Source of the DNA: Deltaproteobacteria bacterium HGW-Deltaproteobacteria-12 | GTDB lineage: Bacteria; Desulfobacterota; Syntrophia; Syntrophales; Smithellaceae | Length of the DNA: 64,000 nt | Assembly: GCA_002840565.1 (NCBI GenBank) | Contig: PHBK01000008.1 | Span: forward strand, 1 to 64,000 | Direction of reading: 5' to 3' | Part shown: positions 1 to 64,000 of the stretch, piece by piece | How the letters are laid out: each line of letters begins with the position of its first letter | Position numbering within the stretch: the first letter of the stretch is position 1 | Notes under the pieces: generated by a model | What the model was told of the DNA's origin: nothing | Database searches by the model: none | The model's input: only the letters and a program-made list of their open reading frames with translations | Position numbers and translations under genes: made by a program

Positions 1-99
1 TTAAAACATCCCCGAAACGAAGTGAACGGAAATTCTAGATGATCTTATCCTGCAAAGCGCAGCGACGCAGGGTTAGTACCTTTAAAACATCCCCGAAAC
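1..99. repeat. 18-bp direct repeat pair at the window edge
   Basis: The sequence TTAAAACATCCCCGAAAC occurs at 1-18 and again, without mismatch, at 82-99, just past the 3' end of the release-factor-like gene. The 63 bases between hold no open frame. This could be the edge of a dispersed intergenic repeat unit that continues to the left. Its nature is unknown. Confidence 0.5.
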
Positions 100-102
100 T
101 AT

Positions 103-510
103 TTATTCCTCGATTGTAATTTTGCCGCGCAAAACCTTTTTTTCTGTCTGATGATGTTTATCCGTCAGGATTTTTTCTTTGGCTCTTTTAGACCGTTTTC
201 TTTTTTGGCGGCGGATTTTTTCAATCTTTTCTCTTTCTTCTTCCACAAAGCCTTTTCGGGCGCGTTCAATTTTATCCAGCAATAAACGTCTGGCTAAATA
301 GCGGTTTAAAGCTTGAGATCGCTCCCGCTGGCATTTTACGGAAAGGCCGGTGGGGATATGCAGCAGATAAACACAGGAAGAAGTCTTGTTTACTTTTTGG
401 CCGCCCGGTCCCGATGAACGGACAAAAGTCTCCTCAATGTCGCTTTCTGAAACCCCCAGCTCCAGCATTCTTTGGGCGATAGCAGCTTCTTTTCCGGAAG
501 AGACAGGCAT
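103..510 (-). CDS. Peptide chain release factor-like protein (GGQ domain only)
   Basis: A 135-residue protein consisting of the class I release-factor catalytic domain. The GGQ motif lies in SGPGGQKVNKTSS at about residues 33-45; its Gln positions water for peptidyl-tRNA hydrolysis in the ribosomal A site. Codon-recognition domains are absent. The C-terminal third is very basic (KIRRQKRKRSKRAKEK), as in ArfB/YaeJ-type ribosome-rescue factors, whose tail enters the empty mRNA channel. A role in rescuing stalled ribosomes is therefore inferred. It lies 15 bp after the ACT-domain gene on the same strand and is probably cotranscribed with it. No clear ribosome-binding site precedes the ATG. Confidence 0.8.
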   Translation of the reverse strand: MPVSSGKEAAIAQRMLELGVSESDIEETFVRSSGPGGQKVNKTSSCVYLLHIPTGLSVKCQRERSQALNRYLARRLLLDKIERARKGFVEEEREKIEKIRRQKRKRSKRAKEKILTDKHHQTEKKVLRGKITIEE

Positions 511-525
511 GTTTAATTTGACAAC

Positions 526-957
526 TCAAGGAATGGAATAAATTTCTCCGTCGATCAAACGGATCCAGTTTTGCTCCAGAACTTCCCGGGCTTCTTCCAG
601 TTTATCAACGCCGAGAATTAAAATAGTTTCGCGACCGATGCGATTGATAGTTGTGTAAAGGTAGTGGATATTAATATCTGCGTTGGAGAGGGGCTTTAAT
701 ATAGCGTTAATTCCGCCGGGATGCAGGGGCACTTCCGCTGCCAGAACCGGCGTCATTTCAAAATTAAAATTATAACTGGACAGAAGAGCGGCGGCGCGGT
801 CGGGATCATTAACAACCAGTCGAACCATGCTGTTCTCGGTGGTGCTGGCGGCTGACATTGCTTTAGTGCTGATGTCTTCCAAATCGAGAATATGAGAGAG
901 TTTGGCAAAAGAGCCGGGGACATTGCCCAACAATACGGAAATTTGTTTTACAGCCAT
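526..957 (-). CDS. Tandem ACT-domain protein
   Basis: A 143-residue protein made of two ACT-like modules. The first (about 1-68) begins KQISVLLGNVPGSFAKLSHIL, the usual beta strand followed by a Gly/Pro turn where ACT domains bind small ligands such as amino acids. The second (about 75-140) includes NAILKPLSNADINIHYLYT and resembles the C-terminal ACT of aspartokinases and of stand-alone regulators. No catalytic domain is attached. It is probably an amino-acid-responsive regulator; the ligand cannot be read from sequence. An AGGATA ribosome-binding site precedes the ATG. Confidence 0.75.
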   Translation of the reverse strand: MAVKQISVLLGNVPGSFAKLSHILDLEDISTKAMSAASTTENSMVRLVVNDPDRAAALLSSYNFNFEMTPVLAAEVPLHPGGINAILKPLSNADINIHYLYTTINRIGRETILILGVDKLEEAREVLEQNWIRLIDGEIYSIP

Positions 958-985
958 GTTAAAATATCCTTATTAATCTTTGACA

Positions 986-1101
986 ACATCGTAAAAAGGC
1001 CGGATGCTGCGTTGCACTTCATCCCTCGTCACTGCGTCGTACGCTAAGTACGCCTCATTCCTCATGATTCGCGCGCCTTGCCTGCGGCCTTTTTACGACG
1101 T
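986..1101. repeat. Long imperfect palindrome, dispersed-repeat-like
   Basis: The 184-bp gap between the ACT gene and the oxidoreductase operon is mostly a long imperfect palindrome. The outer arms at 986-1002 and 1085-1101 are 17 bases each and complementary at 16 positions. The interior contains GCGTCGTACGCTAAGTACG and is GC-rich. It has no open frame. It could be a REP/MITE-like repeat, or a bidirectional hairpin insulating two same-strand units. Its copy number in the genome is unknown. Confidence 0.55.
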
Positions 1102-1141
1102 CGTCTGAAAATTGTGAATTTCGCGACTTTTTACGAATCCA

Positions 1142-1681
1142 TTAATCTTTTACAAAGTCGTATCCGGCGGCAAAAGCTTTACGATTAACTTCGGCTGCCG
1201 ATTTTTTCTTGCCGCCGATAACAGTTTCGAGACTTTTCAAGTAAATATCTGCCGGCACCACACCTGTTTTTTTTATGAAAGCGCCCATCATGATGATATT
1301 GGCTACCCTTATATTGCCCAGGTCCTGAGCCATGTCGCCGCAGGGAACAGCATATACTTTAACATCCTGGCGGCTGGGACGGGCATCAATAATGGAAGAA
1401 TTTAAGAAGATAGTTCCGCCGCGTGTAACTTTATTTTGAAATGTTGTCAGAGACGGTGAATTCATCACCACCAGATTGTCGGGCTCTGAAGATACGGGGG
1501 AGGTAATTTCCTCATCGGCTACGGCGACGGTACAGTTGGCTGTTCCGCCGCGAACTTCCGCGCCGTAGGCAGGAAGATAGGTAACGTGATAACCGTCGCT
1601 CATGGCCCCATGGGCCAGACTGTAACCCATCATCAAAACGCCCTGGCCGCCAAAACCGGAAAAAATAGTTTTAATCATCAT
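1142..1681 (-). CDS. 2-oxoacid:ferredoxin oxidoreductase, gamma subunit
   Basis: A 179-residue protein of the pyruvate/ketoisovalerate oxidoreductase catalytic-domain family. N-terminal GFGGQGVLMMGYSLAHGA (about 9-26) and GAEVRGGTANCTVAV (about 40-54) are the signature segments of the gamma subunit, which contacts CoA and substrate in the complex. It is the last gene of a four-gene operon on this strand. Its start overlaps the TGA of the beta gene, with two adjacent ATG codons available (1681 or 1678). Together the operon should oxidatively decarboxylate a 2-oxoacid to acyl-CoA, CO2 and reduced ferredoxin in the cytoplasm. Confidence 0.88.
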   Translation of the reverse strand: MMIKTIFSGFGGQGVLMMGYSLAHGAMSDGYHVTYLPAYGAEVRGGTANCTVAVADEEITSPVSSEPDNLVVMNSPSLTTFQNKVTRGGTIFLNSSIIDARPSRQDVKVYAVPCGDMAQDLGNIRVANIIMMGAFIKKTGVVPADIYLKSLETVIGGKKKSAAEVNRKAFAAGYDFVKD

Positions 1682-2451
1682 GATGCGGCCTCCGCAGGTT
1701 TTTTAAGAGCAGTAATGTTATCTTTAAAAACACCCAGCGGAAATTCCTTGCTCATTACTTCATCTATCCACTTGCAGGAGGCGACGGAAGTCATTTTCCA
1801 GTTGGTTGGACAGGGAGAGAGAATTTCGACCAGTGAAAATCCTAATCCGTCCATCTGACACTGGAAAGCTTTTTTCAGCGCTTTTTTAGCTTTATTAACA
1901 TTGGCCGGCGAATTTACGGTTACCCTTTCAACGTAAGTTGTGCCTTTGAGCTGTGAAAATATTTCGCATACCTTAACCGGATAGCCGTCTAAAGTTTTAT
2001 TGCGTCCGGCGGGAGAGGTTGTTGTTTTTTGGTCCAGCATGGTCGTCGGCGCCATTTGACCGCCTGTCATTCCGTAAACTGCGTTATTCATAAAAATTAC
2101 GGTAATGTTTTCCCCGCGGTTGGCAGCATGAAAACTCTCGGCAATGCCGATCGCCGCCAGGTCTCCATCTCCTTGATAAGAAAACACTATGCGATCCGGC
2201 AGTGCGCGCTTGATTCCCGTAGCCGTTGCCGGGCCTCGCCCGTGCTGAGCTTCCATCATATCAACATCAAAGTAATTATAAGCCAGTACGGCACACCCGG
2301 CGGGGGGAACGCCAATAGTGATTCCGCGGATTCCCAGTTCATCAATTACTTCGGCGACAAGCCGGTGCGCAATGCTGTGACCGCATCCGGGACAATAATG
2401 AAAAACCGCATTTTTTAAACTTTCCGGCCGACCAAATACTTTTTTTGCCAT
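1678..2451 (-). CDS. 2-oxoacid:ferredoxin oxidoreductase, beta (TPP) subunit
   Basis: A 257-residue thiamine-diphosphate-binding subunit. FHYCPGCGHSIAHRL (about 17-31) carries the paired Cys and His of the family. QGDGDLAAIGIAESFHAANRGENITVIFMNN (about 93-123) is the GDGD...N motif that binds magnesium and the TPP diphosphate, and GMTGGQMAPTT follows it. The subunit forms the carbanion on TPP. Its length suits VorB/KorB-type beta chains and is shorter than fused pyruvate oxidoreductases. Whether the preferred substrate is 2-oxoisovalerate, 2-oxoglutarate or another 2-oxoacid cannot be decided here. Confidence 0.9.
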   Translation of the reverse strand: MAKKVFGRPESLKNAVFHYCPGCGHSIAHRLVAEVIDELGIRGITIGVPPAGCAVLAYNYFDVDMMEAQHGRGPATATGIKRALPDRIVFSYQGDGDLAAIGIAESFHAANRGENITVIFMNNAVYGMTGGQMAPTTMLDQKTTTSPAGRNKTLDGYPVKVCEIFSQLKGTTYVERVTVNSPANVNKAKKALKKAFQCQMDGLGFSLVEILSPCPTNWKMTSVASCKWIDEVMSKEFPLGVFKDNITALKKPAEAAS

Positions 2452-2480
2452 ATTTTCTGTTCCTAAGCGTAACCTTTAAT

Positions 2481-3539
2481 TTAATCTATCTTCTCATAGT
2501 GCCTGGCAATAACATTGGCCAGTTCCGCCGGGGTGGGCACAACACCGCCGGGGCGCCCGTGAAATTCAATGTCGGCATAGCCCTGGAGAGCGAGCCGCAC
2601 ATCGTCGAGCATTTGACCGGTACTCAATTCAAAAACCTGATAATTTTTAACTCTTTTTGATAATGCCCTCAGTTTTAGTTCCGGGAAGGGCCAAAGGGTA
2701 ATCGGCCGGAAAAGCCCAACCTTCATACCGTTTTCCCGCAGGCGTTTGATGGCTCCCTTCGCAATGCGGGCAGCGGTGCCGTAGGCAACAATGACCAATC
2801 GGGCATCTTCCGTTTTATACTCTTCATGGAGAGGCTCTTTTTCAATAATCACCTGATATTTACGATCCAGTTTCCAATTGTGTTCTTCCATGTCTATGGC
2901 ATCAAGGATGAGACCGCGGATGAATTTGCTTTTACCCCGGCCTGCTCCTCGGAGCATGAATTTTTCACTGTACTGCCGTGGCTGAGGTTTTTTAAAAATT
3001 ACCGGTTCCATCATCTGTCCCATCATGCCGTCGGCCAGAATCATCACCGGTGTACGGTATCTGTCCGCAACATCGAAGGCATTCATGGTTAAATCGGCCA
3101 GCTCCTGGCAGGTGGCCGGTCCGTAAACAATTGTCCGGTAATCACCGTGCCCTCCGCCGCGCGTCGCCTGAAAATAATCTCCCTGCGCCGGGCGAATGTT
3201 GCCCAGTCCGGGGCCGCCGCGCATAATGTTGACGATTATGCCGGGAAGCTCACAGGCAGCCATGGAAGAAATGCCTTCCTGTTTTAACGAAATGCCGGGG
3301 CTGGAAGACGACGTCATCACTCGTGCGCCCGCCGCACTGGCGCCGATGATCATATGAATGGCCGCAATTTCACTTTCCGACTGGACAAAGACGCCTCCTT
3401 CTGCATTGCGCATATGCTCCGCCATGTATTCGGTGAGCTCATTTTGGGGAGTGATCGGATATCCTGCATAAAAACGACACCCGGCACGGATTGCCGCTTC
3501 TCCAATAATGTTGTTTCCGGACATTAATACTTTATTCAC
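2481..3539 (-). CDS. vorB: 2-oxoacid:ferredoxin oxidoreductase, alpha subunit (VorB-type)
   Basis: The pyrimidine-binding alpha subunit, 352 residues from the chosen start. MSGNNIIGEAAIRAGCRFYAGYPITPQNELTEYMAEHM is the classical N-terminus of the family annotated as 3-methyl-2-oxobutanoate (branched-chain) dehydrogenase subunit VorB. SSPGISLKQEG and PVMILADGMMGQMMEPV are further family segments. I chose the GTG at 3539 because GAGGT lies six bases upstream; this makes it overlap the ferredoxin gene by eight bases. A later ATG at 3524 is possible. It is the second gene of the operon. A branched-chain substrate is an inference from family naming. Confidence 0.85.
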   Translation of the reverse strand: MNKVLMSGNNIIGEAAIRAGCRFYAGYPITPQNELTEYMAEHMRNAEGGVFVQSESEIAAIHMIIGASAAGARVMTSSSSPGISLKQEGISSMAACELPGIIVNIMRGGPGLGNIRPAQGDYFQATRGGGHGDYRTIVYGPATCQELADLTMNAFDVADRYRTPVMILADGMMGQMMEPVIFKKPQPRQYSEKFMLRGAGRGKSKFIRGLILDAIDMEEHNWKLDRKYQVIIEKEPLHEEYKTEDARLVIVAYGTAARIAKGAIKRLRENGMKVGLFRPITLWPFPELKLRALSKRVKNYQVFELSTGQMLDDVRLALQGYADIEFHGRPGGVVPTPAELANVIARHYEKID

Positions 3540-3741
3540 GGTATACCTCGATTGCAACTTCCGGGCACATCACCGCACATAAAGTGCAACCGGTGCATTC
3601 CTTTTCCTCATCAGAGGCGACAGGGTGGTAGCCACGGGAGTTATACTCTTTTGTGGGGATAATGCAGCCCCGCGGGCATGCATAAATACAAAGATGGCAT
3701 TCCTTGCAAAATTCCTTATTTATCTTGATGTAACCTTTCAA
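3532..3741 (-). CDS. 2-oxoacid:ferredoxin oxidoreductase, delta (2x[4Fe-4S]) subunit
   Basis: A ferredoxin-type subunit of about 69 residues with two cluster motifs. CKECHLCIYACPRGC lies near the N-terminus and CTGCTLCAVMCPEV near the C-terminus, each C-x2-C-x2-C-x3-C-P, enough for two [4Fe-4S] clusters. It passes electrons from the TPP centre to free ferredoxin. It is the first gene of the operon (delta-alpha-beta-gamma order). No ATG or GTG is near. TTG at 3741 has GGAG seven bases upstream and is preferred to TTG at 3747, which lies too close to it. The start is therefore uncertain by two codons. Confidence 0.85.
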   Translation of the reverse strand: MKGYIKINKEFCKECHLCIYACPRGCIIPTKEYNSRGYHPVASDEEKECTGCTLCAVMCPEVAIEVYRE

Positions 3742-3922
3742 AATCAATCTCCAAAACAGTTTAATTCGGTATGATAATAGCTATTTCGAAGTTTCGTATC
3801 TTGCTTATTGTGACAAGAAAGTCAAGGAATAATTAGCAGGCTGAAGGCTGAAGGGATTAATACTTTCCGTTTAAACCTTCAGTCCTCAGTCTCTCGTGCC
3901 CTTTAGGGTATCAGCACTTATT

Positions 3923-4438
3923 CTATATCTTTGTGATCTGAAATCCTTCCAGTTTTATTGCCACTGAACGCTGCAGAAGTTCAATGGAAATAACAAAAAG
4001 CTCTTTGGCGGCATTGCTCGCTATTACGGTGCCTTCTATTCCGGCAAAGGGTCCGTCAACAATTTTTGCCGGTTCACCGACTTGCGGATATTGAAGGGAA
4101 AAAACTTCCACTTTCTTATTTAAGAGACGCTGAATGGCCTCAATCTTGCTGTCCGGCACGGCCAACGGCTCGGCATTTTCCTTTTTGCCGAGAATTCGCA
4201 CTACACCGAATGTCTGCAGAATGGACACTTTTTTTTCGTTATCCAAAAAGGGAGTTTCTACAAAAAGATAGCCGGGGAAAAGCGGTACAGATATTTTCTT
4301 TTTCCGGTCTTTTCTCTTGCTCCAAACTTCTATCTCCGGTAGAAAAGTCGTGATGCTTTTTTGCAAAAGACCCGTATTTGCTTTATATTCATGGCGGCTT
4401 CTTGTACTTACGGCATACCAGGGCATGAAAACGTCCAT
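3923..4438 (-). CDS. NusG/RfaH/UpxY-family transcription antiterminator paralogue
   Basis: A 171-residue NusG-like protein. The N-terminal NGN domain (about 5-105) opens PWYAVSTRSRHEYKANTGL and contains LFPGYLFVETP, the segment that in NusG and RfaH contacts RNA polymerase. A KOW motif follows: GEPAKIVDGPFAGIEGTVI (about 121-139). Being solitary, and not beside secE-rplK, it is probably a specialised elongation factor. Relatives of the UpxY type usually act on long polysaccharide operons, but none adjoins it here; its neighbours are the oxidoreductase operon and a divergent FAD enzyme. The start could be four codons later (4426), where the family's usual MPWYAV begins. Confidence 0.8.
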   Translation of the reverse strand: MDVFMPWYAVSTRSRHEYKANTGLLQKSITTFLPEIEVWSKRKDRKKKISVPLFPGYLFVETPFLDNEKKVSILQTFGVVRILGKKENAEPLAVPDSKIEAIQRLLNKKVEVFSLQYPQVGEPAKIVDGPFAGIEGTVIASNAAKELFVISIELLQRSVAIKLEGFQITKI

Positions 4439-4498
4439 TAATTTATTTAAGTGTATGCCGTCCTATAATAACTGAACATATTTTGCAATGGAGATTTG

Positions 4499-6094
4499 AT
4501 GAAGGTTTTGCTCATCAGCGGGATTAGACTTGCTCTGGATGAAAACGAAAAGCAGTTGACCGGGAAAGCGGCGGCGGTCCTGGCGACTGCACCGGGGAAT
4601 ATTGTTGGTTGCAAAATAGTTAAAAGAGCAATTGATGCACGGCGCAATAAGCCGCCTCATTTTGTTTATGCTGTCCAGGTGAGTGTGGATGATGATTTTC
4701 CATTACCGCTTGAGCCGATACCGGGAATTCAAATGCTGGAACTGGAAGATAAAGTTTCCGGGCCGCTCTTTCCTCCGGTTGTCCCAGCGGCGCATCCGAT
4801 TGTAGTAGCAGGCAGCGGGCCGGCCGGTCTCTTCGCCTCTTATTATCTGGCCAAAGCAGGTCTTGCGGTACTGCTGCTGGAAAGAGGAGACTCGATAGAA
4901 AAGCGAACAAAAGATGTAAAAGCCTTTTGGGGAAAAGGGATTCTTAATCCTTCCAGCAATGTTCTTTTTGGGGAAGGAGGTGCTGGAACATTCTCCGATG
5001 GTAAATTGACCAGCCGGAGTAAAAATCCTTCTTCTTCCTGGGTAAAAAAAATTTTGGTCGAGATGGGAGCGCCTGGTTCCATCCTGACCGATGCCAAACC
5101 CCACATAGGCACAGATCGATTAGCAGAGGTGATTATCAATTTACGCAACAAACTCGCCTCTATGGGTTGTACAATAAGATTTGCAGCGCAGGTGACTGAT
5201 TTTGTAGTCCGGCAGGGCTCTCTTGCCGCCATCGTAGTCAATGACCAGGAAGAAATAAAAACCGGTCAATTGGTGCTGGCTATCGGTCAGAGCGCCGATG
5301 ACACCTACAGTATGCTTTTTACCCGTGGTGTCGCGCTGGAACAGAAACCTTTTGCCATCGGACTGCGCGTAGAGCATCCCCAGGAGTTAATTAATTCCAT
5401 TCAGTACGGTAAATGGGCCGGGCATCCCCATCTGCCGCCGGCGGAATATTTTTTAACTGCGGCCATTCCCGAATTAAATCGTTCCGTCTATTCTTTTTGC
5501 ATGTGTCCCGGCGGAGAAGTCATCGGCTGCAGCGCTTTTCCCGGATATGTTATAACAAACGGTATGAGTAACAGCTCACGCAACGGGAAGCTGGCCAACA
5601 GTGCCCTGGTTGTGAATGTCCGGGTTGACGATTTTGGACTGCGAGATCCGCTGGACGGTCTGAAATTTCGCGCCCACTGGGAAAAGCAGGCTTTTTTAGC
5701 GGGCGGCAGCAATTATTATGCACCGGCGCAGAGACTGACTGATTTTCTGGGGAAAAAAGCAGCGGATTCAACAGGATTAACAAGTTTCCGCCCCGGAACA
5801 AGACCGGCAATGCTGGACAGTGTGCTGCCTGCCTTTATTGCCGATGCCCTGAGAGCCGGGATTTACGAATTTAACAGAAAAATGCCGGGATTTGTTACTG
5901 CGGAGGCCCACCTGATCGGCGTGGAAACAAGGACATCTTCACCGGTGCGCATCTGCCGGAAGAGTGACGGCCAGAGCCAAAACGTTCGCGGCCTTTATCC
6001 TTGCGGCGAAGGTTCCGGTTATGCGGGAGGAATTATCAGCTCGGCCCTGGATGGAATCAGGGCGGCGGAAAAGTTAATTGCCAATCTAACTTAA
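4499..6094 (+). CDS. FAD-dependent dehydrogenase (COG2509 type)
   Basis: A 531-residue flavoprotein. An N-terminal segment of about 100 residues precedes a Rossmann FAD-binding motif PIVVAGSGPAGLFASYYLAKAG (near 100-121). NVLFGEGGAGTFSDGKLTSR follows (about 158-177), characteristic of the uncharacterised FAD-dependent dehydrogenase family. Near the C-terminus, GLYPCGEGSGYAGGIISSALDG is the second FAD contact. The physiological substrate is unknown for the family. GGAG five bases upstream favours the ATG at 4499 over the TTG at 4496. It is divergently oriented to the NusG paralogue and convergent with the hydroxyacid dehydrogenase. Confidence 0.85.
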   Translation: MKVLLISGIRLALDENEKQLTGKAAAVLATAPGNIVGCKIVKRAIDARRNKPPHFVYAVQVSVDDDFPLPLEPIPGIQMLELEDKVSGPLFPPVVPAAHPIVVAGSGPAGLFASYYLAKAGLAVLLLERGDSIEKRTKDVKAFWGKGILNPSSNVLFGEGGAGTFSDGKLTSRSKNPSSSWVKKILVEMGAPGSILTDAKPHIGTDRLAEVIINLRNKLASMGCTIRFAAQVTDFVVRQGSLAAIVVNDQEEIKTGQLVLAIGQSADDTYSMLFTRGVALEQKPFAIGLRVEHPQELINSIQYGKWAGHPHLPPAEYFLTAAIPELNRSVYSFCMCPGGEVIGCSAFPGYVITNGMSNSSRNGKLANSALVVNVRVDDFGLRDPLDGLKFRAHWEKQAFLAGGSNYYAPAQRLTDFLGKKAADSTGLTSFRPGTRPAMLDSVLPAFIADALRAGIYEFNRKMPGFVTAEAHLIGVETRTSSPVRICRKSDGQSQNVRGLYPCGEGSGYAGGIISSALDGIRAAEKLIANLT

Positions 6095-6112
6095 ACTGAC
6101 CTGATTGGTCGC

Positions 6113-7060
6113 TCATTTTTTCTGATATAAAGGTTCTTGTCCGCGATCCAGTCTCCTGATATTTTCCGACACTACTTTCACGATACCGCTTATGGAAACG
6201 TCCGTGGAGCCGGCAATGTGAGGCGTAGCAAGAACGTTATACTGGAAAACGGTATCGTCCGGATTGACCGGTTCCTCCCAGAATACATCCAAGCCTGCAC
6301 CGGCAATCTTCTCCGAGGCCAGCGCCTCCTCGAGCGCGTCCCGATTAACCAGCCCGCCTCTGGATAAATTGATTAAAAAAGCATTTTGCTTCATTGCCCC
6401 GAAAGCTTGCCGCCCGATTATATTCTGGTTTTCTGCAGTCAGCGGCAGACAGAGCACCACATAGTCAGACTGGCGCAAAAGAATGTCCATCTCAGCCGGT
6501 GTTCCGGCCCATTCCAGGCCAAGTTCCTCTTTCGCCTTTTGCGGATCATGACATTTAATGCCGATGAGGCGAACGTCAAAGGCCTTCAGCTTTCTGGCCA
6601 TTGCCCGGCCGATACCGCCCAGGCCGATCAGACCTACTGTCTTGCCGGACAAGGACCGTCCTTTTGGCGTTCCCGCCTTCCGGCGCGCAAGGCTTAAGGA
6701 CATTTTACGGAAATCTCTCGACAGGCCGATCATCAGGTAGATGCCTAGTTCAGCCACGGAGTCGGCATTGCCGGATATTTCGGTCGGAACATTAGCCACG
6801 GCGATATTCAGTTCCCGGGCATGCTGATGGTCGACTCCTTCCAGTCCTGCGCCACATTGCTGGATGAGCCGCAGGCGGTCCGCTGTTGCGAGTTGATCTC
6901 TGCCCACCCTGCTCATGGTCGGTATCAGGACATCGAATCCCCTCAAGCTCTCGAAGCCGAAATGTCCGCTGGCTTCAAAATGATGCTGCGGTAGTTCGGC
7001 TTTTATCAACCCGAAAAACCCGCCCCAGGCGTTTTCATCTGCGGCAAACAGAATATTCAT
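6113..7060 (-). CDS. D-2-hydroxyacid dehydrogenase (NAD-dependent)
   Basis: A 315-residue member of the D-isomer-specific 2-hydroxyacid dehydrogenase family. The NAD-binding domain contains GKTVGLIGLGGIGRAMARKLKAFD (about 138-161, GxGxxG). Catalytic elements follow: LINLSRGGLVNRDAL with the Arg, DVFWEEPV with the Glu, and ATPHIAGST with the His. It reduces a 2-oxoacid or oxidises a D-2-hydroxyacid using NAD(P). The substrate (glycerate, lactate, phosphoglycerate or another) is not evident, and there is no C-terminal ACT domain, so it is not a typical SerA. It ends 18 bp from the convergent FAD gene. Confidence 0.85.
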   Translation of the reverse strand: MNILFAADENAWGGFFGLIKAELPQHHFEASGHFGFESLRGFDVLIPTMSRVGRDQLATADRLRLIQQCGAGLEGVDHQHARELNIAVANVPTEISGNADSVAELGIYLMIGLSRDFRKMSLSLARRKAGTPKGRSLSGKTVGLIGLGGIGRAMARKLKAFDVRLIGIKCHDPQKAKEELGLEWAGTPAEMDILLRQSDYVVLCLPLTAENQNIIGRQAFGAMKQNAFLINLSRGGLVNRDALEEALASEKIAGAGLDVFWEEPVNPDDTVFQYNVLATPHIAGSTDVSISGIVKVVSENIRRLDRGQEPLYQKK

Positions 7061-7105
7061 GATTCCTACTCCGTTAATTTATTCCCAGTTTACGATGATT
7101 GCCAA

Positions 7106-8194
7106 TTAACGTAAGCGGCTGTCAATTACTATGTCCGGACCCAATCTCTGAATTTTTTGGAAGGACAGCTTTTTGGCATGTTGAAGATCGCTGATCTGCA
7201 AATCTCCTACAGCCTCAATGCCTCTGCCGATAATTTTCGGCGCAATTATCGCCACCAGGCGGGAGGCTAAGTCGTTTTTCAATATTGAAGTGATGATCTG
7301 TGCGCCGCCTTCCACCAGAACGGAAGATATTCCCCGGGCGGCAAGTATTTTTAATAATTTCTTCAAATCTACTTTACCCTGGTTGTCGGCATCCGTCGTG
7401 ATTATGGCTGCACCGGAAGCAGCGATTCGCTGGAATTTCCGGTCATCGGCCTTTTTGACGGTGGCAATTAAAGTTCCGGCGCCGGAGAGGTTTTGCAGAA
7501 GCTTCGCTTTTTCCGGAATAGTCAAGCCGGTGTCAACGACGACGCGCAGGGGATTGCGTCCCCGGACATGGCGTACCGTCAGTTCGGGATCATCTTTGAT
7601 GACAGTTCCCATCCCGACTAAGACGGCATCATGCCCTGCTCTTAATTGATGCCCGAATTTCCTTGCCGCCTCCGAGCTGATCCACTGGGATTGGCCGCTT
7701 TCCGTAGCAATGCGGCCGTCGAAAGACTGGGCGTATTTTACCGTAACGAAGGGCAGACCGGTCTCCATATAGTGAAAGAAAATTTCATTGAGCCTGCGGC
7801 ATTCATTTTCTAAGACACCGGTTTTTACTTCGATTCCCTGACTCTGCAAATAATTTATTCCCCGGCAGGAGACCAATGGATTGGAATCAATGGAGCCGAT
7901 GACAACTTTTGCCAGCTTGTTTTTAATTATGCTCTCCGCGCAGGGTGGTGTTTTCCCTTCGTGGCAGCAGGGTTCCAGGTTGACATAGAGAGTTGCCCCG
8001 GCAACGCTTTGGCGGGCATTTTGAATCGCGTTGATTTCGGCGTGATGACCGCCGAATTGTTTGTGATAGCCCTTGCCGATGATTTGGCCGTTTTTAACAA
8101 TGACCGCACCAACCAGCGGATTGGGGCTGACATAGCCCGTTCCTTTACGGGCCAGTTTTATGGCTAATTGCATGTAGTATTCATCATTATTCAT
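7106..8194 (-). CDS. ribD: Bifunctional riboflavin biosynthesis protein RibD
   Basis: A 362-residue fused deaminase-reductase catalysing steps two and three of riboflavin synthesis from GTP. The N-terminal cytidine-deaminase-like domain (1-145) has the zinc site HAE (51-53) and EPCCHEGKTPPC (74-85). The C-terminal reductase domain (about 147-360) includes PFVTVKYAQSFDGRIATESGQSQWIS and VLVEGGAQIITS. Length and order match the usual RibD. No other rib genes and no FMN riboswitch lie next to it. No convincing ribosome-binding site is seen; an alternative ATG is at 8173. Confidence 0.95.
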   Translation of the reverse strand: MNNDEYYMQLAIKLARKGTGYVSPNPLVGAVIVKNGQIIGKGYHKQFGGHHAEINAIQNARQSVAGATLYVNLEPCCHEGKTPPCAESIIKNKLAKVVIGSIDSNPLVSCRGINYLQSQGIEVKTGVLENECRRLNEIFFHYMETGLPFVTVKYAQSFDGRIATESGQSQWISSEAARKFGHQLRAGHDAVLVGMGTVIKDDPELTVRHVRGRNPLRVVVDTGLTIPEKAKLLQNLSGAGTLIATVKKADDRKFQRIAASGAAIITTDADNQGKVDLKKLLKILAARGISSVLVEGGAQIITSILKNDLASRLVAIIAPKIIGRGIEAVGDLQISDLQHAKKLSFQKIQRLGPDIVIDSRLR

Positions 8195-8281
8195 ATAATG
8201 AATAAATACCCCATAAAATACCGCGAAGTAAAGAAAATTATTGTTGATATGATCAATGATATGATAAGTGAGATATTATTC

Positions 8282-8309
8282 TTGACTTTGACCGCGCAAC
8301 AATTATAAT
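8282..8309 (+). promoter_or_regulatory. Sigma-70-type promoter for the riboswitch/prepilin peptidase transcript
   Basis: TTGACT at 8282-8287 and TATAAT at 8304-8309, separated by 16 bp. The predicted transcription start, about 8316, coincides with the 5' edge of the riboswitch aptamer, which supports both calls. Confidence 0.65.
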
Positions 8310-8312
8310 GAC

Positions 8313-8412
8313 GACAAGCTTGAAAAAGGCAAACCGTTTGAAAAGGCGGGACGCAAAGTTACTGGCCTAAGTCCGTTTTTGTACCGGGATATGGCAGCAG
8401 AACTGCCGGGCA
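8313..8412 (+). promoter_or_regulatory. GEMM-I class riboswitch (cyclic di-GMP-I or 3',3'-cGAMP)
   Basis: The aptamer is recognisable from its conserved core. GGCAAACC lies at 8328-8335. A hairpin CCGTTT-GAAA-AGGCGG with a GNRA tetraloop lies at about 8334-8349. Then come GGGACGCAAAG (8348-8358), GGCCTAA (8364-8370), and a second hairpin GGCAGC-agaa-CTGCC at about 8393-8407. This matches the GEMM-I motif, which binds c-di-GMP; a subgroup found in Geobacter and relatives prefers 3',3'-cGAMP. It lies 80 bases before the prepilin peptidase and so ties pilus assembly to a cyclic dinucleotide. I see no clear terminator downstream, so the mode of control (translation or otherwise) is open. Confidence 0.85.
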
Positions 8413-8491
8413 ATTCCTGAAGAAGTCCAGCAATTCTGTTCAGCAATCCCTTTAATTATATTTAACGAATAACTTAGATGGGAATAAAGCC

Positions 8492-17735: not shown

Positions 17736-19064
17736 ATGTTTGAAAATTTATCAGAGAAATTAGAAAATATTTTTAAGAAGTTAAAAGGGCGCGGAGTCTT
17801 AAATGAAGAGAGCGTCAATGCCGCTCTGAAGGAAATCCGCATTGCGCTTCTGGAGGCTGACGTTAACTTCAAGGTTGTTCGGAATTTTATTGAAGATGTC
17901 CGCATCAAAGCAATTGGCAAAGAAGTCCTGGACAGTATTACTCCGGGGCAGCAGGTAGTGAAGATCGTCCATGACCAACTTGCCGCAATCATGGGCGGAG
18001 CCAATGCCAATATCAAGTTTGGCGCCCGAATTCCGGCTCCGCTGATGCTTGTTGGTTTGCAGGGTTGCGGTAAAACAACGACGGCAGCAAAACTGGCACG
18101 TTTGCTGTCGGCCGAAAAAAGGGTTTACCTGGTCTCGGCAGACGTTTACCGCCCGGCGGCAATGCAGCAGCTTGCTGTTCTGGGCAAGCAAATAAATGCC
18201 GGCGTTTTTGATGCCGGCAGCTTAAAGGATCCGGTGGAAATATGTGCCGGAGCAGTTGAACAGGCCAGAAGAGAAGGCTATGAAGTGATCATAATCGATA
18301 CTGCCGGCCGTCTGCATATTGATGATTTGCTCATGGATGAGCTCAAGAAAATTAAAGCCAGGGTCAATCCTGCGGAAATAATTTATGTTGCTGATGCCAT
18401 GACCGGCCAGGATGCCGTGAATGTCGGCTCTAAGTTCAATGAGCTTATCGGCATCGACGGTGTCATCATCACCAAGATGGATGGCGATGCGCGCGGCGGT
18501 GCTGCTCTCTCTCTTCAGGCGGTTGTCGGAAAACCCATAAAATTTGTGGGTATGGGCGAAAAGATTGATGCACTGGAAGTCTTTCATCCGGAAAGGATGG
18601 CTTCAAGAATACTGGGGATGGGCGACATCCTGAGTCTGGTCGAAAAAGCCCAGGCCACAATTGATGAAAAAACGGCCCGTCAGCTAGAAAAGAAAATTCG
18701 CAAAAACGATTTTACCCTGCAGGATTTTCGCAATCAAATGGCCCAGATAAAAAAAATGGGATCACTCAAGGATGTTTTAGGGATGATTCCCGGTTTGGGT
18801 AAGGTTAAAGCGCTCAAAGACGTGGAACCGGATGAAAACGAGTTAATCCGGATTACAGCAATTATCGATTCAATGACACCGAAAGAGCGCTCGAACTATT
18901 TAATCATTGATGGCCGGCGTCGTAAAAGAATCGCCTTAGGCAGTGGAACATCTGTTCAGGATGTGAACAGGTTGCTGAAAAACTATGCCGATATTCGTAA
19001 AATGATGAAAAAATTTAGTCAAAAAGACGGGATAAAATCCTTCAAGAGGAATTTTCCCTTTTAA
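17736..19064 (+). CDS. ffh: Signal recognition particle protein Ffh
   Basis: A 442-residue SRP54 GTPase that binds 4.5S RNA and signal sequences. N domain (about 1-85), then the G domain with P-loop GLQGCGKTTTAAKL (107-120), DTAGR, TKMDGDARGGAALS, and GMGEKIDALEVF. The M domain (about 300-442) includes RNQMAQIKKMGSLKDVLGMIPGLGK and the RNA-binding SNYLIIDGRRRKRIALGSG. It is the first gene of the ffh-rpsP-khpA-rimM-trmD-rplS series. Confidence 0.97.
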   Translation: MFENLSEKLENIFKKLKGRGVLNEESVNAALKEIRIALLEADVNFKVVRNFIEDVRIKAIGKEVLDSITPGQQVVKIVHDQLAAIMGGANANIKFGARIPAPLMLVGLQGCGKTTTAAKLARLLSAEKRVYLVSADVYRPAAMQQLAVLGKQINAGVFDAGSLKDPVEICAGAVEQARREGYEVIIIDTAGRLHIDDLLMDELKKIKARVNPAEIIYVADAMTGQDAVNVGSKFNELIGIDGVIITKMDGDARGGAALSLQAVVGKPIKFVGMGEKIDALEVFHPERMASRILGMGDILSLVEKAQATIDEKTARQLEKKIRKNDFTLQDFRNQMAQIKKMGSLKDVLGMIPGLGKVKALKDVEPDENELIRITAIIDSMTPKERSNYLIIDGRRRKRIALGSGTSVQDVNRLLKNYADIRKMMKKFSQKDGIKSFKRNFPF

Positions 19065-19131
19065 ATTAATAAAAACTGTGATAAAAAAATTGCCGGTTAA
19101 TCTACTCTGAAGGAGGTTTCATTTAATATCA

Positions 19132-19371
19132 ATGGCGGTTAAAATCAGACTTACTCGTATGGGCGCGAAAGGCAAACCCTATTATAGGATTGTGGCAGCG
19201 GACATCAATTTTCCCCGGGATGGTAAATTTTTAGAGATTTTGGGCAACTATGATCCCAAAAAGAATCCGGCCGAAGTTAATTTGAAAGAAGACCGTGTCC
19301 GTGATTGGTTGGCCAAAGGGGCCAAACCAACGTTGACTGTTTCTAATTTGTTAAAATCAAAAGGTATCTAA
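19132..19371 (+). CDS. rpsP: 30S ribosomal protein S16
   Basis: 79 residues beginning MAVKIRLTRMGAKGKPYYRIVAAD, the invariant S16 start. A strong AGGAGG (19111-19116) lies 15 bases before the ATG, longer than usual spacing, but no better in-frame start is present. It lies between ffh and khpA. Confidence 0.96.
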   Translation: MAVKIRLTRMGAKGKPYYRIVAADINFPRDGKFLEILGNYDPKKNPAEVNLKEDRVRDWLAKGAKPTLTVSNLLKSKGI

Positions 19372-19436
19372 GCTAATCTAAGACAGGATTTTGATTTTCC
19401 CAAAAGAAGGATTCATAATCTGTGGAGGTTTTCGCG

Positions 19437-19667
19437 ATGAAAGAATTGATCAAGTTCATAGCTCAGGCTTTAGTGGATAATCCGGATAAAGTTGAAGTTA
19501 CCGAAGTACTGGGTGAGCAAACATCTGTGATTGAATTGCGGGTAGCGAAAGAAGATTTGGGAAAAGTCATTGGAAAACAGGGGCGAACTGCCAAGGCTAT
19601 TCGCACAATTCTCAGCGCCGCCTCAACTAAAATCCATAAAAGAGCGGTTTTAGAAATAATTGAATAA
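19437..19667 (+). CDS. khpA: KH-domain RNA-binding protein KhpA
   Basis: A 76-residue stand-alone KH protein (YlqC/KhpA family). [29 protein letters not shown] (about 33-61) contains the GxxG loop GKQG that grips single-stranded RNA. It lies at its conserved position between rpsP and rimM. ATG 19437 is chosen because GGAGG (19424-19428) is correctly spaced; the upstream GTG at 19422 overlaps it. Confidence 0.93.
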
Positions 19668-19671
19668 AAAA

Positions 19672-20169
19672 ATGGATCTCTTTGTTGTCGGCGAGATCGT
19701 AAAAACTCGTGGTCTCCGTGGTTGTCTGAAAGTTTTGACTCTGTTAGAGACGCAAAATATCATTGACGATCCGTCTTTTGTTTATCTGGAAGATGTTCTG
19801 GGACATAGAAAAGTACATTATCTCCGGGGCTTTACAGCATCAGGCAAATTCCTCTTTCTGGAACTGAAAGATATTACCGACGTAGATTCGGCCAAAGCGC
19901 TGGTCGGCTATAAGATATTGGTTCCGGGGGAAATGCTGAAGGATCTGCCCGAGGGAGAATATTACTGGCGGGATATAGTCGGGCTCGATGTATATAGCGA
20001 AGACGGAAAGCATTTGGGCCGGATCGAATCAATTTTCCCGACCGGCAGCAATGATGTTTATGTCTGCCAGGGCGAAAGGGAAATCCTTCTGCCGGCCATT
20101 GCCGATGTAATCAAGCAGATAGATATCGATAAAAAGATGATGACGGTAAGATTACTGGAAGGGCTGTAA
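19672..20169 (+). CDS. rimM: Ribosome maturation factor RimM
   Basis: A 165-residue 16S rRNA processing protein. The RimM N-terminal barrel (about 3-85) opens [18 protein letters not shown]; the PRC-barrel domain (about 93-163) holds [23 protein letters not shown]. It binds S19 and aids 30S head assembly. It starts four bases after khpA. Neither ATG 19672 nor the overlapping TTG 19660 has a clear ribosome-binding site; the ATG gives the usual N-terminus. Confidence 0.93.
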
Positions 20170-20170
20170 A

Positions 20171-20908
20171 GTGATCAAGTTTGATGTCCTTTCCATTTTT
20201 CCGGAGATGTTTTTGTCTCCCCTCAATTTCAGCCTGCTGAAAAAAGCCCAGGAAAAAGGCCTGATCAATATTTGTTTGCATGATATCCGCAACTGGACTT
20301 CCGACAAGCATAGAATGACGGACGATGCCCCTTATGGCGGCGGTTGCGGCATGGTGATGAAAGTAGAGCCTTTGGAAAGGGCAGTTGCCGAGATTAAAGG
20401 CAATGTTCAGGAAACTCAAGTAATTTTAATGACCCCGCAGGGGGAAACATTCAATCAAAAAATTGCCGCAGATCTGGCCGAAAAAAAGCAAATTATTATT
20501 ATTTGCGGCCGGTACGAAGGTGTTGACGAGAGGATAAGAAAGCATATCGCAGATCGGGAAATATCCATCGGTGATTATATATTAACCGGTGGTGAATTGT
20601 CGGCCCTGGTTTTGATCGATGCAGTCTCCCGTCTGATTCCCGGCGTCTTAGGCAATGCGCAGTCGTCATGCAGCGAATCATTTTCCAACGGACTTCTGGA
20701 ATATCCGCAGTACACCCGGCCGGCGGAATATAAAAGCTGGTGTGTTCCGGAAGTTTTAATTTCGGGAAATCATGCAGAAATTGAAAATTGGCGCAAGCTG
20801 GAATCGCTTCGCAGAACTTATCAGCGGCGGCCTGATTTACTGAAAAAATTGGATCTGTCAGCCGATGATAAAAGAAAGCTGGAACAAATTAAATTAGAAG
20901 AAACATAA
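20171..20908 (+). CDS. trmD: tRNA (guanine-37-N1)-methyltransferase
   Basis: A 245-residue SPOUT methyltransferase that makes m1G37 in tRNAs to prevent frameshifting. [13 protein letters not shown] at the start, [14 protein letters not shown] (about 52-65), [13 protein letters not shown] (about 112-124) and [23 protein letters not shown] (about 134-156), the latter forming the trefoil-knot AdoMet pocket. It starts with GTG one base after the rimM stop, with no separate ribosome-binding site, so coupling is likely. Confidence 0.97.
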
Positions 20909-21036
20909 ATGCTTGATTTTAAGAAGCGATTAGGATAAGAGAAGCAACTTTTTCCATAAAGGAATGCTTTCCCCTGAGGTCTTTGTTTACCTTTTAAGAA
21001 ATCAGGATGTTTAGAGAATCGGCGGATAAAGCATTT

Positions 21037-21588
21037 ATGCTCTATATAGCTCTTTTACATTATCCGGTTTATAATAAAGACGGTAAAATTGTGACTACGG
21101 CAATTGTCAACATGGACATTCATGATCTGGCCAGGTTGTCCAGGACGTATGGTGTCCAGAATTTTTTTGTGGTTAATCCTCTGACTGCCCAAAGGAACCT
21201 GGCTTACGAAATCATTAATCACTGGCGTGAAGGATATGGGGCTGTTGCTAATCCGTCGCGTCGCGAGGCTTTTAATCTGGTGGTGCTGAAAGCAAGCCTG
21301 GAAGAAGTTAAGGCCGATATTGCCGGACAGAGAGGTTGCCCGCCCCAAACAATTGTTACAGGAGCTAATATCAATGATAATTCTATAACCTGTGCCGAAC
21401 TGGGGAAAAAGATTATCAATGATAGTTTGCCTTATCTTTTAATTTTTGGTACAGGTTCGGGAATAGCGCAAGAATTAGTTCACAAAGCTGATTATCGTCT
21501 GGAACCGATAAAGGGACTTAAAGATTATAATCATCTGTCCGTGAGATCAGCGGCGGCAATTATTATCGACAGGATAATGAGGGAATAG
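21037..21588 (+). CDS. SAM-dependent RNA methyltransferase (trmD-rplS spacer gene)
   Basis: A 183-residue predicted SPOUT-fold RNA methyltransferase. MLYIALLHYPVYNKDGKIVTTAIVNMDIHDLARLSRTYGV at the start and LPYLLIFGTGSGIAQELVHKADYRLEPI near the end match the family (Methyltrn_RNA_4) often found between trmD and rplS in Desulfobacterota and Aquificota. The target nucleoside is unknown to me. I chose ATG 21037 from the conserved family N-terminus; ATG 21007 would add ten residues. Confidence 0.82.
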   Translation: MLYIALLHYPVYNKDGKIVTTAIVNMDIHDLARLSRTYGVQNFFVVNPLTAQRNLAYEIINHWREGYGAVANPSRREAFNLVVLKASLEEVKADIAGQRGCPPQTIVTGANINDNSITCAELGKKIINDSLPYLLIFGTGSGIAQELVHKADYRLEPIKGLKDYNHLSVRSAAAIIIDRIMRE

Positions 21589-21636
21589 AAAATATAATTA
21601 AGTAATGCGATTGATTATGACGGGAGGAAATATAAA

Positions 21637-21984
21637 ATGAACGTCTTGGAAATGATTGAAAAAGAGCACATGAGGGGCGATATTCCCGGTTTTAAAGCCG
21701 GCGACACTGTTAAAGTATATGTGCGTATCATCGAAGGTCAGAAACAGAGAATTCAGGCTTTTGAAGGAGTTGTCATTCGCAAGCGGCGCGGTAATAGTCG
21801 TGCCAATTTTACTGTCAGAAAAGTTTCTTATGGTATTGGTGTGGAAAGAACATTTCCTCTGCATTCACCGGTCATCGACCGGATTGAAGTTGTTACCAGA
21901 GGGAAAGTACGCCGTTCACGTCTTTACTATTTAAGAAACTTGAGAGGTAAGAAAGCAAGGATAAAGGAACAGACGAATAATTAA
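21637..21984 (+). CDS. rplS: 50S ribosomal protein L19
   Basis: 115 residues. [35 protein letters not shown] and [21 protein letters not shown] are diagnostic of L19, which lies at the 30S-50S interface. A good GGGAGG precedes the ATG. It is the last gene before the terminator at 22055-22090. Confidence 0.97.
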
Positions 21985-22054
21985 TAACAATACGTGTTCA
22001 TCGGGACAGCCTCGTGGACAGGAAGAAGAACGTTGAAGAAGTTTTTAGTGTGTC

Positions 22055-22090
22055 AAAAAGCCATCGCTTGAAAGTCAGCGATGGCTTTTT
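22055..22090 (+). terminator. Intrinsic terminator after rplS
   Basis: A perfect 14-base inverted repeat, AAAAAGCCATCGCT at 22055-22068 and AGCGATGGCTTTTT at 22077-22090, with an 8-base loop, ends in a T run. It ends the ffh-rplS operon. The flanking 21985-22250 shows no gene. Confidence 0.93.
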
Positions 22091-22250
22091 CAATGAAGGC
22101 AATTTGTCATTGATGCTAATTCAATGTTCTGAAGATGCGAGACGGCAGGCAGACAGCCGTCAGCAGTGATATCCTTCGAGAGCAAATTGTTATTATATAT
22201 GGCCGGAAGGGGGCGAAAAGTGAAGTACATATCGCTTCACGAAGTCTTCA

Positions 22251-22877
22251 ATGGACACATTTGAGAAACTTGCCTACCAAAAAGGTTACAAGTTCATCGC
22301 AGGCGTTGATGAGGCCGGCAGAGGACCGCTGGCCGGCCCTGTTGTGGCTGCCGCCGTAATTTTTCCCCCTTTTTATTCGAACAGTCAGATAAACGATTCC
22401 AAACAGATCTCCGCCCGCAAGAGAGAAGAATTATACGAAATCATCAATCGGGACTCCCTTGCTGTCGGCATCGGTACCGTTGATGCCGAGACAATTGACC
22501 GCATCAATATCCTGCGTGCTTCCCTGCAGTCCATGCGCGAGGCGGTTTTAGAGTTATCCTTGCCTCCTGACTTTCTCTTAATCGACGGATTGCATAAGAT
22601 ACCCCTCAAAACACCGCAAAGTCCGCTGGTAAAAGGAGATGCCTTGAGTGTTTCCATCGCTGCGGCGTCGATTATTGCTAAAGTTTCCCGGGACCGAATC
22701 ATGGAGATGTATCATCGTCAGTTCCCCCAATATAATTTTTTACGCAACAAAGGTTATGGAACAAAGGAACATCGCGCTGCAATTTTGGAATTTGGCATGT
22801 GCAAGATACATCGCCGGTCATTTCATCTTAAAATTATTGATCGGAACCAGACCTCGCTGGATTTGTCTGAAAAATGA
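22251..22877 (+). CDS. rnhB: Ribonuclease HII
   Basis: A 208-residue enzyme that removes ribonucleotides from DNA and RNA-DNA hybrids. IAGVDEAGRGPLAGPVVAAAVI (16-37) carries the first acidic pair D20-E21; LLIDGLHK and ASIIAKVSRDRIM contribute the later Asp residues. GYGTKEHRAAILEFGMCKIHRRSF is the typical C-terminal motif. It overlaps yraN by four bases (ATGA). Confidence 0.95.
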   Translation: MDTFEKLAYQKGYKFIAGVDEAGRGPLAGPVVAAAVIFPPFYSNSQINDSKQISARKREELYEIINRDSLAVGIGTVDAETIDRINILRASLQSMREAVLELSLPPDFLLIDGLHKIPLKTPQSPLVKGDALSVSIAAASIIAKVSRDRIMEMYHRQFPQYNFLRNKGYGTKEHRAAILEFGMCKIHRRSFHLKIIDRNQTSLDLSEK

Positions 22878-23251
22878 AAGATATGTCCAAGATCAGTACA
22901 GGTAAGGAAGGCGAACAGATAGCCTTGGCTTATCTCCGGAAAAACGGTTATCGTATTTGCGAGACAAATTTTCGCTGTCCGGCGGGGGAAATTGATATCA
23001 TCGCCCGGGATAAAACAGGGGATATCGTTTTTCTGGAAGTAAAAACCAGGAAGTCAATCGACTTAGGTTATCCCGAACAGGCTGTGGGTGCCAGAAAACA
23101 GAAAAAAATGTCGCAGCTGGCTCTATGGTATCTGCAAAAAAACAAAATGGCCGATCACAATGCCCGTTTTGATGTTATTGCCGTTACAATGCTGCCTGAT
23201 GGAAACGAAATTAAACTGATTCAAAATGCCTTTGACTTTGTTGAGCTTTAA
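22874..23251 (+). CDS. YraN/UPF0102 family nuclease-like protein
   Basis: 125 residues. GKEGEQIALAYLRKNGYRICETNFRCPAGEIDIIARD then IVFLEVKTRKS gives the E...D...ExK arrangement of the Holliday-junction-resolvase-like fold. The true substrate is unsettled. It is translationally coupled to rnhB, the usual partner. Its stop lies 25 bp from the convergent YeeE gene. Confidence 0.9.
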   Translation: MKDMSKISTGKEGEQIALAYLRKNGYRICETNFRCPAGEIDIIARDKTGDIVFLEVKTRKSIDLGYPEQAVGARKQKKMSQLALWYLQKNKMADHNARFDVIAVTMLPDGNEIKLIQNAFDFVEL

Positions 23252-23275
23252 GATCGCATAGGATGTCCCTCCAGG

Positions 23276-23806
23276 TCATATTTCCTTTTTCTCGAACCAG
23301 TAAAACATGGAGATAATAACCGCCCACACTAACGGAATAATGATCCAGTGTGAAACGCCGACTGCGTCGGAAAGGCTGATTTTGCCGAAGTCTTTCCACG
23401 ATTCGATAGTGGTTTGAATAAATGGGTAAATATGTGCATACAAGGCTGCTCCAATAAGCATGCCCGCGATGGCAAACAGCACATGCAGACGTCCTTCGCC
23501 CAACGCCGCAACAGAGGTGCTGGGACAAAATCCCATGGTTGCCCATCCCACACCGAATAGCGCTCCTCCTATGACAACGGCGCCAACATTCATCGGTTTA
23601 TGACTTAGTTTAACCAGACCTGCATCCGACATGATATAGATGCCGACCATACCAACGAGCGCAGCGGTCAGCATAACTTTAAATATCGTCATATCCTGGA
23701 AAAGCATCGCGCCGATTTGTTTTTCAAAACGGATTGCCTGAGACTTCTGGAGCAGGAATCCGAAAACAATGCCTGTTGCCAACCCCAAAATCTGTTCTGA
23801 GTTCAT
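23276..23806 (-). CDS. YeeE/YedE-family transporter half, second
   Basis: A 176-residue membrane protein, a half-size member of the sulfur-compound transporter (YeeE/YedE, PF04143) family, with about five hydrophobic segments. VIGGALFGVGWATMGFCPSTSVAALGEGR carries the conserved Cys shown in TsuA-like proteins to handle thiosulfate. It starts within ATGA of the preceding half, with AGGAGGA upstream. The two halves presumably pair to form one full transporter; the cargo (thiosulfate or another sulfur species) is an inference. Confidence 0.82.
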   Translation of the reverse strand: MNSEQILGLATGIVFGFLLQKSQAIRFEKQIGAMLFQDMTIFKVMLTAALVGMVGIYIMSDAGLVKLSHKPMNVGAVVIGGALFGVGWATMGFCPSTSVAALGEGRLHVLFAIAGMLIGAALYAHIYPFIQTTIESWKDFGKISLSDAVGVSHWIIIPLVWAVIISMFYWFEKKEI

Positions 23807-24345
23807 GATATCCTCCTGATGTAGACAAGCCTGGCGACAATTACGGCAATGCCAAAAAACATCACCATTGCCACAAAAGAACTCATGGACAACTGCATGA
23901 TTCCGCTCAATCCATGGCCGTTCGGACACCCGTCAGCCATGCGGGCGCCAATCATGGCCACTATGCCGCCCAGAAAAGCGACAACCGCCCTTTTGCCGAC
24001 TGAAGGTCCGAATCGTTTTTTCCATAGTGGCGGCACCTTTTCCAACTGGAAAGTTTTGCCGGTCAGGGAAGAAATCATCGCCCCCAGGAAAATGCCGATT
24101 ACGAGCATGAATTGCCAGTCCACCCGGATTTTAGTTTTCGTGAAATATTCATTAGCTTTTACATAATCTGCGGCGACTGTTTGTTCCAGAAAGGCCGCAG
24201 CCCGGACAAATGTAGTGGAAGCGCCGAAGTAATTCGTCTTTCCCATTATCTGCGTTGTCGCGTACGCGGAAACAATCGCCAGAATTCCGATCAGTACGCC
24301 GACAAGATAGGGATTCCATCCGCCGTCTTTTGTTTTCAATTTCAT
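23803..24345 (-). CDS. YeeE/YedE-family transporter half, first
   Basis: A 180-residue membrane protein, partner of the gene that overlaps its stop codon. VGVLIGILAIVSAYATTQIMGKTNYFGAST opens it. GGIVAMIGARMADGCPNGHGLSGIMQLS holds the family Cys and matches the corresponding segment of its partner. AAGGAGGT stands five bases before the ATG at 24345; the longer frame to 24381 is rejected. The pair is a two-gene operon. No sulfur-metabolism enzyme adjoins it. Confidence 0.82.
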   Translation of the reverse strand: MKLKTKDGGWNPYLVGVLIGILAIVSAYATTQIMGKTNYFGASTTFVRAAAFLEQTVAADYVKANEYFTKTKIRVDWQFMLVIGIFLGAMISSLTGKTFQLEKVPPLWKKRFGPSVGKRAVVAFLGGIVAMIGARMADGCPNGHGLSGIMQLSMSSFVAMVMFFGIAVIVARLVYIRRIS

Positions 24346-24484
24346 GGTAACCTCCTTCAATAAATGGTTGTCTGAAATCAAAGCTGTCCTATAGTGTCAA
24401 TATTATAAACCACTGCTAGCCGGGCAATCAAATTGTTTTTACAGAAGAAGGTGACGGGATGGCTGCAGCTGACTTTGTTGAGCT

Positions 24485-25876
24485 TTAGCAATCCTGTTTG
24501 ACAAAATGGCTCAGCGCCGGTTTTCCAATCGGATAAACATTAAAGCCGATCTCAAAACATTTATTGTGATCGAGAATATTGCGGCCGTCAAAGAGAAAAG
24601 CAGGTTTAACCATCGATTTATATATTTTTTTATAATCCAGTTTCTTGTACAGATCCCAATCGGTCAGAATGACGAGAGCATGGCAGCCGGCGGCGGCGCG
24701 GTAAGGATCTTCCATATAGGCAATTGCTCCTTTTTCATCCGCAAGATCAAGGGCGGCATTGGTCAGCGCCTTGGGATCGGAAATAATCACCTCGGCATGT
24801 TCGGTAAGTAAGCGGCGCGTGATATTGATTGCCGGACTTTCTCGAGTGTCACCGGTGTCGGCTTTGAAAGCAAAGCCCAAGATGCATATTTTCTTCCCGG
24901 CCAGTGTATTGAACATGGAACCGAGAATGTTGGTAATAAAACGCTCCTGCTGATATTCATTGATTTTTACGACGCTTTCCCAATAATTGGCCACTTCCGG
25001 CAAACCATAATAGTTGCAAAGGTAGACAAGGTTTAGAATATCTTTTTTAAAACAGGATCCGCCAAAGCCAATACCGGCATTGAGAAATTTGCTGCCGACG
25101 CGGCTGTCCATGCCCACGGCGCGGGCCACTTCCGCTATGTTGGCGTCAGTCTTTTCGCAGAGAGCCGAGATGGAGTTAATGGATGATACCCGCTGGGCCA
25201 GAAAGGCATTAGCGACCAATTTGGATAGTTCGCTGCTCCAGATATTGGATGTTATTATTTTTTCTTCAGGAATCCAGCGGGCGTAAATGCCGGCCAGTTC
25301 AGCGCGCGCCTTAAGCCCGCTTTTCGTTTCGCGGGAGCCGATGAGCACCCTGTCCGGATTTTCCAAATCTTGAATTGCCGTGCCCTCGGCCATGAACTCC
25401 GGATTGGAGAGAACTTCAAAAGTGATTTTTCCTTTGGCCGAACTCAATATTCTTTCCATAGCCAGGGCGGTTTTAACCGGCAGGGTACTTTTTTCGATGA
25501 CTATTTTTGGTGACCGGGAATACTGGAGGATTTCTCGTGCTGTTTTTTCCCAGTATTGCAAATCGGCGGCCATGCCGGCGCCGGTGCCGAACATTTTTGT
25601 CGGTGTGTTGACGCTCACAAAGATAATGTCATTTTCCCTGATCTGGTTTTCGATGTCTTTGGCGAAGAATAAATTCCTGCCGCGCGTTTTATAAACAATT
25701 TCCTCCAACCCCGGTTCATAGAGAGGGAGTTCGGCAGAATTCCAGGCATCAATGCGTTGAGAGTTAATATCCACGACCGTCACGCGGCAGTCGGGGCACT
25801 TGGCGGCGATCATCGCCATCGAAGGAACACCGACATAACCGGCGCCGATACAGAGAATTTTTTTTTGGAATTTCAT
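24485..25876 (-). CDS. UDP-glucose 6-dehydrogenase
   Basis: A 463-residue enzyme converting UDP-glucose to UDP-glucuronate with two NAD. N-terminal Rossmann motif [16 protein letters not shown] (7-22), substrate loop FVSVNTPTK, catalytic Cys in [12 protein letters not shown] (C275), and C-terminal [18 protein letters not shown]. The length and the [10 protein letters not shown]-terminus are closer to the animal/plant-type UGDH than to the shorter E. coli Ugd. It overlaps the decarboxylase gene by four bases. Confidence 0.93.
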
Positions 25877-26841
25877 TTTATTCGATGTTCCTCTCCTTGT
25901 GGGATTTGTAAAATATGGCGAAAATACTGGATTGTGGCCGTTAATCCTTGTTCGAGCCCCACTTGCGGAATCCAGTTCAGTTGCGCCCCGGCCAGAGTTA
26001 TATCCGGCTTGCGCTGTGCCGGGTCATCAGCCGGCAGCGGCTGGAAAATAATCTTCGAACTGCTGTTCGTTAATTTAATGATCAATTGCGCCAACTCGGA
26101 AATGGTAAACTCGCCGGGATTGCCGATGTTGACCGGTCCGTAAAAATTATCCGGAGCATTCATCATTCGGATAAGGCCGTCCACCAGATCATCGACATAG
26201 CAGAAAGAACGGGTGTGGGATCCGTCGCCATATACCGTGATATCGCTGCCCCGGAGGGCCTGGATGATAAAATTACTGACAACCCTGCCATCATTGATGG
26301 CCATGCGCGGCCCGTAGGTATTGAAAATCCTGACGATTTTGCTGTTTACTCCGTTTTGCCGCCGGTAGTCCATCATCAGGCATTCAGCAGCCCTTTTTCC
26401 TTCGTCATAGCAGCTGCGGATGCCGATGGGATTTACTCTTCCCCAGTATGATTCGCTTTGCGGATGCACTTCCGGATCGCCGTATACTTCGGATGTGGAG
26501 GCCTGAAGTACCGTCGCTTTTGTTCTTTTGGCAATTCCTAAAACGTTGATTGCTCCCATGACATTGGTTTTAATGGTTTTAATCGGGTTGTACTGGTAAT
26601 GCACCGGTGATGCGGGACAGGCGAGATTGTAGATTTGATCAACATCCAGATAGATGGGATTGATAATGTCGTGGTTGATCAATACAAAACGCGGATTACC
26701 GGAAAGATGACGGATGTTATCATTGCTGCCGGTATAGAAGTTATCCAGACAGAAAATCTCATTGTCTTCATTTAGCAGTCTCTCACAAAGGTGAGAACCC
26801 AAAAAGCCGGCTCCGCCGGTAATAAGTATTCGCTTTTTCAT
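25873..26841 (-). CDS. UDP-glucuronate decarboxylase (UDP-xylose synthase)
   Basis: A 322-residue extended SDR. NAD motif [12 protein letters not shown] (7-18) and catalytic S-Y-K with Y145 and K149 in [35 protein letters not shown] and [10 protein letters not shown] are hallmarks of UXS proteins, which decarboxylate UDP-glucuronate to UDP-xylose. It is upstream of and coupled to the UDP-glucose dehydrogenase, so the two genes form a complete UDP-glucose to UDP-xylose route, presumably for envelope glycans. No glycosyltransferase is adjacent. Confidence 0.92.
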
Positions 26842-26952
26842 AGAAATTTATCGGTCCCGGACTGGTTCTGTGTGGTAATTTCTTTGCGACTCTGGTATTA
26901 AACCTGAAACCGACTATAGAAGTCAACTATAAAAAAGTTTTTATAAGGTTCT

Positions 26953-27804
26953 ATGACGACGAACGATGGAAATTCCGGAATACTTTACATTGTTGCCACG
27001 CCTATCGGCAATCTGGAAGATATTACTTTGCGTGCTCTGCGGACACTCCGGGAAGTAAGTCTTATTGCTGCCGAAGATACCCGCCATACAAGAAAACTGC
27101 TCAATGCTTATGAAATATCAACCCCATTGATCAGCCTCCATGAACACAATGAAAAAGAGAAAAGCTCGGTCATCATTGCAAAAATGAAATCAGGCCGCAG
27201 TGTGGCCTATGTAACCGATGCCGGTACCCCCTGTATTTCTGATCCCGGTTATCAACTGGTCAAAATGGCTCATACAGAAAACATTCGTGTTATTCCTGTT
27301 CCGGGAGTGTCCGCTGTTGTCACCGCTTTGAGTGCTTCCGGCCTGCCCGCCGACAACTTCCTGTTTTGCGGATTCCTCCCGGCTAAACAGAATCAAAGGA
27401 TAAGATTACTGGAATCGCTCCGGGAAGAAACAAAGACGGTTGTTTTCTATGAATCGCCGGCGAGATATCCGACGTCTCTGCAGGATATGTATAATGTTCT
27501 GGGCGATCGGGACATACTGGTTGCCCGGGAATTGACAAAAATATTTGAAGAAATCCGGTATGATAAAATTTCCACTTTTCTGCAGAGCATGGCGGCGGGT
27601 AAACCCAAAGGGGAATTCACAATCGTTTTGAAGGGGAACGAATTCAAACCGATTGTCTTTGACGCAGAGATGGTCGAAGAGAAGCTATTGCAAATTTTAA
27701 AAGATAAAAAAATATCGGTCCGCGATGCAGTTGCTGCAATAGTCAAACAAACCGGCTTATCCAGGAAAAAAGTCTATGATCTGGCCGTCAAACTACGGTC
27801 ATAA
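26953..27804 (+). CDS. rsmI: 16S rRNA (cytidine-1402-2'-O)-methyltransferase
   Basis: A 283-residue tetrapyrrole-methylase-fold enzyme. ILYIVATPIGNLEDITLRALRTL at the start, VAYVTDAGTPCISDPG (about 80-95), PVPGVSAVVTALSASGLP and FYESPAR are RsmI signatures. The C-terminal helical tail (about 235-283) is the usual RsmI_HTH-like segment. It modifies the ribosomal P-site region with RsmH. Confidence 0.95.
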   Translation: MTTNDGNSGILYIVATPIGNLEDITLRALRTLREVSLIAAEDTRHTRKLLNAYEISTPLISLHEHNEKEKSSVIIAKMKSGRSVAYVTDAGTPCISDPGYQLVKMAHTENIRVIPVPGVSAVVTALSASGLPADNFLFCGFLPAKQNQRIRLLESLREETKTVVFYESPARYPTSLQDMYNVLGDRDILVARELTKIFEEIRYDKISTFLQSMAAGKPKGEFTIVLKGNEFKPIVFDAEMVEEKLLQILKDKKISVRDAVAAIVKQTGLSRKKVYDLAVKLRS

Positions 27805-27929
27805 AACAGTTGAGATTGCTGAGCAAACGTCCATTACATATATTGCTTGAACTGTTGTAGACACTATGGTAACTCAACCATAAATAAGAGTGTTTTTTGA
27901 AAGCTACCTGCCTTACGGGAGATTAATTC

Positions 27930-28268
27930 ATGGCTCAAGATTCAGTTCTACCGGACGATAAAAAAATATATGATTTGACGGAAATATATGAGGAACGAAA
28001 CGGGAGAAATAATTCGGAAGTTATCATCGTTGATGGTCGTGGTTATGAAAGAGTATCTAAAGACAATAAATATATCAATGAATTAGTTGATTTTGCTGGA
28101 GAGCAGCCGGCAGCAAACAAAATCAATGAAGAAATACTTAAGCGGGTGACGGAGATAACCGAAAGGCTTGCCCGTGAGATCCTACCGGAAGTGGCAGAGA
28201 GAGTTATTAGAGAAGAAATTGATAAGCTGAAAAAGTTAAGTGGCAACGGATCAAGTGCAGTTAAATAA
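27930..28268 (+). CDS. Hypothetical protein with C-terminal amphipathic coiled segment
   Basis: A 112-residue cytosolic protein, not recognised. The N-terminal half is charged and probably partly ordered (KIYDLTEIYEERNG...SEVIIVDGRG). The C-terminal half, ILKRVTEITERLAREILPEVAERVIREEIDKLKK, is a long amphipathic helix of a type seen at the ends of response-regulator-like proteins in Desulfobacterota and Geobacter. It starts the 27.9-30.4 kb cluster and ends three bases before the secreted FlgT-like gene. Confidence 0.55.
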   Translation: MAQDSVLPDDKKIYDLTEIYEERNGRNNSEVIIVDGRGYERVSKDNKYINELVDFAGEQPAANKINEEILKRVTEITERLAREILPEVAERVIREEIDKLKKLSGNGSSAVK

Positions 28269-28271
28269 AAT

Positions 28272-28958
28272 ATGACGCGATACCAGACTTCATTAGTTCT
28301 TGTTTTTCTTGTTTTCTGGTGTGTGCCCGCTTTTGCACAGGGAGAGGCGGGCGTTGTAAATGTGGCTGTTGAAGGCAATGCGACTATTCATTCCAATGAT
28401 GTCGGCTTGGCGAGGGAAGAAGCGATCCGGGAAGCTCTGCGCAGAGCAATTCAGAATGTGGCTTCGGATTTGCTGGCGATACCTGTCAGAGACAAGAAAT
28501 TTCTGCCGGTGAAAAACGAGATCATCGGGCAGCAGGACAGATACATAAACAATTATAAAATTACAGCGGAAAGCAGGCAGGGGGAGAGTTATCTCGTCAC
28601 CGTAAATGTTACTGTTTCTCTGCAGGATTTAAAAAACGATCTGGCTAAAATAGGTTTTCGACATATATCCGGCACGGAAAAAACTAATGTAATTCTTGCT
28701 CTGGAGGTTAAAGGATTAAAAAAATATTCTGATTTTTTATACTTGAAAGAGTTTTTGAAAAAGCGGGCCAAGATCGTAAAACATATTAATTCGCAATCTT
28801 ATGAATGGCAGCAGGCTCGCTTGGAACTGGAAATTTCCGGAACTGCACAAGCCTTAGCTGCGGAATTAGCCAAATCAGGTCGTTATTTAGTTAATAGTGA
28901 ACTGATTGAGAGAAATCAAATAGCGATTAGCCCCTTACCCAGGGAAGGAGAACAATGA
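28272..28958 (+). CDS. Secreted FlgT_N-like envelope protein
   Basis: 228 residues with a signal peptide (about 1-22, ending PAFAQG). The region VAVEGNATIHSNDVGLAREEAIREALRRAIQNVASDLL (about 31-68) resembles the N-terminal domain of flagellar assembly protein T and related periplasmic proteins (GxA..A...AREEAlrdAlrrAv). No flagellar genes are near. It is coupled by ATGA overlap to the lipoprotein gene, suggesting both act in one outer-membrane or periplasmic complex. Confidence 0.6.
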   Translation: MTRYQTSLVLVFLVFWCVPAFAQGEAGVVNVAVEGNATIHSNDVGLAREEAIREALRRAIQNVASDLLAIPVRDKKFLPVKNEIIGQQDRYINNYKITAESRQGESYLVTVNVTVSLQDLKNDLAKIGFRHISGTEKTNVILALEVKGLKKYSDFLYLKEFLKKRAKIVKHINSQSYEWQQARLELEISGTAQALAAELAKSGRYLVNSELIERNQIAISPLPREGEQ

Positions 28959-29557
28959 AGAGATACCGATACCGGATGATTTTACAGGTTGGTTTCGTTA
29001 TAACATTCTGCTTGGGATGTGCTTCCCAGGCGCCTCAGGCCATAAAAAAAGATTCTGAAAAATCCGTGGCTAAAGTAATAGCGGTGCTGCCTGTGGATAA
29101 TAGAACTGCCGATATTAAGGCGCCGCAATTATTGAGGTTAAAAATACTTGATGAACTTTATTTTAAAGGGTACTCTAAGCTTCCACTGGAACTAATTGAT
29201 AAGAAATTGGAGCTTCTATACAACGGTGAAAAGAAAAATGCCGTCGGCGTCGTATCTCCTTCAGTCGTGAAAGAACTGGTCGGAGCTGATTCCGCCCTGT
29301 ACTGCACTCTTACGGAAGGAAAGCGCACCATGAGTTTGATTTATGTTCCGGTGACTGTGGCGGCCCGATGTGAATTGCGCAGCACTCAAACAGGGGAAGT
29401 TGTCTGGAATGCCCAGTACAAATCAACCAGCAGGAATTTTGATTTACCCGGCAAAAGACTGGAGATGAAGTCCTATGAAGCTTTTGAGACCGTTCTTGAT
29501 GAAGTTGTCAACAAGGTGTTGGAAACTCTGCCGGATGGACCGAACTTGAAAGGATAA
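28955..29557 (+). CDS. GNA1162/DUF799-type lipoprotein
   Basis: 200 residues. A lipoprotein signal with a possible lipobox FCLGC puts Cys at about 22. SVAKVIAVLPVDNRTADIKAPQLLRLKILDELYFKGYSKLPLELIDKKL resembles the GNA1162/DUF799 family, small periplasmic lipoproteins with a tolB-N-like fold. VVWNAQYKSTSRNF is the later family segment. The stop-start overlap with the FlgT-like gene and the FecR gene 70 bp further suggest a shared operon. Function is unknown. Confidence 0.65.
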   Translation: MKRYRYRMILQVGFVITFCLGCASQAPQAIKKDSEKSVAKVIAVLPVDNRTADIKAPQLLRLKILDELYFKGYSKLPLELIDKKLELLYNGEKKNAVGVVSPSVVKELVGADSALYCTLTEGKRTMSLIYVPVTVAARCELRSTQTGEVVWNAQYKSTSRNFDLPGKRLEMKSYEAFETVLDEVVNKVLETLPDGPNLKG

Positions 29558-29627
29558 AAATCAGAATTAATTCATCGGCGTTGGGAAAGAAGAAGTAAAC
29601 ATACTTTAGTAAACAATGGAGACACTT

Positions 29628-30386
29628 ATGAAAAAAAATATTCTAATTATGTTTAGTTTCGTTGCTATCTGTATATTTTCCACTTCTGTCTATGCCAAAC
29701 CGCCGATCATAGTGAAAATGGCTAAAGGAGAAGCGAAAGTTACGGCTCTGCAAGGCTCAGCTCAGGCTGTTTGTCCCGGTCAAAAAGGGACGAAAAAACT
29801 GATTATTAATAATTTGCTGAAAGCCGGCTGCGAGGTTTCGACCGGAGATAAAAGCCGGATGGAACTTTTACTGCCCGATAACAGTATCGTCCGTTTTGCT
29901 GATAATACGAGTTTTAAAATCATGCAGGTTGATGCCCGGGATTCCGGAAAGCGTGACGTGAAAATATTTATGAGCATCGGAAAAATCTGGTCAAATGTGC
30001 GTAAGTCTCTCGGCGGTAAAGGTGGTTTTGAAGTTTCCAGTGTAAACGCTGTTGCCGGAGTCCGCGGTACGGTATACCGGATGGATGTTGAAGATGACAA
30101 ATCTGCTCTGGTAAAGGTTTACGACGGTGAGGTCAGTGTTGCTGCAGCCTCCGGTAAAAAAGATCAACAGGCACCGGTTGCCGGACCGCCCAAACCGGTA
30201 GCGGGGCCAACGGCTGTGGCGGGGCCTAAACCGGTTTCTATGGAAGAGTGGGTTTATATTGTGAAGTCAATGCAGCAAATTCGGATCAAGGCAGACGGCC
30301 AGGCGGAAGAGCCGAAAGAGTTCACGGAAGCGGAAGACCGCGATGCCTGGGTAGATTGGAATAAATCCCGGGACGGCAAACAATAA
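29628..30386 (+). CDS. Secreted FecR-domain protein
   Basis: 252 residues; signal peptide (about 1-23, ending SVYA), then a FecR-like domain (about 50-160): GCEVSTGDKSRMELLLPDNSIVRFADNTSFKI and FEVSSVNAVAGVRGTVYRMDV are the typical FecR beta-repeat sequences. A Pro/Ala/Gly-rich linker near 180-205 contains three imperfect repeats of VAGPxP. Unlike true FecR anti-sigma factors it has no cytosolic anti-sigma segment, so it is probably an envelope or surface structural protein. ATG 29628 is six bases after GGAG. Confidence 0.72.
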   Translation: MKKNILIMFSFVAICIFSTSVYAKPPIIVKMAKGEAKVTALQGSAQAVCPGQKGTKKLIINNLLKAGCEVSTGDKSRMELLLPDNSIVRFADNTSFKIMQVDARDSGKRDVKIFMSIGKIWSNVRKSLGGKGGFEVSSVNAVAGVRGTVYRMDVEDDKSALVKVYDGEVSVAAASGKKDQQAPVAGPPKPVAGPTAVAGPKPVSMEEWVYIVKSMQQIRIKADGQAEEPKEFTEAEDRDAWVDWNKSRDGKQ

Positions 30387-30412
30387 AAAAACTGGCACTT
30401 TCAAATTGCTCA

Positions 30413-30970
30413 ATGAACATACCGAACTTCTTATCTTTATTGCGTATTCTTCTTGTTCCGGTTATCGTTATATTTCTTATTCAGGGTTCGTTTGGTAAGG
30501 CTCTGATTACTTTCGCTATCGCGGGCATAACCGATGCATTAGATGGTTCTTTGGCAAGATTGATGAACAGCCAAACTGTTCTTGGTTCTTATTTGGATCC
30601 GATTGCCGATAAATTGCTGTTGACGGCAAGTTTTGTGACTTTGTCCATTTTAGGTATCATTCCCAGTTGGCTTACGGTTATAGTTATCAGCCGTGATTTC
30701 ATTATACTTTTGGGAATTGCCATCCTCTCCCTGATAGGGGTTTCTTATGAGATCAAGCCGGCTGTTGTTGGAAAACTAACCACAGCGTTGCAAATTCTTA
30801 CAATTCTTCTGGCTTTGTCATTTCAAGCCTTTCCTCACAACTTAAGTTACATCTGGATGAGAATTCTTTTCTGGTTGACGGCTTTGTTGACGGTTGCATC
30901 CGGGCTGACCTACATAACCAGAGGGATTAAAATTTATAACACTGACGCCGCCCAAGACACTAAAAAGTAA
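30413..30970 (+). CDS. pgsA: CDP-diacylglycerol-glycerol-3-phosphate 3-phosphatidyltransferase
   Basis: A 185-residue inner-membrane enzyme for phosphatidylglycerol synthesis. The CDP-alcohol phosphotransferase motif is complete: D41-x2-D44-G-x2-A-R-x8-G58-x3-D62-x3-D66. The N-terminus MNIPNFLSLLRILLVPVIVI is typical PgsA, and about five membrane segments follow. It lies before tRNA-Val. Confidence 0.93.
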   Translation: MNIPNFLSLLRILLVPVIVIFLIQGSFGKALITFAIAGITDALDGSLARLMNSQTVLGSYLDPIADKLLLTASFVTLSILGIIPSWLTVIVISRDFIILLGIAILSLIGVSYEIKPAVVGKLTTALQILTILLALSFQAFPHNLSYIWMRILFWLTALLTVASGLTYITRGIKIYNTDAAQDTKK

Positions 30971-31034
30971 GATATTTGCTTGACACTGCGGCGTTTTATT
31001 GCTAGGAGAGCAAATTCTGAAAAGATTGATTTAC

Positions 31035-31109
31035 AGGCAAGTAGCTCAGGGGGAGAGCGCCATCCTGACGCGGTGGATGTCCAGGGTTCAAATCCCTGCT
31101 TGCCTACCA
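31035..31109 (+). tRNA. tRNA-Val (anticodon GAC)
   Basis: The 7-bp acceptor AGGCAAG / CTTGCCT, D arm GCTC...GAGC, anticodon stem CCATC / GGTGG with loop CTGACGC (anticodon GAC), and T arm CAGGG-TTCAAAT-CCCTG all fold. Discriminator A and CCA are encoded (31107-31109). The transcript probably ends at the terminator at 31149-31180. Confidence 0.95.
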
Positions 31110-31148
31110 TTTTTCAATACTTAAAATTGTGCAATTACCAATTTTAAT

Positions 31149-31180
31149 AAAGGGCATCAGCAAAACGGTGATGCCCTTTT
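31149..31180 (+). terminator. Intrinsic terminator after tRNA-Val
   Basis: An 11-bp perfect stem, AAAGGGCATCA (31149-31159) and TGATGCCCTTT (31169-31179), with a 9-base loop. The T run is short (four). It separates the tRNA from thrS. Confidence 0.8.
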
Positions 31181-31230
31181 AAAATGAGTTCGCTGTTTGA
31201 AGGTCAGTTTGTTGGCGTTTGGTATAAACT

Positions 31231-33144
31231 ATGAATATTAAAGTTATTTTTCCTGATAACTCAGAAATGTCTTTGCCTGCGGGCATTACTGTAAAAGATG
31301 CTATTGCCGCCTGGAAAAAGGAGGCCCTGGGCTCTGCTGTCGCTGCGAAGATCGATGGCGTGGCCGTGGATTTGAGCCATCCTCTCGGCGAAAATGCGAC
31401 TCTTTCTTTGATTGACATTGCCGCCCGGGACGGTTTGTCTGTTTTACGTCATAGCATCTCCCATGTAATGGCACAGGCGGTTCAGGATGTTTTTCCCGGT
31501 GCGAAGGTCAGCATCGGTCCGTCCATTGAAGATGGTTTTTACTATGACTTCGAATATAAAGATACTTTTACCACCGAAGATTTTGCCAGAATTGAAAAGC
31601 GGATGAAGGAAATTGTTGCGGCGAATCATCCTTTTATCCGCCAGGAAATCTCCCGGAATGATGCAATTCAACTGTTTGCCGCAAGAGGCGAGAATTATAA
31701 AGTTGAACTGATTTCGGATTTGCCGGCTGATGTGAAAATGGTCAGTCTCTATAAACAGGGTGATTACATCGATTTATGCCGTGGGCCGCACATACCATTG
31801 ACGGGTATGATTAAGGCTTTTAAGCTGTTGAGTGTGGCCGGCGCTTACTGGCGCGGTGACGAAAGAAACAAGATGCTGCAGCGAATCTACGGCACCGGTT
31901 TCGCAGCTGTTGCCGAACTCGATGATTATTTGAAACTGCTGGAGGAAGCAAAAAAGCGGGATCATCGCCGTCTCGGTCGCGAACTGGATTTGTTTCAGGT
32001 TAATGAAGAAGCAGGTCCCGGTCTGATTATATTTCATCCCAAGGGGATGCTCTTGCGTTACATTATTGAGGAGTGGGAGCGAAAAGAGCACTTAAAACGC
32101 GGGTATGATATGGTCATGGGCCCCCAGATCCTCAAGGTTGATCTTTGGAAGAAGTCCGGCCACTTTGATCATTATCGGGAAAATATGTACTTTACGGAAG
32201 TCGATGAGCAGGCCTACGGCATTAAGCCGATGAATTGCCTCTCGCACATGCTGATCTATAAATCCAAGATTCGCAGCTACCGTGATTTACCTTTACGTTA
32301 TTTCGAACTGGGAACAGTCCACCGCCACGAGAAAACCGGGGTTTTACACGGTTTGATGCGCGCCAGACAATTCACCCAGGATGATGCACACATAATTTGC
32401 ATGCCGGAACAACTGAATTCCGAAATCCGGGCAATTGCTGATTTTGTAAATTATGCCATGGGAATATTCGGGTTCGAATATGATGTCGAATTGAGCACCC
32501 GGCCGGAGAATTCCATCGGATCTGATGCCGACTGGCAGCTGGCTACGTCGGCGTTGGAGAATGCGCTGCAGGATAACAAAATAACCTACGAGATTAACGC
32601 GGGCGACGGCGCATTTTATGGTCCCAAGATTGATTTTAAATTGAAGGACGCTCTGAAAAGGAAATGGCAGTGTGCAACGATCCAGTGCGATTTTACGCTG
32701 CCGGAGCGGTTTGATTTGAGTTATATCGGCGCTGACGGTGAAAAACACCGGCCGGTTATGCTGCATAGAGTTATTTTAGGCGCAGTTGAACGTTTTATGG
32801 GAGTGCTCATTGAGCATTATGCCGGAGCTTTTCCTGTCTGGCTCTCTCCGGTGCAATGCACTTTGTTGACCGTCACCGATAATCAGATCCCTTACGCCCA
32901 GTCGGTTTACGATAAACTGGTTGCCGCCGGTATCCGCGCCGAAAGATTTTTTGAAAATGAAAAGCTGGGATATAAAATTCGTCAGGCGCAGATGCAAAAA
33001 ATTCCTTACATGCTGGTAATTGGCGATAAGGAAATGGCCGCTGGAACAGTAGCTCCCCGGGCTCGGGATGGCCAAAATCTCGGGTCAATATCAGTTGATG
33101 AATTCATTGCACTCGTGCGGGAAATGTGCGACAAAAAGCGCTAG
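31231..33144 (+). CDS. thrS: Threonyl-tRNA synthetase
   Basis: A 637-residue class II synthetase. TGS domain (about 1-60), second additional/editing domain with [11 protein letters not shown] (about 73-83), catalytic core with [22 protein letters not shown], the zinc ligand Cys in IKPMNCLSH, and [27 protein letters not shown]. Anticodon-binding domain about 540-637. It heads the thrS-infC-rpmI-rplT-pheST-ihfA-merR operon. No T-box leader is seen; the upstream 50 bases hold no strong ribosome-binding site. Confidence 0.97.
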
Positions 33145-33170
33145 AGTTTATTTATTTCAGGAGGTGACAT

Positions 33171-33680
33171 ATAGTTAAAGATTTAAGAATCAACAGGGAG
33201 ATTAAGTCGGCCAACGTTCGAGTAATTGACGCTGAAGGCAAACAACTCGGTGTTATTACATTCGATGAAGCAATCGCTAATGCCGAGAGAGCTGGTTTGG
33301 ATTTAGTCGAAGTATCTCCCACGGCCGAACCGCCTGTCTGTAAAATAATGGATTATGGTAAATATCGTTACCGGATAAATAAAAAGCAGCACGACGCTAA
33401 AAAAAGTCAGGCGGTTATTCATGTCAAAGAGATAAGATTAAGGCCGAAGACAGAAGAGCATGATATACAGGTTAAAATTAAGAACATAAAAAAATTTATA
33501 GAAAAAAATGATAAAGTGAAAATATCCATAATGTTCCGGGGCAGGGAGATTGCGTTCACCGAAATCGGCCGCCGCATTATGGATAAGATAAAGAGTGAAT
33601 TAATAAGTGAATGCGTTATTGACCAGGAGCCCAGGCTGGAAGGACGCAACATGATTATGATCGTTTCGCCAAAAAAATAA
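33171..33680 (+). CDS. infC: Translation initiation factor IF-3 with ATA start
   Basis: A 169-residue IF-3 that keeps the ribosomal subunits apart and checks initiation codons. In frame, the last upstream stop is TGA at 33165 and the first ATG/GTG/TTG is at 33297, far inside the conserved N-terminal domain. The only fitting start is ATA at 33171, six bases after AGGAGG (33159-33164); it gives [27 protein letters not shown], the standard IF-3 N-terminus. The C-terminal domain ends [13 protein letters not shown] rare start codon in infC is a known autoregulatory device (AUU in E. coli). Confidence 0.93.
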
Positions 33681-33705
33681 AGAAATCAAGATAAGGGGTG
33701 ATTTG

Positions 33706-33903
33706 ATGCCAAAACTGAAAACTCATCGGGGGGCTGCCAAGCGCTTTTCGCTGACCGCTAATGGAAAGGTTAAACGCAGTAAAGCTTTTGCCAGTCATAT
33801 CCTCACCAAGAAAACTACCAAGAGGAAGAGAACATTAAGGAGAAGCACGCTTGTTGAGTCCGCTAATTACAAGGAAATCAAGAGGCTTATACCTTATCTG
33901 TAA
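33706..33903 (+). CDS. rpmI: 50S ribosomal protein L35
   Basis: 65 residues, [36 protein letters not shown], standard L35. ATG 33706 has AAGGGG upstream; the adjoining TTG at 33703 is rejected. It sits between infC and rplT, the universal order. Confidence 0.96.
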
Positions 33904-33949
33904 TAAGTAATGACCTTTAGATTCGTTTTAGATTAGGAGAAAGAAGGAA

Positions 33950-34309
33950 ATGTCAAGGGTAAAGAGGGGCGTTAACGCCCGTAAAAAAAGAAGAAAGATA
34001 TTAAAACTGGCAAAGGGGTTTTTCGGAGCCCGCAGCCGCCTGATCAGAACAGCTACCGAAGCCGTAAACAAGGCAATGAAATATTCCTACCGTGACCGCC
34101 GCGCCAGAAAGCGGGAATTCCGTCAGCTGTGGATAGCACGAATTAATGCGGCCGCCCGTCTGAATAGCATTTCCTACAGCCGGCTGATTGATGGAATGAA
34201 GAAATCCGGGATAGAATTGGATCGTAAGATGCTGGCGGAACTTGCTGTTAATGATCCTCAAGGTTTTGCCCAGGTCGTTGCTGCGGCAAGTTGCGGGCAG
34301 GCGGCATGA
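33950..34309 (+). CDS. rplT: 50S ribosomal protein L20
   Basis: 119 residues, [34 protein letters not shown], diagnostic of L20, an early 50S assembly protein and repressor of this operon in several bacteria. Its TGA overlaps the pheS ATG (ATGA). Confidence 0.97.
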
Positions 34310-35322
34310 TCAGCGAGCTGCAACAGCTGGAAAAAGAGGCTCTTGCCGAATTAGCTGCGGCAACGCTGGAAGAACAAATTCTGGCTGTGCGGACAAAATA
34401 TCTGGGCCGCAAGGGCCTGCTGACGGGGCTTTTGAGAAACATTGCTCAAGTTCCGGACACAGAGAAGCCTTTGTTCGGCAAGCGCTGCAATGAAGTGAAG
34501 GACATTCTTAATGCCAGGATTGAGAAGGCCCTGGAATTGCAGTCCAGCCGGAAAAAAGACGAGGTTCTGCAAAAAGAAAAAATTGATGTAACCTTACCTG
34601 GACGTTTTGTTGCCTACGGCCGAATACATCCGGTAATTCAAGTGCGCCGTGAAATATGCGCCATCTTTGCATCTTTCGGTTTTTCCGTTGTCGAAGGTCC
34701 CGAAGTAGAACTTGATTATTACAACTTTGAAGCTCTGAACATTCCCAAGGATCATCCGGCGCGGGACATGCAGGATACCTTTTACATCGAAGAAAACATA
34801 GTTTTGCGCACCCATACCTCACCTGTTCAGGTTCGGATAATGGAAAAGGTAAAGCCGCCCGTCCGCATTTTGTCGCCGGGCAGAGTTTACCGTCCCGATT
34901 CCGATATCTCACACACTCCCATGTTCCACCAGATGGAAGGTCTGCTGGTCGACAAAGGCGTCAGCCTAGCCGACTTGAAAGGTATTTTGACAGCATTTCT
35001 CAAAAAAGTATTTGGGGATAAAACAACGCTGCGTTTCCGTCCCAGCTTTTTCCCTTTCACCGAGCCGTCCGCCGAAGTGGATATCTGTTGTGTAATATGC
35101 GGCGGCCGAGGCTGCAGGGTATGCGGTCAGAGCGGCTGGCTGGAAATACTCGGGTCCGGCATGGTTGACCCGGCCGTATTTGAAAATGTCGGTTACGATC
35201 CGGAAACTTATAGCGGCTTCGCCTTTGGCCTTGGTCTGGAAAGAATTGCCATGCTGAAATACGGCATTTCCGATATTCGGTTATTTTTTGAAAATGATAT
35301 GCGATTCCTCAAACAATTTTAG
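34306..35322 (+). CDS. pheS: Phenylalanyl-tRNA synthetase alpha subunit
   Basis: A 338-residue class II catalytic subunit. N-terminal coiled-coil (about 1-90), then motif 1 with [28 protein letters not shown], motif 2 [27 protein letters not shown] and motif 3 [18 protein letters not shown]. An internal cluster [18 protein letters not shown] (about 262-279) holds several cysteines where many PheS proteins carry a C-x2-C...C-x2-C zinc-like site. The start lies within the rplT stop. Confidence 0.97.
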
Positions 35323-35336
35323 GAGAGCCTTGCTTT

Positions 35337-37748
35337 ATGCTTGTCAGTCTCAAATGGCTCAAAGATTATGTAGATATTGATAAGACTCCCGCCGAATTGG
35401 CCGATGCACTGACCATGGCCGGTCTGGAAGTTGATGAAATAAAACAAATTAAACCAGCGTTTTCCGGAGTCGTCACAGCCCAAATCATTTCCGTCAGACC
35501 TCATCCGTCCGCCGATAAATTATCTCTTTGTGCGGTAACCGACGGTTCGCAAACCTATCCCATAGTCTGCGGCGCGAAAAATATTGAAGCCGGGAATATC
35601 GTGCCCCTGGCAAAAGTCGGGGCAACAATACCCGGAGGGTTAACCATTAAATCATCCGTTTTACGCGGTGAGAAATCGGATGGCATGCTTTGTTCGGAGG
35701 CCGAGCTGGAAGTTGGCGATGATGCCACGGGAATTATGCAATTGCCTCTTTCTACAGCTTTAGGCAAACCTCTGGAAGAAATTCTCGATCTGGGCGATAC
35801 GGTCCTGGATGTCGGTATCACACCGAATCGAGCTGATTGTCTCAGTATGATCGGCATTGCGCGGGAAGTGGCGGCAATAACCGGTAAAAAACTGCATGTA
35901 AAGGCCGCTGTCATCAACGAAGCGGCGGAAGACATTGATTCGCTGACTTCCGTTAAAATAGTTGATAGCGATCTTTGTCCCCGTTATACGGCAAGATTAA
36001 TAAAAGATGTTCAAATAGGTCCGACGCCTGTCTGGATGAAAACAAGGCTTGAGGCCGTGGGCTTGCGCTCCATCAATAATGTAGTGGATGTGACTAATTT
36101 TGTCATGCTGGAGATGGGGCAGCCTCTGCACTCTTTTGATTTTCGTTTTCTGGAAGAAGGCCGTATTGTTGTTCGCAAGTCGAAACAGGATGAAGAATTT
36201 ATCTCTCTTGACGGCAAGGTCCGGAAACTGGATGCCGATACCTTGCTTATATGTGATGGCTTAAAGCCGGTTGCCATCGGCGGCATTATGGGTGGGCTGA
36301 ATTCTGAAGTAAAAGATGACACGCAGATTGTCTTCCTGGAGAGCGCCTATTTTAATCCGTCCTCGATCCGCCGTTCCGCCCGGAAACTGGCCATGTCCAC
36401 CGATGCTGCTTTCCGCTTTGAAAGGGGAATTGATCCGGAAGGTGTGCTGCAGGCTCTCCATCGTGCGGCCCAACTGATTGCGGAGCTCTCCGGCGGCAAA
36501 GTGTGCAGAAATTATATCGACGAATATCCGGCAAAAGTTCCCGCAGCCAAGGATATTCCCTTGAGGCTCAGCCGCATCAACACCATAATCGGCGCAGCAG
36601 TCAGCAGCCAAGATGTGGTTAAGATTTTGGAGAGTATCGGGATGGATATTCGGGAAACCTCAACAGGACATTATCTGGTCACCCCGCCTACCTATAGGGT
36701 TGATATCACAAGAGAAGTAGACTTGATTGAAGAAGTCGCCCGCCTTTATGGCTATGACCGAGTGCCGGTGACGCTGCCGAAAGTATCGGTTGCCGAAATT
36801 ACCAGTATACCCCGCCTTGATCTGGAAGAAAGAATTCGCTGCCTGTTGACGGGTTCCGGGTATACAGAAGTTGTCAACTATAGCTTTATTTCCCCAACTT
36901 CCGTTGATAGCCTTTCCCTTGCTGAAAATGACGAAAGACGCAGCTTGGTTCATATTAAGAACCCGTTGGTTGAAGATCAATCGGTTATGCGGACAACCAT
37001 GATTTATGGTCTGCTCGATACACTGAAGAAAAACGCCAATAATGGCTCCGTAAATTTAAAGCTTTTTGAAATGGGCAGAACTTTTTTCAGCTGCGGGGAA
37101 GGGAAACTGCCGGAAGAAAGGAATATTCTGGCCGGACTTTTAGCCGGGACCGTCAGCGAAGATTTATGGAACTCCCGCCGTAATGGCGATTTTTATGATA
37201 TCAAAGGCTGCCTGGCGAATATTTTTTTCGATTTGAAAATGAACACTTGCCGCTACCGCTCCGAAGATACAGAGGCTTTTTTACACCCGGGAAAATCCTG
37301 TAATATATATTTAGGCGAAAGTAAAATAGGTTATGCAGGCGAGTTGCATCCGGATGTGCAAGATAAAATGGATTTAAAAGTAAGCACCTATGTCTTTGAA
37401 ATCAATCTTGATATGATTGCAGACCATAATCCCGGCGGTATTGCTTATAAAGACATCTCCAAATATCCGGCAGTGACCAGAGATGTGGCTTTTATCATCG
37501 AAGCCGGTGTGGAAACAGATTATATGCTGGATATTGTGTTGCACCAACAAGAATATTTACTTGAAAATGTTGTTATTTTTGATATATACGCAGGTAAAGG
37601 TCTTCCTGAGGGAACAAAAAGTCTGGGGTTGCGGTTTTCTTATCGCTCACCGGATAAGACATTGACCGATGTGGAAGTAAATCAGGTCCACGAAAAGATT
37701 GTGCGCAACGTCGTTCGGGTAACTGGTTCAAAAGTTAGAGGCGAATAG
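35337..37748 (+). CDS. pheT: Phenylalanyl-tRNA synthetase beta subunit
   Basis: 803 residues. EMAP-like tRNA-binding domain (about 40-150), B3/4 editing domain (about 210-380: YTARLIKDVQIGPTPVWMKTRLEAVGLR), B5 (about 400-475), a catalytic-like core, and the C-terminal ferredoxin-fold anticodon-binding domain (about 710-803: DISKYPAVTRDVAFIIEAG...FRYSPDKTLT-type ending). It forms the alpha2-beta2 enzyme with PheS and starts 14 bases after it with AGGAG. Confidence 0.97.
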   Translation: MLVSLKWLKDYVDIDKTPAELADALTMAGLEVDEIKQIKPAFSGVVTAQIISVRPHPSADKLSLCAVTDGSQTYPIVCGAKNIEAGNIVPLAKVGATIPGGLTIKSSVLRGEKSDGMLCSEAELEVGDDATGIMQLPLSTALGKPLEEILDLGDTVLDVGITPNRADCLSMIGIAREVAAITGKKLHVKAAVINEAAEDIDSLTSVKIVDSDLCPRYTARLIKDVQIGPTPVWMKTRLEAVGLRSINNVVDVTNFVMLEMGQPLHSFDFRFLEEGRIVVRKSKQDEEFISLDGKVRKLDADTLLICDGLKPVAIGGIMGGLNSEVKDDTQIVFLESAYFNPSSIRRSARKLAMSTDAAFRFERGIDPEGVLQALHRAAQLIAELSGGKVCRNYIDEYPAKVPAAKDIPLRLSRINTIIGAAVSSQDVVKILESIGMDIRETSTGHYLVTPPTYRVDITREVDLIEEVARLYGYDRVPVTLPKVSVAEITSIPRLDLEERIRCLLTGSGYTEVVNYSFISPTSVDSLSLAENDERRSLVHIKNPLVEDQSVMRTTMIYGLLDTLKKNANNGSVNLKLFEMGRTFFSCGEGKLPEERNILAGLLAGTVSEDLWNSRRNGDFYDIKGCLANIFFDLKMNTCRYRSEDTEAFLHPGKSCNIYLGESKIGYAGELHPDVQDKMDLKVSTYVFEINLDMIADHNPGGIAYKDISKYPAVTRDVAFIIEAGVETDYMLDIVLHQQEYLLENVVIFDIYAGKGLPEGTKSLGLRFSYRSPDKTLTDVEVNQVHEKIVRNVVRVTGSKVRGE

Positions 37749-37856
37749 TCATAACCCCGATAAACGGGATCAGTAAGTTTGCGGGATTGTTTTTCTGCCG
37801 GGAAACCTCAGAAAATAATTTTATACTTACTAAGAAGCTAAAACGGAGGGAAAGAA

Positions 37857-38129
37857 ATGACGAAGATTGATATTATTCAAAATGTTTATGAGAAGCTTGG
37901 TTTTTCCAAAAAAGAGTCGGCAGATATTGTTGAATCAGTATTTGACATTATCAAGGATAGTCTTGCCCAGGGTGATAAGGTCAAGATTTCCGGATTCGGA
38001 AACTTCGTTGTAAAAGAAAAAAGGGAACGCCGCGGCCGTAATCCTCAAACTGGTCAGGAAATATCCATTACCGCGCGGAGGGTTCTGACTTTCAAATCCT
38101 CTCAGGTATTGCGTAAAGCTCTGAACTAG
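37857..38129 (+). CDS. ihfA: Integration host factor alpha subunit
   Basis: A 90-residue DNA-bending protein of the HU/IHF family. KISGFGNFVVKEKRERRGRNPQTGQEISITARRVLTFKSS has the flexible beta-arm with the IHF-alpha Pro and the RGRNPQTG signature. Position after pheT is the conserved site for ihfA. It may assist the nearby sigma-54 promoter system by bending DNA (inference). Confidence 0.93.
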   Translation: MTKIDIIQNVYEKLGFSKKESADIVESVFDIIKDSLAQGDKVKISGFGNFVVKEKRERRGRNPQTGQEISITARRVLTFKSSQVLRKALN

Positions 38130-38198
38130 TAATAGCCAAATCCATCTTGCAGTTTATAAGGTGCACGGGAAATTTTGCCGTAGAGATTCAGGAATTTT

Positions 38199-38534
38199 AT
38201 GGAAACAATAATTCCCGAAAAGGCGTACTTCCGTATTGGAGAAGTAAGCAAAATCCTTGAAGTTGAGTCTTATGTAATTCGCTACTGGGAAACAGAGTTC
38301 AAATCGGTCAAACCTGTGCGCACTAAATCCGCCCAGCGTCTGTATCGTAAGAAAGATGTTGAGGAATTATTGACGATCAGGAATTTGCTTTATTCCCAGC
38401 GTTTTACGATTGACGGGGCCAGAAAGCAGCTGGCCAAAATGCGTGGAGAGTCGCCGGAATCAAAAGACGTCGATAAGGATAAACTGCTCTTAATTAAACG
38501 GGAATTGCAACAGATAAAAAACATGATCAGCTGA
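38199..38534 (+). CDS. MerR-family transcriptional regulator
   Basis: 111 residues. The winged-helix N-terminus AYFRIGEVSKILEVESYVIRYWETEFKSVKPVRTKSAQRLYRKKDVEELLTI (about 8-59) is the MerR DNA-binding domain. A short C-terminal helix lacks the metal-binding Cys of classical MerR. It follows ihfA in many proteobacteria; target unknown. A terminator directly follows. Confidence 0.88.
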   Translation: METIIPEKAYFRIGEVSKILEVESYVIRYWETEFKSVKPVRTKSAQRLYRKKDVEELLTIRNLLYSQRFTIDGARKQLAKMRGESPESKDVDKDKLLLIKRELQQIKNMIS

Positions 38535-38567
38535 AAAAAAGCCGACTAATTATTAGTCGGCTTTTTT
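38535..38567 (+). terminator. Intrinsic terminator ending the thrS-merR operon
   Basis: GCCGACTA (38541-38548) pairs with TAGTCGGC (38554-38561) across loop ATTAT. A-rich and T-rich flanks extend the stem and give six T residues. It lies only 1 bp after the merR stop and could work for both strands. Confidence 0.92.
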
Positions 38568-38626
38568 GATTGGATTTACAGACCTTGTTCCCAAACCATA
38601 CCTTGTCCTCAGGCAGGAATTTCCGA

Positions 38627-38908
38627 TTATTTCTTGTTTGCTCTTTTGGAAGCCTTAAGCGGATTAATCTTTTGTGCTGCTTCTTTAACTTCCAGTTTGA
38701 TATGAGTTGCTGTCGGGCATTTGCCATTAATCCACTTGCTGGTGGGATCTGTATAAACTTTGCAATATTTTGCTGATTCGTATTCAAATATCTTACCGCA
38801 ATCGGCGCATTTATCAATTATTACATGGCAGCTGCCGCCAAAAAAACCGCAGCCTTTTTTACTCATGAAACCGCATTCTGATCCTGTCTTAACAGTTTGA
38901 CAAAGCAT
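38627..38908 (-). CDS. PxxKW-family cysteine-rich protein
   Basis: 93 residues with about eight cysteines: KKGCGFFGGSC, DKCADCGKIF, KYCKVYTDPTSKWINGKCP. The PTSKW in the middle is the PxxKW signature that names this family, common in Desulfobacterota. CADCGKIF looks like a zinc-finger half-site, so a metal-binding fold is likely. Function unknown. A GGGGG ribosome-binding site precedes the ATG at 38908. Confidence 0.8.
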   Translation of the reverse strand: MLCQTVKTGSECGFMSKKGCGFFGGSCHVIIDKCADCGKIFEYESAKYCKVYTDPTSKWINGKCPTATHIKLEVKEAAQKINPLKASKRANKK

Positions 38909-39150
38909 TTAACTACCCCCTGATAATTTATCCATTTTTTATTTAATCGGTATTAAAATTGCGGAAGGAAAAAATCCCCGCTCGGAATATTATTCTCAAA
39001 ACCGGCGTGTCCTTAGCAACAAAAGAAGCACTTGTCAAGAAAAATTGAATGTCGTGCCCTCCTTGTGATTAAATTGACTTCGATGGCGTTTTATGCTACT
39101 GAAAAAAGGATTAAAATAAACTGTTTATTGCTTTTGAGGCCTTACAAAAA

Positions 39151-39912
39151 GTGAATAAATTAGTCTTGTTTAAGATGTTCGGGAGATCTTTCTTTATCCA
39201 TGCGACACTTAATTTTCGCAGAATGCAAAATATTGGTTTTGCCATGGCGATAATTCCCTTGGTCCGGGAATGGAACCTGACACAGAAGGAAACCGCATCA
39301 TTCTTAACGAGACATTTGCAGTTGTTTAATACTCACCCTTATCTTTCCGCATCCGTTTTAGGTTCGGTTATTCGTCTGGAAGAAGAACACATTAAAGAAA
39401 AGGGGACGGTTCCATTTACGGATGCTGTTTCCATCAAACAGATTTTGGCGGGTCCTTATGCGGCAATCGGCGATAATTTCTTCTGGCTTTCCTTACGCCC
39501 TTTTGCGGCAATATTTTCTTGTGTTTTAGCCTACATGGGTTATGTTCTTGCTCCTCTTGTCTTCTTGCTGTTATATACGCCGGCTCATCTCTGGGTCAGG
39601 CTGAAAGGCTTTCTTGCAAGCTATGAGCGGGGAAAGAACGGCATGGAATTCATCCGCAGCCTGGATTTGCCCCGTCTTGCTGAAAGTCTCCGGTGGTTGT
39701 CTTTGATTGTTTTGGCAGGCTGGTCGGCATTTATGCTGAGCAGTAACGAAAATATATCATTTATGAACATGCCCGGCATCGGGATGAAGATGGCGGCGAT
39801 TGCCTTTATTTTGCTTTGCATTCTATTGATCAAAAAGGGTATCTCGCAATTATATATCTTATACGGTGCCGCTATTATTTTTCTTTTAATATCAATGAAG
39901 GATTCTTTATAA
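39151..39912 (+). CDS. PTS mannose/fructose/sorbose-family IID component
   Basis: A 253-residue membrane protein. FGRSFFIHATLNFRRMQNIGFAMAIIPLVREW (about 10-41) and GDNFFWLSLRPFAAIFSCVLAYMG (about 107-130) match IID (ManZ-type) components. About four hydrophobic segments lie in the C-terminal half. IID works only with IIC and IIA/IIB; none is encoded next to it. GTG start. HPr begins immediately after its stop. Confidence 0.87.
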   Translation: MNKLVLFKMFGRSFFIHATLNFRRMQNIGFAMAIIPLVREWNLTQKETASFLTRHLQLFNTHPYLSASVLGSVIRLEEEHIKEKGTVPFTDAVSIKQILAGPYAAIGDNFFWLSLRPFAAIFSCVLAYMGYVLAPLVFLLLYTPAHLWVRLKGFLASYERGKNGMEFIRSLDLPRLAESLRWLSLIVLAGWSAFMLSSNENISFMNMPGIGMKMAAIAFILLCILLIKKGISQLYILYGAAIIFLLISMKDSL

Positions 39913-40182
39913 TTGGTAGAAATTAGAACATTCACGTTAAAAAATAAACTGGGAATGCATGCCCGGCCGGCGGCAAACTTTGTAAAAATCGCGCAGCAAT
40001 TCAAATCGGATATTTACATAGAACGCAACGGACAAACCGTCAATGGTAAAAGCATTCTCGGTTTACTCACTCTGGCCTGCCCTTATAACGGAACCCTGAC
40101 GATAAGAGCCGAGGGGCAAGATGTCCTTGCGGCAATGAAGGCACTGGGAAATTTAATTGAAAACAAATTTGGAGAAGATTAA
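39913..40182 (+). CDS. HPr phosphocarrier protein
   Basis: 89 residues. NKLGMHARPAANF carries the phosphorylatable histidine (H16). NGKSILGLLTLAC carries the regulatory serine position (S47) that HPr kinase targets in other bacteria. It starts with TTG abutting the TAA of the IID gene; no ATG or GTG exists before the active-site His, so this start is forced. It relays phosphate from enzyme I. Confidence 0.93.
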   Translation: MVEIRTFTLKNKLGMHARPAANFVKIAQQFKSDIYIERNGQTVNGKSILGLLTLACPYNGTLTIRAEGQDVLAAMKALGNLIENKFGED

Positions 40183-40189
40183 ACAAGAA

Positions 40190-41971
40190 ATGAGCGCTAA
40201 TCAGGAGAAAAAAACATTGGTTCTGAAAGGGATAGGCGTTTCCCCGGGAATTGTAATCGGCAAAGCCTATCTTTTTGATCCGCTGGATGTTCAGCTTTCT
40301 TTTTATAAACTTGATGATGCGGCACTCATCCCCCAGGAAATTCAGCGATTTAAAAATGCCCTCAAGGAATCCGAACGGCAGCTTCTGGAAATTCAAGCCA
40401 ATCTCAAGAAGGCTAAGTTCAACGAGCCTCTCTATGTCATTGATGTACACATTTTAATTCTTCGAGATAAGAAATTTATCAGCCGGACGATGAACTACAT
40501 CCGCCGCCTGGGAATTAATGCGGAATGGGCAGTCAGGATGATGCTGGACCGGTACAAGAAGATTTTTGCCGGTGTCGAGGATACTTATATAAGCAGTCGC
40601 ATCAGCGATGTGCAGTATGTAACGCAGAGAATATTACGGAACCTTTCCGGGAAAAAAGGACAAACCACCTGGGGATTTGATGATAACGTTATTGTAGTTG
40701 CCCACGATATTTCTCCCGCCGACACCGCGCAGATGAAAATGGAAAAAGTCAGGGGATTTGCCACAGACATCGGCGGTCGAACATCGCATACGGCGATAGT
40801 TGCCCGTTCCATGGAAATACCGGCAGTGGCAGGGTTGGATAATATCACCAGCCTGGTGCAGACGGCGGATATTATCATTATCGACGGCACATCAGGATTG
40901 GTTATCGTCAATCCCTATCCGGACATGCTGAAAAGGTATGAAGAGAAAAAAATCCATTATGCGGCCGCAAAAAATGAGTACCTCAGCCATGCAAAACTTC
41001 CCGCCACTACGCTTGATAACTATCATGTGCAGATTGGCGGAAATATCGAATTTGTGGAAGAAATACCAACGGCAATCGCTCATGGCGCCGAATATATCGG
41101 TCTGTACCGGACAGAATTTATTTACATAAACAGCGAGAGCTTGCCCACCGAAGAAGACCATTTCAATAATTATCGCCAGGTTGTAGAAGCTAAAGAACTG
41201 CTCTGGTCAACCATCAGGACATTTGATCTCGGCGGGGATAAATTCCCTTCGAATTCCAGGACGGCAAAAGAAATGAATCCGCAGATGGGTATGCGGGCAA
41301 TTCGTTTTTGCCTGCGGGAAATTGATCTGTTCAAGACGCAGTTGCGGGCTATCTGGCGTGCCAGCGCCATTGGAAAAGTCAAAATACTTTTTCCGATGAT
41401 TTCGGGTATTGAGGAAATCAGGGAAGCCAAACAATTGCTGCAGGAAGCGAAGGATGAACTTGTGGCGGAAGGAGTGAGTGTTGCCTCGGCAATGGAAATA
41501 GGTGCGATGATCGAAGTGCCCTCAGCAGTTGTGATTGCCGATAAACTCGCGGGGGAGGTCGATTTTTTCAGCATTGGAACAAATGATCTGATTCAATACG
41601 CTCTGGCCATAGACCGGGCGAATGAACATTTAGCTTATCTATATGAACCGTTGCATCCGGCTGTTTTACGGCTGTTAAAAAACGTCGTTGATGTGGCCCA
41701 CAAGGCGAATATTCGGGTAGCCATGTGCGGAGAAATGGCGGGCGACCCGACATGCTGCTTGATTCTGCTGGGTATGGAACTGGATGAATTAAGTATGAGT
41801 CACCTGGCCATTCCACGAATTAAGCGGATAATAAGAGCATCAAGCCTCCAGGACGCAAAAGTGCTCCTGCAGAATGCCATGTCTTTCAATGTTGCTTCAG
41901 AAGTGCGCGCTTATGTGCAAGACTATATGACACAGCATTTTCCCAATGAATTTCAAAAAGAAGAAGACTGA
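40190..41971 (+). CDS. ptsI: Phosphoenolpyruvate-protein phosphotransferase (enzyme I)
   Basis: A 593-residue enzyme I that takes phosphate from PEP. N-terminal HPr-binding helical domain, active His200 in GGRTSHTAIVARSMEIPAVAGL, PEP-binding TIM barrel with IGLYRTEFIYIN, MNPQMGMRAIRF and FSIGTNDLIQYALAIDRAN; the catalytic Cys is in VAMCGEMAGD. It starts eight bases after HPr with GGAGAAG in the spacer. With IID and HPr it is the general arm of a PTS that may serve regulation more than uptake. Confidence 0.95.
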   Translation: MSANQEKKTLVLKGIGVSPGIVIGKAYLFDPLDVQLSFYKLDDAALIPQEIQRFKNALKESERQLLEIQANLKKAKFNEPLYVIDVHILILRDKKFISRTMNYIRRLGINAEWAVRMMLDRYKKIFAGVEDTYISSRISDVQYVTQRILRNLSGKKGQTTWGFDDNVIVVAHDISPADTAQMKMEKVRGFATDIGGRTSHTAIVARSMEIPAVAGLDNITSLVQTADIIIIDGTSGLVIVNPYPDMLKRYEEKKIHYAAAKNEYLSHAKLPATTLDNYHVQIGGNIEFVEEIPTAIAHGAEYIGLYRTEFIYINSESLPTEEDHFNNYRQVVEAKELLWSTIRTFDLGGDKFPSNSRTAKEMNPQMGMRAIRFCLREIDLFKTQLRAIWRASAIGKVKILFPMISGIEEIREAKQLLQEAKDELVAEGVSVASAMEIGAMIEVPSAVVIADKLAGEVDFFSIGTNDLIQYALAIDRANEHLAYLYEPLHPAVLRLLKNVVDVAHKANIRVAMCGEMAGDPTCCLILLGMELDELSMSHLAIPRIKRIIRASSLQDAKVLLQNAMSFNVASEVRAYVQDYMTQHFPNEFQKEED

Positions 41972-42052
41972 TTTTTACCTCCGGGAGAATAAACAACAAA
42001 TGAGCCTGATCCCGGTAGGCCATATAATTATACTGAAACTGAAAGATGAACA

Positions 42053-44677
42053 ATGCTGAAAGAAAACAAATCAGATTTCCAAGCAAGAGATGAGGAATAT
42101 TATTCCGGCTGCCTTTATGACAGGCAGAATTTTCTTAGATTCCGATTGGCAAAAACATTTCTTTCCCGCGTTTCAATTGCCGATGAATACGTGGAAAAGA
42201 TAAAAAAACTGGCCTCGGAAGGTCTTGTCGTTTATGCGCTAAAACAGAGAAGCAAGCTCAACAGCCTCATTATTCATGAAATTGCCGGACGTAAAGAAAT
42301 ACCCAAGCCATTATACTGCCATGGAATGAACATGTCTTTCTGGCAGCCGCTGCCCATGATGCTGAAATTCCTCTGGTCCTCTTTCCTGCGGCGACTCGGG
42401 AAAAGCCGGAAAGCGCTGTTCGGCAAATTATCTTTTCTCGAAAGGGAAGTTGCCGGGCATAAAAGCATCATCATTCATCTGGGCGAATCAGAATTTATTA
42501 AAAGCAGATTTACCTCTGAAGCTATCGTAACCTTATGCAGAGCGCAGGAAAAAGTTGATTTTCCGATATTTATCGTGCCGGTGCTTGTCGCTTATGGTCG
42601 TCGCCGGGAAAAGGAAAACGAGAGCCTGATTAACATACTTTTCGGCCAATCGGAACACACGGGTCCGCTGCGGCGCCTGATTACTTTTATGCGCTACTCC
42701 AATAAAGCTTTTGTCGTTCCGGCGGAACCAATTAAACTTGCCGATTATTTGAATGAAAATAAGGATATTCCCGCGGAGACGATGATTCACGATCTGCGGG
42801 GGGAATTGATCGGCCGCATCGAGGAAGAAAAGACAAGTATAGTTGGACCAGCCTTAAAATCACGGGAAGAGCTGATCGGCATGGTCTTGAGTGATGCTGC
42901 CGTAAATCTTTTTATTACCGAGTACGCGGCAAAGGAGAAAAAAGCCCGGGCTGCGGTGGAAAAAGATGCCCGCCGTTATCTGTATGAAATTGCGGCTGAT
43001 TATAATGAGACGTTTGTAGAACTCTGGGATAAGGTGCTGACCTGGCTGTGGAACACCGTCTATGACGGCGTATTGCTGGACATGGAGGGTTTTGCCAAAA
43101 TCAGAAACGTTTCCAAGAAAATGCCTTTCGTAATTGTTCCCTGTCATCGCAGCCATATCGATTATCTTCTGCTGTCCTATCTTTTTTATAAACATAACGT
43201 TCAGATGCCCTTTATAGCTGCCGGGGCGAATCTGTCTTTTTTCCCGCTGGGGTATATTTTCCGCAAGTCCGGCGCTTTCTTCCTGAGGCGCAGCTTCCGG
43301 GGAAACGCCGTGTATTCCGAAGTATTTGCCAAGTATATAGCCATTCTCTTAAAGGAAGGTTTGCCGCTGGAATTCTTTATTGAAGGCGGCCGCAGCCGCA
43401 CCGGTAAAATGGTATTGCCCAAATACGGCCTTCTATCCATGGTTTTACAGGCATATCAGGAAAAATACTGCGATAATTTTGCCGCGATTCCCGTTTATAT
43501 CGGTTATGACCGGGTAGTTGAGGAAAAATCATATCTCAAGGAGCTGACCGGAACCCCCAAAGTTAAGGAAAACACGGCAGACATCATTAAGAGCGGCAGC
43601 GTCCTGCGCAAACGCTATGGCCGGGTTTATGTAAATATCGGTGAACCGATTATTATGCAAGATTATCTGGCAAACGAGGAAAAACAAGTAGATCAGATGA
43701 CCTTGGAAGAAAGACAAAGCCTGTATCGGAAAATCGGTTATGAAATAGTTCTGGAAATTAATAAGGTATCGGTTGTTACTCCTTTTTCCATAGTGGCGTG
43801 CGGACTCCTCAGCCATGACCGCCGGGGCATATCGCATGAAGATTTGACGGATGTATTAAATGAATTTTATGAGTATCTGTTGACAACGAAAGTAAAATTT
43901 GCGGAAACTTTTGCCCATCAGGAAAAAGCCATTGCCGAGGCCCTCAATATGTTTGCGCAATCCAAGATAATCTCGAAAGTTGAAGCGGAAGAGGATGAAA
44001 TTGAGGAAATGCAGGAAGTTGTTTATTCACTGGAAGATGACAAACGCCTCAATTTGGAATACTACAAAAACAACATTTTGCATTACTTCGTCCCGGTGTG
44101 TTTCGTCGCCACATCGATGGTGAACTGCAATGAAGATGTCATGTCGCTGACCCGCATTATGGGTGATTATAAATTCCTGAAGCGTCTTTTATGGAATGAA
44201 TTTATTTTTGATGAGCGCAAAGACGATGTCGATGATGTCAACGATGTGCTGGCCTATTTGCACAACCGGAAAATGATCGCTTCTTTTGAACGGGAAGGCC
44301 AGGTCTGGATTGAAGTAAAAGGAAAAGGTAAAACGAAGCTCAAGCCATTTGCCGGATTGATCCATAATTATCTGGAGTCATGCTGGATCGTTCTGAGAAG
44401 CTGTCTGTATTTGAAGAAAACTTCCCATACGGAGAAGGAATGGTTGAAGAAAGTCCGCACTCTGGGTGACAGAATGTATAGCAAGGGAGAGGTTCTGCGG
44501 GCGGAATCACTTTCACAGTCCAATTATACAAATGTTATCCGTTTTCTGGCGGACTCGGAACTTATTGCCTCTGCAATGAAGGAAGAAAAAGGCGAAAAGA
44601 AAGAGTTTGCTTATAAGCTTGCCGAGAACAGAGCGGAAATGGAAGTGCTGCGCCGCCGCCTTTTCAAATTCCTGTAG
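42053..44677 (+). CDS. plsB: Glycerol-3-phosphate 1-O-acyltransferase PlsB
   Basis: An 874-residue membrane-associated acyltransferase for the first step of phospholipid synthesis. The catalytic H-x4-D is H365-D370 in VPCHRSHIDYLLLSYLF. The substrate motifs FFLRRSFRGN and LEFFIEGGRSRTGKMVLPK follow at about 404-455. It is slightly longer than E. coli PlsB (about 807). It lies 82 bp after ptsI on the same strand. Confidence 0.92.
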   Translation: MLKENKSDFQARDEEYYSGCLYDRQNFLRFRLAKTFLSRVSIADEYVEKIKKLASEGLVVYALKQRSKLNSLIIHEIAGRKEIPKPLYCHGMNMSFWQPLPMMLKFLWSSFLRRLGKSRKALFGKLSFLEREVAGHKSIIIHLGESEFIKSRFTSEAIVTLCRAQEKVDFPIFIVPVLVAYGRRREKENESLINILFGQSEHTGPLRRLITFMRYSNKAFVVPAEPIKLADYLNENKDIPAETMIHDLRGELIGRIEEEKTSIVGPALKSREELIGMVLSDAAVNLFITEYAAKEKKARAAVEKDARRYLYEIAADYNETFVELWDKVLTWLWNTVYDGVLLDMEGFAKIRNVSKKMPFVIVPCHRSHIDYLLLSYLFYKHNVQMPFIAAGANLSFFPLGYIFRKSGAFFLRRSFRGNAVYSEVFAKYIAILLKEGLPLEFFIEGGRSRTGKMVLPKYGLLSMVLQAYQEKYCDNFAAIPVYIGYDRVVEEKSYLKELTGTPKVKENTADIIKSGSVLRKRYGRVYVNIGEPIIMQDYLANEEKQVDQMTLEERQSLYRKIGYEIVLEINKVSVVTPFSIVACGLLSHDRRGISHEDLTDVLNEFYEYLLTTKVKFAETFAHQEKAIAEALNMFAQSKIISKVEAEEDEIEEMQEVVYSLEDDKRLNLEYYKNNILHYFVPVCFVATSMVNCNEDVMSLTRIMGDYKFLKRLLWNEFIFDERKDDVDDVNDVLAYLHNRKMIASFEREGQVWIEVKGKGKTKLKPFAGLIHNYLESCWIVLRSCLYLKKTSHTEKEWLKKVRTLGDRMYSKGEVLRAESLSQSNYTNVIRFLADSELIASAMKEEKGEKKEFAYKLAENRAEMEVLRRRLFKFL

Positions 44678-44706
44678 CACACAGTTGACCGGAGAAAACA
44701 ACGATT

Positions 44707-45198
44707 TCAAGAAATCGTTTCACCCACATTCACAGCTAAGAGTTTTTCGTAAAAAGCGGGAACTCCCGCGGTCCCTTCCGCAGGCGACCAGCCAGCAAAT
44801 TCAACAACCGTTGACGGATCATAAGGGCCGGGCTTTACTTCGAAAAACACGGACTGATCATCAAGGGGCACCCATGTATGCCAGACATCTGCCGGAATCT
44901 CCAGGCCGTTAACAGCTGCAGCAGGCCCGACAGGAACTCTCTGACTGACTCGTCCCATATTATCAAAGGTGATTACATCAAACAGTCCACGCAAAACAAT
45001 CGCCATTTCTTTTTTACCGGGATGCCGGTGCGGGCGAAAATATGATTTCAGGCAGGCGGCAATAAAAAGTCGCTGAATCGGGTCGGACGGCTCTTCATGA
45101 ACATTGTAATTACAGCGTAATCTTTGACTGGCGCCGGCCTGCGTGACCAGTTCATTCAGCATTGCTGAGGTAATCAATTTCATTGATGTCGTCGCCAT
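44707..45198 (-). CDS. WbuC-family cupin metalloprotein
   Basis: 163 residues. The cupin core HRHPGKKEMAIVLRGLFDVITFD (about 57-79) contains the metal-binding His cluster and Glu; GLEIPADVWHTWVPLDDQSVFFEVKPGPYDP (about 98-128) gives the second His. WbuC proteins are usually in O-antigen clusters; none is here. It is convergent with plsB. AAGGGG precedes the ATG. Confidence 0.82.
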   Translation of the reverse strand: MATTSMKLITSAMLNELVTQAGASQRLRCNYNVHEEPSDPIQRLFIAACLKSYFRPHRHPGKKEMAIVLRGLFDVITFDNMGRVSQRVPVGPAAAVNGLEIPADVWHTWVPLDDQSVFFEVKPGPYDPSTVVEFAGWSPAEGTAGVPAFYEKLLAVNVGETIS

Positions 45199-45479
45199 AA
45201 TAAGCCCCTTTTAATTCGTTTTAATGGGTTGGATTGATAACAAGCGTCCAAAGATCGGACGCAGGGCATTTTTTATTAACTGAAACTCTTCAGTGTGTCC
45301 ACCAAATCGGGGGAAGACTAAGTTGAAATGCTGCATCTTAATCGTGATTGGCTGATTTTGTCACAGTGAGCAATGCTTGTTATAATGTTTTCCCGCACCC
45401 CCGAGATTTAAAGATATAGATAGAACAAGGGGCTGCAGCCACCCATGGGGTGACAAGCCCCCTTTTTCTAAAAAATTCC
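45199..45479. other. Intergenic region with hairpin 3' of eno
   Basis: About 280 bp without a gene between eno and wbuC, both on the minus strand. A hairpin at about 45429-45465 (AAGGGGCT ... AGCCCCCTT, with inner CACCC/GGGTG) lies just downstream of the eno stop. On the minus strand it is followed by only a loose T-rich tract, on the plus strand by five T. It is probably the eno terminator, but imperfect. Nothing else supported. Confidence 0.4.
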
Positions 45480-46808
<1,329 letters not shown>

Positions 46809-46948
46809 TTAATTTTTTTTGCCTGTATAACAGAGACAATCCGGTATTTCAAGGCGATAATCTAATCGACTTGATTCCCCCTGCAAAGTCGGATAATAAG
46901 AAAAAGCTTCAAATGAGCTGATTAAAATACATAACCCGGATTGCCTCG

Positions 46949-47704
46949 ATGATAAATAAAGCGAAAAACACAAAACTGTTTCTGCATCTGAAAAAGTGGC
47001 TGGAAAAGGCCGTGCTGGATTTTAACATGATCGAAGAAGGCGATCGGGTGCTCATCGGTGTATCCGGCGGCGCGGACAGCCTGGCCCTGCTTGATTTACT
47101 GGATTCACCGATGGTTTTCATACCCGGTTTTTCTTTCATTGCCGTCAATATCGACATGGGATTCGATTCCGAATACGCCGCCTATAATCAACTGGAGAAA
47201 TATCTGCAGGATAATAATTATGCTTATGTCATGGAGAAAACGGATATCGGATTGGTTGCGCACAGCGCCGTCAACAGGAAAAATCCCTGTTTTCTGTGCT
47301 CGCGGATGCGCCGCAAAAGGATTTTCGAAATAGCGGCGGAAAAAGGTTGTAACAAGATCGCTTTTGCCCATCACAAAGACGATATTATCGAAACACTGCT
47401 GATCAACATGTTTTACGGACGTGAAATCAGCACGATGATGCCCAATCAGCGGATATTCGGCGGTAAGCTGCATATCATCCGGCCCCTGGCTTATCTGCCG
47501 GAGGAACTGGTGAAAAAGTACAGCCGAGAGCGCCAATTTCCGGCGTTAAAAAACGATTGCCCGACCAGTGAAAATTCGCGGCGGATTTATATTAAAAAAC
47601 TGTTGAATGAATTGGAAAGGGAAAACAAAGACATCCGTCATAATATTTTCCAAGCGATGAGCCATGTCAAACCGGATTACCTGCTGTCGGTGCCCAAAAA
47701 ATAA
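46949..47704 (+). CDS. TtcA-family tRNA 2-thiolation protein
   Basis: A 251-residue adenylating PP-loop protein. VLIGVSGGADSLALLDLL (about 34-51) is the SGGxDS nucleotide-binding loop. NPCFLCSRMRRKRIFEIA (about 112-129) holds the C-x2-C that, with one more Cys, binds the [4Fe-4S] cluster in TtcA. FAHHKDDIIETLLINMFYG follows. It probably thiolates a tRNA cytidine (C32). The family also has other thiolases, so the exact target is not certain. Confidence 0.85.
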   Translation: MINKAKNTKLFLHLKKWLEKAVLDFNMIEEGDRVLIGVSGGADSLALLDLLDSPMVFIPGFSFIAVNIDMGFDSEYAAYNQLEKYLQDNNYAYVMEKTDIGLVAHSAVNRKNPCFLCSRMRRKRIFEIAAEKGCNKIAFAHHKDDIIETLLINMFYGREISTMMPNQRIFGGKLHIIRPLAYLPEELVKKYSRERQFPALKNDCPTSENSRRIYIKKLLNELERENKDIRHNIFQAMSHVKPDYLLSVPKK

Positions 47705-47739
47705 ATGGCTTTCAGCGCAAATTAATGTAAAATTCAATC

Positions 47740-48216
47740 ATGGCAAAAGAAAACACAGCACAAAAACTTATTGCGTCTAATAAAACCGCGCGGCTTAACT
47801 ATGATATCGACGATACTTACGAAGCCGGCCTTGTCCTGACCGGCACGGAAGTCAAAGCTCTGCGGGATGGCAAAGCGAATTTAAAAGACAGTTACGCCGT
47901 TGTGCAAAATAATGAAGTCTTCCTGCGCGAAATGCACATCAGTCATTACGATCACGGCAATCGCTGCAATCATGAACCGTTGAGGGCGCGTAAGCTGCTT
48001 CTGCATAAACGGGAAATCAAGAAACTTTACGGCAAGTCCCGCGAAAAGGGACTGGCGCTGGTGCCATTGAAACTCTATTTCAAAAACGGCAGGGTTAAAG
48101 TGGAGATCGGCATCGGCAAGGGGAAAAAATTGTATGACCGCCGGCAGGATATCAAGCAGCGCGAAGAACGCCGCACGGTTTCGCGGGATTTTAAATCGAA
48201 ACAGATTAAATTCTAA
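47740..48216 (+). CDS. smpB: SsrA-binding protein SmpB
   Basis: A 158-residue partner of tmRNA in trans-translation. [37 protein letters not shown] and [49 protein letters not shown] are classical. It lies about 600 bp before ssrA, with one gene between. Confidence 0.97.
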
Positions 48217-48227
48217 AGGTTGAAAAC

Positions 48228-48698
48228 ATGGAAGGCAAAAAAGTCAGTGAGAGTCGCATGATTATTGCACAAGCCATGAATCCGGAAAATGCCAATCCGT
48301 CTGGAAATGTCCATGGTGGCGACATCATGAAGCTTATCGATACGGCCGGAGGTATTGCCGCCGCGCGACATGCCCGCGCGCACGTGGTGACCGCATCCAT
48401 CGATAGGATTGATTTTCATCATCCCGTCTATATCGGCGATGTGATTACACTCAAAGCATCAGTCAATTATGTGGGCCGGACATCCATGGAAGTCGGCGTG
48501 CGCGTCGAGGCGGAAAACGTGATTACCGGGCAGGTGCGCCACACCGGTTCCGCCTTTCTTACTTTTGTCGCGCTGGATGCCCAAAAAAAGCCGATTCAGT
48601 TGCCGCCACTCATTTTGGAAACCGATGAAGATAGGCATCGCAATCAAGAAGCGGCAAAAAGACGGCAGATGCGTCTTGCGGAAAAAAAAACGACGTAA
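48228..48698 (+). CDS. Acyl-CoA thioesterase (hotdog fold)
   Basis: 156 residues. MNPENANPSGNVHGGDIMKLIDTAGGIAAARHA (about 17-49) with the Asn-x-His-Gly catalytic strand and Asp, then IDRIDFHHPVYIGDVITLKASVNYVGRTSMEVGVRV: the YciA/BFIT-type cytosolic acyl-CoA hydrolase. Substrate length not predictable. It starts 11 bp after smpB and is likely cotranscribed. Confidence 0.88.
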   Translation: MEGKKVSESRMIIAQAMNPENANPSGNVHGGDIMKLIDTAGGIAAARHARAHVVTASIDRIDFHHPVYIGDVITLKASVNYVGRTSMEVGVRVEAENVITGQVRHTGSAFLTFVALDAQKKPIQLPPLILETDEDRHRNQEAAKRRQMRLAEKKTT

Positions 48699-48765
48699 TA
48701 CAAGCAGTTATTGCTTAATGATTGCTTTCAGGAGAGTGCTTCCATCACCCGCGCTGTCTTTGTCT

Positions 48766-48794
48766 TTGACAAAGGATCGGCAACCGACTATACT
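48766..48794 (+). promoter_or_regulatory. ssrA promoter
   Basis: TTGACA at 48766-48771, 17-bp spacer, TATACT at 48789-48794. The start at about 48801 gives a short 5' leader that RNase P would remove before the mature 5' end at 48816. Confidence 0.75.
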
Positions 48795-48815
48795 AAAGAC
48801 AAATGACAATCTAAG

Positions 48816-49168
48816 GGGGGCGTACCGGTTTCGACGGGGACATTTGAAGTTGTAGAAGCGTACCGAGGTTCCTACAGGCCTCGTAAAACAGGTAGGAAAC
48901 ATATAATCGCAGAAAACTACGATTACGCATTAGCCGCTTAGACGGCTAACGTTTTGCCCGGTTTGCCTGTCGGCTGGACCAGAACGTCATTTAGACAGGA
49001 TACCCAAACTTCTTGCCTGGGGGAGGGCGGCGACAATTTACAGGATAGCGCGGGGCGATCCGGCCTTAGGGAGCAATTCAGCGTGAAGGTTCTAAAACGA
49101 AGGCTACGTACGTAGATGCTACAGCGGAAGGTTTTCGGACGCGGGTTCAATTCCCGCCGCCTCCACCA
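48816..49168 (+). ncRNA. ssrA: tmRNA (ssrA)
   Basis: A 353-nt one-piece tmRNA. The acceptor pairs GGGGGCG (48816-48822) with CGCCTCC (49158-49164), followed by A and an encoded CCA (49166-49168). T arm GCGGG-TTCAATT-CCCGC. The tag frame starts at GCA 48909 and ends at TAG 48939-48941, giving AENYDYALAA, with the usual ALAA degron. Its 3' end is the left attachment site of the following island. Confidence 0.97.
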
Positions 49169-49188
49169 ATAAAGTACAATAATAACAG

Positions 49189-49611
49189 TTATTTAACACC
49201 CTTTGCACCCTCAAAATCCGGTATCAAAGCAGTATCAATCTTTGATATCGGTATTACCTCTGCACCACGCCTGTAAATTGATAAAATGTCATCGTCTTGA
49301 GCCAGTCCTAAATAGCGTTCAAATGCTTTATTAGTTTTGCTCATAGCCGCTTCTTTTATTTGCTCAGGGGAATAATGCCTTCTTAGTGCTCTGACCGTTG
49401 AATGACGAGTGCCGCCGAAAAGGTCTACATCTTCAACGCCCAAATTAGCGCAAGCCTTCACCCACCATTTGTAAAAATACTTAATCCCGAAAGGTTTGTT
49501 TTCGACACAACGGGGAGCGGTTTCGTCTCCGACGAGCTTTGGTTGAGCCCATTCTCGCCGGAACCGCATGAATATGCCTTTCCGTATAAAATTCGAATAG
49601 TATTCATTATG
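49189..49611 (-). pseudogene. Truncated tyrosine-recombinase (phage-type integrase), C-terminal part
   Basis: About 140 codons open back to a stop at 49612-49614, with an ATG only at 49569. FGIKYFYKWWVKACANLGVEDVDLFGGTRHSTVRAL gives the second Arg box (TRHSTVRAL) and MSKTNKAFERYL the catalytic Tyr. The N-terminal arm- and core-binding domains and the first catalytic Arg are missing, so it cannot be active as it stands. It is closer to island integrases placed beside tRNA/tmRNA genes than to IntI; I see no IntI-specific insertion in the remaining part. Confidence 0.78.
49221..49237 (+). repeat. Left copy of 17-bp subterminal direct repeat
   Basis: GTATCAAAGCAGTATCA at 49221-49237 returns as GTATCAAAGCGGTATCA at 52268-52284, one mismatch, both 60-82 bases inside the att copies. 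The left copy falls in the 3' end of the integrase remnant. Candidate integrase arm-type sites or part of the original attachment region. Confidence 0.6.
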
Positions 49612-49663
49612 TCATAAGCTCCAGAAGACCGTCTGATTTCTTTACAGTGGACAAATTTTCCAT

Positions 49664-49811
49664 AAAAAACCAACTTGGTTTTTAGTCCATATTATCGTGA
49701 AATACCAAGTGGCAAAATTTAATTCTGTCTGATTTTATAATGATATTTCCCTTTTCATTCGGATTCTAAAGGAGTAAACTGGCAACAAATATCGGAAAAA
49801 ACCAACTTGGT
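49664..49811 (+). repeat. Pair of 16-bp direct repeats with palindromic core before the first cassette
   Basis: AAAAAACCAACTTGGT occurs at 49664-49679 and again, identical, at 49796-49811. Each holds the 11-base palindrome ACCAACTTGGT. A partial third copy, ACCAAGTGG, lies near 49703. The second repeat ends nine bases before the cassette edge at 49821. The stretch 49612-49820 has no gene. The repeats could be operators governing cassette expression or recombinase-binding sites. Confidence 0.55.
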
Positions 49812-49820
49812 ATATTAATT

Positions 49821-50505
49821 GTTATGTGACTAAACATGAAGGGAGACAATAAATGCAAAAACTTGTCTGGGATTCAGTCGGTAATCTCAATTCACAAGAG
49901 TATACGTGTGGTTATTGTGGTTCTTCAATAGCATCAGAAAAAGGGTGGTATGGGCACAGGCAAGGCTACAATAATATTTTTGCCACCATTTACATATGTC
50001 ATAAATGCGGGCGGCCAACATTAATAGACGAGACCGAAAATGGTAAGCAAACCCCTGGTGTAGTATTCGGTAATACTGTTTCAGATATCCCTGAAAAAAC
50101 TGTCGGAGACTTGTATTCTGAAGCACGGAAATGCACTGGTGCAGGATCATATACGGCATCAGTTTTATGCTGTAGAAAATTATTAATGCATGTGGCGGTA
50201 TCCAAAGGTGCAAAGGTCGGAGAATCATTTGTCAGTTACGTTGAATACCTAGCCAACAAAAATTACATTCCTCCTGATGCTAAAGACTGGGTAGATCACA
50301 TAAGGAAGAAAAGTAATGAAGCAAACCATGAAATTTCTATTATGGGTAAGGACGATGCAGAGGAGCTTATATCCTTTATCGAAATGCTTCTAAAAGTAAT
50401 TTACGAATTCCCAGCTGCTATTAAGAAAAAATTAACACCACCAAGTAACCCCACATAACAAGACACTCCAGCCGACGCCAAAAAATGGCGCGGCTGAGTT
50501 TAGAC
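49821..50505 (+). mobile_element. Integron-type gene cassette 1 (DUF4145 gene plus attC)
   Basis: The left core GTTATGT (49821-49827) fits GTTRRRY except for one position. It is the exact reverse complement of ACATAAC (50453-50459), the R'' box of the attC-like site that ends this unit. This is the relation expected for one circular cassette opened at G/TT. The unit holds one gene with its own ribosome-binding site and little spacer, as cassettes do. No attI or intI is recognisable upstream. Confidence 0.7.
49853..50458 (+). CDS. Zinc-ribbon DUF4145 protein
   Basis: 201 residues. An N-terminal zinc ribbon with C19-x2-C22 and C49-x2-C52 is followed by a helical DUF4145 domain (about 80-190): DLYSEARKCTGAGSYTASVLCCRKLLMHVA and HIRKKSNEANHEISIMGKDDAEELISFIEMLLKVIYEF. 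DUF4145 occurs alone or fused to restriction and other defence enzymes; its activity is not defined. GGGAG precedes the ATG. The stop codon lies within the R'' box of the attC. Its partner is probably the OLD-type gene in the next cassette (inference). Confidence 0.75.
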   Translation: MQKLVWDSVGNLNSQEYTCGYCGSSIASEKGWYGHRQGYNNIFATIYICHKCGRPTLIDETENGKQTPGVVFGNTVSDIPEKTVGDLYSEARKCTGAGSYTASVLCCRKLLMHVAVSKGAKVGESFVSYVEYLANKNYIPPDAKDWVDHIRKKSNEANHEISIMGKDDAEELISFIEMLLKVIYEFPAAIKKKLTPPSNPT

Positions 50506-50512
50506 GTTATAT
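50453..50512 (+). repeat. attC-like recombination site 1
   Basis: A 60-base site with the full attC architecture. R'' is ACATAAC (50453-50459) and R' is GTTATAT (50506-50512). Between them, CAGCCG (50469-50474) pairs with CGGCTG (50491-50496), A50475 is extrahelical, and CGCCA (50476-50480) pairs with TGGCG (50486-50490) across an AAAAA loop. Size, bulge and GC-rich L''/L' arms closely resemble the short attC sites of resistance cassettes such as aadA. The recombination point would be between G50506 and T50507. Confidence 0.75.
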
Positions 50513-50524
50513 TAAAGGACTAAT

Positions 50525-52048
50525 ATGATTGAATATCTTTCTGCTAAGAATCATAAGGCTCTCAAGCATGCTCAACTTAATGAACTTGGAAGAATAAATA
50601 TTATATGTGGAAAAAACAACAGTGGAAAAACATCATTGTTAGAAGCTTTATGTGAAAAAAACAAATTTGGTATTGGAAAAACAATAAAATCTAATGAAGA
50701 ATGGTTATTAGACTTATTCAAAAGTCAAACTGGAAGATATTCAAATCCTGTCCCAAGAATTTCAAATGACTGGTTTAATCAATATATACAAAACGTGTCC
50801 CATAATAATGTGATTTGGTTTTCTGACCAAAGCGAGGCTATAATCGCCGATATAAAGAAATCAAAAAAAGAACACAATGTTCTACGTCAGCACGCGGAAA
50901 CCGTGTTTGATTTTAAACCGTTATTAGACAGTTTTTTTAGTAAATCACTAAATTATTATAATCCTGTCCTGATACCTCCTAAAAGGCGTCTTAAATTCAA
51001 ATCCGATATAAATATGAATCAAGAAATCACACCTAGTGGTGACGGAATAATAAACAAATTGTTCTTCCTGAAAAATCAGGATCTTGAATCAACTAGCTAC
51101 AACGTATATAAAAAAATTTATGATACATTCCAGACTATAACAAATTCTAAATTTAATGTGGTTCCAAACAAAGAAAACAATATAGAATTATTTTATCAAA
51201 CTGATCGAGACTGGATACCTGCTGATGCTTGTGGTGTTGGACTTACAGATATATTGATTATTCTAACAGTGCTAAATGTATTTGATAATAATATTTTTTT
51301 TATTGAAGAACCTGAAAATCATTTGCACGCAGATTTTCAAAAAAGACTACTGTCCTATTTAACATCAATTAAAAACAAACAATTCCTTTTAACTACTCAT
51401 TCCGCAACTTTTATCAACACCGATATAATAGATAAGATATTTTATTGTAATAATAATGGAGAAATCAAAGTATCTGACCAAACATCAAAATCAGAAATAA
51501 TAACTTCGCTAGGGTATTCGGTTAGTGAAAATTTAGTTGCAGATCTAATTATTTTGTTAGAGGGCCCGTCAGATATACCCGTGATAAAAGAAATGCTTAA
51601 ATGGGTTGGTGTCCTTCCACACCATAATATTAAATACTGGTCACTCGGTGGCGATATAATGGCTTCTTTAGATCTATCAGTATTTGCAGAGAGAAATAAT
51701 GTGGTTTCTCTCGTAGATTCAGACCCTGGCAGTTCTGCTCAAAGGACTCGCTTTAAAAAGAATTGCGATACTAATCAAATCTTTTGCACAAAATTAAAAC
51801 GATACTCAATTGAAAACTACTTTACAATCAATGCGCTACGTGAAACGTTTCCTGATCAAATACCGTTGAGAGTTAAAGAGATTAACCACATGGAATCTGT
51901 CGACTCACAGATTGGCTTTAAGGCAAAAAACAAGACCATCAAATCCAAAAACTCACAGATAATTAAAAAAATGTCCATTTCTGATATTGCGGAAACTGAC
52001 TTAATGCCATTCTTGAATCACATAAAGAAATTTTTAAAGGTAATTTGA
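50525..52048 (+). CDS. OLD-family ATPase-TOPRIM protein (predicted nuclease)
   Basis: 507 residues. An ABC/SMC-like ATPase comes first: Walker A GKNNSGKTSLLEAL (29-42), GVGLTDILIILTVLNV as signature region, Walker B NIFFIEEPENHLHADF (about 257-272) and the H-loop LLTTHSATFIN. A C-terminal TOPRIM domain follows: LIILLEGPSDIPVIKEML (about 340-357) with the metal-binding Glu, LVDSDPGS (about 397-404) with the DxD, and KRYSIENYF. OLD proteins are ATP-regulated DNases; relatives act in Gabija, retron and PARIS-like defence. A strongly AT-rich gene, unlike the chromosome around it. Confidence 0.85.
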   Translation: MIEYLSAKNHKALKHAQLNELGRINIICGKNNSGKTSLLEALCEKNKFGIGKTIKSNEEWLLDLFKSQTGRYSNPVPRISNDWFNQYIQNVSHNNVIWFSDQSEAIIADIKKSKKEHNVLRQHAETVFDFKPLLDSFFSKSLNYYNPVLIPPKRRLKFKSDINMNQEITPSGDGIINKLFFLKNQDLESTSYNVYKKIYDTFQTITNSKFNVVPNKENNIELFYQTDRDWIPADACGVGLTDILIILTVLNVFDNNIFFIEEPENHLHADFQKRLLSYLTSIKNKQFLLTTHSATFINTDIIDKIFYCNNNGEIKVSDQTSKSEIITSLGYSVSENLVADLIILLEGPSDIPVIKEMLKWVGVLPHHNIKYWSLGGDIMASLDLSVFAERNNVVSLVDSDPGSSAQRTRFKKNCDTNQIFCTKLKRYSIENYFTINALRETFPDQIPLRVKEINHMESVDSQIGFKAKNKTIKSKNSQIIKKMSISDIAETDLMPFLNHIKKFLKVI

Positions 52049-52065
52049 AATTATTGGATTAAATA

Positions 52066-52135
52066 ATATAACTAGCGGCAATCCATACGATCGCTACGCT
52101 CCGGTTGATTTTTTCGTTGGGCTACTGAGTTGAAT
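52066..52135 (+). repeat. attC-like recombination site 2
   Basis: R'' ATATAAC (52066-52072) is the exact reverse complement of GTTATAT (50506-50512), the left core of this second cassette. The right core GTTGAAT (52129-52135) fits GTTRRRY perfectly. Inside, TAGC (52073-52076) pairs with GCTA (52121-52124) and CAA (52079-52081) with TTG (52117-52119), leaving one extra G in the left arm, the asymmetry typical of L''/L'. The inner stem is weak, so by structure alone this site is less certain than site 1. Confidence 0.55.
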
Positions 52136-52350
52136 ATCCTCTAAACATCCTCTAATTTAAAAAGAAGCTAAAAAAATTAATCTTTTACGGTGTTTGTTTG
52201 CAGGTTCAAATTCTGCGACATGAATGAGAGAGGAGGTTCAAGTTACTAATTAGAGTCGTATGGGTTTGTATCAAAGCGGTATCAGTATCAAATCAACCCT
52301 AATCAAATCAAGTAGTAACAACGTGGAACGCGGGTTCAATTCCTGCCGCC
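52136..52350. other. Right end of the island with attachment-site copy
   Basis: No gene. It holds a T-arm-like palindrome GCAGG-TTCAAAT-TCTGC (52200-52216), the right copy of the 17-base subterminal repeat (52268-52284), and the att copy at 52328-52350 (ACGCGGGTTCAATTCC..., one mismatch to 49139-49161). From 52351 to 52527 I see only the lead-in to the next gene. Confidence 0.7.
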
Positions 52351-52527
52351 GCGGACTCTCTTGTTGAAACAAGCAAATCATCAACCTCGATAAAATTGCT
52401 GTCCTGCAATCGCAAATAATCAAAACTGCTGAACTTTATCTTTACATGTGGTACAAATATCCAAGGCAGATTACTGCCTTCTTGGGAAACTTCCGACAAT
52501 ACCTCATCGATGGAAAGGAATATGGAT

Positions 52528-53094
52528 ATGAAGATTATCGGCTTCAACGGCAGTCCGAGGAATGACGGCAACACCACGACGTTGTTTGGCTATCTCTTGC
52601 GGGAGATCGAAAAAGACGGCATTGAAACGGAACTTGTCCAACTCTCGGCAAAAGCGATCCACGGTTGCATTGCCTGCTACAAATGTTTCGAGAATAAAGA
52701 CCGGCGATGCGCCGTGAAAAACGATGCAGCAAATGAATATATTGAAAAGATGACAACGGCTCAGGGTATAGTTTTGGGATCACCTTCCTATTTTCAGGAT
52801 GTAACGGCGGAGATGAAGGCTCTGATAGACCGCGCTGGTTTCGTCGGATTGGCCAACGGGAGGATGTTCAAGAACAAAATCGGGGCTACGCTATCATGTT
52901 TTCGTCGCTCCGGAGGGATGCATACAATAGAAACTATGAACCATTTCTTTTTTGCCAATGAACTGATCATTGCCGGTCGGGCAATCAGCGTTGCCCGGGA
53001 AAAGGGAGAGGTGGATCGAGATGAGGAAGGTGTCCATAACGCTCAGGCTCTGGGGCAAAAAATCGCCTGGATGGCGAAGAAGCTCTCTGGCTGA
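52528..53094 (+). CDS. Flavodoxin-fold NADPH-dependent FMN reductase-like protein
   Basis: 188 residues. MKIIGFNGSPRNDGNTTTLFGYLLREI is the FMN phosphate-binding loop of the NADPH-dependent FMN reductase family. IHGCIACYKCFENKDRRCAVKND (about 45-67) holds three Cys as in iron-sulfur flavoproteins and related anaerobe reductases, though the full four-Cys cluster pattern is not clear. GSPSYFQDVTAEMKALIDRAG is the second FMN loop. I chose ATG 52528, eight bases after AAGGA; upstream ATGs at 52510 and 52522 are possible. Confidence 0.8.
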   Translation: MKIIGFNGSPRNDGNTTTLFGYLLREIEKDGIETELVQLSAKAIHGCIACYKCFENKDRRCAVKNDAANEYIEKMTTAQGIVLGSPSYFQDVTAEMKALIDRAGFVGLANGRMFKNKIGATLSCFRRSGGMHTIETMNHFFFANELIIAGRAISVAREKGEVDRDEEGVHNAQALGQKIAWMAKKLSG

Positions 53095-53200
53095 AATGCC
53101 ATAAAACAGTTCTTACTTAACAGCCGGTGTAAAAACACTTGCGCCGCGTATCTACTGGACTCATTGGAAAGATGCTCTTATCAGAAAGGAGAATAACGAC

Positions 53201-53965
53201 ATGAGTACGACCCTGTTCGATCTGAGCGGGAAAGTCGCTGTGGTAACAGGCGGCAACGGAGGCATAGGCCTGGGTATTGCAACGGGTCTGGCCCGGGCCG
53301 GCGCTGCGATAGTCATCGCCGCTCGCAATGCAGAGAAGAGTGAACTGGCGGTGCGTTCGCTGGAAAAAGCGGGCCTGCGGGCCTTGGCGCTGACAGTGGA
53401 GGTGCAGGACGAAACATCGGTGCGCGACATGGTCGGGAAAGCCTTGCAGGCTTTCGGGCATATAGATATTCTGGTCAACAATGCGGGTATCTCGGTGGTC
53501 AGCATGCCCCAGAACTATTCACTGGACGAGTGGCAGCAGGTGATGAATATCAACCTGAATGGTTCGTTCCTCTGCTCGCGGGAGATCTATCCCCACATGA
53601 AGGCCGGGGGCGGCGGTAAAATCATCAATATCGGCTCGATGACATCCCTCTTCGGTCATCCGGTGATTGCCTCCTATGCCGCCAGCAAAGGCGCTGTGGT
53701 GCAGCTGACCAAAAGCCTGGCCATCGCCTGGGCCAGGGAGAACATCCAGGTCAACGCCATTCTGCCCGGGTGGATTGAAACCGACTTGACCGCCATGATC
53801 AAGCAGATGCCGGACTATCAAGCAGCCATTACCGCGCGCATACCTCAAGAGCGTTGGGGTCAGCCCGCCGATCTGGCCGGTACGGCCGTTTTCCTGGCCA
53901 GCAGTGCTTCGGACTATGTTACCGGCATCGTGCTGCCTGTGGATGGGGGATACGCCGCGATGTAG
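53201..53965 (+). CDS. SDR-family oxidoreductase
   Basis: A 254-residue classical short-chain dehydrogenase. Cofactor motif VVTGGNGGIGLGIA (about 14-27), NNAG, catalytic Ser-Tyr-Lys in IGSMTSLFGHPVIASYAASKGAV, and the C-terminal YVTGIVLPVDGGYAA typical of FabG/glucose-1-dehydrogenase-like enzymes. Substrate unknown. AAAGGAG precedes the ATG. Downstream, 111 bp further, is the sigma-54 activator on the same strand. Confidence 0.85.
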   Translation: MSTTLFDLSGKVAVVTGGNGGIGLGIATGLARAGAAIVIAARNAEKSELAVRSLEKAGLRALALTVEVQDETSVRDMVGKALQAFGHIDILVNNAGISVVSMPQNYSLDEWQQVMNINLNGSFLCSREIYPHMKAGGGGKIINIGSMTSLFGHPVIASYAASKGAVVQLTKSLAIAWARENIQVNAILPGWIETDLTAMIKQMPDYQAAITARIPQERWGQPADLAGTAVFLASSASDYVTGIVLPVDGGYAAM

Positions 53966-54076
53966 ACGAATGTTCGACGGCCATCCGGAGAATTACTTTA
54001 GTTGCTACTTTACTTCTAATCAGTTATTCTTATAAAAATTGGTTATTAAGGCCATTCATCAAAGAGGATAAGTGAC

Positions 54077-55438
54077 ATGAAAGCAGATTCCTTGAAATTA
54101 CATGGAGAGGATCTTTTTGCAGCGGTAATGAATACTGTCAGCGATGCAATTACCGTGATCGACAAGGATTTAAATGTCATATTCCAAAACGAGGCTGTAC
54201 AGCAGATATACGGCTCCACCAGCGGGAAATGTTATGAGGCTTATCGCGGTCGTCGGGAGCCTTGCGAAAATTGTATTATCCTTGATGTCATCGCGGATGG
54301 AAAGCCGAAGAGAGCACTTCGGGACATTCAACTGCCGAACGGCAATATTCTCTGGATGGAAGTATTTTCAGGGCCGTTCAAGGATGAAAACGGGCTGATT
54401 ATCGGAGCCGTGGAGGTTGTGCGCAATGTTACAGAACAAATCCGGCTTTCCGAAGAGTGCGTCACACTCCGGCGGGAGATGGAACGCCAAGCCCAATTTA
54501 ACAATATAATTACGCAGTCCAAAAGAATGAAAGCTATTTTTCGTCTTATCGAAAGAATAGCTTCCACCATGAGTTCGGTACTGATTACCGGGGAATCCGG
54601 CACCGGAAAGGAGCTCATTGCCCGGGCCATCGTTTTTAATTCCGACAGGAAAGAGAAGCCGTTCGTGACGGTTAATTGCGGAGCCATCCCGGAAAACTTG
54701 CTGGAGTCGGAACTTTTTGGTCATGTGCGGGGGTCATTTACGGGAGCCATAAAAGATCATCGGGGCCTGATAGAAACAGCCGATGGAGGCACCCTTTTCC
54801 TGGACGAAGTCGGAGAAATACCTTTACCGATTCAGGTCAAGATTTTGCGCTTTCTCCAGGAAGGGGAAACGCGTCGGATTGGAGACACCAGGGTTCGGAA
54901 ATATGATGTCCGGATAATCGCGGCAACCAACCGCAACCTGGACGAAGCAATCCGTGACGGCGTATTCCGGGAAGACCTTTTCTTCCGTCTGAACGTGATC
55001 CCTATATTCCTGCCTCCGCTGCGCGAAAGAAAGGAGGATATACCTCCGCTGGCTACTCACATTCTTCAGCGTCTCTGTGACGATCATTCCCGCAACGTGA
55101 CGGGGATCTCAGCGCATACACTTAAAATATTTATGACCTACCCATGGCCCGGGAACGTAAGAGAAATGGAAAATGTGATTGAATACGCATTACACCTTAC
55201 CGACGAAGGGAACCCCATACGGCCCGAGCAACTTCCGCCAAAGCTGCTGGCTAAAACAGATGCCGCCTGGAGTCCCGGTGATTTTGTTTCCATTGAAGAA
55301 TATACAAAACAGTCCATTCTGGTTCTGCAGAAAGATCATTCCGAAGAACAAGTAGCTGACGTCCTGGGAATCAGCCGCAAGAGCCTGTGGGAGAAACGAA
55401 AGCGCTGGAACATCCCGCGTCCGGAAAAAGCCGGTTGA
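54077..55438 (+). CDS. PAS-domain sigma-54-dependent transcriptional activator
   Basis: A 453-residue enhancer-binding protein. N-terminal PAS domain (about 10-125) with an unusual C-x10-C-x2-C set (GKCYEAYRGRREPCENC, about 51-67) that could bind metal or sense redox. AAA+ domain: Walker A GESGTGKELIARA (about 172-184), sigma-54 contact loop GSFTGA (219-224) in place of GAFTGA, and Walker B GGTLFLDEVGEI. C-terminal Fis-type helix-turn-helix EEQVADVLGISRKSLWEKRKRW. It probably activates the promoter at 55623, 185 bp past its stop. Confidence 0.92.
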   Translation: MKADSLKLHGEDLFAAVMNTVSDAITVIDKDLNVIFQNEAVQQIYGSTSGKCYEAYRGRREPCENCIILDVIADGKPKRALRDIQLPNGNILWMEVFSGPFKDENGLIIGAVEVVRNVTEQIRLSEECVTLRREMERQAQFNNIITQSKRMKAIFRLIERIASTMSSVLITGESGTGKELIARAIVFNSDRKEKPFVTVNCGAIPENLLESELFGHVRGSFTGAIKDHRGLIETADGGTLFLDEVGEIPLPIQVKILRFLQEGETRRIGDTRVRKYDVRIIAATNRNLDEAIRDGVFREDLFFRLNVIPIFLPPLRERKEDIPPLATHILQRLCDDHSRNVTGISAHTLKIFMTYPWPGNVREMENVIEYALHLTDEGNPIRPEQLPPKLLAKTDAAWSPGDFVSIEEYTKQSILVLQKDHSEEQVADVLGISRKSLWEKRKRWNIPRPEKAG

Positions 55439-55466
55439 GCTGATCTCGAAAAAAACGCCTCATCTG

Positions 55467-55511
55467 TTACCGATGGTAATGTCTGTCGGTCAGTTTTATT
55501 ACCATAAGTAA
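55467..55511 (+). promoter_or_regulatory. Two palindromic putative upstream activator sites
   Basis: TTACCGATGGTAA (55467-55479) and TTACCATAAGTAA (55499-55511) are 13-base dyads with TTAC...GTAA arms and centres 32 bp apart, about three helical turns. They lie 112-170 bp upstream of the sigma-54 promoter, the usual enhancer distance, and right after the activator gene. Inference: binding sites of that activator. Confidence 0.65.
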
Positions 55512-55622
55512 CATATCCATGTTTCCCTTTTTTCTCTTCATAGTAGTTGTCATTATTTATTATTTCATGTTTTCAGCCATTTAGAATGTGGTTTTCCGCA
55601 TTATTACATCTTTCCTTCTGCC

Positions 55623-55638
55623 TGGCACACTTACTGCT
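55623..55638 (+). promoter_or_regulatory. Sigma-54 (-24/-12) promoter
   Basis: TGGCACACTTACTGCT: GG at 55624-55625 and GC at 55636-55637 are separated by the required 10 bases, and TGGCAC matches the -24 consensus fully. The start would be near 55649, 30 bases before the first gene of the small-protein operon. Confidence 0.75.
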
Positions 55639-55678
55639 CTTATAGAGTTGCAAAGATCATATAAAAAGGAGGTTAAAA

Positions 55679-55942
55679 ATGACCAGTATAAAAGAGAATC
55701 AAAAAGAATTTAGTACCTGCTGTGAGAACACACACTTTGCAGAGATGATGCAAAAAAAGATGGGCCAAAAAGGAATTGGTTCGCTCTGCGCAGAGATGAT
55801 GAAGAAGGTTACTGAAAAGCAGGGAGAGGGTTGCAGCATCCGATGTGCTGAAATGATGCAATCAATGATGAAAGGGTGCGGCGGTATTAAACAGAAAACC
55901 AAAGAAACGAAAAAGGAGGCAGGCAGTGTTGAAGGTAAATAG
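55679..55942 (+). CDS. Cys/Met-rich small protein with repeated C-A-E-M-M motif
   Basis: 87 residues, soluble, not recognised. Three imperfect repeats, HFAEMMQKKM, LCAEMMKKVT and RCAEMMQSMM, are spaced 17-22 residues apart. Seven cysteines include the pair at 14-15 and GEGCSIRCAEMMQ. The C-terminus is Lys/Glu-rich. A metal-binding or metal-buffering role is plausible from the Cys/Met pattern but not shown. A strong GGAGG precedes the ATG. It is the first gene behind the sigma-54 promoter and overlaps the next gene by 17 bp. Confidence 0.7.
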   Translation: MTSIKENQKEFSTCCENTHFAEMMQKKMGQKGIGSLCAEMMKKVTEKQGEGCSIRCAEMMQSMMKGCGGIKQKTKETKKEAGSVEGK

Positions 55943-56180
55943 TAATCAGGAACTAAAAAAAGTTCAGAGAAAAAAACTATACCGGAAGTTAGATGCGATC
56001 GGCTGGGGTTTGTTTTTCATTTGGATAGGCATAGCTTTGCTGGCCGATGTGGGCTGGGGAATTGGTCTGATGGGTATCGGTCTGCTTATTCTCTGCTCAG
56101 TGGCTGCAAAAAAATACTTGATTGACGGGGGCCGGCGGGAGAACTTCAAAGACGATTTGCTGACAGGAGGTGTTAAATGA
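55926..56180 (+). CDS. Small membrane protein (two helices, LiaF/DUF5668-like)
   Basis: 84 residues. Basic N-terminus, then two hydrophobic segments around GWGLFFIWIGIALLADVGWGIGLMGIGLLILCSVAA, and a charged cytosolic tail. The W-G-xx-hydrophobic-G pattern resembles N-terminal membrane domains of LiaF-type stress proteins. It starts at GTG 55926, six bases after GGAGG. The third small gene begins within its stop codon (ATGA). Confidence 0.65.
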   Translation: MLKVNSNQELKKVQRKKLYRKLDAIGWGLFFIWIGIALLADVGWGIGLMGIGLLILCSVAAKKYLIDGGRRENFKDDLLTGGVK

Positions 56181-56347
56181 TTGAATCGATCATGAAGCTG
56201 CATACATGCGCCGACTGCTCCATCCGGTGCAGAGCGCAAGCGAAGCCGGGCTCGCTCCTGGCTAGACTCCATCGATGGCACGCCAGGTGGTGGCCCGGGT
56301 GGAAGATTTACCAGGCGCAGCTGCGCGCCGCGGCAACAAAGCAATGA
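56177..56347 (+). CDS. 56-residue Cys/Trp/Arg-rich small protein
   Basis: A short open frame beginning in the ATGA overlap at 56177, with AGGAGG (56165-56170) at ideal distance, ending TGA at 56345-56347. The N-terminal motif HTCADCSIRCRAQAK repeats the CSIRC of the first gene of this operon. The rest is rich in Arg, Trp and Ala (RLHRWHARWWPGWKIYQ). It has no clear membrane helix. Function unknown; the shared CSIRC suggests a common ligand or partner. Confidence 0.65.
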   Translation: MIESIMKLHTCADCSIRCRAQAKPGSLLARLHRWHARWWPGWKIYQAQLRAAATKQ

Positions 56348-56366
56348 CAAGCATTTGATACATGAC

Positions 56367-56406
56367 GGGATGGTTCCCGCAGATATCCGTGGTGCGGAAC
56401 CATCCT
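56367..56406 (+). repeat. Inverted repeat in the small-protein operon
   Basis: GGGATGGTTCC (56367-56377) pairs with GGAACCATCCT (56396-56406), 11 bp with one G-T pair and an 18-base loop. No T run follows, so it is more likely an mRNA-stabilising or processing hairpin than a terminator. It lies between the 56-residue gene and the next membrane gene. Confidence 0.55.
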
Positions 56407-56445
56407 GTCGGGTGCGGCAAATCATAACAAGGAAGGAATAGAAAT

Positions 56446-56682
56446 ATGACGGAAAGAAATAATGAAAATAAATCAATCAGTGAAAAGCCTCACTGGCATT
56501 CCATGTGCTGGGGAAATAATACCTTTTGGGGCATACTCTTTATTGTGGTTGGCCTTTTCCGGTTCGGGAAAAAAGCAAATTTGTTTCCAACTGAACTAAT
56601 TACGATATACTGGCCTCTTGTCCTAGTTATAATAGGAATTTGGATGATCGGAAAAGAGACGATAAGAAGAAGGAAGTCATAA
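56446..56682 (+). CDS. Small two-helix membrane protein (LiaF-like)
   Basis: 78 residues. Polar N-terminus with HWHSMCWGNNTFWG, then two hydrophobic segments, GILFIVVGLFRFG and LITIYWPLVLVIIGIWMIG, and a basic tail. It resembles the 84-residue protein two genes upstream in size and layout, so the two may be paralogues. AAGGAAGG precedes the ATG. Confidence 0.65.
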   Translation: MTERNNENKSISEKPHWHSMCWGNNTFWGILFIVVGLFRFGKKANLFPTELITIYWPLVLVIIGIWMIGKETIRRRKS

Positions 56683-56714
56683 TTTAAAAAAGGTCACAAT
56701 CAACTTAGAGGAAT

Positions 56715-57242
56715 ATGAATAGAATTCTAATTTATTTTGTTTTGGTCCAAGTTTTCCTGCTGGGATTCCTGCTTCGTTTTATTTATGAAAGGCTCAAGCT
56801 GGCGCGCAGGATCGACACAAGGAATACGCTGATTTTTTCACTGATCTTCACCGCCATGATGCTCATCTGGGCAAGCTGGTTTGTAATGAGTCCTCTTGAT
56901 CCCTGGAGGTTTGACCTGCCGGGCGTTATTCGATGGTCAGGGATGGCCGCTTTCATCTTGGGACTGATCCTGGTATTCGGGGCCTTGCTCAAGCTGAAGA
57001 GTGTAGAAAATATCGAGTTTCTGGCTACCACAGGAATATTTTCCAGAATCCGCCACCCTATGTATTTGGGTTTTATACTCTGGATCCTGGGCTGGGCCGT
57101 ATATAACGGAGCGATCTTCAGCCTGATTCCCGGAAGTGTTGGAATAGCCAATATCCTTTACTGGCGAAGCCTGGAGGAAGCAGAGATGAAAGCGCTCTAT
57201 GGGGAAACATATACCGCATACAGCAATAGAACCTGGTTTTGA
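56715..57242 (+). CDS. Isoprenylcysteine carboxyl methyltransferase-family membrane protein
   Basis: 175 residues with about five membrane segments. TTGIFSRIRHPMYLGFILWILGWAVYNGAI (about 110-139) and LEEAEMKALYGETYTAYSNRTWF at the end are the SAM-binding RHPxY and E-E hallmarks of the ICMT/PEMT fold. Bacterial members methylate lipids or other small substrates; the one here is unknown. It is the last gene of the putative sigma-54 operon, 32 bp after the preceding one. Confidence 0.8.
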   Translation: MNRILIYFVLVQVFLLGFLLRFIYERLKLARRIDTRNTLIFSLIFTAMMLIWASWFVMSPLDPWRFDLPGVIRWSGMAAFILGLILVFGALLKLKSVENIEFLATTGIFSRIRHPMYLGFILWILGWAVYNGAIFSLIPGSVGIANILYWRSLEEAEMKALYGETYTAYSNRTWF

Positions 57243-57435
57243 TAAAAGCCGCTGAATAGAAATGAAAGACAGTTGCTGCTTTTCCATGCAAGCATGGATG
57301 CTTTTGTCCGTCCTGCCATCAGCAGTGGTTAATTAAATTCTCAAACAAAACATGGAGTTTAAATTTAAGATGTGATAACAATATCGCAGATATGGTTTTG
57401 CGCTGATCTTTCCTTGATGCCGAGGGACCCGGACA

Positions 57436-58134
57436 TTGAACAAGAACGCACTTGTTAAGAAAATAGAGAGTTTCGGATTAATTATTATTTCTACCGGCAT
57501 TGCTTTGATCTACTGGCGCATCGAGTCGCTGCAGCTTACCGAATCGTCCACACGATGGATTACGTTTTTCCTTTTTATCGGTTACGGCGTTTTTACCCAG
57601 TATTTTATCAATACCTACCGGCGAATGGCAGCGGAAATTGTTACCCTCTCCATAACCGATTCTCTTACCGGTCTGCACAACAGAAGGGGTTTCCTGGCCC
57701 TTGCCGAGCAGCAGTTGAAGTTGTTGCGTCGGACAAAGCGGGTGATGCTGCTCTTTTTTGCTGATTTGGACGGACTAAAGTGGATTAACGATACACTGGG
57801 GCATGAAGAGGGGGACAGGGCGCTCATAGATATGGCATCTGTTCTCCAGGAAACTTTTCGATCATCCGACATTATCGCCCGCATGGGAGGTGATGAATTT
57901 ACCGTTCTTGCCCTTGATCCGGATGAAATCAATCCGGAAATAATCATCAACAGATTACAAGCGCGGGTTGATGCCCATAACAATCAGGCGAACCGGAAAT
58001 ATAAGCTGTCCATCAGCGTCGGCTGTTCCACCTATGATCCGGAGAAACCATCCTCTATCGATAAACTCATGGCGAGTGCTGATTATTTGATGTATGAGCA
58101 GAAGAAAAACAAGAAAACCCGCCCTGATGGATGA
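57436..58134 (+). CDS. Membrane-bound diguanylate cyclase (GGDEF)
   Basis: 232 residues. Two transmembrane segments in the first 60 residues, then a GGDEF domain (about 72-228) with ITDSLTGLHNRRGF, FFADLDGLKWINDTLGHEEGD and an intact GGDEF at 151-155. No RxxD inhibitory site is obvious five residues before it (the segment is SSDIIARM). It should make c-di-GMP, which the riboswitch at 8.3 kb may read. Start TTG 57436; no ATG or GTG fits. Confidence 0.87.
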   Translation: MNKNALVKKIESFGLIIISTGIALIYWRIESLQLTESSTRWITFFLFIGYGVFTQYFINTYRRMAAEIVTLSITDSLTGLHNRRGFLALAEQQLKLLRRTKRVMLLFFADLDGLKWINDTLGHEEGDRALIDMASVLQETFRSSDIIARMGGDEFTVLALDPDEINPEIIINRLQARVDAHNNQANRKYKLSISVGCSTYDPEKPSSIDKLMASADYLMYEQKKNKKTRPDG

Positions 58135-58253
58135 AAGCATAGTTGAATCCCGCTGCTCCGGGAGGAGTGTTAATTCTCCGCAGCGAGCTCGCGATATAAT
58201 GACGTTCATTTTATATCTGGACGGCTTGCTGTGAGGTGTTTGAATAGAGCTGT

Positions 58254-58487
58254 TTAACGGAGGATGATGTTAATGCAAACGGGGGTTAAATAAATAACCG
58301 CTGCGATGATAATGCCCCAGGAAAACCGGTTGATGAATTTTTCGCATACCGCAAGTTTTTTATCCCAATCGCTCTTAGCGATGCACTTGTTTAATCGCTG
58401 AACCTGTTTTACGATCGGGAATATTTTCGGATGGTCTGCCGCTTTTGTTCCTAATGTATTTTCGGAAAAAGTAATCTCGGCTTGCAT
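58254..58487 (-). CDS. Hypothetical small membrane protein
   Basis: 77 residues, one C-terminal hydrophobic helix (FSWGIIIAAVIYLTPVCINIIL), polar N-terminal 50 residues with MQAEITFSENTLGTKAADHPKIFPIVKQ. Not recognised. GAGGAG seven bases before the ATG supports translation. It lies 46 bp beyond the lexA stop on the same strand and could share its SOS-controlled transcript. Confidence 0.6.
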   Translation of the reverse strand: MQAEITFSENTLGTKAADHPKIFPIVKQVQRLNKCIAKSDWDKKLAVCEKFINRFSWGIIIAAVIYLTPVCINIILR

Positions 58488-58533
58488 TTCAGTGCTCCTC
58501 TGATGTTGGCAGGTTCTATCTTTGGCTGCCGTG

Positions 58534-59121
58534 CTAGGTGTGATATTTCCTGACTACCGCTGTAACCACGCCGCCCAGGCGCATTTCGGCTACAGGCGTG
58601 ATCCGGGGGTATTTCGGGTTGGCTGCTTCCAGGTAAACATCCTTGCCCCTCTTATGAAAATACTTCATTGTCCAGGCGCCGTCCACCTCGGCAATGACAA
58701 TATCCCCTGTTTTCGGCTCTCTGCCGCGCTCGACAAGCACCAGATCATCCGGCATGATCCCGGCGCCGATCATGGAATCTCCATCAACCTTCAGCAGAAA
58801 GGACTCCGCCTGTTTGGTGATGAGGTAGTCGTCAAAGGATATCAGATCGCGTAATTCTTCTTCGGCAGGTGAGGGAAAGCCGGCCGATACTCCCCCGGCA
58901 AGAGGGATACCGGTAAGAGAATTGATAAACGTCAGATGCCCGGAGCTGTCCTTTTCCAGAATCCCTTCCTGTAAGAGCTTGTTCATCCAGAAATGGACGA
59001 CGCTCTTGGAGCGGACAGCAAGCAAAGTAAGCATCTCTTCATAGGTGGGCATACGATGGCGTTCGCGATTGAAGTCTGCTATCCTCTGCGCTACTGATTT
59101 TACGGTGCGTTTCATTTCCAT
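58534..59121 (-). CDS. lexA: LexA repressor
   Basis: A 195-residue SOS repressor. Winged-helix DNA-binding domain (about 5-65). Autocleavage point at Ala75-Gly76 in IPLAGGVSAGFPSPAEEE. Peptidase S24 dyad Ser116 (VDGDSMIGAGI) and Lys153 (WTMKYFHKRG). The GFPSPAEE stretch is UmuD-like, so a UmuD/LexA hybrid origin is conceivable, but the DNA-binding domain makes it a repressor. ATG 59121 is chosen because the predicted transcription start is at about 59122; ATG 59115 and GTG 59130 are alternatives. Divergent from yedK. Confidence 0.88.
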   Translation of the reverse strand: MEMKRTVKSVAQRIADFNRERHRMPTYEEMLTLLAVRSKSVVHFWMNKLLQEGILEKDSSGHLTFINSLTGIPLAGGVSAGFPSPAEEELRDLISFDDYLITKQAESFLLKVDGDSMIGAGIMPDDLVLVERGREPKTGDIVIAEVDGAWTMKYFHKRGKDVYLEAANPKYPRITPVAEMRLGGVVTAVVRKYHT

Positions 59122-59128
59122 GGCAGCC

Positions 59129-59158
59129 ACTATAATAGAACATACGTTCTATTGTCAA
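59129..59158 (-). promoter_or_regulatory. lexA promoter with SOS operator
   Basis: On the minus strand, TTGACA (59158-59153) and TATAGT (59134-59129) are separated by 18 bp. The spacer is filled by the dyad AATAGAAC-ATAC-GTTCTATT (plus strand, 59134-59153), whose GAAC-N4-GTTC core (59138-59149) is the Gram-positive-type LexA box. LexA would thus repress itself and possibly yedK. Confidence 0.82.
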
Positions 59159-59227
59159 GGATTTTTTTAAATATTTATCTGTTAACGCATCTGTTATAAT
59201 ACTTTCCATAACTTGGAGAGCGTTAAG

Positions 59228-59860
59228 ATGTGTGGACGGTTTGTTTTAGTTACTGATTTAACAAAAATCGCCGGGAAATATGGCATTCAGAAGGCCTCGT
59301 CTGATTTTCAGCCCAGCTGGAATGTCCGTCCGGGACAAATTGTCCCGGCGGTTATTTACCGAGGTGGTCAAAATATTATCGAGAATTTTCTCTGGGGATT
59401 GATTCCTTCGTGGGCGAAAGATCCTGCGATCGGACACAAATTGATCAATGCCCGATCTGAAACCATCAGCGAAAAGCCGAGCTTCCGGGCTGCTTTTGCT
59501 CAAAGAAGGTGCCTGATTGTTGCTGACGGTTTTTATGAATGGAAGCAGGAAGGCAAAAAGAAAGTCCCCTTGTATTTCTATCTTAAGTCAGGAGATTTTT
59601 TTGGCCTGGCCGGGCTCTATGAAACATGGATGTCCGGCAAGAAGCTGATTAGCACCTGTACAATTGTCACAACGGATGCCAATGGGCTGATTAAACCATT
59701 TCATCCCCGCATGCCGGTAATTGTTCCTGAGGAGCAGGAGCAAAAATGGCTTCGTGGAGATGCGGATACCAATGCTTTGCTCGCAGTTTTAAAACCATAT
59801 CCGGCGGAGAAGATGGATTACAAAATGGGAATGGGACCAGGGTTTGTTCAGGATGACTGA
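59228..59860 (+). CDS. SOS response-associated peptidase family protein (YedK/HMCES)
   Basis: 210 residues starting MCGRF; Cys2 is the residue that forms the thiazolidine crosslink with abasic sites in single-stranded DNA. PSWNVRPGQIVPAVIY, NARSETISEKPSFRAAFAQRRCLIVADGFYEW and FHPRMPVIV (catalytic His) complete the SRAP domain. GGAG nine bases before ATG 59228; TATAAT at 59195-59200 may be its -10. It shares its control region with lexA, fitting an SOS role. Confidence 0.93.
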   Translation: MCGRFVLVTDLTKIAGKYGIQKASSDFQPSWNVRPGQIVPAVIYRGGQNIIENFLWGLIPSWAKDPAIGHKLINARSETISEKPSFRAAFAQRRCLIVADGFYEWKQEGKKKVPLYFYLKSGDFFGLAGLYETWMSGKKLISTCTIVTTDANGLIKPFHPRMPVIVPEEQEQKWLRGDADTNALLAVLKPYPAEKMDYKMGMGPGFVQDD

Positions 59861-59966
59861 TTAGCTTTCGCCGTGGATTGAAAACGGAAGATGTAATTTA
59901 AAATAACCGCTTGTTTTTCCAGGCGGTCGGCAGGACAGAATAATTGATGGCTGGAGTGTATTGCGC

Positions 59967-60986
59967 ATGCGTTACGTAATTTTTGGAAAAACCGGGTTGA
60001 CGGTCTCCGAGTTGGGATTCGGCGGGATTCCCCTGATTAGACTGAACAGTGATTTAGCCAGGGAGGTATTACGGCGGGCTTATGAGAAGGGTGTTACGCT
60101 TTACGATACGGCCAACATGTATCTGGACAGCGAGGAGAAGATCGGTGCGGCTTTCAGCGGTATGCGCGAAAAGGTCGTAATTGCCTCGAAGTCCATCAGG
60201 CGGGATGCCGCCGGCATGGCCAAGCACATTGAGACAAGTCTGCGCCGGTTGAAAACTGATTATATTGATTTATATCAGCTGCATCAGGTGTCCACGGAAA
60301 AGGATTGGAATACAATTATGGCGCCGGGCGGGGCGATGGAGGCATTACTAACGGCCAAAGACAAGGGGAAAATTCGTTATATCGGCGTTACGTCGCACAG
60401 CCTGACCATGGCCTTAAAATTAGTTAAGACAGATTTATTCAGTTCGGTTCAGTTTCCCTTTAATTTTATCGAAATAGCAGCAAAAGACGAACTGCATCCG
60501 GTCGCAAAAGACAGGAATCATGGTATCCTGGCGATGAAGCCCTTTGCCGGCGGGATGATCGACAATGCCGAAATTGTTTTCAAATTTCTGCGTCAGCACC
60601 CTGATGTCATCCCAATTCCTGGTTTTGACTCTGTCGCCGCCGTGGATCAGGTTGCCTCTTTTTATGAAAGGGATATAGTGACAACCCCCGGTGATATTAA
60701 TGTTATGGAGCGCTACCGGGCCGAATTAGGCAAGCAGTTTTGCCGCCGTTGTGAATACTGCCAGCCCTGCCCGAACGGTGTCCTGATCACGCCGGCCATG
60801 GGCTACCGGGTCATTGCCGCGCGCATGTCGCCGTCTGTCGCCGTTAAATTTTCCAGCCTGTTCATGGAAAGCGTTTTGCAATGCGACCGGTGCGGCGCCT
60901 GCCTGGAGAAATGCCCTTATGATTTGCCGATACCGGACATGCTGAAAGCACATTACGACCTCTATGAACAGCATCGCCGGGGGTAG
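59967..60986 (+). CDS. Aldo-keto reductase fused to a ferredoxin-like domain
   Basis: 339 residues. AKR barrel (about 1-250): MRYVIFGKTGLTVSELGFGGIPL, catalytic DTANMYLDSEEKIG (Asp, Tyr), KSIRRDAAGM (Lys), YQLHQ (His). The C-terminal domain (about 255-330) has FCRRCEYCQPCPNGV and LQCDRCGACLEKCPYDLPI; the latter is C-x2-C-x2-C-x3-C-P for one [4Fe-4S], the former a partial set. Such fusions are common in anaerobes; the substrate is unknown. ATG 59967 is preferred to TTG 59961. Confidence 0.88.
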   Translation: MRYVIFGKTGLTVSELGFGGIPLIRLNSDLAREVLRRAYEKGVTLYDTANMYLDSEEKIGAAFSGMREKVVIASKSIRRDAAGMAKHIETSLRRLKTDYIDLYQLHQVSTEKDWNTIMAPGGAMEALLTAKDKGKIRYIGVTSHSLTMALKLVKTDLFSSVQFPFNFIEIAAKDELHPVAKDRNHGILAMKPFAGGMIDNAEIVFKFLRQHPDVIPIPGFDSVAAVDQVASFYERDIVTTPGDINVMERYRAELGKQFCRRCEYCQPCPNGVLITPAMGYRVIAARMSPSVAVKFSSLFMESVLQCDRCGACLEKCPYDLPIPDMLKAHYDLYEQHRRG

Positions 60987-61184
60987 CGGAACTGAAGCGG
61001 GAAGATTAAGCAAGATTTGTGAAGATAGAGAAAGAGATATCGGCAGTCGCACCATCCCTATGATGCTCAATTCGGTTGCTCAATCTTGACTAACATGCAA
61101 TAGACAAAAAAGATAAATGCGGGCTTGCCGGACAATTGGCGGAAAGACGCAAATTGGCTCAGATAACAGGGAGGTTCAGAAGTA

Positions 61185-64000
61185 ATGACTTTGAACAACA
61201 AAAGAATTGAATATAAGAGCGGCTCGGTAAATTCATTTTTGCCTGATATATCATTCCTGGATATTTACATTTGCGTGCTGCTGATCTGTTTTTTGTTTGG
61301 ATCCGCGTCTGCTCCCGCTAATGCCTTTGCCGGGGAAAAGGGGTGGGTTGGTGCGCAGGTGCAGCCCTTGGCCGGTGCAATGAGACGCTTTCTTTCCCGG
61401 TTGACGGGTACAGAGGAAGGTATTCTGGTTGCCGCAGTTACCAAGGGGGGACCCGCCGAACAAATGGGAATAAAACCCAATGACGTCGTTCTGGGTTTTA
61501 ATTACCGGAAAATTAAAAATATCGATGAATTCGAACGTGCCGTCGCGGGAGCAAGCCCCGGTGATAGAATAGTCTTATCCGTGTTTCGCATGTCTCCAAC
61601 CATCCTGACTATTGTCGGACGGATGGGGCAATCGCCGGAAGCCGGCGGAGTAGATCAATCAGCGGGAGGTATCCAGGAAAGTCCAGGCCCTGCGACAGGG
61701 GATGTAACTGCTAAAATATTTGCCCCGCCGGGACATCATGAAATTGAATCTCTGGATTATTCCCGCGACGGTGAGTTGATTGTTTCCGGGGGGGGGACAT
61801 CGCTTAAGCTGTGGGATGCGTTAACAGGCAGGGAAATCAGAACATTTACCGGCGTTGCAGATGTTATTTATTCAGTTGCGTTTTCACCGGACGTCAGATT
61901 TGTGCTCACGGGCTGCGCCAACCATAAAGCCGTCCTCTGGGATGTTGAAACAGGAAAACCAATTCGGTCATTTATCGGACAGACTAAGGATGACCTGATC
62001 GAGTCAGTAGCTTTCTCTCCCGACGGCCGCTCCGTGCTTACCGGGGGAAGTGATAAAACCATCCGGCTGTGGGATACGGCCTCCGGACAGGAAATACGTA
62101 CGTTTGCCGGACATAAAGCGTGGGTCAACTCCGTCGGTTTTTCGCCGGACGGCAAGTTGATTGTTTCCGGAGGCTGGGACGGCCACATCAAGCTTTGGGA
62201 TGTTGCTACCGCCGCTGAAACCGGACCTTTTAAAGAAAATAAACCGGCTGCTGAATATAAAGCCGCCAGAGATAATTTGCGCTCCGCCGGCGGGAGAGGA
62301 AGAGGAGGTGCCGCTCCTGTTGTTGCTGAGCCTGCCAAGATTGATGTTCCTCCTGCCGTCATTGTAAGAGTGGGTGATAAAATGGCCTGGAATATCGAGG
62401 CCTGGAAGAATCGCCTCAGCACGGTTGTCTTTTCTCCTGACGGCAAATATCTGCTTTCCGGAAACTGGGGCGGAGTCATCAGTTTGTGGGATGCTTCCAG
62501 CGGGCAAAAAATAAAAAATTTTACCGGACACACGGGGAGAATTAACGCCCTGAGATTTTCACCCGACGGCCGACGCATACTATCGGCAGGCCGCGACAAT
62601 CTGGTGAAAATATGGGATGTCGCCACCGGGCAAGCGCTGCAGACAATGACCGGACATACAGGGGAAGTAAGGGCCATCGCTTTTTCCGGCAAGCCGCATA
62701 TTGTCATATCCGGCGGCGCGGATGGCACAATGAGGTTCTGGAACTCCAATACCGGCGAAGAGTTTATTAAGTTTGTCGGTTTGAATGATGGTGAGTGGAT
62801 AATTGTCACCTTTGATGGCTATTACAATTCGTCGCCAAAGGGTCACAAAGAGCTGAACATACTTGTCAATACCAAAGTGTATGGGATTGACCAGTTTTAT
62901 GATCTTTTTTACCGTCCCGATATTGTGACGGCAAAACTGCGTGGCGAGAATATTGCAGACCTGGTTACTCTGACTCTCAGTGAAGCGATCAAGACCCCGC
63001 CACCCCGTGTCAGTTTTACCTCAATGCCCGGGGAAACAAGAACGCCGGCGGCTAAAGTATGCTATCGTGTAAAAAGCGCCGGCGGCGGCATCGGCGAAAT
63101 AAGGATTTTCCAAAACGGCAAGCTTATCAAATCTGATGGTTTCTATCGCGAAGCCTTCAGAAATGAAAATACAGCTAAGATGCAACTGGCTTCATTGAAT
63201 AGCAGGGCCGTCTATCAGGATATGCGCTCCCTGACGGTGAAGGAAAAGGCCACGTCCCTTGCTCCACTTGCCGCGCCGAAAGGAAACCTGGTTGAGGAGT
63301 GCGTCGATGTGGAAGCTATTGCGGGTGAGAACGAAATCAGCCTGACCGCCTTTAATGCCCCCAATACCGTGCAGAGTTTTCTCGAAACTGCGAAGTTTGT
63401 GTCCACGGTAAAGCAGTCCGAGCCTCATCTTTACATTCTGTCCGTTGGCATTGACAGATATCGTGACGCTTCCATCAATCTCAAATATGCGGCCAAAGAT
63501 GCGGCGGATTTTGCAGGCCGGATGTCGGCCGCGGCCCGCAGCCTCTATAAACCTGAAAACATCCATCTGGTCAGCCTGGTAAATGAGCAGGCCGGTAAAC
63601 AGAATATTCTCTCCACGATAGACAGCCTTTCCAAAAAAATAAAACACGCAGACCGGTTCATATTTTTTGACGCCTCCCATGGACTGCTGCTGCAGGGGCA
63701 GTACTACATAGTCACCAGCAGCTTTGACGGGAAACTGTTCAGTATGGCCAGTTTGATCAGCTCCAATGAAATTGTCGAAATCTCCAAGAAGATAAAATCT
63801 TTGTCGCAGTTGTTCATCTTTGATACCTGTCATGCCGGAGGTGTCGATAATATTGTCAGCGGCCTTTACGATGCCCGGATGTCAGTGCTGGCAAAGAAAA
63901 TGGGGCTGCACATTTTTGCGTCGGCCGGCAGCGTGCAGACAGCGCTGGATGGTTTTCAGGGCAACGGCTTGTATACACATACGCTGTTGCAGGGGATAGC
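61185..64000 (+). CDS. PDZ-WD40-caspase (peptidase C14) protein, 3' end outside window
   Basis: The frame is open from ATG 61185, eight bases after GGGAGG, to the window edge: 938 codons, no stop. An N-terminal hydrophobic stretch (about 25-50, CVLLICFLFGSASAPANAFAG) is a signal or anchor. A PDZ domain (about 55-135) follows: EEGILVAAVTKGGPAEQMGIKPNDVVLGF. Seven WD40 repeats (about 184-527), a full propeller, carry a linker of about 45 residues between repeats 4 and 5. The caspase domain starts near 748 (LYILSVGIDRYRD) with His832 (FFDASHG) and Cys882 (FDTCHAGG), so the catalytic dyad is complete. Confidence 0.85.
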   Translation, partial: MTLNNKRIEYKSGSVNSFLPDISFLDIYICVLLICFLFGSASAPANAFAGEKGWVGAQVQPLAGAMRRFLSRLTGTEEGILVAAVTKGGPAEQMGIKPNDVVLGFNYRKIKNIDEFERAVAGASPGDRIVLSVFRMSPTILTIVGRMGQSPEAGGVDQSAGGIQESPGPATGDVTAKIFAPPGHHEIESLDYSRDGELIVSGGGTSLKLWDALTGREIRTFTGVADVIYSVAFSPDVRFVLTGCANHKAVLWDVETGKPIRSFIGQTKDDLIESVAFSPDGRSVLTGGSDKTIRLWDTASGQEIRTFAGHKAWVNSVGFSPDGKLIVSGGWDGHIKLWDVATAAETGPFKENKPAAEYKAARDNLRSAGGRGRGGAAPVVAEPAKIDVPPAVIVRVGDKMAWNIEAWKNRLSTVVFSPDGKYLLSGNWGGVISLWDASSGQKIKNFTGHTGRINALRFSPDGRRILSAGRDNLVKIWDVATGQALQTMTGHTGEVRAIAFSGKPHIVISGGADGTMRFWNSNTGEEFIKFVGLNDGEWIIVTFDGYYNSSPKGHKELNILVNTKVYGIDQFYDLFYRPDIVTAKLRGENIADLVTLTLSEAIKTPPPRVSFTSMPGETRTPAAKVCYRVKSAGGGIGEIRIFQNGKLIKSDGFYREAFRNENTAKMQLASLNSRAVYQDMRSLTVKEKATSLAPLAAPKGNLVEECVDVEAIAGENEISLTAFNAPNTVQSFLETAKFVSTVKQSEPHLYILSVGIDRYRDASINLKYAAKDAADFAGRMSAAARSLYKPENIHLVSLVNEQAGKQNILSTIDSLSKKIKHADRFIFFDASHGLLLQGQYYIVTSSFDGKLFSMASLISSNEIVEISKKIKSLSQLFIFDTCHAGGVDNIVSGLYDARMSVLAKKMGLHIFASAGSVQTALDGFQGNGLYTHTLLQGI

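Follow-up and report, generated by a model that had tools for sequence, protein, structure and literature searches.

A probable integron array that keeps attI and two cassettes after loss of intI, within an ssrA island of the Smithella group

The DNA analyzed here, a 64-kb stretch termed the window, very probably contains an integron array that keeps its attI site, a presumed Pc promoter and two gene cassettes but has lost the integrase gene intI beyond about 18 codons, and that lies in an ssrA island whose own integrase is truncated. The source genome has several arrays that carry attI but not intI, this one among them, and many more are found in the family. Sequence comparisons lean slightly toward a broader reading, in which Syntrophaceae (the Smithella group) would have decentralized integrons, with up to about 15 intI-less attI landing sites per genome loaded in trans by one resident integrase or none. 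IntI encoded elsewhere, formerly resident or present in other strains would load and exchange cassettes at these satellite attI sites, and Pc would drive the cassettes located there. The features of the locus are as follows.

48816..49168, + strand: ssrA (tmRNA), the insertion target of the island (ARAGORN; Rfam RF00023)
49139..49161, + strand: left direct repeat, inside the ssrA 3ʹ end (23 bp, 96% identical to the right copy)
49189..49569, - strand: C-terminal remnant of a tyrosine integrase of the ssrA-island type, 126 aa (intact relatives, 410-433 aa)
49607..49660, - strand: intI stub, start codon plus about 18 codons (MENLSTVKKSDGLLELMT), in register with the intact IntI of genomes G018, G012 and G013
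49650..49823, + strand: attI region with presumed Pc promoter (full-length profile match, 115.4 bits, E 4e-34)
49822..50506, + strand: cassette 1, 685 bp (5ʹ core and Rʹʹ box 7/7; attC by model R1)
49853..50458, + strand: cassette 1 ORF, 201 aa, DUF4145 with Cys-rich N-terminus (PF13643, 44.3 bits)
50453..50512, + strand: attC 1 (R1, 46.8 bits, E 1e-9)
50507..52116, + strand: cassette 2, 1610 bp (5ʹ core and Rʹʹ box 7/7; attC by model R1)
50525..52048, + strand: cassette 2 ORF, 507 aa, AAA ATPase of the OLD/AriA/GajA type (PF13175, PF13304)
52066..52122, + strand: attC 2 (R1, 27.4 bits, E 1.4e-4)
52328..52350, + strand: right direct repeat, copy of the ssrA 3ʹ end (23 bp, 96% identical to the left copy)

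An earlier note, made from the letters of the window, had proposed two cassettes bounded by matching core boxes, and this part of its reading is borne out. All four boxes are in place (GTTATGT at 49821, ACATAAC at 50453, GTTATAT at 50506 and ATATAAC at 52066), and in both cassettes the 5ʹ core is the exact 7/7 reverse complement of the cassette's own Rʹʹ box. Among relatives, first cassettes match their own Rʹʹ box in 42% of cases versus 2.3% of shuffled pairings, and the 7/7 match is therefore a valid criterion. Both attC sites are also recognized by the covariance model R1, which was built from 10 aligned attC sites, all from intI-bearing contigs of relatives with the window sites left out, and run over the 64-kb window with filters off; its next-best match anywhere in the window reaches 12.2 bits. 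An Rfam scan of the window returned no attC family; away from the array, it identified a c-di-GMP-I riboswitch at 8318-8410 (78 bits). As the note had described, the single-stranded bottom strand of attC 1 adopts the strong textbook fold of a short attC, with an extrahelical base (z -5.6), but degeneracy of the inner L boxes leaves attC 2 without a strong bottom-strand fold (z -0.5). Over 41-47 bp, attC 2 is 85-91% identical to attC sites of relatives' integrons, and its Rʹ box (GTTGGGC) is part of the adjoining DNA or of a lost cassette. The weak structure of attC 2 would fit the idea that attC and attI are chance look-alikes, a reading with practically no weight left: the independent attC and attI models both match at the expected spacing, with the 12.2-bit runner-up far below, and chance is therefore already refuted. 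A site close to attC 1 occurs on plasmid pTBH10 of Thiolapillus brandeum (L039 2987-3046), just before an IS91-family transposase gene.

The cassette 1 ORF ends with a stop codon inside the attC Rʹʹ box and has few relatives, one of 61% identity in G058, without attC nearby, and one of 31% in G054. The latter, a distant DUF4145 relative, heads an attC array (L141 550-1770, G054:C23). Relatives of the cassette 2 ORF were absent from 99 related genomes at E 1e-20. This ORF weakly matches NsnB, AbiLi, AriA and GajA in PADLOC, and AriA and OLD among PDB structures; TOPRIM-like EGPSD and DSD motifs were spotted by eye. Both cassettes are probably anti-phage genes, a guess drawn from weak profile matches.

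Upstream of cassette 1, the window matches over its full length an attI profile whose training set came from other genomes only. The crossover, GTATATTAATTG^TT, falls between G49821 and T49822, and cassette 1 starts exactly there. Homology to intI-linked attI sequences spans more than 170 bp and reaches into the start of intI, where, read leftward from attI, it ends after about 18 codons; BLAST relates the left flank to the DNA immediately upstream of intI in G018 and G012. A search of plasmid DNA with the left flank gave no match. Of the features of a complete integron, the locus retains attI and attC cassettes and lacks an intI gene, apart from the roughly 18 codons. The earlier note had called it a CALIN-like, intI-less, integron-derived array in an ssrA island; the array and the lack of intI stand, but the attI region and the truncated intI start had been missed, and their presence at the left flank makes the locus a decapitated integron, not simply a cluster of attC sites. 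The region of the presumed Pc is conserved, and a sigma-70 scan of 49661-49823 found no promoter-like site and no excess over shuffles. The palindrome-like sequence AAAAAACCAACTTGGT occurs twice in the attI region (49664-49679 and 49796-49811), its second copy touching the crossover core; the two copies are possibly binding sites of the integrase or a regulator.

The attI match also bears on whether the array is an ordinary CALIN formed when cassettes inserted at a secondary, attG-like genomic site. According to passages of PMC12901181 and PMC12444791, IntI can use such attG sites, and some core sites of relatives, with just 10-50 bp of shared upstream sequence, may themselves be secondary sites. 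The homology of the window to intI-linked attI, including the intI start, makes this origin very improbable overall; the profile match refutes it for the window and leaves it as a possible account of the short-homology sites.

The source assembly (3.99 Mb in 64 contigs; completeness 100%, contamination 5.35%) contains no IntI by the criterion applied, a TIGR02249 match above the family cut-off of 265 bits: its best match, 80.9 bits, is at the level of XerC/XerD. A profile search found intI above this cut-off in 45 of 99 related genomes, including two of the three same-genus genomes, contrary to the earlier suggestion that integrons are not prominent in this lineage. All the genomes are drafts, mostly MAGs, and an apparent absence of intI may for this reason reflect an assembly gap. 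It is accordingly conceivable, although unlikely, that the loss in the source genome is only apparent, the gene having fallen into a gap or been binned away, and that the window array is a side array of a normal integron. The 64 contigs, the tendency of integrons to break assemblies (PMC9024848) and the intI genes of same-genus genomes fit that account, but the window locus is contiguous with no intI beside attI, and no IntI was found in the assemblies of four genomes with 8-15 attI cores each (G010, G014, G022 and G041).

The earlier note was right about the island itself: two 23-bp copies of the tmRNA 3ʹ end, the direct repeats of an ssrA island, flank a 3.2-kb segment that lacks an intact island integrase. 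The integrase remnant shares 71% identity with truncated versions in G028 (beside ssrA) and G031 (near ssrA), and 58-63% with full-length integrases; a phage protein search with it gave no match. In G028, which belongs to another genus of the same family, the same truncated integrase adjoins ssrA; an attI core comes next, and then two different attC cassettes. This arrangement suggests that the two islands share a backbone in which cassettes were replaced, although, with the attI part diverged, they may have been assembled independently. At G004:C14:183667-186120, an ssrA query matches at both ends only, with the middle missing and extra copies of the 3ʹ part; this is a divergent or rearranged tmRNA region.

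Besides the window, the source genome has about 10 other attC clusters or single sites. R1 finds 29 candidate attC sites in it, the weakest of them doubtful, with at least nine on contig C26, three on C1, two each on C21, C63 and C9, and several singles. Regions of the attI type occur on C9 (the window), C53, C29 and C21, and a copy without attC on C20. The C26 array of nine attC sites (L082, G000:C26, 1500-9860) lies between tadA and rsgA and has neither intI nor a recognizable attI. Genes of the tRNA type neighbor three loci, namely ssrA in the window, tRNA-Thr near C53 and tRNA-Ser near C26. A general link of attI copies to tRNA genes was rejected, such genes being present in the fetched stretch for only 2 of 60 relatives' sites.

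The multiplicity of attI is evident across the family. A 14-base attI core was counted about 171 times across 50 of the 99 related genomes, versus three times for the reversed pattern, with 15 copies in G041, 13 each in G022 and G014, and 12 in G012. Faulty assembly does not explain the multiplicity, since two copies lie on a single 940-kb contig of G016 and three on a 44.6-kb contig of G022. Sixty copies from 11 genomes were fetched for inspection. Intact intI lies beside only two (L191 and L209), and partial intI was seen at three more (L176, L225 and L228, the last with an internal deletion). Of the 58 copies that lack an intact intI, 34 are followed by at least one attC; for some copies, the contig ends too close by for either intI or attC to be visible. 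Around the 60 copies, 59 attC matches are downstream on the same strand, two are upstream and none is on the opposite strand; the median distance from attI to the first attC is 665 bp (36 sites with attC). An independent, exact search with a 20-base core in named genomes yielded 85 contig stretches, mostly from Syntrophaceae, Smithella and Syntrophus, and also from some Nitrospirae and Omnitrophota; attC sites lie within 4 kb downstream of 35 of the 76 copies without intact intI, and none on the opposite strand.

A Pif1/RecD2-like helicase gene adjoins intI in G012 (L033); the same gene stands directly beside an intI-less attI in G022, G016 and G041 (L192, L224 and L328), and the helicase locus of G013 (L228) is the one whose intI has an internal deletion. 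In G041:C27 (L258 5777-6331, also L319), two attI cores spaced 535 bp apart flank a gene, an arrangement like that of a cassette terminated by attI sequence rather than attC. The left ends of homology differ between attI copies and the intI stubs span about 5 to 82 codons, for which reasons a mobile unit with fixed ends was ruled out.

The boundaries of the attI copies give evidence of recombination. Homology breaks off 2-6 nt beyond the G^TT crossover in 333 of 398 pairs, the first 2 nt being guaranteed because the 14-mer pattern fixes GTT; a single pair shares more than 31 nt past it. Positions 49648-49823 of the window are 95.5% identical by BLAST to a stretch of C53 in the same genome that also precedes a cassette; the first cassettes differ, and homology ends at the crossover. 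L175 and L176, two attI copies of one genome, are 98.5% identical and likewise have different first cassettes. One cassette family begins at the same base in each of four settings: it follows an attC in the intI-bearing integron of G018, on C1 of the source genome and in a G008 solo array, and in G022 it comes immediately after a solo attI. Orthologous solo loci also differ in their cassettes. Those of G016 and G041 are similar from -1508 to +3 (84%), and those of G022 and G041 share attI at 90% and the right flank at 92%. The sequence footprints that loading in trans would leave are the orientation of attC, crossover-precise boundaries and swapped cassettes.

Some of these data could also be produced if a complete integron once stood at each locus and decayed in place through separate intI deletions, with nothing acting in trans since, an account that deserves real consideration but is less than probable. 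The range of stub lengths and the internal deletion in L228 agree with it, as do the varying left ends of homology and the loss of intI at the orthologous helicase-attI locus of G016, G022 and G041, and loading before intI loss would account for part of the cassette differences. It is countered by near-identical attI copies within one genome that already have different first cassettes (window and C53; L175 and L176) and by the orthologous solo loci with different cassettes, in assemblies without IntI, that of G016 included. Since assemblies with 8-15 cores show no IntI, an enzyme that loads in trans might be supplied by other cells, or might be another kind of recombinase.

By description, an integron has a single attI next to its intI, and cassettes found elsewhere count as debris (CALINs) or rare off-target insertions. 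With two attC sites and no intI nearby, the window locus agrees with the IntegronFinder definition of a CALIN, a cluster of attC sites lacking the integron integrase (PMC9024848), but a complete attI and the intI stub are retained, and genomes of the family contain many such attI copies each. Both CALINs and the loss of intI are already well known (PMC9024848, PMC12444791, PMC2426708). In passages of the latter two papers, intI pseudogenes or loss together with CALINs at other loci occur in Xanthomonas (PMC12444791) and in a survey (PMC2426708), and cassettes there likewise outlast the decay of intI, at several loci per genome; the decay concerns one ancestral locus plus CALINs, however, and multi-copy attI is not mentioned in them. 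Insertion of single cassettes at attG (Loot et al. 2024, as cited in passages of PMC12901181 and PMC12444791) similarly places cassettes away from the intI-linked attI, but attG targets, as described there, are unrelated to attI, whereas the window target is an attI with over 170 bp of upstream homology. Delta-attI-type gene cassettes, in which attI sequence is found away from its intI-linked position (PMC12901181), share that displacement and are resembled by the G041:C27 gene, but the window cassettes end in attC, not attI. A search of open-licence papers found no report on dispersed or multi-copy intI-less attI sites or on Syntrophaceae integrons, and no earlier description of many scattered intI-less attI sites per genome with different, exchanged cassettes.

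The attI search of standard software is limited to class 1 (PMC9024848), so attI sites outside class 1 are overlooked, and a share of the arrays called CALINs may therefore be of the type described here. If the attI copies are dispersed and still exchanging, one integrase could feed many independently placed, separately expressed loci, and, if this is true, the cassette reservoir can outlive the loss of the enzyme.

Follow-up and report, generated by a model that had tools for sequence, protein, structure and literature searches.

A predicted sigma-54 control module, conserved among activator orthologs, for an operon encoding an unnamed Cys/Met-rich protein

Do an activator gene, the intergenic region behind it and the operon that follows form one regulatory circuit and, if so, to which signal does the circuit respond? 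The question is raised by a locus near the end of the window, by which we mean the whole 64,000-nucleotide stretch of DNA that was analysed (Table 1). The preliminary description of this DNA had called the locus a complete sigma-54 control module and had suggested a metal or redox input. From sequence comparison we consider that the module, made up of activator, dyads, promoter and operon, is very probably real (probability about 0.88). The word “complete” is justified, since activator, sites, promoter and operon co-occur and the genome has no second copy of the paired site. The suggested input fared less evenly, as set out below.

Table 1. Features of the locus, with positions in the window.
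Feature	Position	Strand	Remarks
One-component sigma-54 activator (bEBP)	54077..55438	+	PAS, Sigma54_activat AAA+, AAA lid and C-terminal Fis-type HTH
PAS cysteine cluster C52-x10-C63-x2-C66, KCYEAYRGRREPCENC	54230..54274	+	invariant in five aligned orthologs
Dyad 1, distal predicted enhancer, GTTACCGATGGTAAT	55466..55480	.	15-bp; kept in orthologs
Dyad 2, proximal predicted enhancer, ATTACCATAAGTAAC	55498..55512	.	15-bp; centre 32 bp from dyad 1
Predicted sigma-54 promoter TGGCACACTTACTGCT, GG-N10-GC	55623..55638	+	kept in all seven intact loci
Ribosome-binding site AAGGAGG	55666..55672	+	6 nt ahead of ATG 55679; read from sequence
87-aa Cys/Met-rich soluble protein, first target gene	55679..55942	+	6 Cys, 10 Met
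84-aa small membrane protein	55926..56180	+	GTG start; overlaps 87-aa gene
56-aa Cys-containing protein (CADCSIRC)	56177..56347	+	ORF; weak match to QmoC stretch, 6e-4
RNA hairpin without T-run	56364..56409	+	gap between third and fourth genes; 14-nt arms; fold z-score -3.6
78-aa LiaI/LiaF-like transmembrane protein	56446..56682	+	PF18917 1.5e-8, PF22570 5.6e-8
ICMT/PEMT/NnrU-type membrane methyltransferase	56715..57242	+	PF04191 4.6e-8, PF07298 1.7e-8

In the activator, a PAS domain (residues 10–121, approximately) is followed by a Sigma54_activat AAA+ domain (residues 144–310) that bears a GSFTGA loop. In Pfam the AAA+ domain matches PF00158 (2.3e-70, 236 bits) and the PAS domain PAS_9 (2.5e-8), while the match to HTH_8 (7e-4) is weak, its 19.7 bits falling slightly under Pfam's 22; the predicted structure places C-terminal HTH helices at residues 406–417, 423–430 and 434–444. 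Walker A, Walker B and the GAFTGA-type loop can all be read in the translation (GESGTGKE, GTLFLDE and GSFTGA), and the best Foldseek match of the AlphaFold model is NtrC1 (1ny5), with other sigma-54 activators matching too. An RpoN gene is present in the host genome (PF04552, 221 bits at G000:C3). With its AAA+ domain, its Fis-type HTH and RpoN encoded in the same genome, the protein is a sigma-54 enhancer-binding protein (bEBP). In the enterobacterial zinc and envelope stress system ZraSR-ZraP, a sigma-54 activator likewise controls a small metal-related stress protein. ZraR, however, is the response regulator of a two-component system and has a receiver domain, whereas Pfam finds PAS and no receiver domain at the N-terminus of the activator described here, which is thus a one-component protein and not a ZraR-type regulator, and its targets are unrelated.

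Two sequence traits of the activator had been taken as pointing to a metal or redox input, namely the GSFTGA variant and a cysteine cluster in the PAS domain. Both are present as claimed, and neither is unusual. GSFTGA was tallied in about 6 of 24 related activators, and three of the activator orthologs, those at L119 and L174 among them, have GAFTGA instead, so we reject it as a meaningful variant. The C-x10-C-x2-C motif type recurs in 11 of the 25 nearest non-orthologous PAS hits, all of the same phylum; being so widespread in the PAS sensors of the phylum, it is not supported as a specific metal signature. The loop that carries these cysteines has low confidence in the structure model. NreB-type Fe-S oxygen sensors have four cysteine ligands in their PAS domain, whereas only three conserved cysteines (C52, C63 and C66) are found here, and the activator does not fit that type. 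A PAS subtype with the pattern C[YFH]-x8-10-PC-x2-C was also seen to recur in many sensors of the phylum (loci L148–L172).

Beyond the end of the activator gene at 55438, two TTAC-N5-GTAA palindromes had been reported with centres 32 bp apart, and these were confirmed, with cores TTACCGATGGTAA at 55467–55479 (centre 55473) and TTACCATAAGTAA at 55499–55511 (centre 55505). Read on the opposite strand, dyad 2 is GTTACTTATGGTAAT. Two such palindromes occur in the 64 kb where 0.38 would be expected, a number reached in 3 of 100 shuffles, and when the intergenic region was shuffled 3000 times with its dinucleotides kept, no pair at 28–36 bp arose. The paired pattern has a single occurrence in the 4.0-Mb host genome (the reversed control gave 0), and no other target with a paired dyad was found there. 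The -24/-12 element with exact GG-N10-GC spacing at 55623 was also found as described, and so were the strong ribosome-binding site and the gene at 55679 behind it. One match to -24/-12, at one mismatch, was found in the 64 kb against 2.3 expected, which is not significant by itself; within the 240-bp intergenic region such a match is rare (P ~0.001). The case for the promoter rests on conservation: as a GG-N10-GC element with predicted bEBP sites about 100–200 bp upstream, retained among orthologs, it has the make-up of a sigma-54 promoter, and from its position a transcript start near 55649 is predicted.

The preliminary description would have counted a lack of conserved dyads upstream of orthologous operons against the module; the outcome speaks for it, as the dyads lie upstream of the operon in seven of eight activator orthologs. 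The set comprises the window and the genomes G002 (locus L031), G293 (L032), G037 (L119), G056, G229 (L118), G379 (L174) and G163 (L173), with identities to the window activator of 89% (G002), 80% (G293), 79% (G229) and 62% (G037). G002, G293, G037 and G056 were retrieved by protein search and G229 by the dyad pattern, while G379 and G163 came from a search with the PAS domain only, i.e. independently of the dyads; in that search a large E-value gap sets these two orthologs apart from the remaining hits (7e-62 vs 2e-27). In seven of the eight, from five families of one phylum, both dyads and the promoter are present at a near-fixed distance. For the first six loci the dyad spacings are 32, 32, 32, 33, 34 and 34 bp, and the -12 GC lies 131, 131, 128, 128, 130 and 130 bp from dyad 2. 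In the seventh, G379, the dyads are GCTACCGTAAGTAAC and GTTACTATTTGTAAC, again 32 bp from centre to centre, and the promoter TTGGCACGCCATATGCTC lies 128 bp away from dyad 2; the genes behind it encode a LiaF-like protein of the membrane and a 99-aa protein rich in Cys and Met. A [TC]GGCA-N7-TGCT element is found in all seven intact loci, 128–131 bp from dyad 2, and the main invariant blocks in an intergenic alignment of five loci are GTTACC...GTAA, TTAC.A...GTAAC and GGCA...TGCT. When both strands of ten distinct dyads are pooled, the consensus is GTTACC-N3-GGTAAC, with TTAC and GTAA nearly invariant.

In the eighth ortholog, that of G163, the activator is intact, and dyads, promoter and operon are jointly absent beside it. 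Behind this orphaned activator lie GmrSD_N and HEPN-like genes (L173 5532–7182, minus strand), which suggests that an insertion or rearrangement has replaced the operon. Pattern searches found the exact dyad pair in 4 of 155 genomes of the class and 3 of 395 of the phylum (six distinct among about 530), always beside activator orthologs and never in the reversed control. In seven of the eight genomes, a scan for dyads plus promoter picked out a single module; three extra matches in G229 and G379 do not have the consensus and look like chance. A point against the module is its sporadic occurrence, with only eight activator orthologs in about five lineages. No plasmid relatives were found, and searches of small classes around G274 and G229 gained nothing further.

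Of the operon's products, the 87-aa protein has no family entry in Pfam or NCBIfam, is 48–71% identical to its counterparts at three orthologous loci, and has no convincing relatives among solved structures; its own structure model (pLDDT 54) was too weak for use. The 84-aa protein shares 66% identity over 65 aa with the product of the second gene at L031, and the hairpin between the third and fourth genes is a possible processing or attenuation element. In the 78-aa protein, Pfam matches the LiaF transmembrane region only and not the C-terminal LiaF domain, so that it is LiaF-like rather than a LiaF protein. The methyltransferase matches the NCBIfam isoprenylcysteine methyltransferase at 5e-13, under the cut-off, and it bears only a remote resemblance to its counterpart at L031. 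In G037 and G056 the first target gene instead encodes a CMD/AhpD-like protein whose tail is rich in Cys. By Pfam and NCBIfam, the window operon contains none of ArsR, ACR3, ArsB, ArsC or ArsM and is thus not an ars operon.

Several other features of the window and of related loci were noted in passing. At 49853–52048, a DUF4145 gene (weak PADLOC PD-T7-4 match) adjoins a gene for an AAA_15/OLD-like ATPase with NsnB/AbiLi/GajA-like matches, which together look like a candidate anti-phage defence pair. An S24 peptidase, a LexA-like repressor, is encoded at 58534–59130 (minus strand), and a large WD40-repeat protein with a caspase-like region (PADLOC caspase, 2.6e-7) at 61185–63998, open at the window end. 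Locus L130 has CRISPR-like direct repeats at its contig end (4259–4661) that translate to repeated FNPCFYGTRSPT.

A contextual link between the target proteins and arsenic is suggested by distant homologs. Profile searches found such homologs of the 87-aa protein in G370, G274, G286 and G230, with scores of 27–38 bits; composition is no explanation, as none of about 2000 shuffles of each came near. The 99-aa protein of L174 scores 20 bits, which is likewise above every shuffle. A match in G412 (E 5e-4) has an internal stop and looks spurious. Three of the four loci with distant homologs are arsenic clusters, the fourth (G370) being on a short contig. In G274 and G286 the homolog is clustered with ArsR, ArsM and CMD as well as with a SigZ-like sigma factor, SHOCT and Fe-S proteins, and ArsP is present in the former and ACR3 in the latter; in G230 it lies near ACR3, CMD and an ArsC-type reductase (the last under the NCBIfam cut-off). 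Between the CMD target of G037 and the CMD of the G274 cluster, identity is 30% over 82 aa, and a SHOCT gene of the type found in arsenic clusters flanks the activator in G229 (L118). An arsenic-type cluster of ArsM/ACR3/ArsP, CMD, Fe-S proteins and a small Cys/Met-rich protein recurs at L131, L132 and L142, in two of the three with a SigZ-like sigma factor and SHOCT. These clusters share with the module the distant 87-aa homologs and relatives of the G037/G056 CMD target, but they have no paired dyads beside those genes, and no ars gene is part of the window operon. By guilt by association, the arsenic clusters would thus place the 87-aa family in a metal(loid) context.

We propose that the activator binds as dimers to two GTTACC-N3-GGTAAC operators which, at about three helical turns, would lie on the same face of the helix. 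A signal received through the PAS domain would lead to an activator hexamer, and this would loop the ~130 bp of DNA and remodel RpoN-RNA polymerase at the -24/-12 element, with transcription then starting at the predicted site. From the transcript the cell would make the soluble Cys/Met-rich protein together with small LiaF-like membrane proteins, and several lineages would add the membrane methyltransferase.

Other readings of the intergenic sequences are much less probable. One is that palindrome-like and GG-N10-GC strings were merely chosen by eye, and the count of -24/-12 matches, under the 64-kb expectation, could be cited for it. It can practically be dismissed, as no shuffle produced such a pair and, in every one of the seven intact orthologs, pair and promoter are both retained, and we reject a chance origin of the dyads. 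The dyads might also be operators of another DNA-binding protein, e.g. a repressor, with the sigma-54 activator acting elsewhere, given that the specificity of a Fis-type HTH is unreadable from sequence and that further regulators occur near some loci (ArsR-type at L032). We regard this as very unlikely: each genome with the paired site has a single one, always next to the activator, the dyads are gone where the operon is gone although the activator is still there (G163), and at 128–131 bp upstream of the -12 GC they are placed as an enhancer would be. Less likely still is that dyad 1 is part of the activator gene's terminator and not an enhancer. A terminator-like stem (55469–55490) does overlap dyad 1, and the hairpin sequence is similar in L031 and L032, so that terminator and distal enhancer may overlap there. 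However, by eye no hairpin followed by T's is seen in L118, L119 and L174, where the dyad pair and its spacing are nevertheless kept, and terminators do not consist of two equal dyads three turns apart; dyad 1 could double as a terminator.

With the sigma-54 module as the preferred reading, its input has to be judged mainly from context. We tentatively favour stress by a thiophilic metal(loid), e.g. arsenite or copper, or the resulting thiol damage, at a little under even odds. This is the best guess because homologs of the 87-aa protein lie in arsenic clusters and because two orthologs have CMD targets; it is a contextual one, since the Cys motif and GSFTGA are common and the loop is modelled with low confidence. 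Of the metal or redox input suggested earlier, then, the argument from the activator's own motifs falls; it is the surroundings of the target homologs, out of sight of the preliminary description, that speak for a metal(loid). Arsenite in particular is a doubtful choice. In copper clusters of the type merR-copA-cupredoxin-DUF2933-ICMT, the small protein DUF2933 adjoins an ICMT methyltransferase (PMC8478169), so that the context does not point to arsenic alone. Those clusters resemble the operon in placing a small protein beside an ICMT-type methyltransferase, theirs in a metal context, but they have another regulator, the window operon is without CopA, and the small protein here is LiaF-like. 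A close rival is a PAS domain that responds to oxygen, redox state, NO or some small metabolite by way of an Fe-S cluster, a heme or a ligand pocket, which may also hold for other PAS sensors with cysteines, and the chances of this reading too fall not far short of one half. It gains from the frequency of the PAS subtype among the nearest hits of the phylum, from flavodoxin/FMN-reductase genes neighbouring the window, L031 and L174 loci, and from a window operon without an arsenic gene, whereas Cys/Met-rich targets with homologs in arsenic clusters would not be predicted of a pure oxygen or NO sensor.

The general arrangement has precedents. In Desulfovibrio vulgaris, one-component bEBPs with co-localised sigma-54 target operons have been reconstructed, including DVU0569, where the sigma-54 promoter lies downstream of the bEBP gene (PMC4641369). 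The likeness extends to a PAS or GAF sensor joined to AAA+ and HTH domains, an adjoining dedicated operon and a conserved motif upstream of -24/-12, but the main text of that study contains neither a GTTAC/GTAAC string nor arsenic (PMC4641369). AioXSR controls arsenite oxidase in an RpoN-dependent, arsenite-connected response in which AioR, a response regulator driven by AioX/AioS, controls aioBA (PMC7533571); in contrast, the operon described here has no AioX/AioS/aioBA-type genes. One-component sigma-54 activators that govern an operon of their own are thus known already, and what differs from the D. vulgaris systems is that the targets belong to an unnamed family. No PAS sigma-54 sensor of arsenite or another metalloid was found in the literature searched. 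A bolder proposal, which we think rather improbable, is that the invariant trio C52, C63 and C66 in the PAS domain serves as a direct binding site for As(III) or some other thiophilic metal(loid), that the Cys/Met-rich family is a detoxification effector, and that one cassette has moved between distant lineages. If true, the activator would be a one-component sigma-54 metalloid sensor with an unrecognised Cys/Met-rich effector family.

With activator, enhancers and promoter in about 1.6 kb, the circuit is compact and suited to reporter work, and it offers an operator consensus, a loop of near-fixed length and, in each genome, a single predicted target. As it ties an unnamed Cys/Met-rich family, found also in arsenic clusters, to a dedicated regulator, the function of this family becomes testable.
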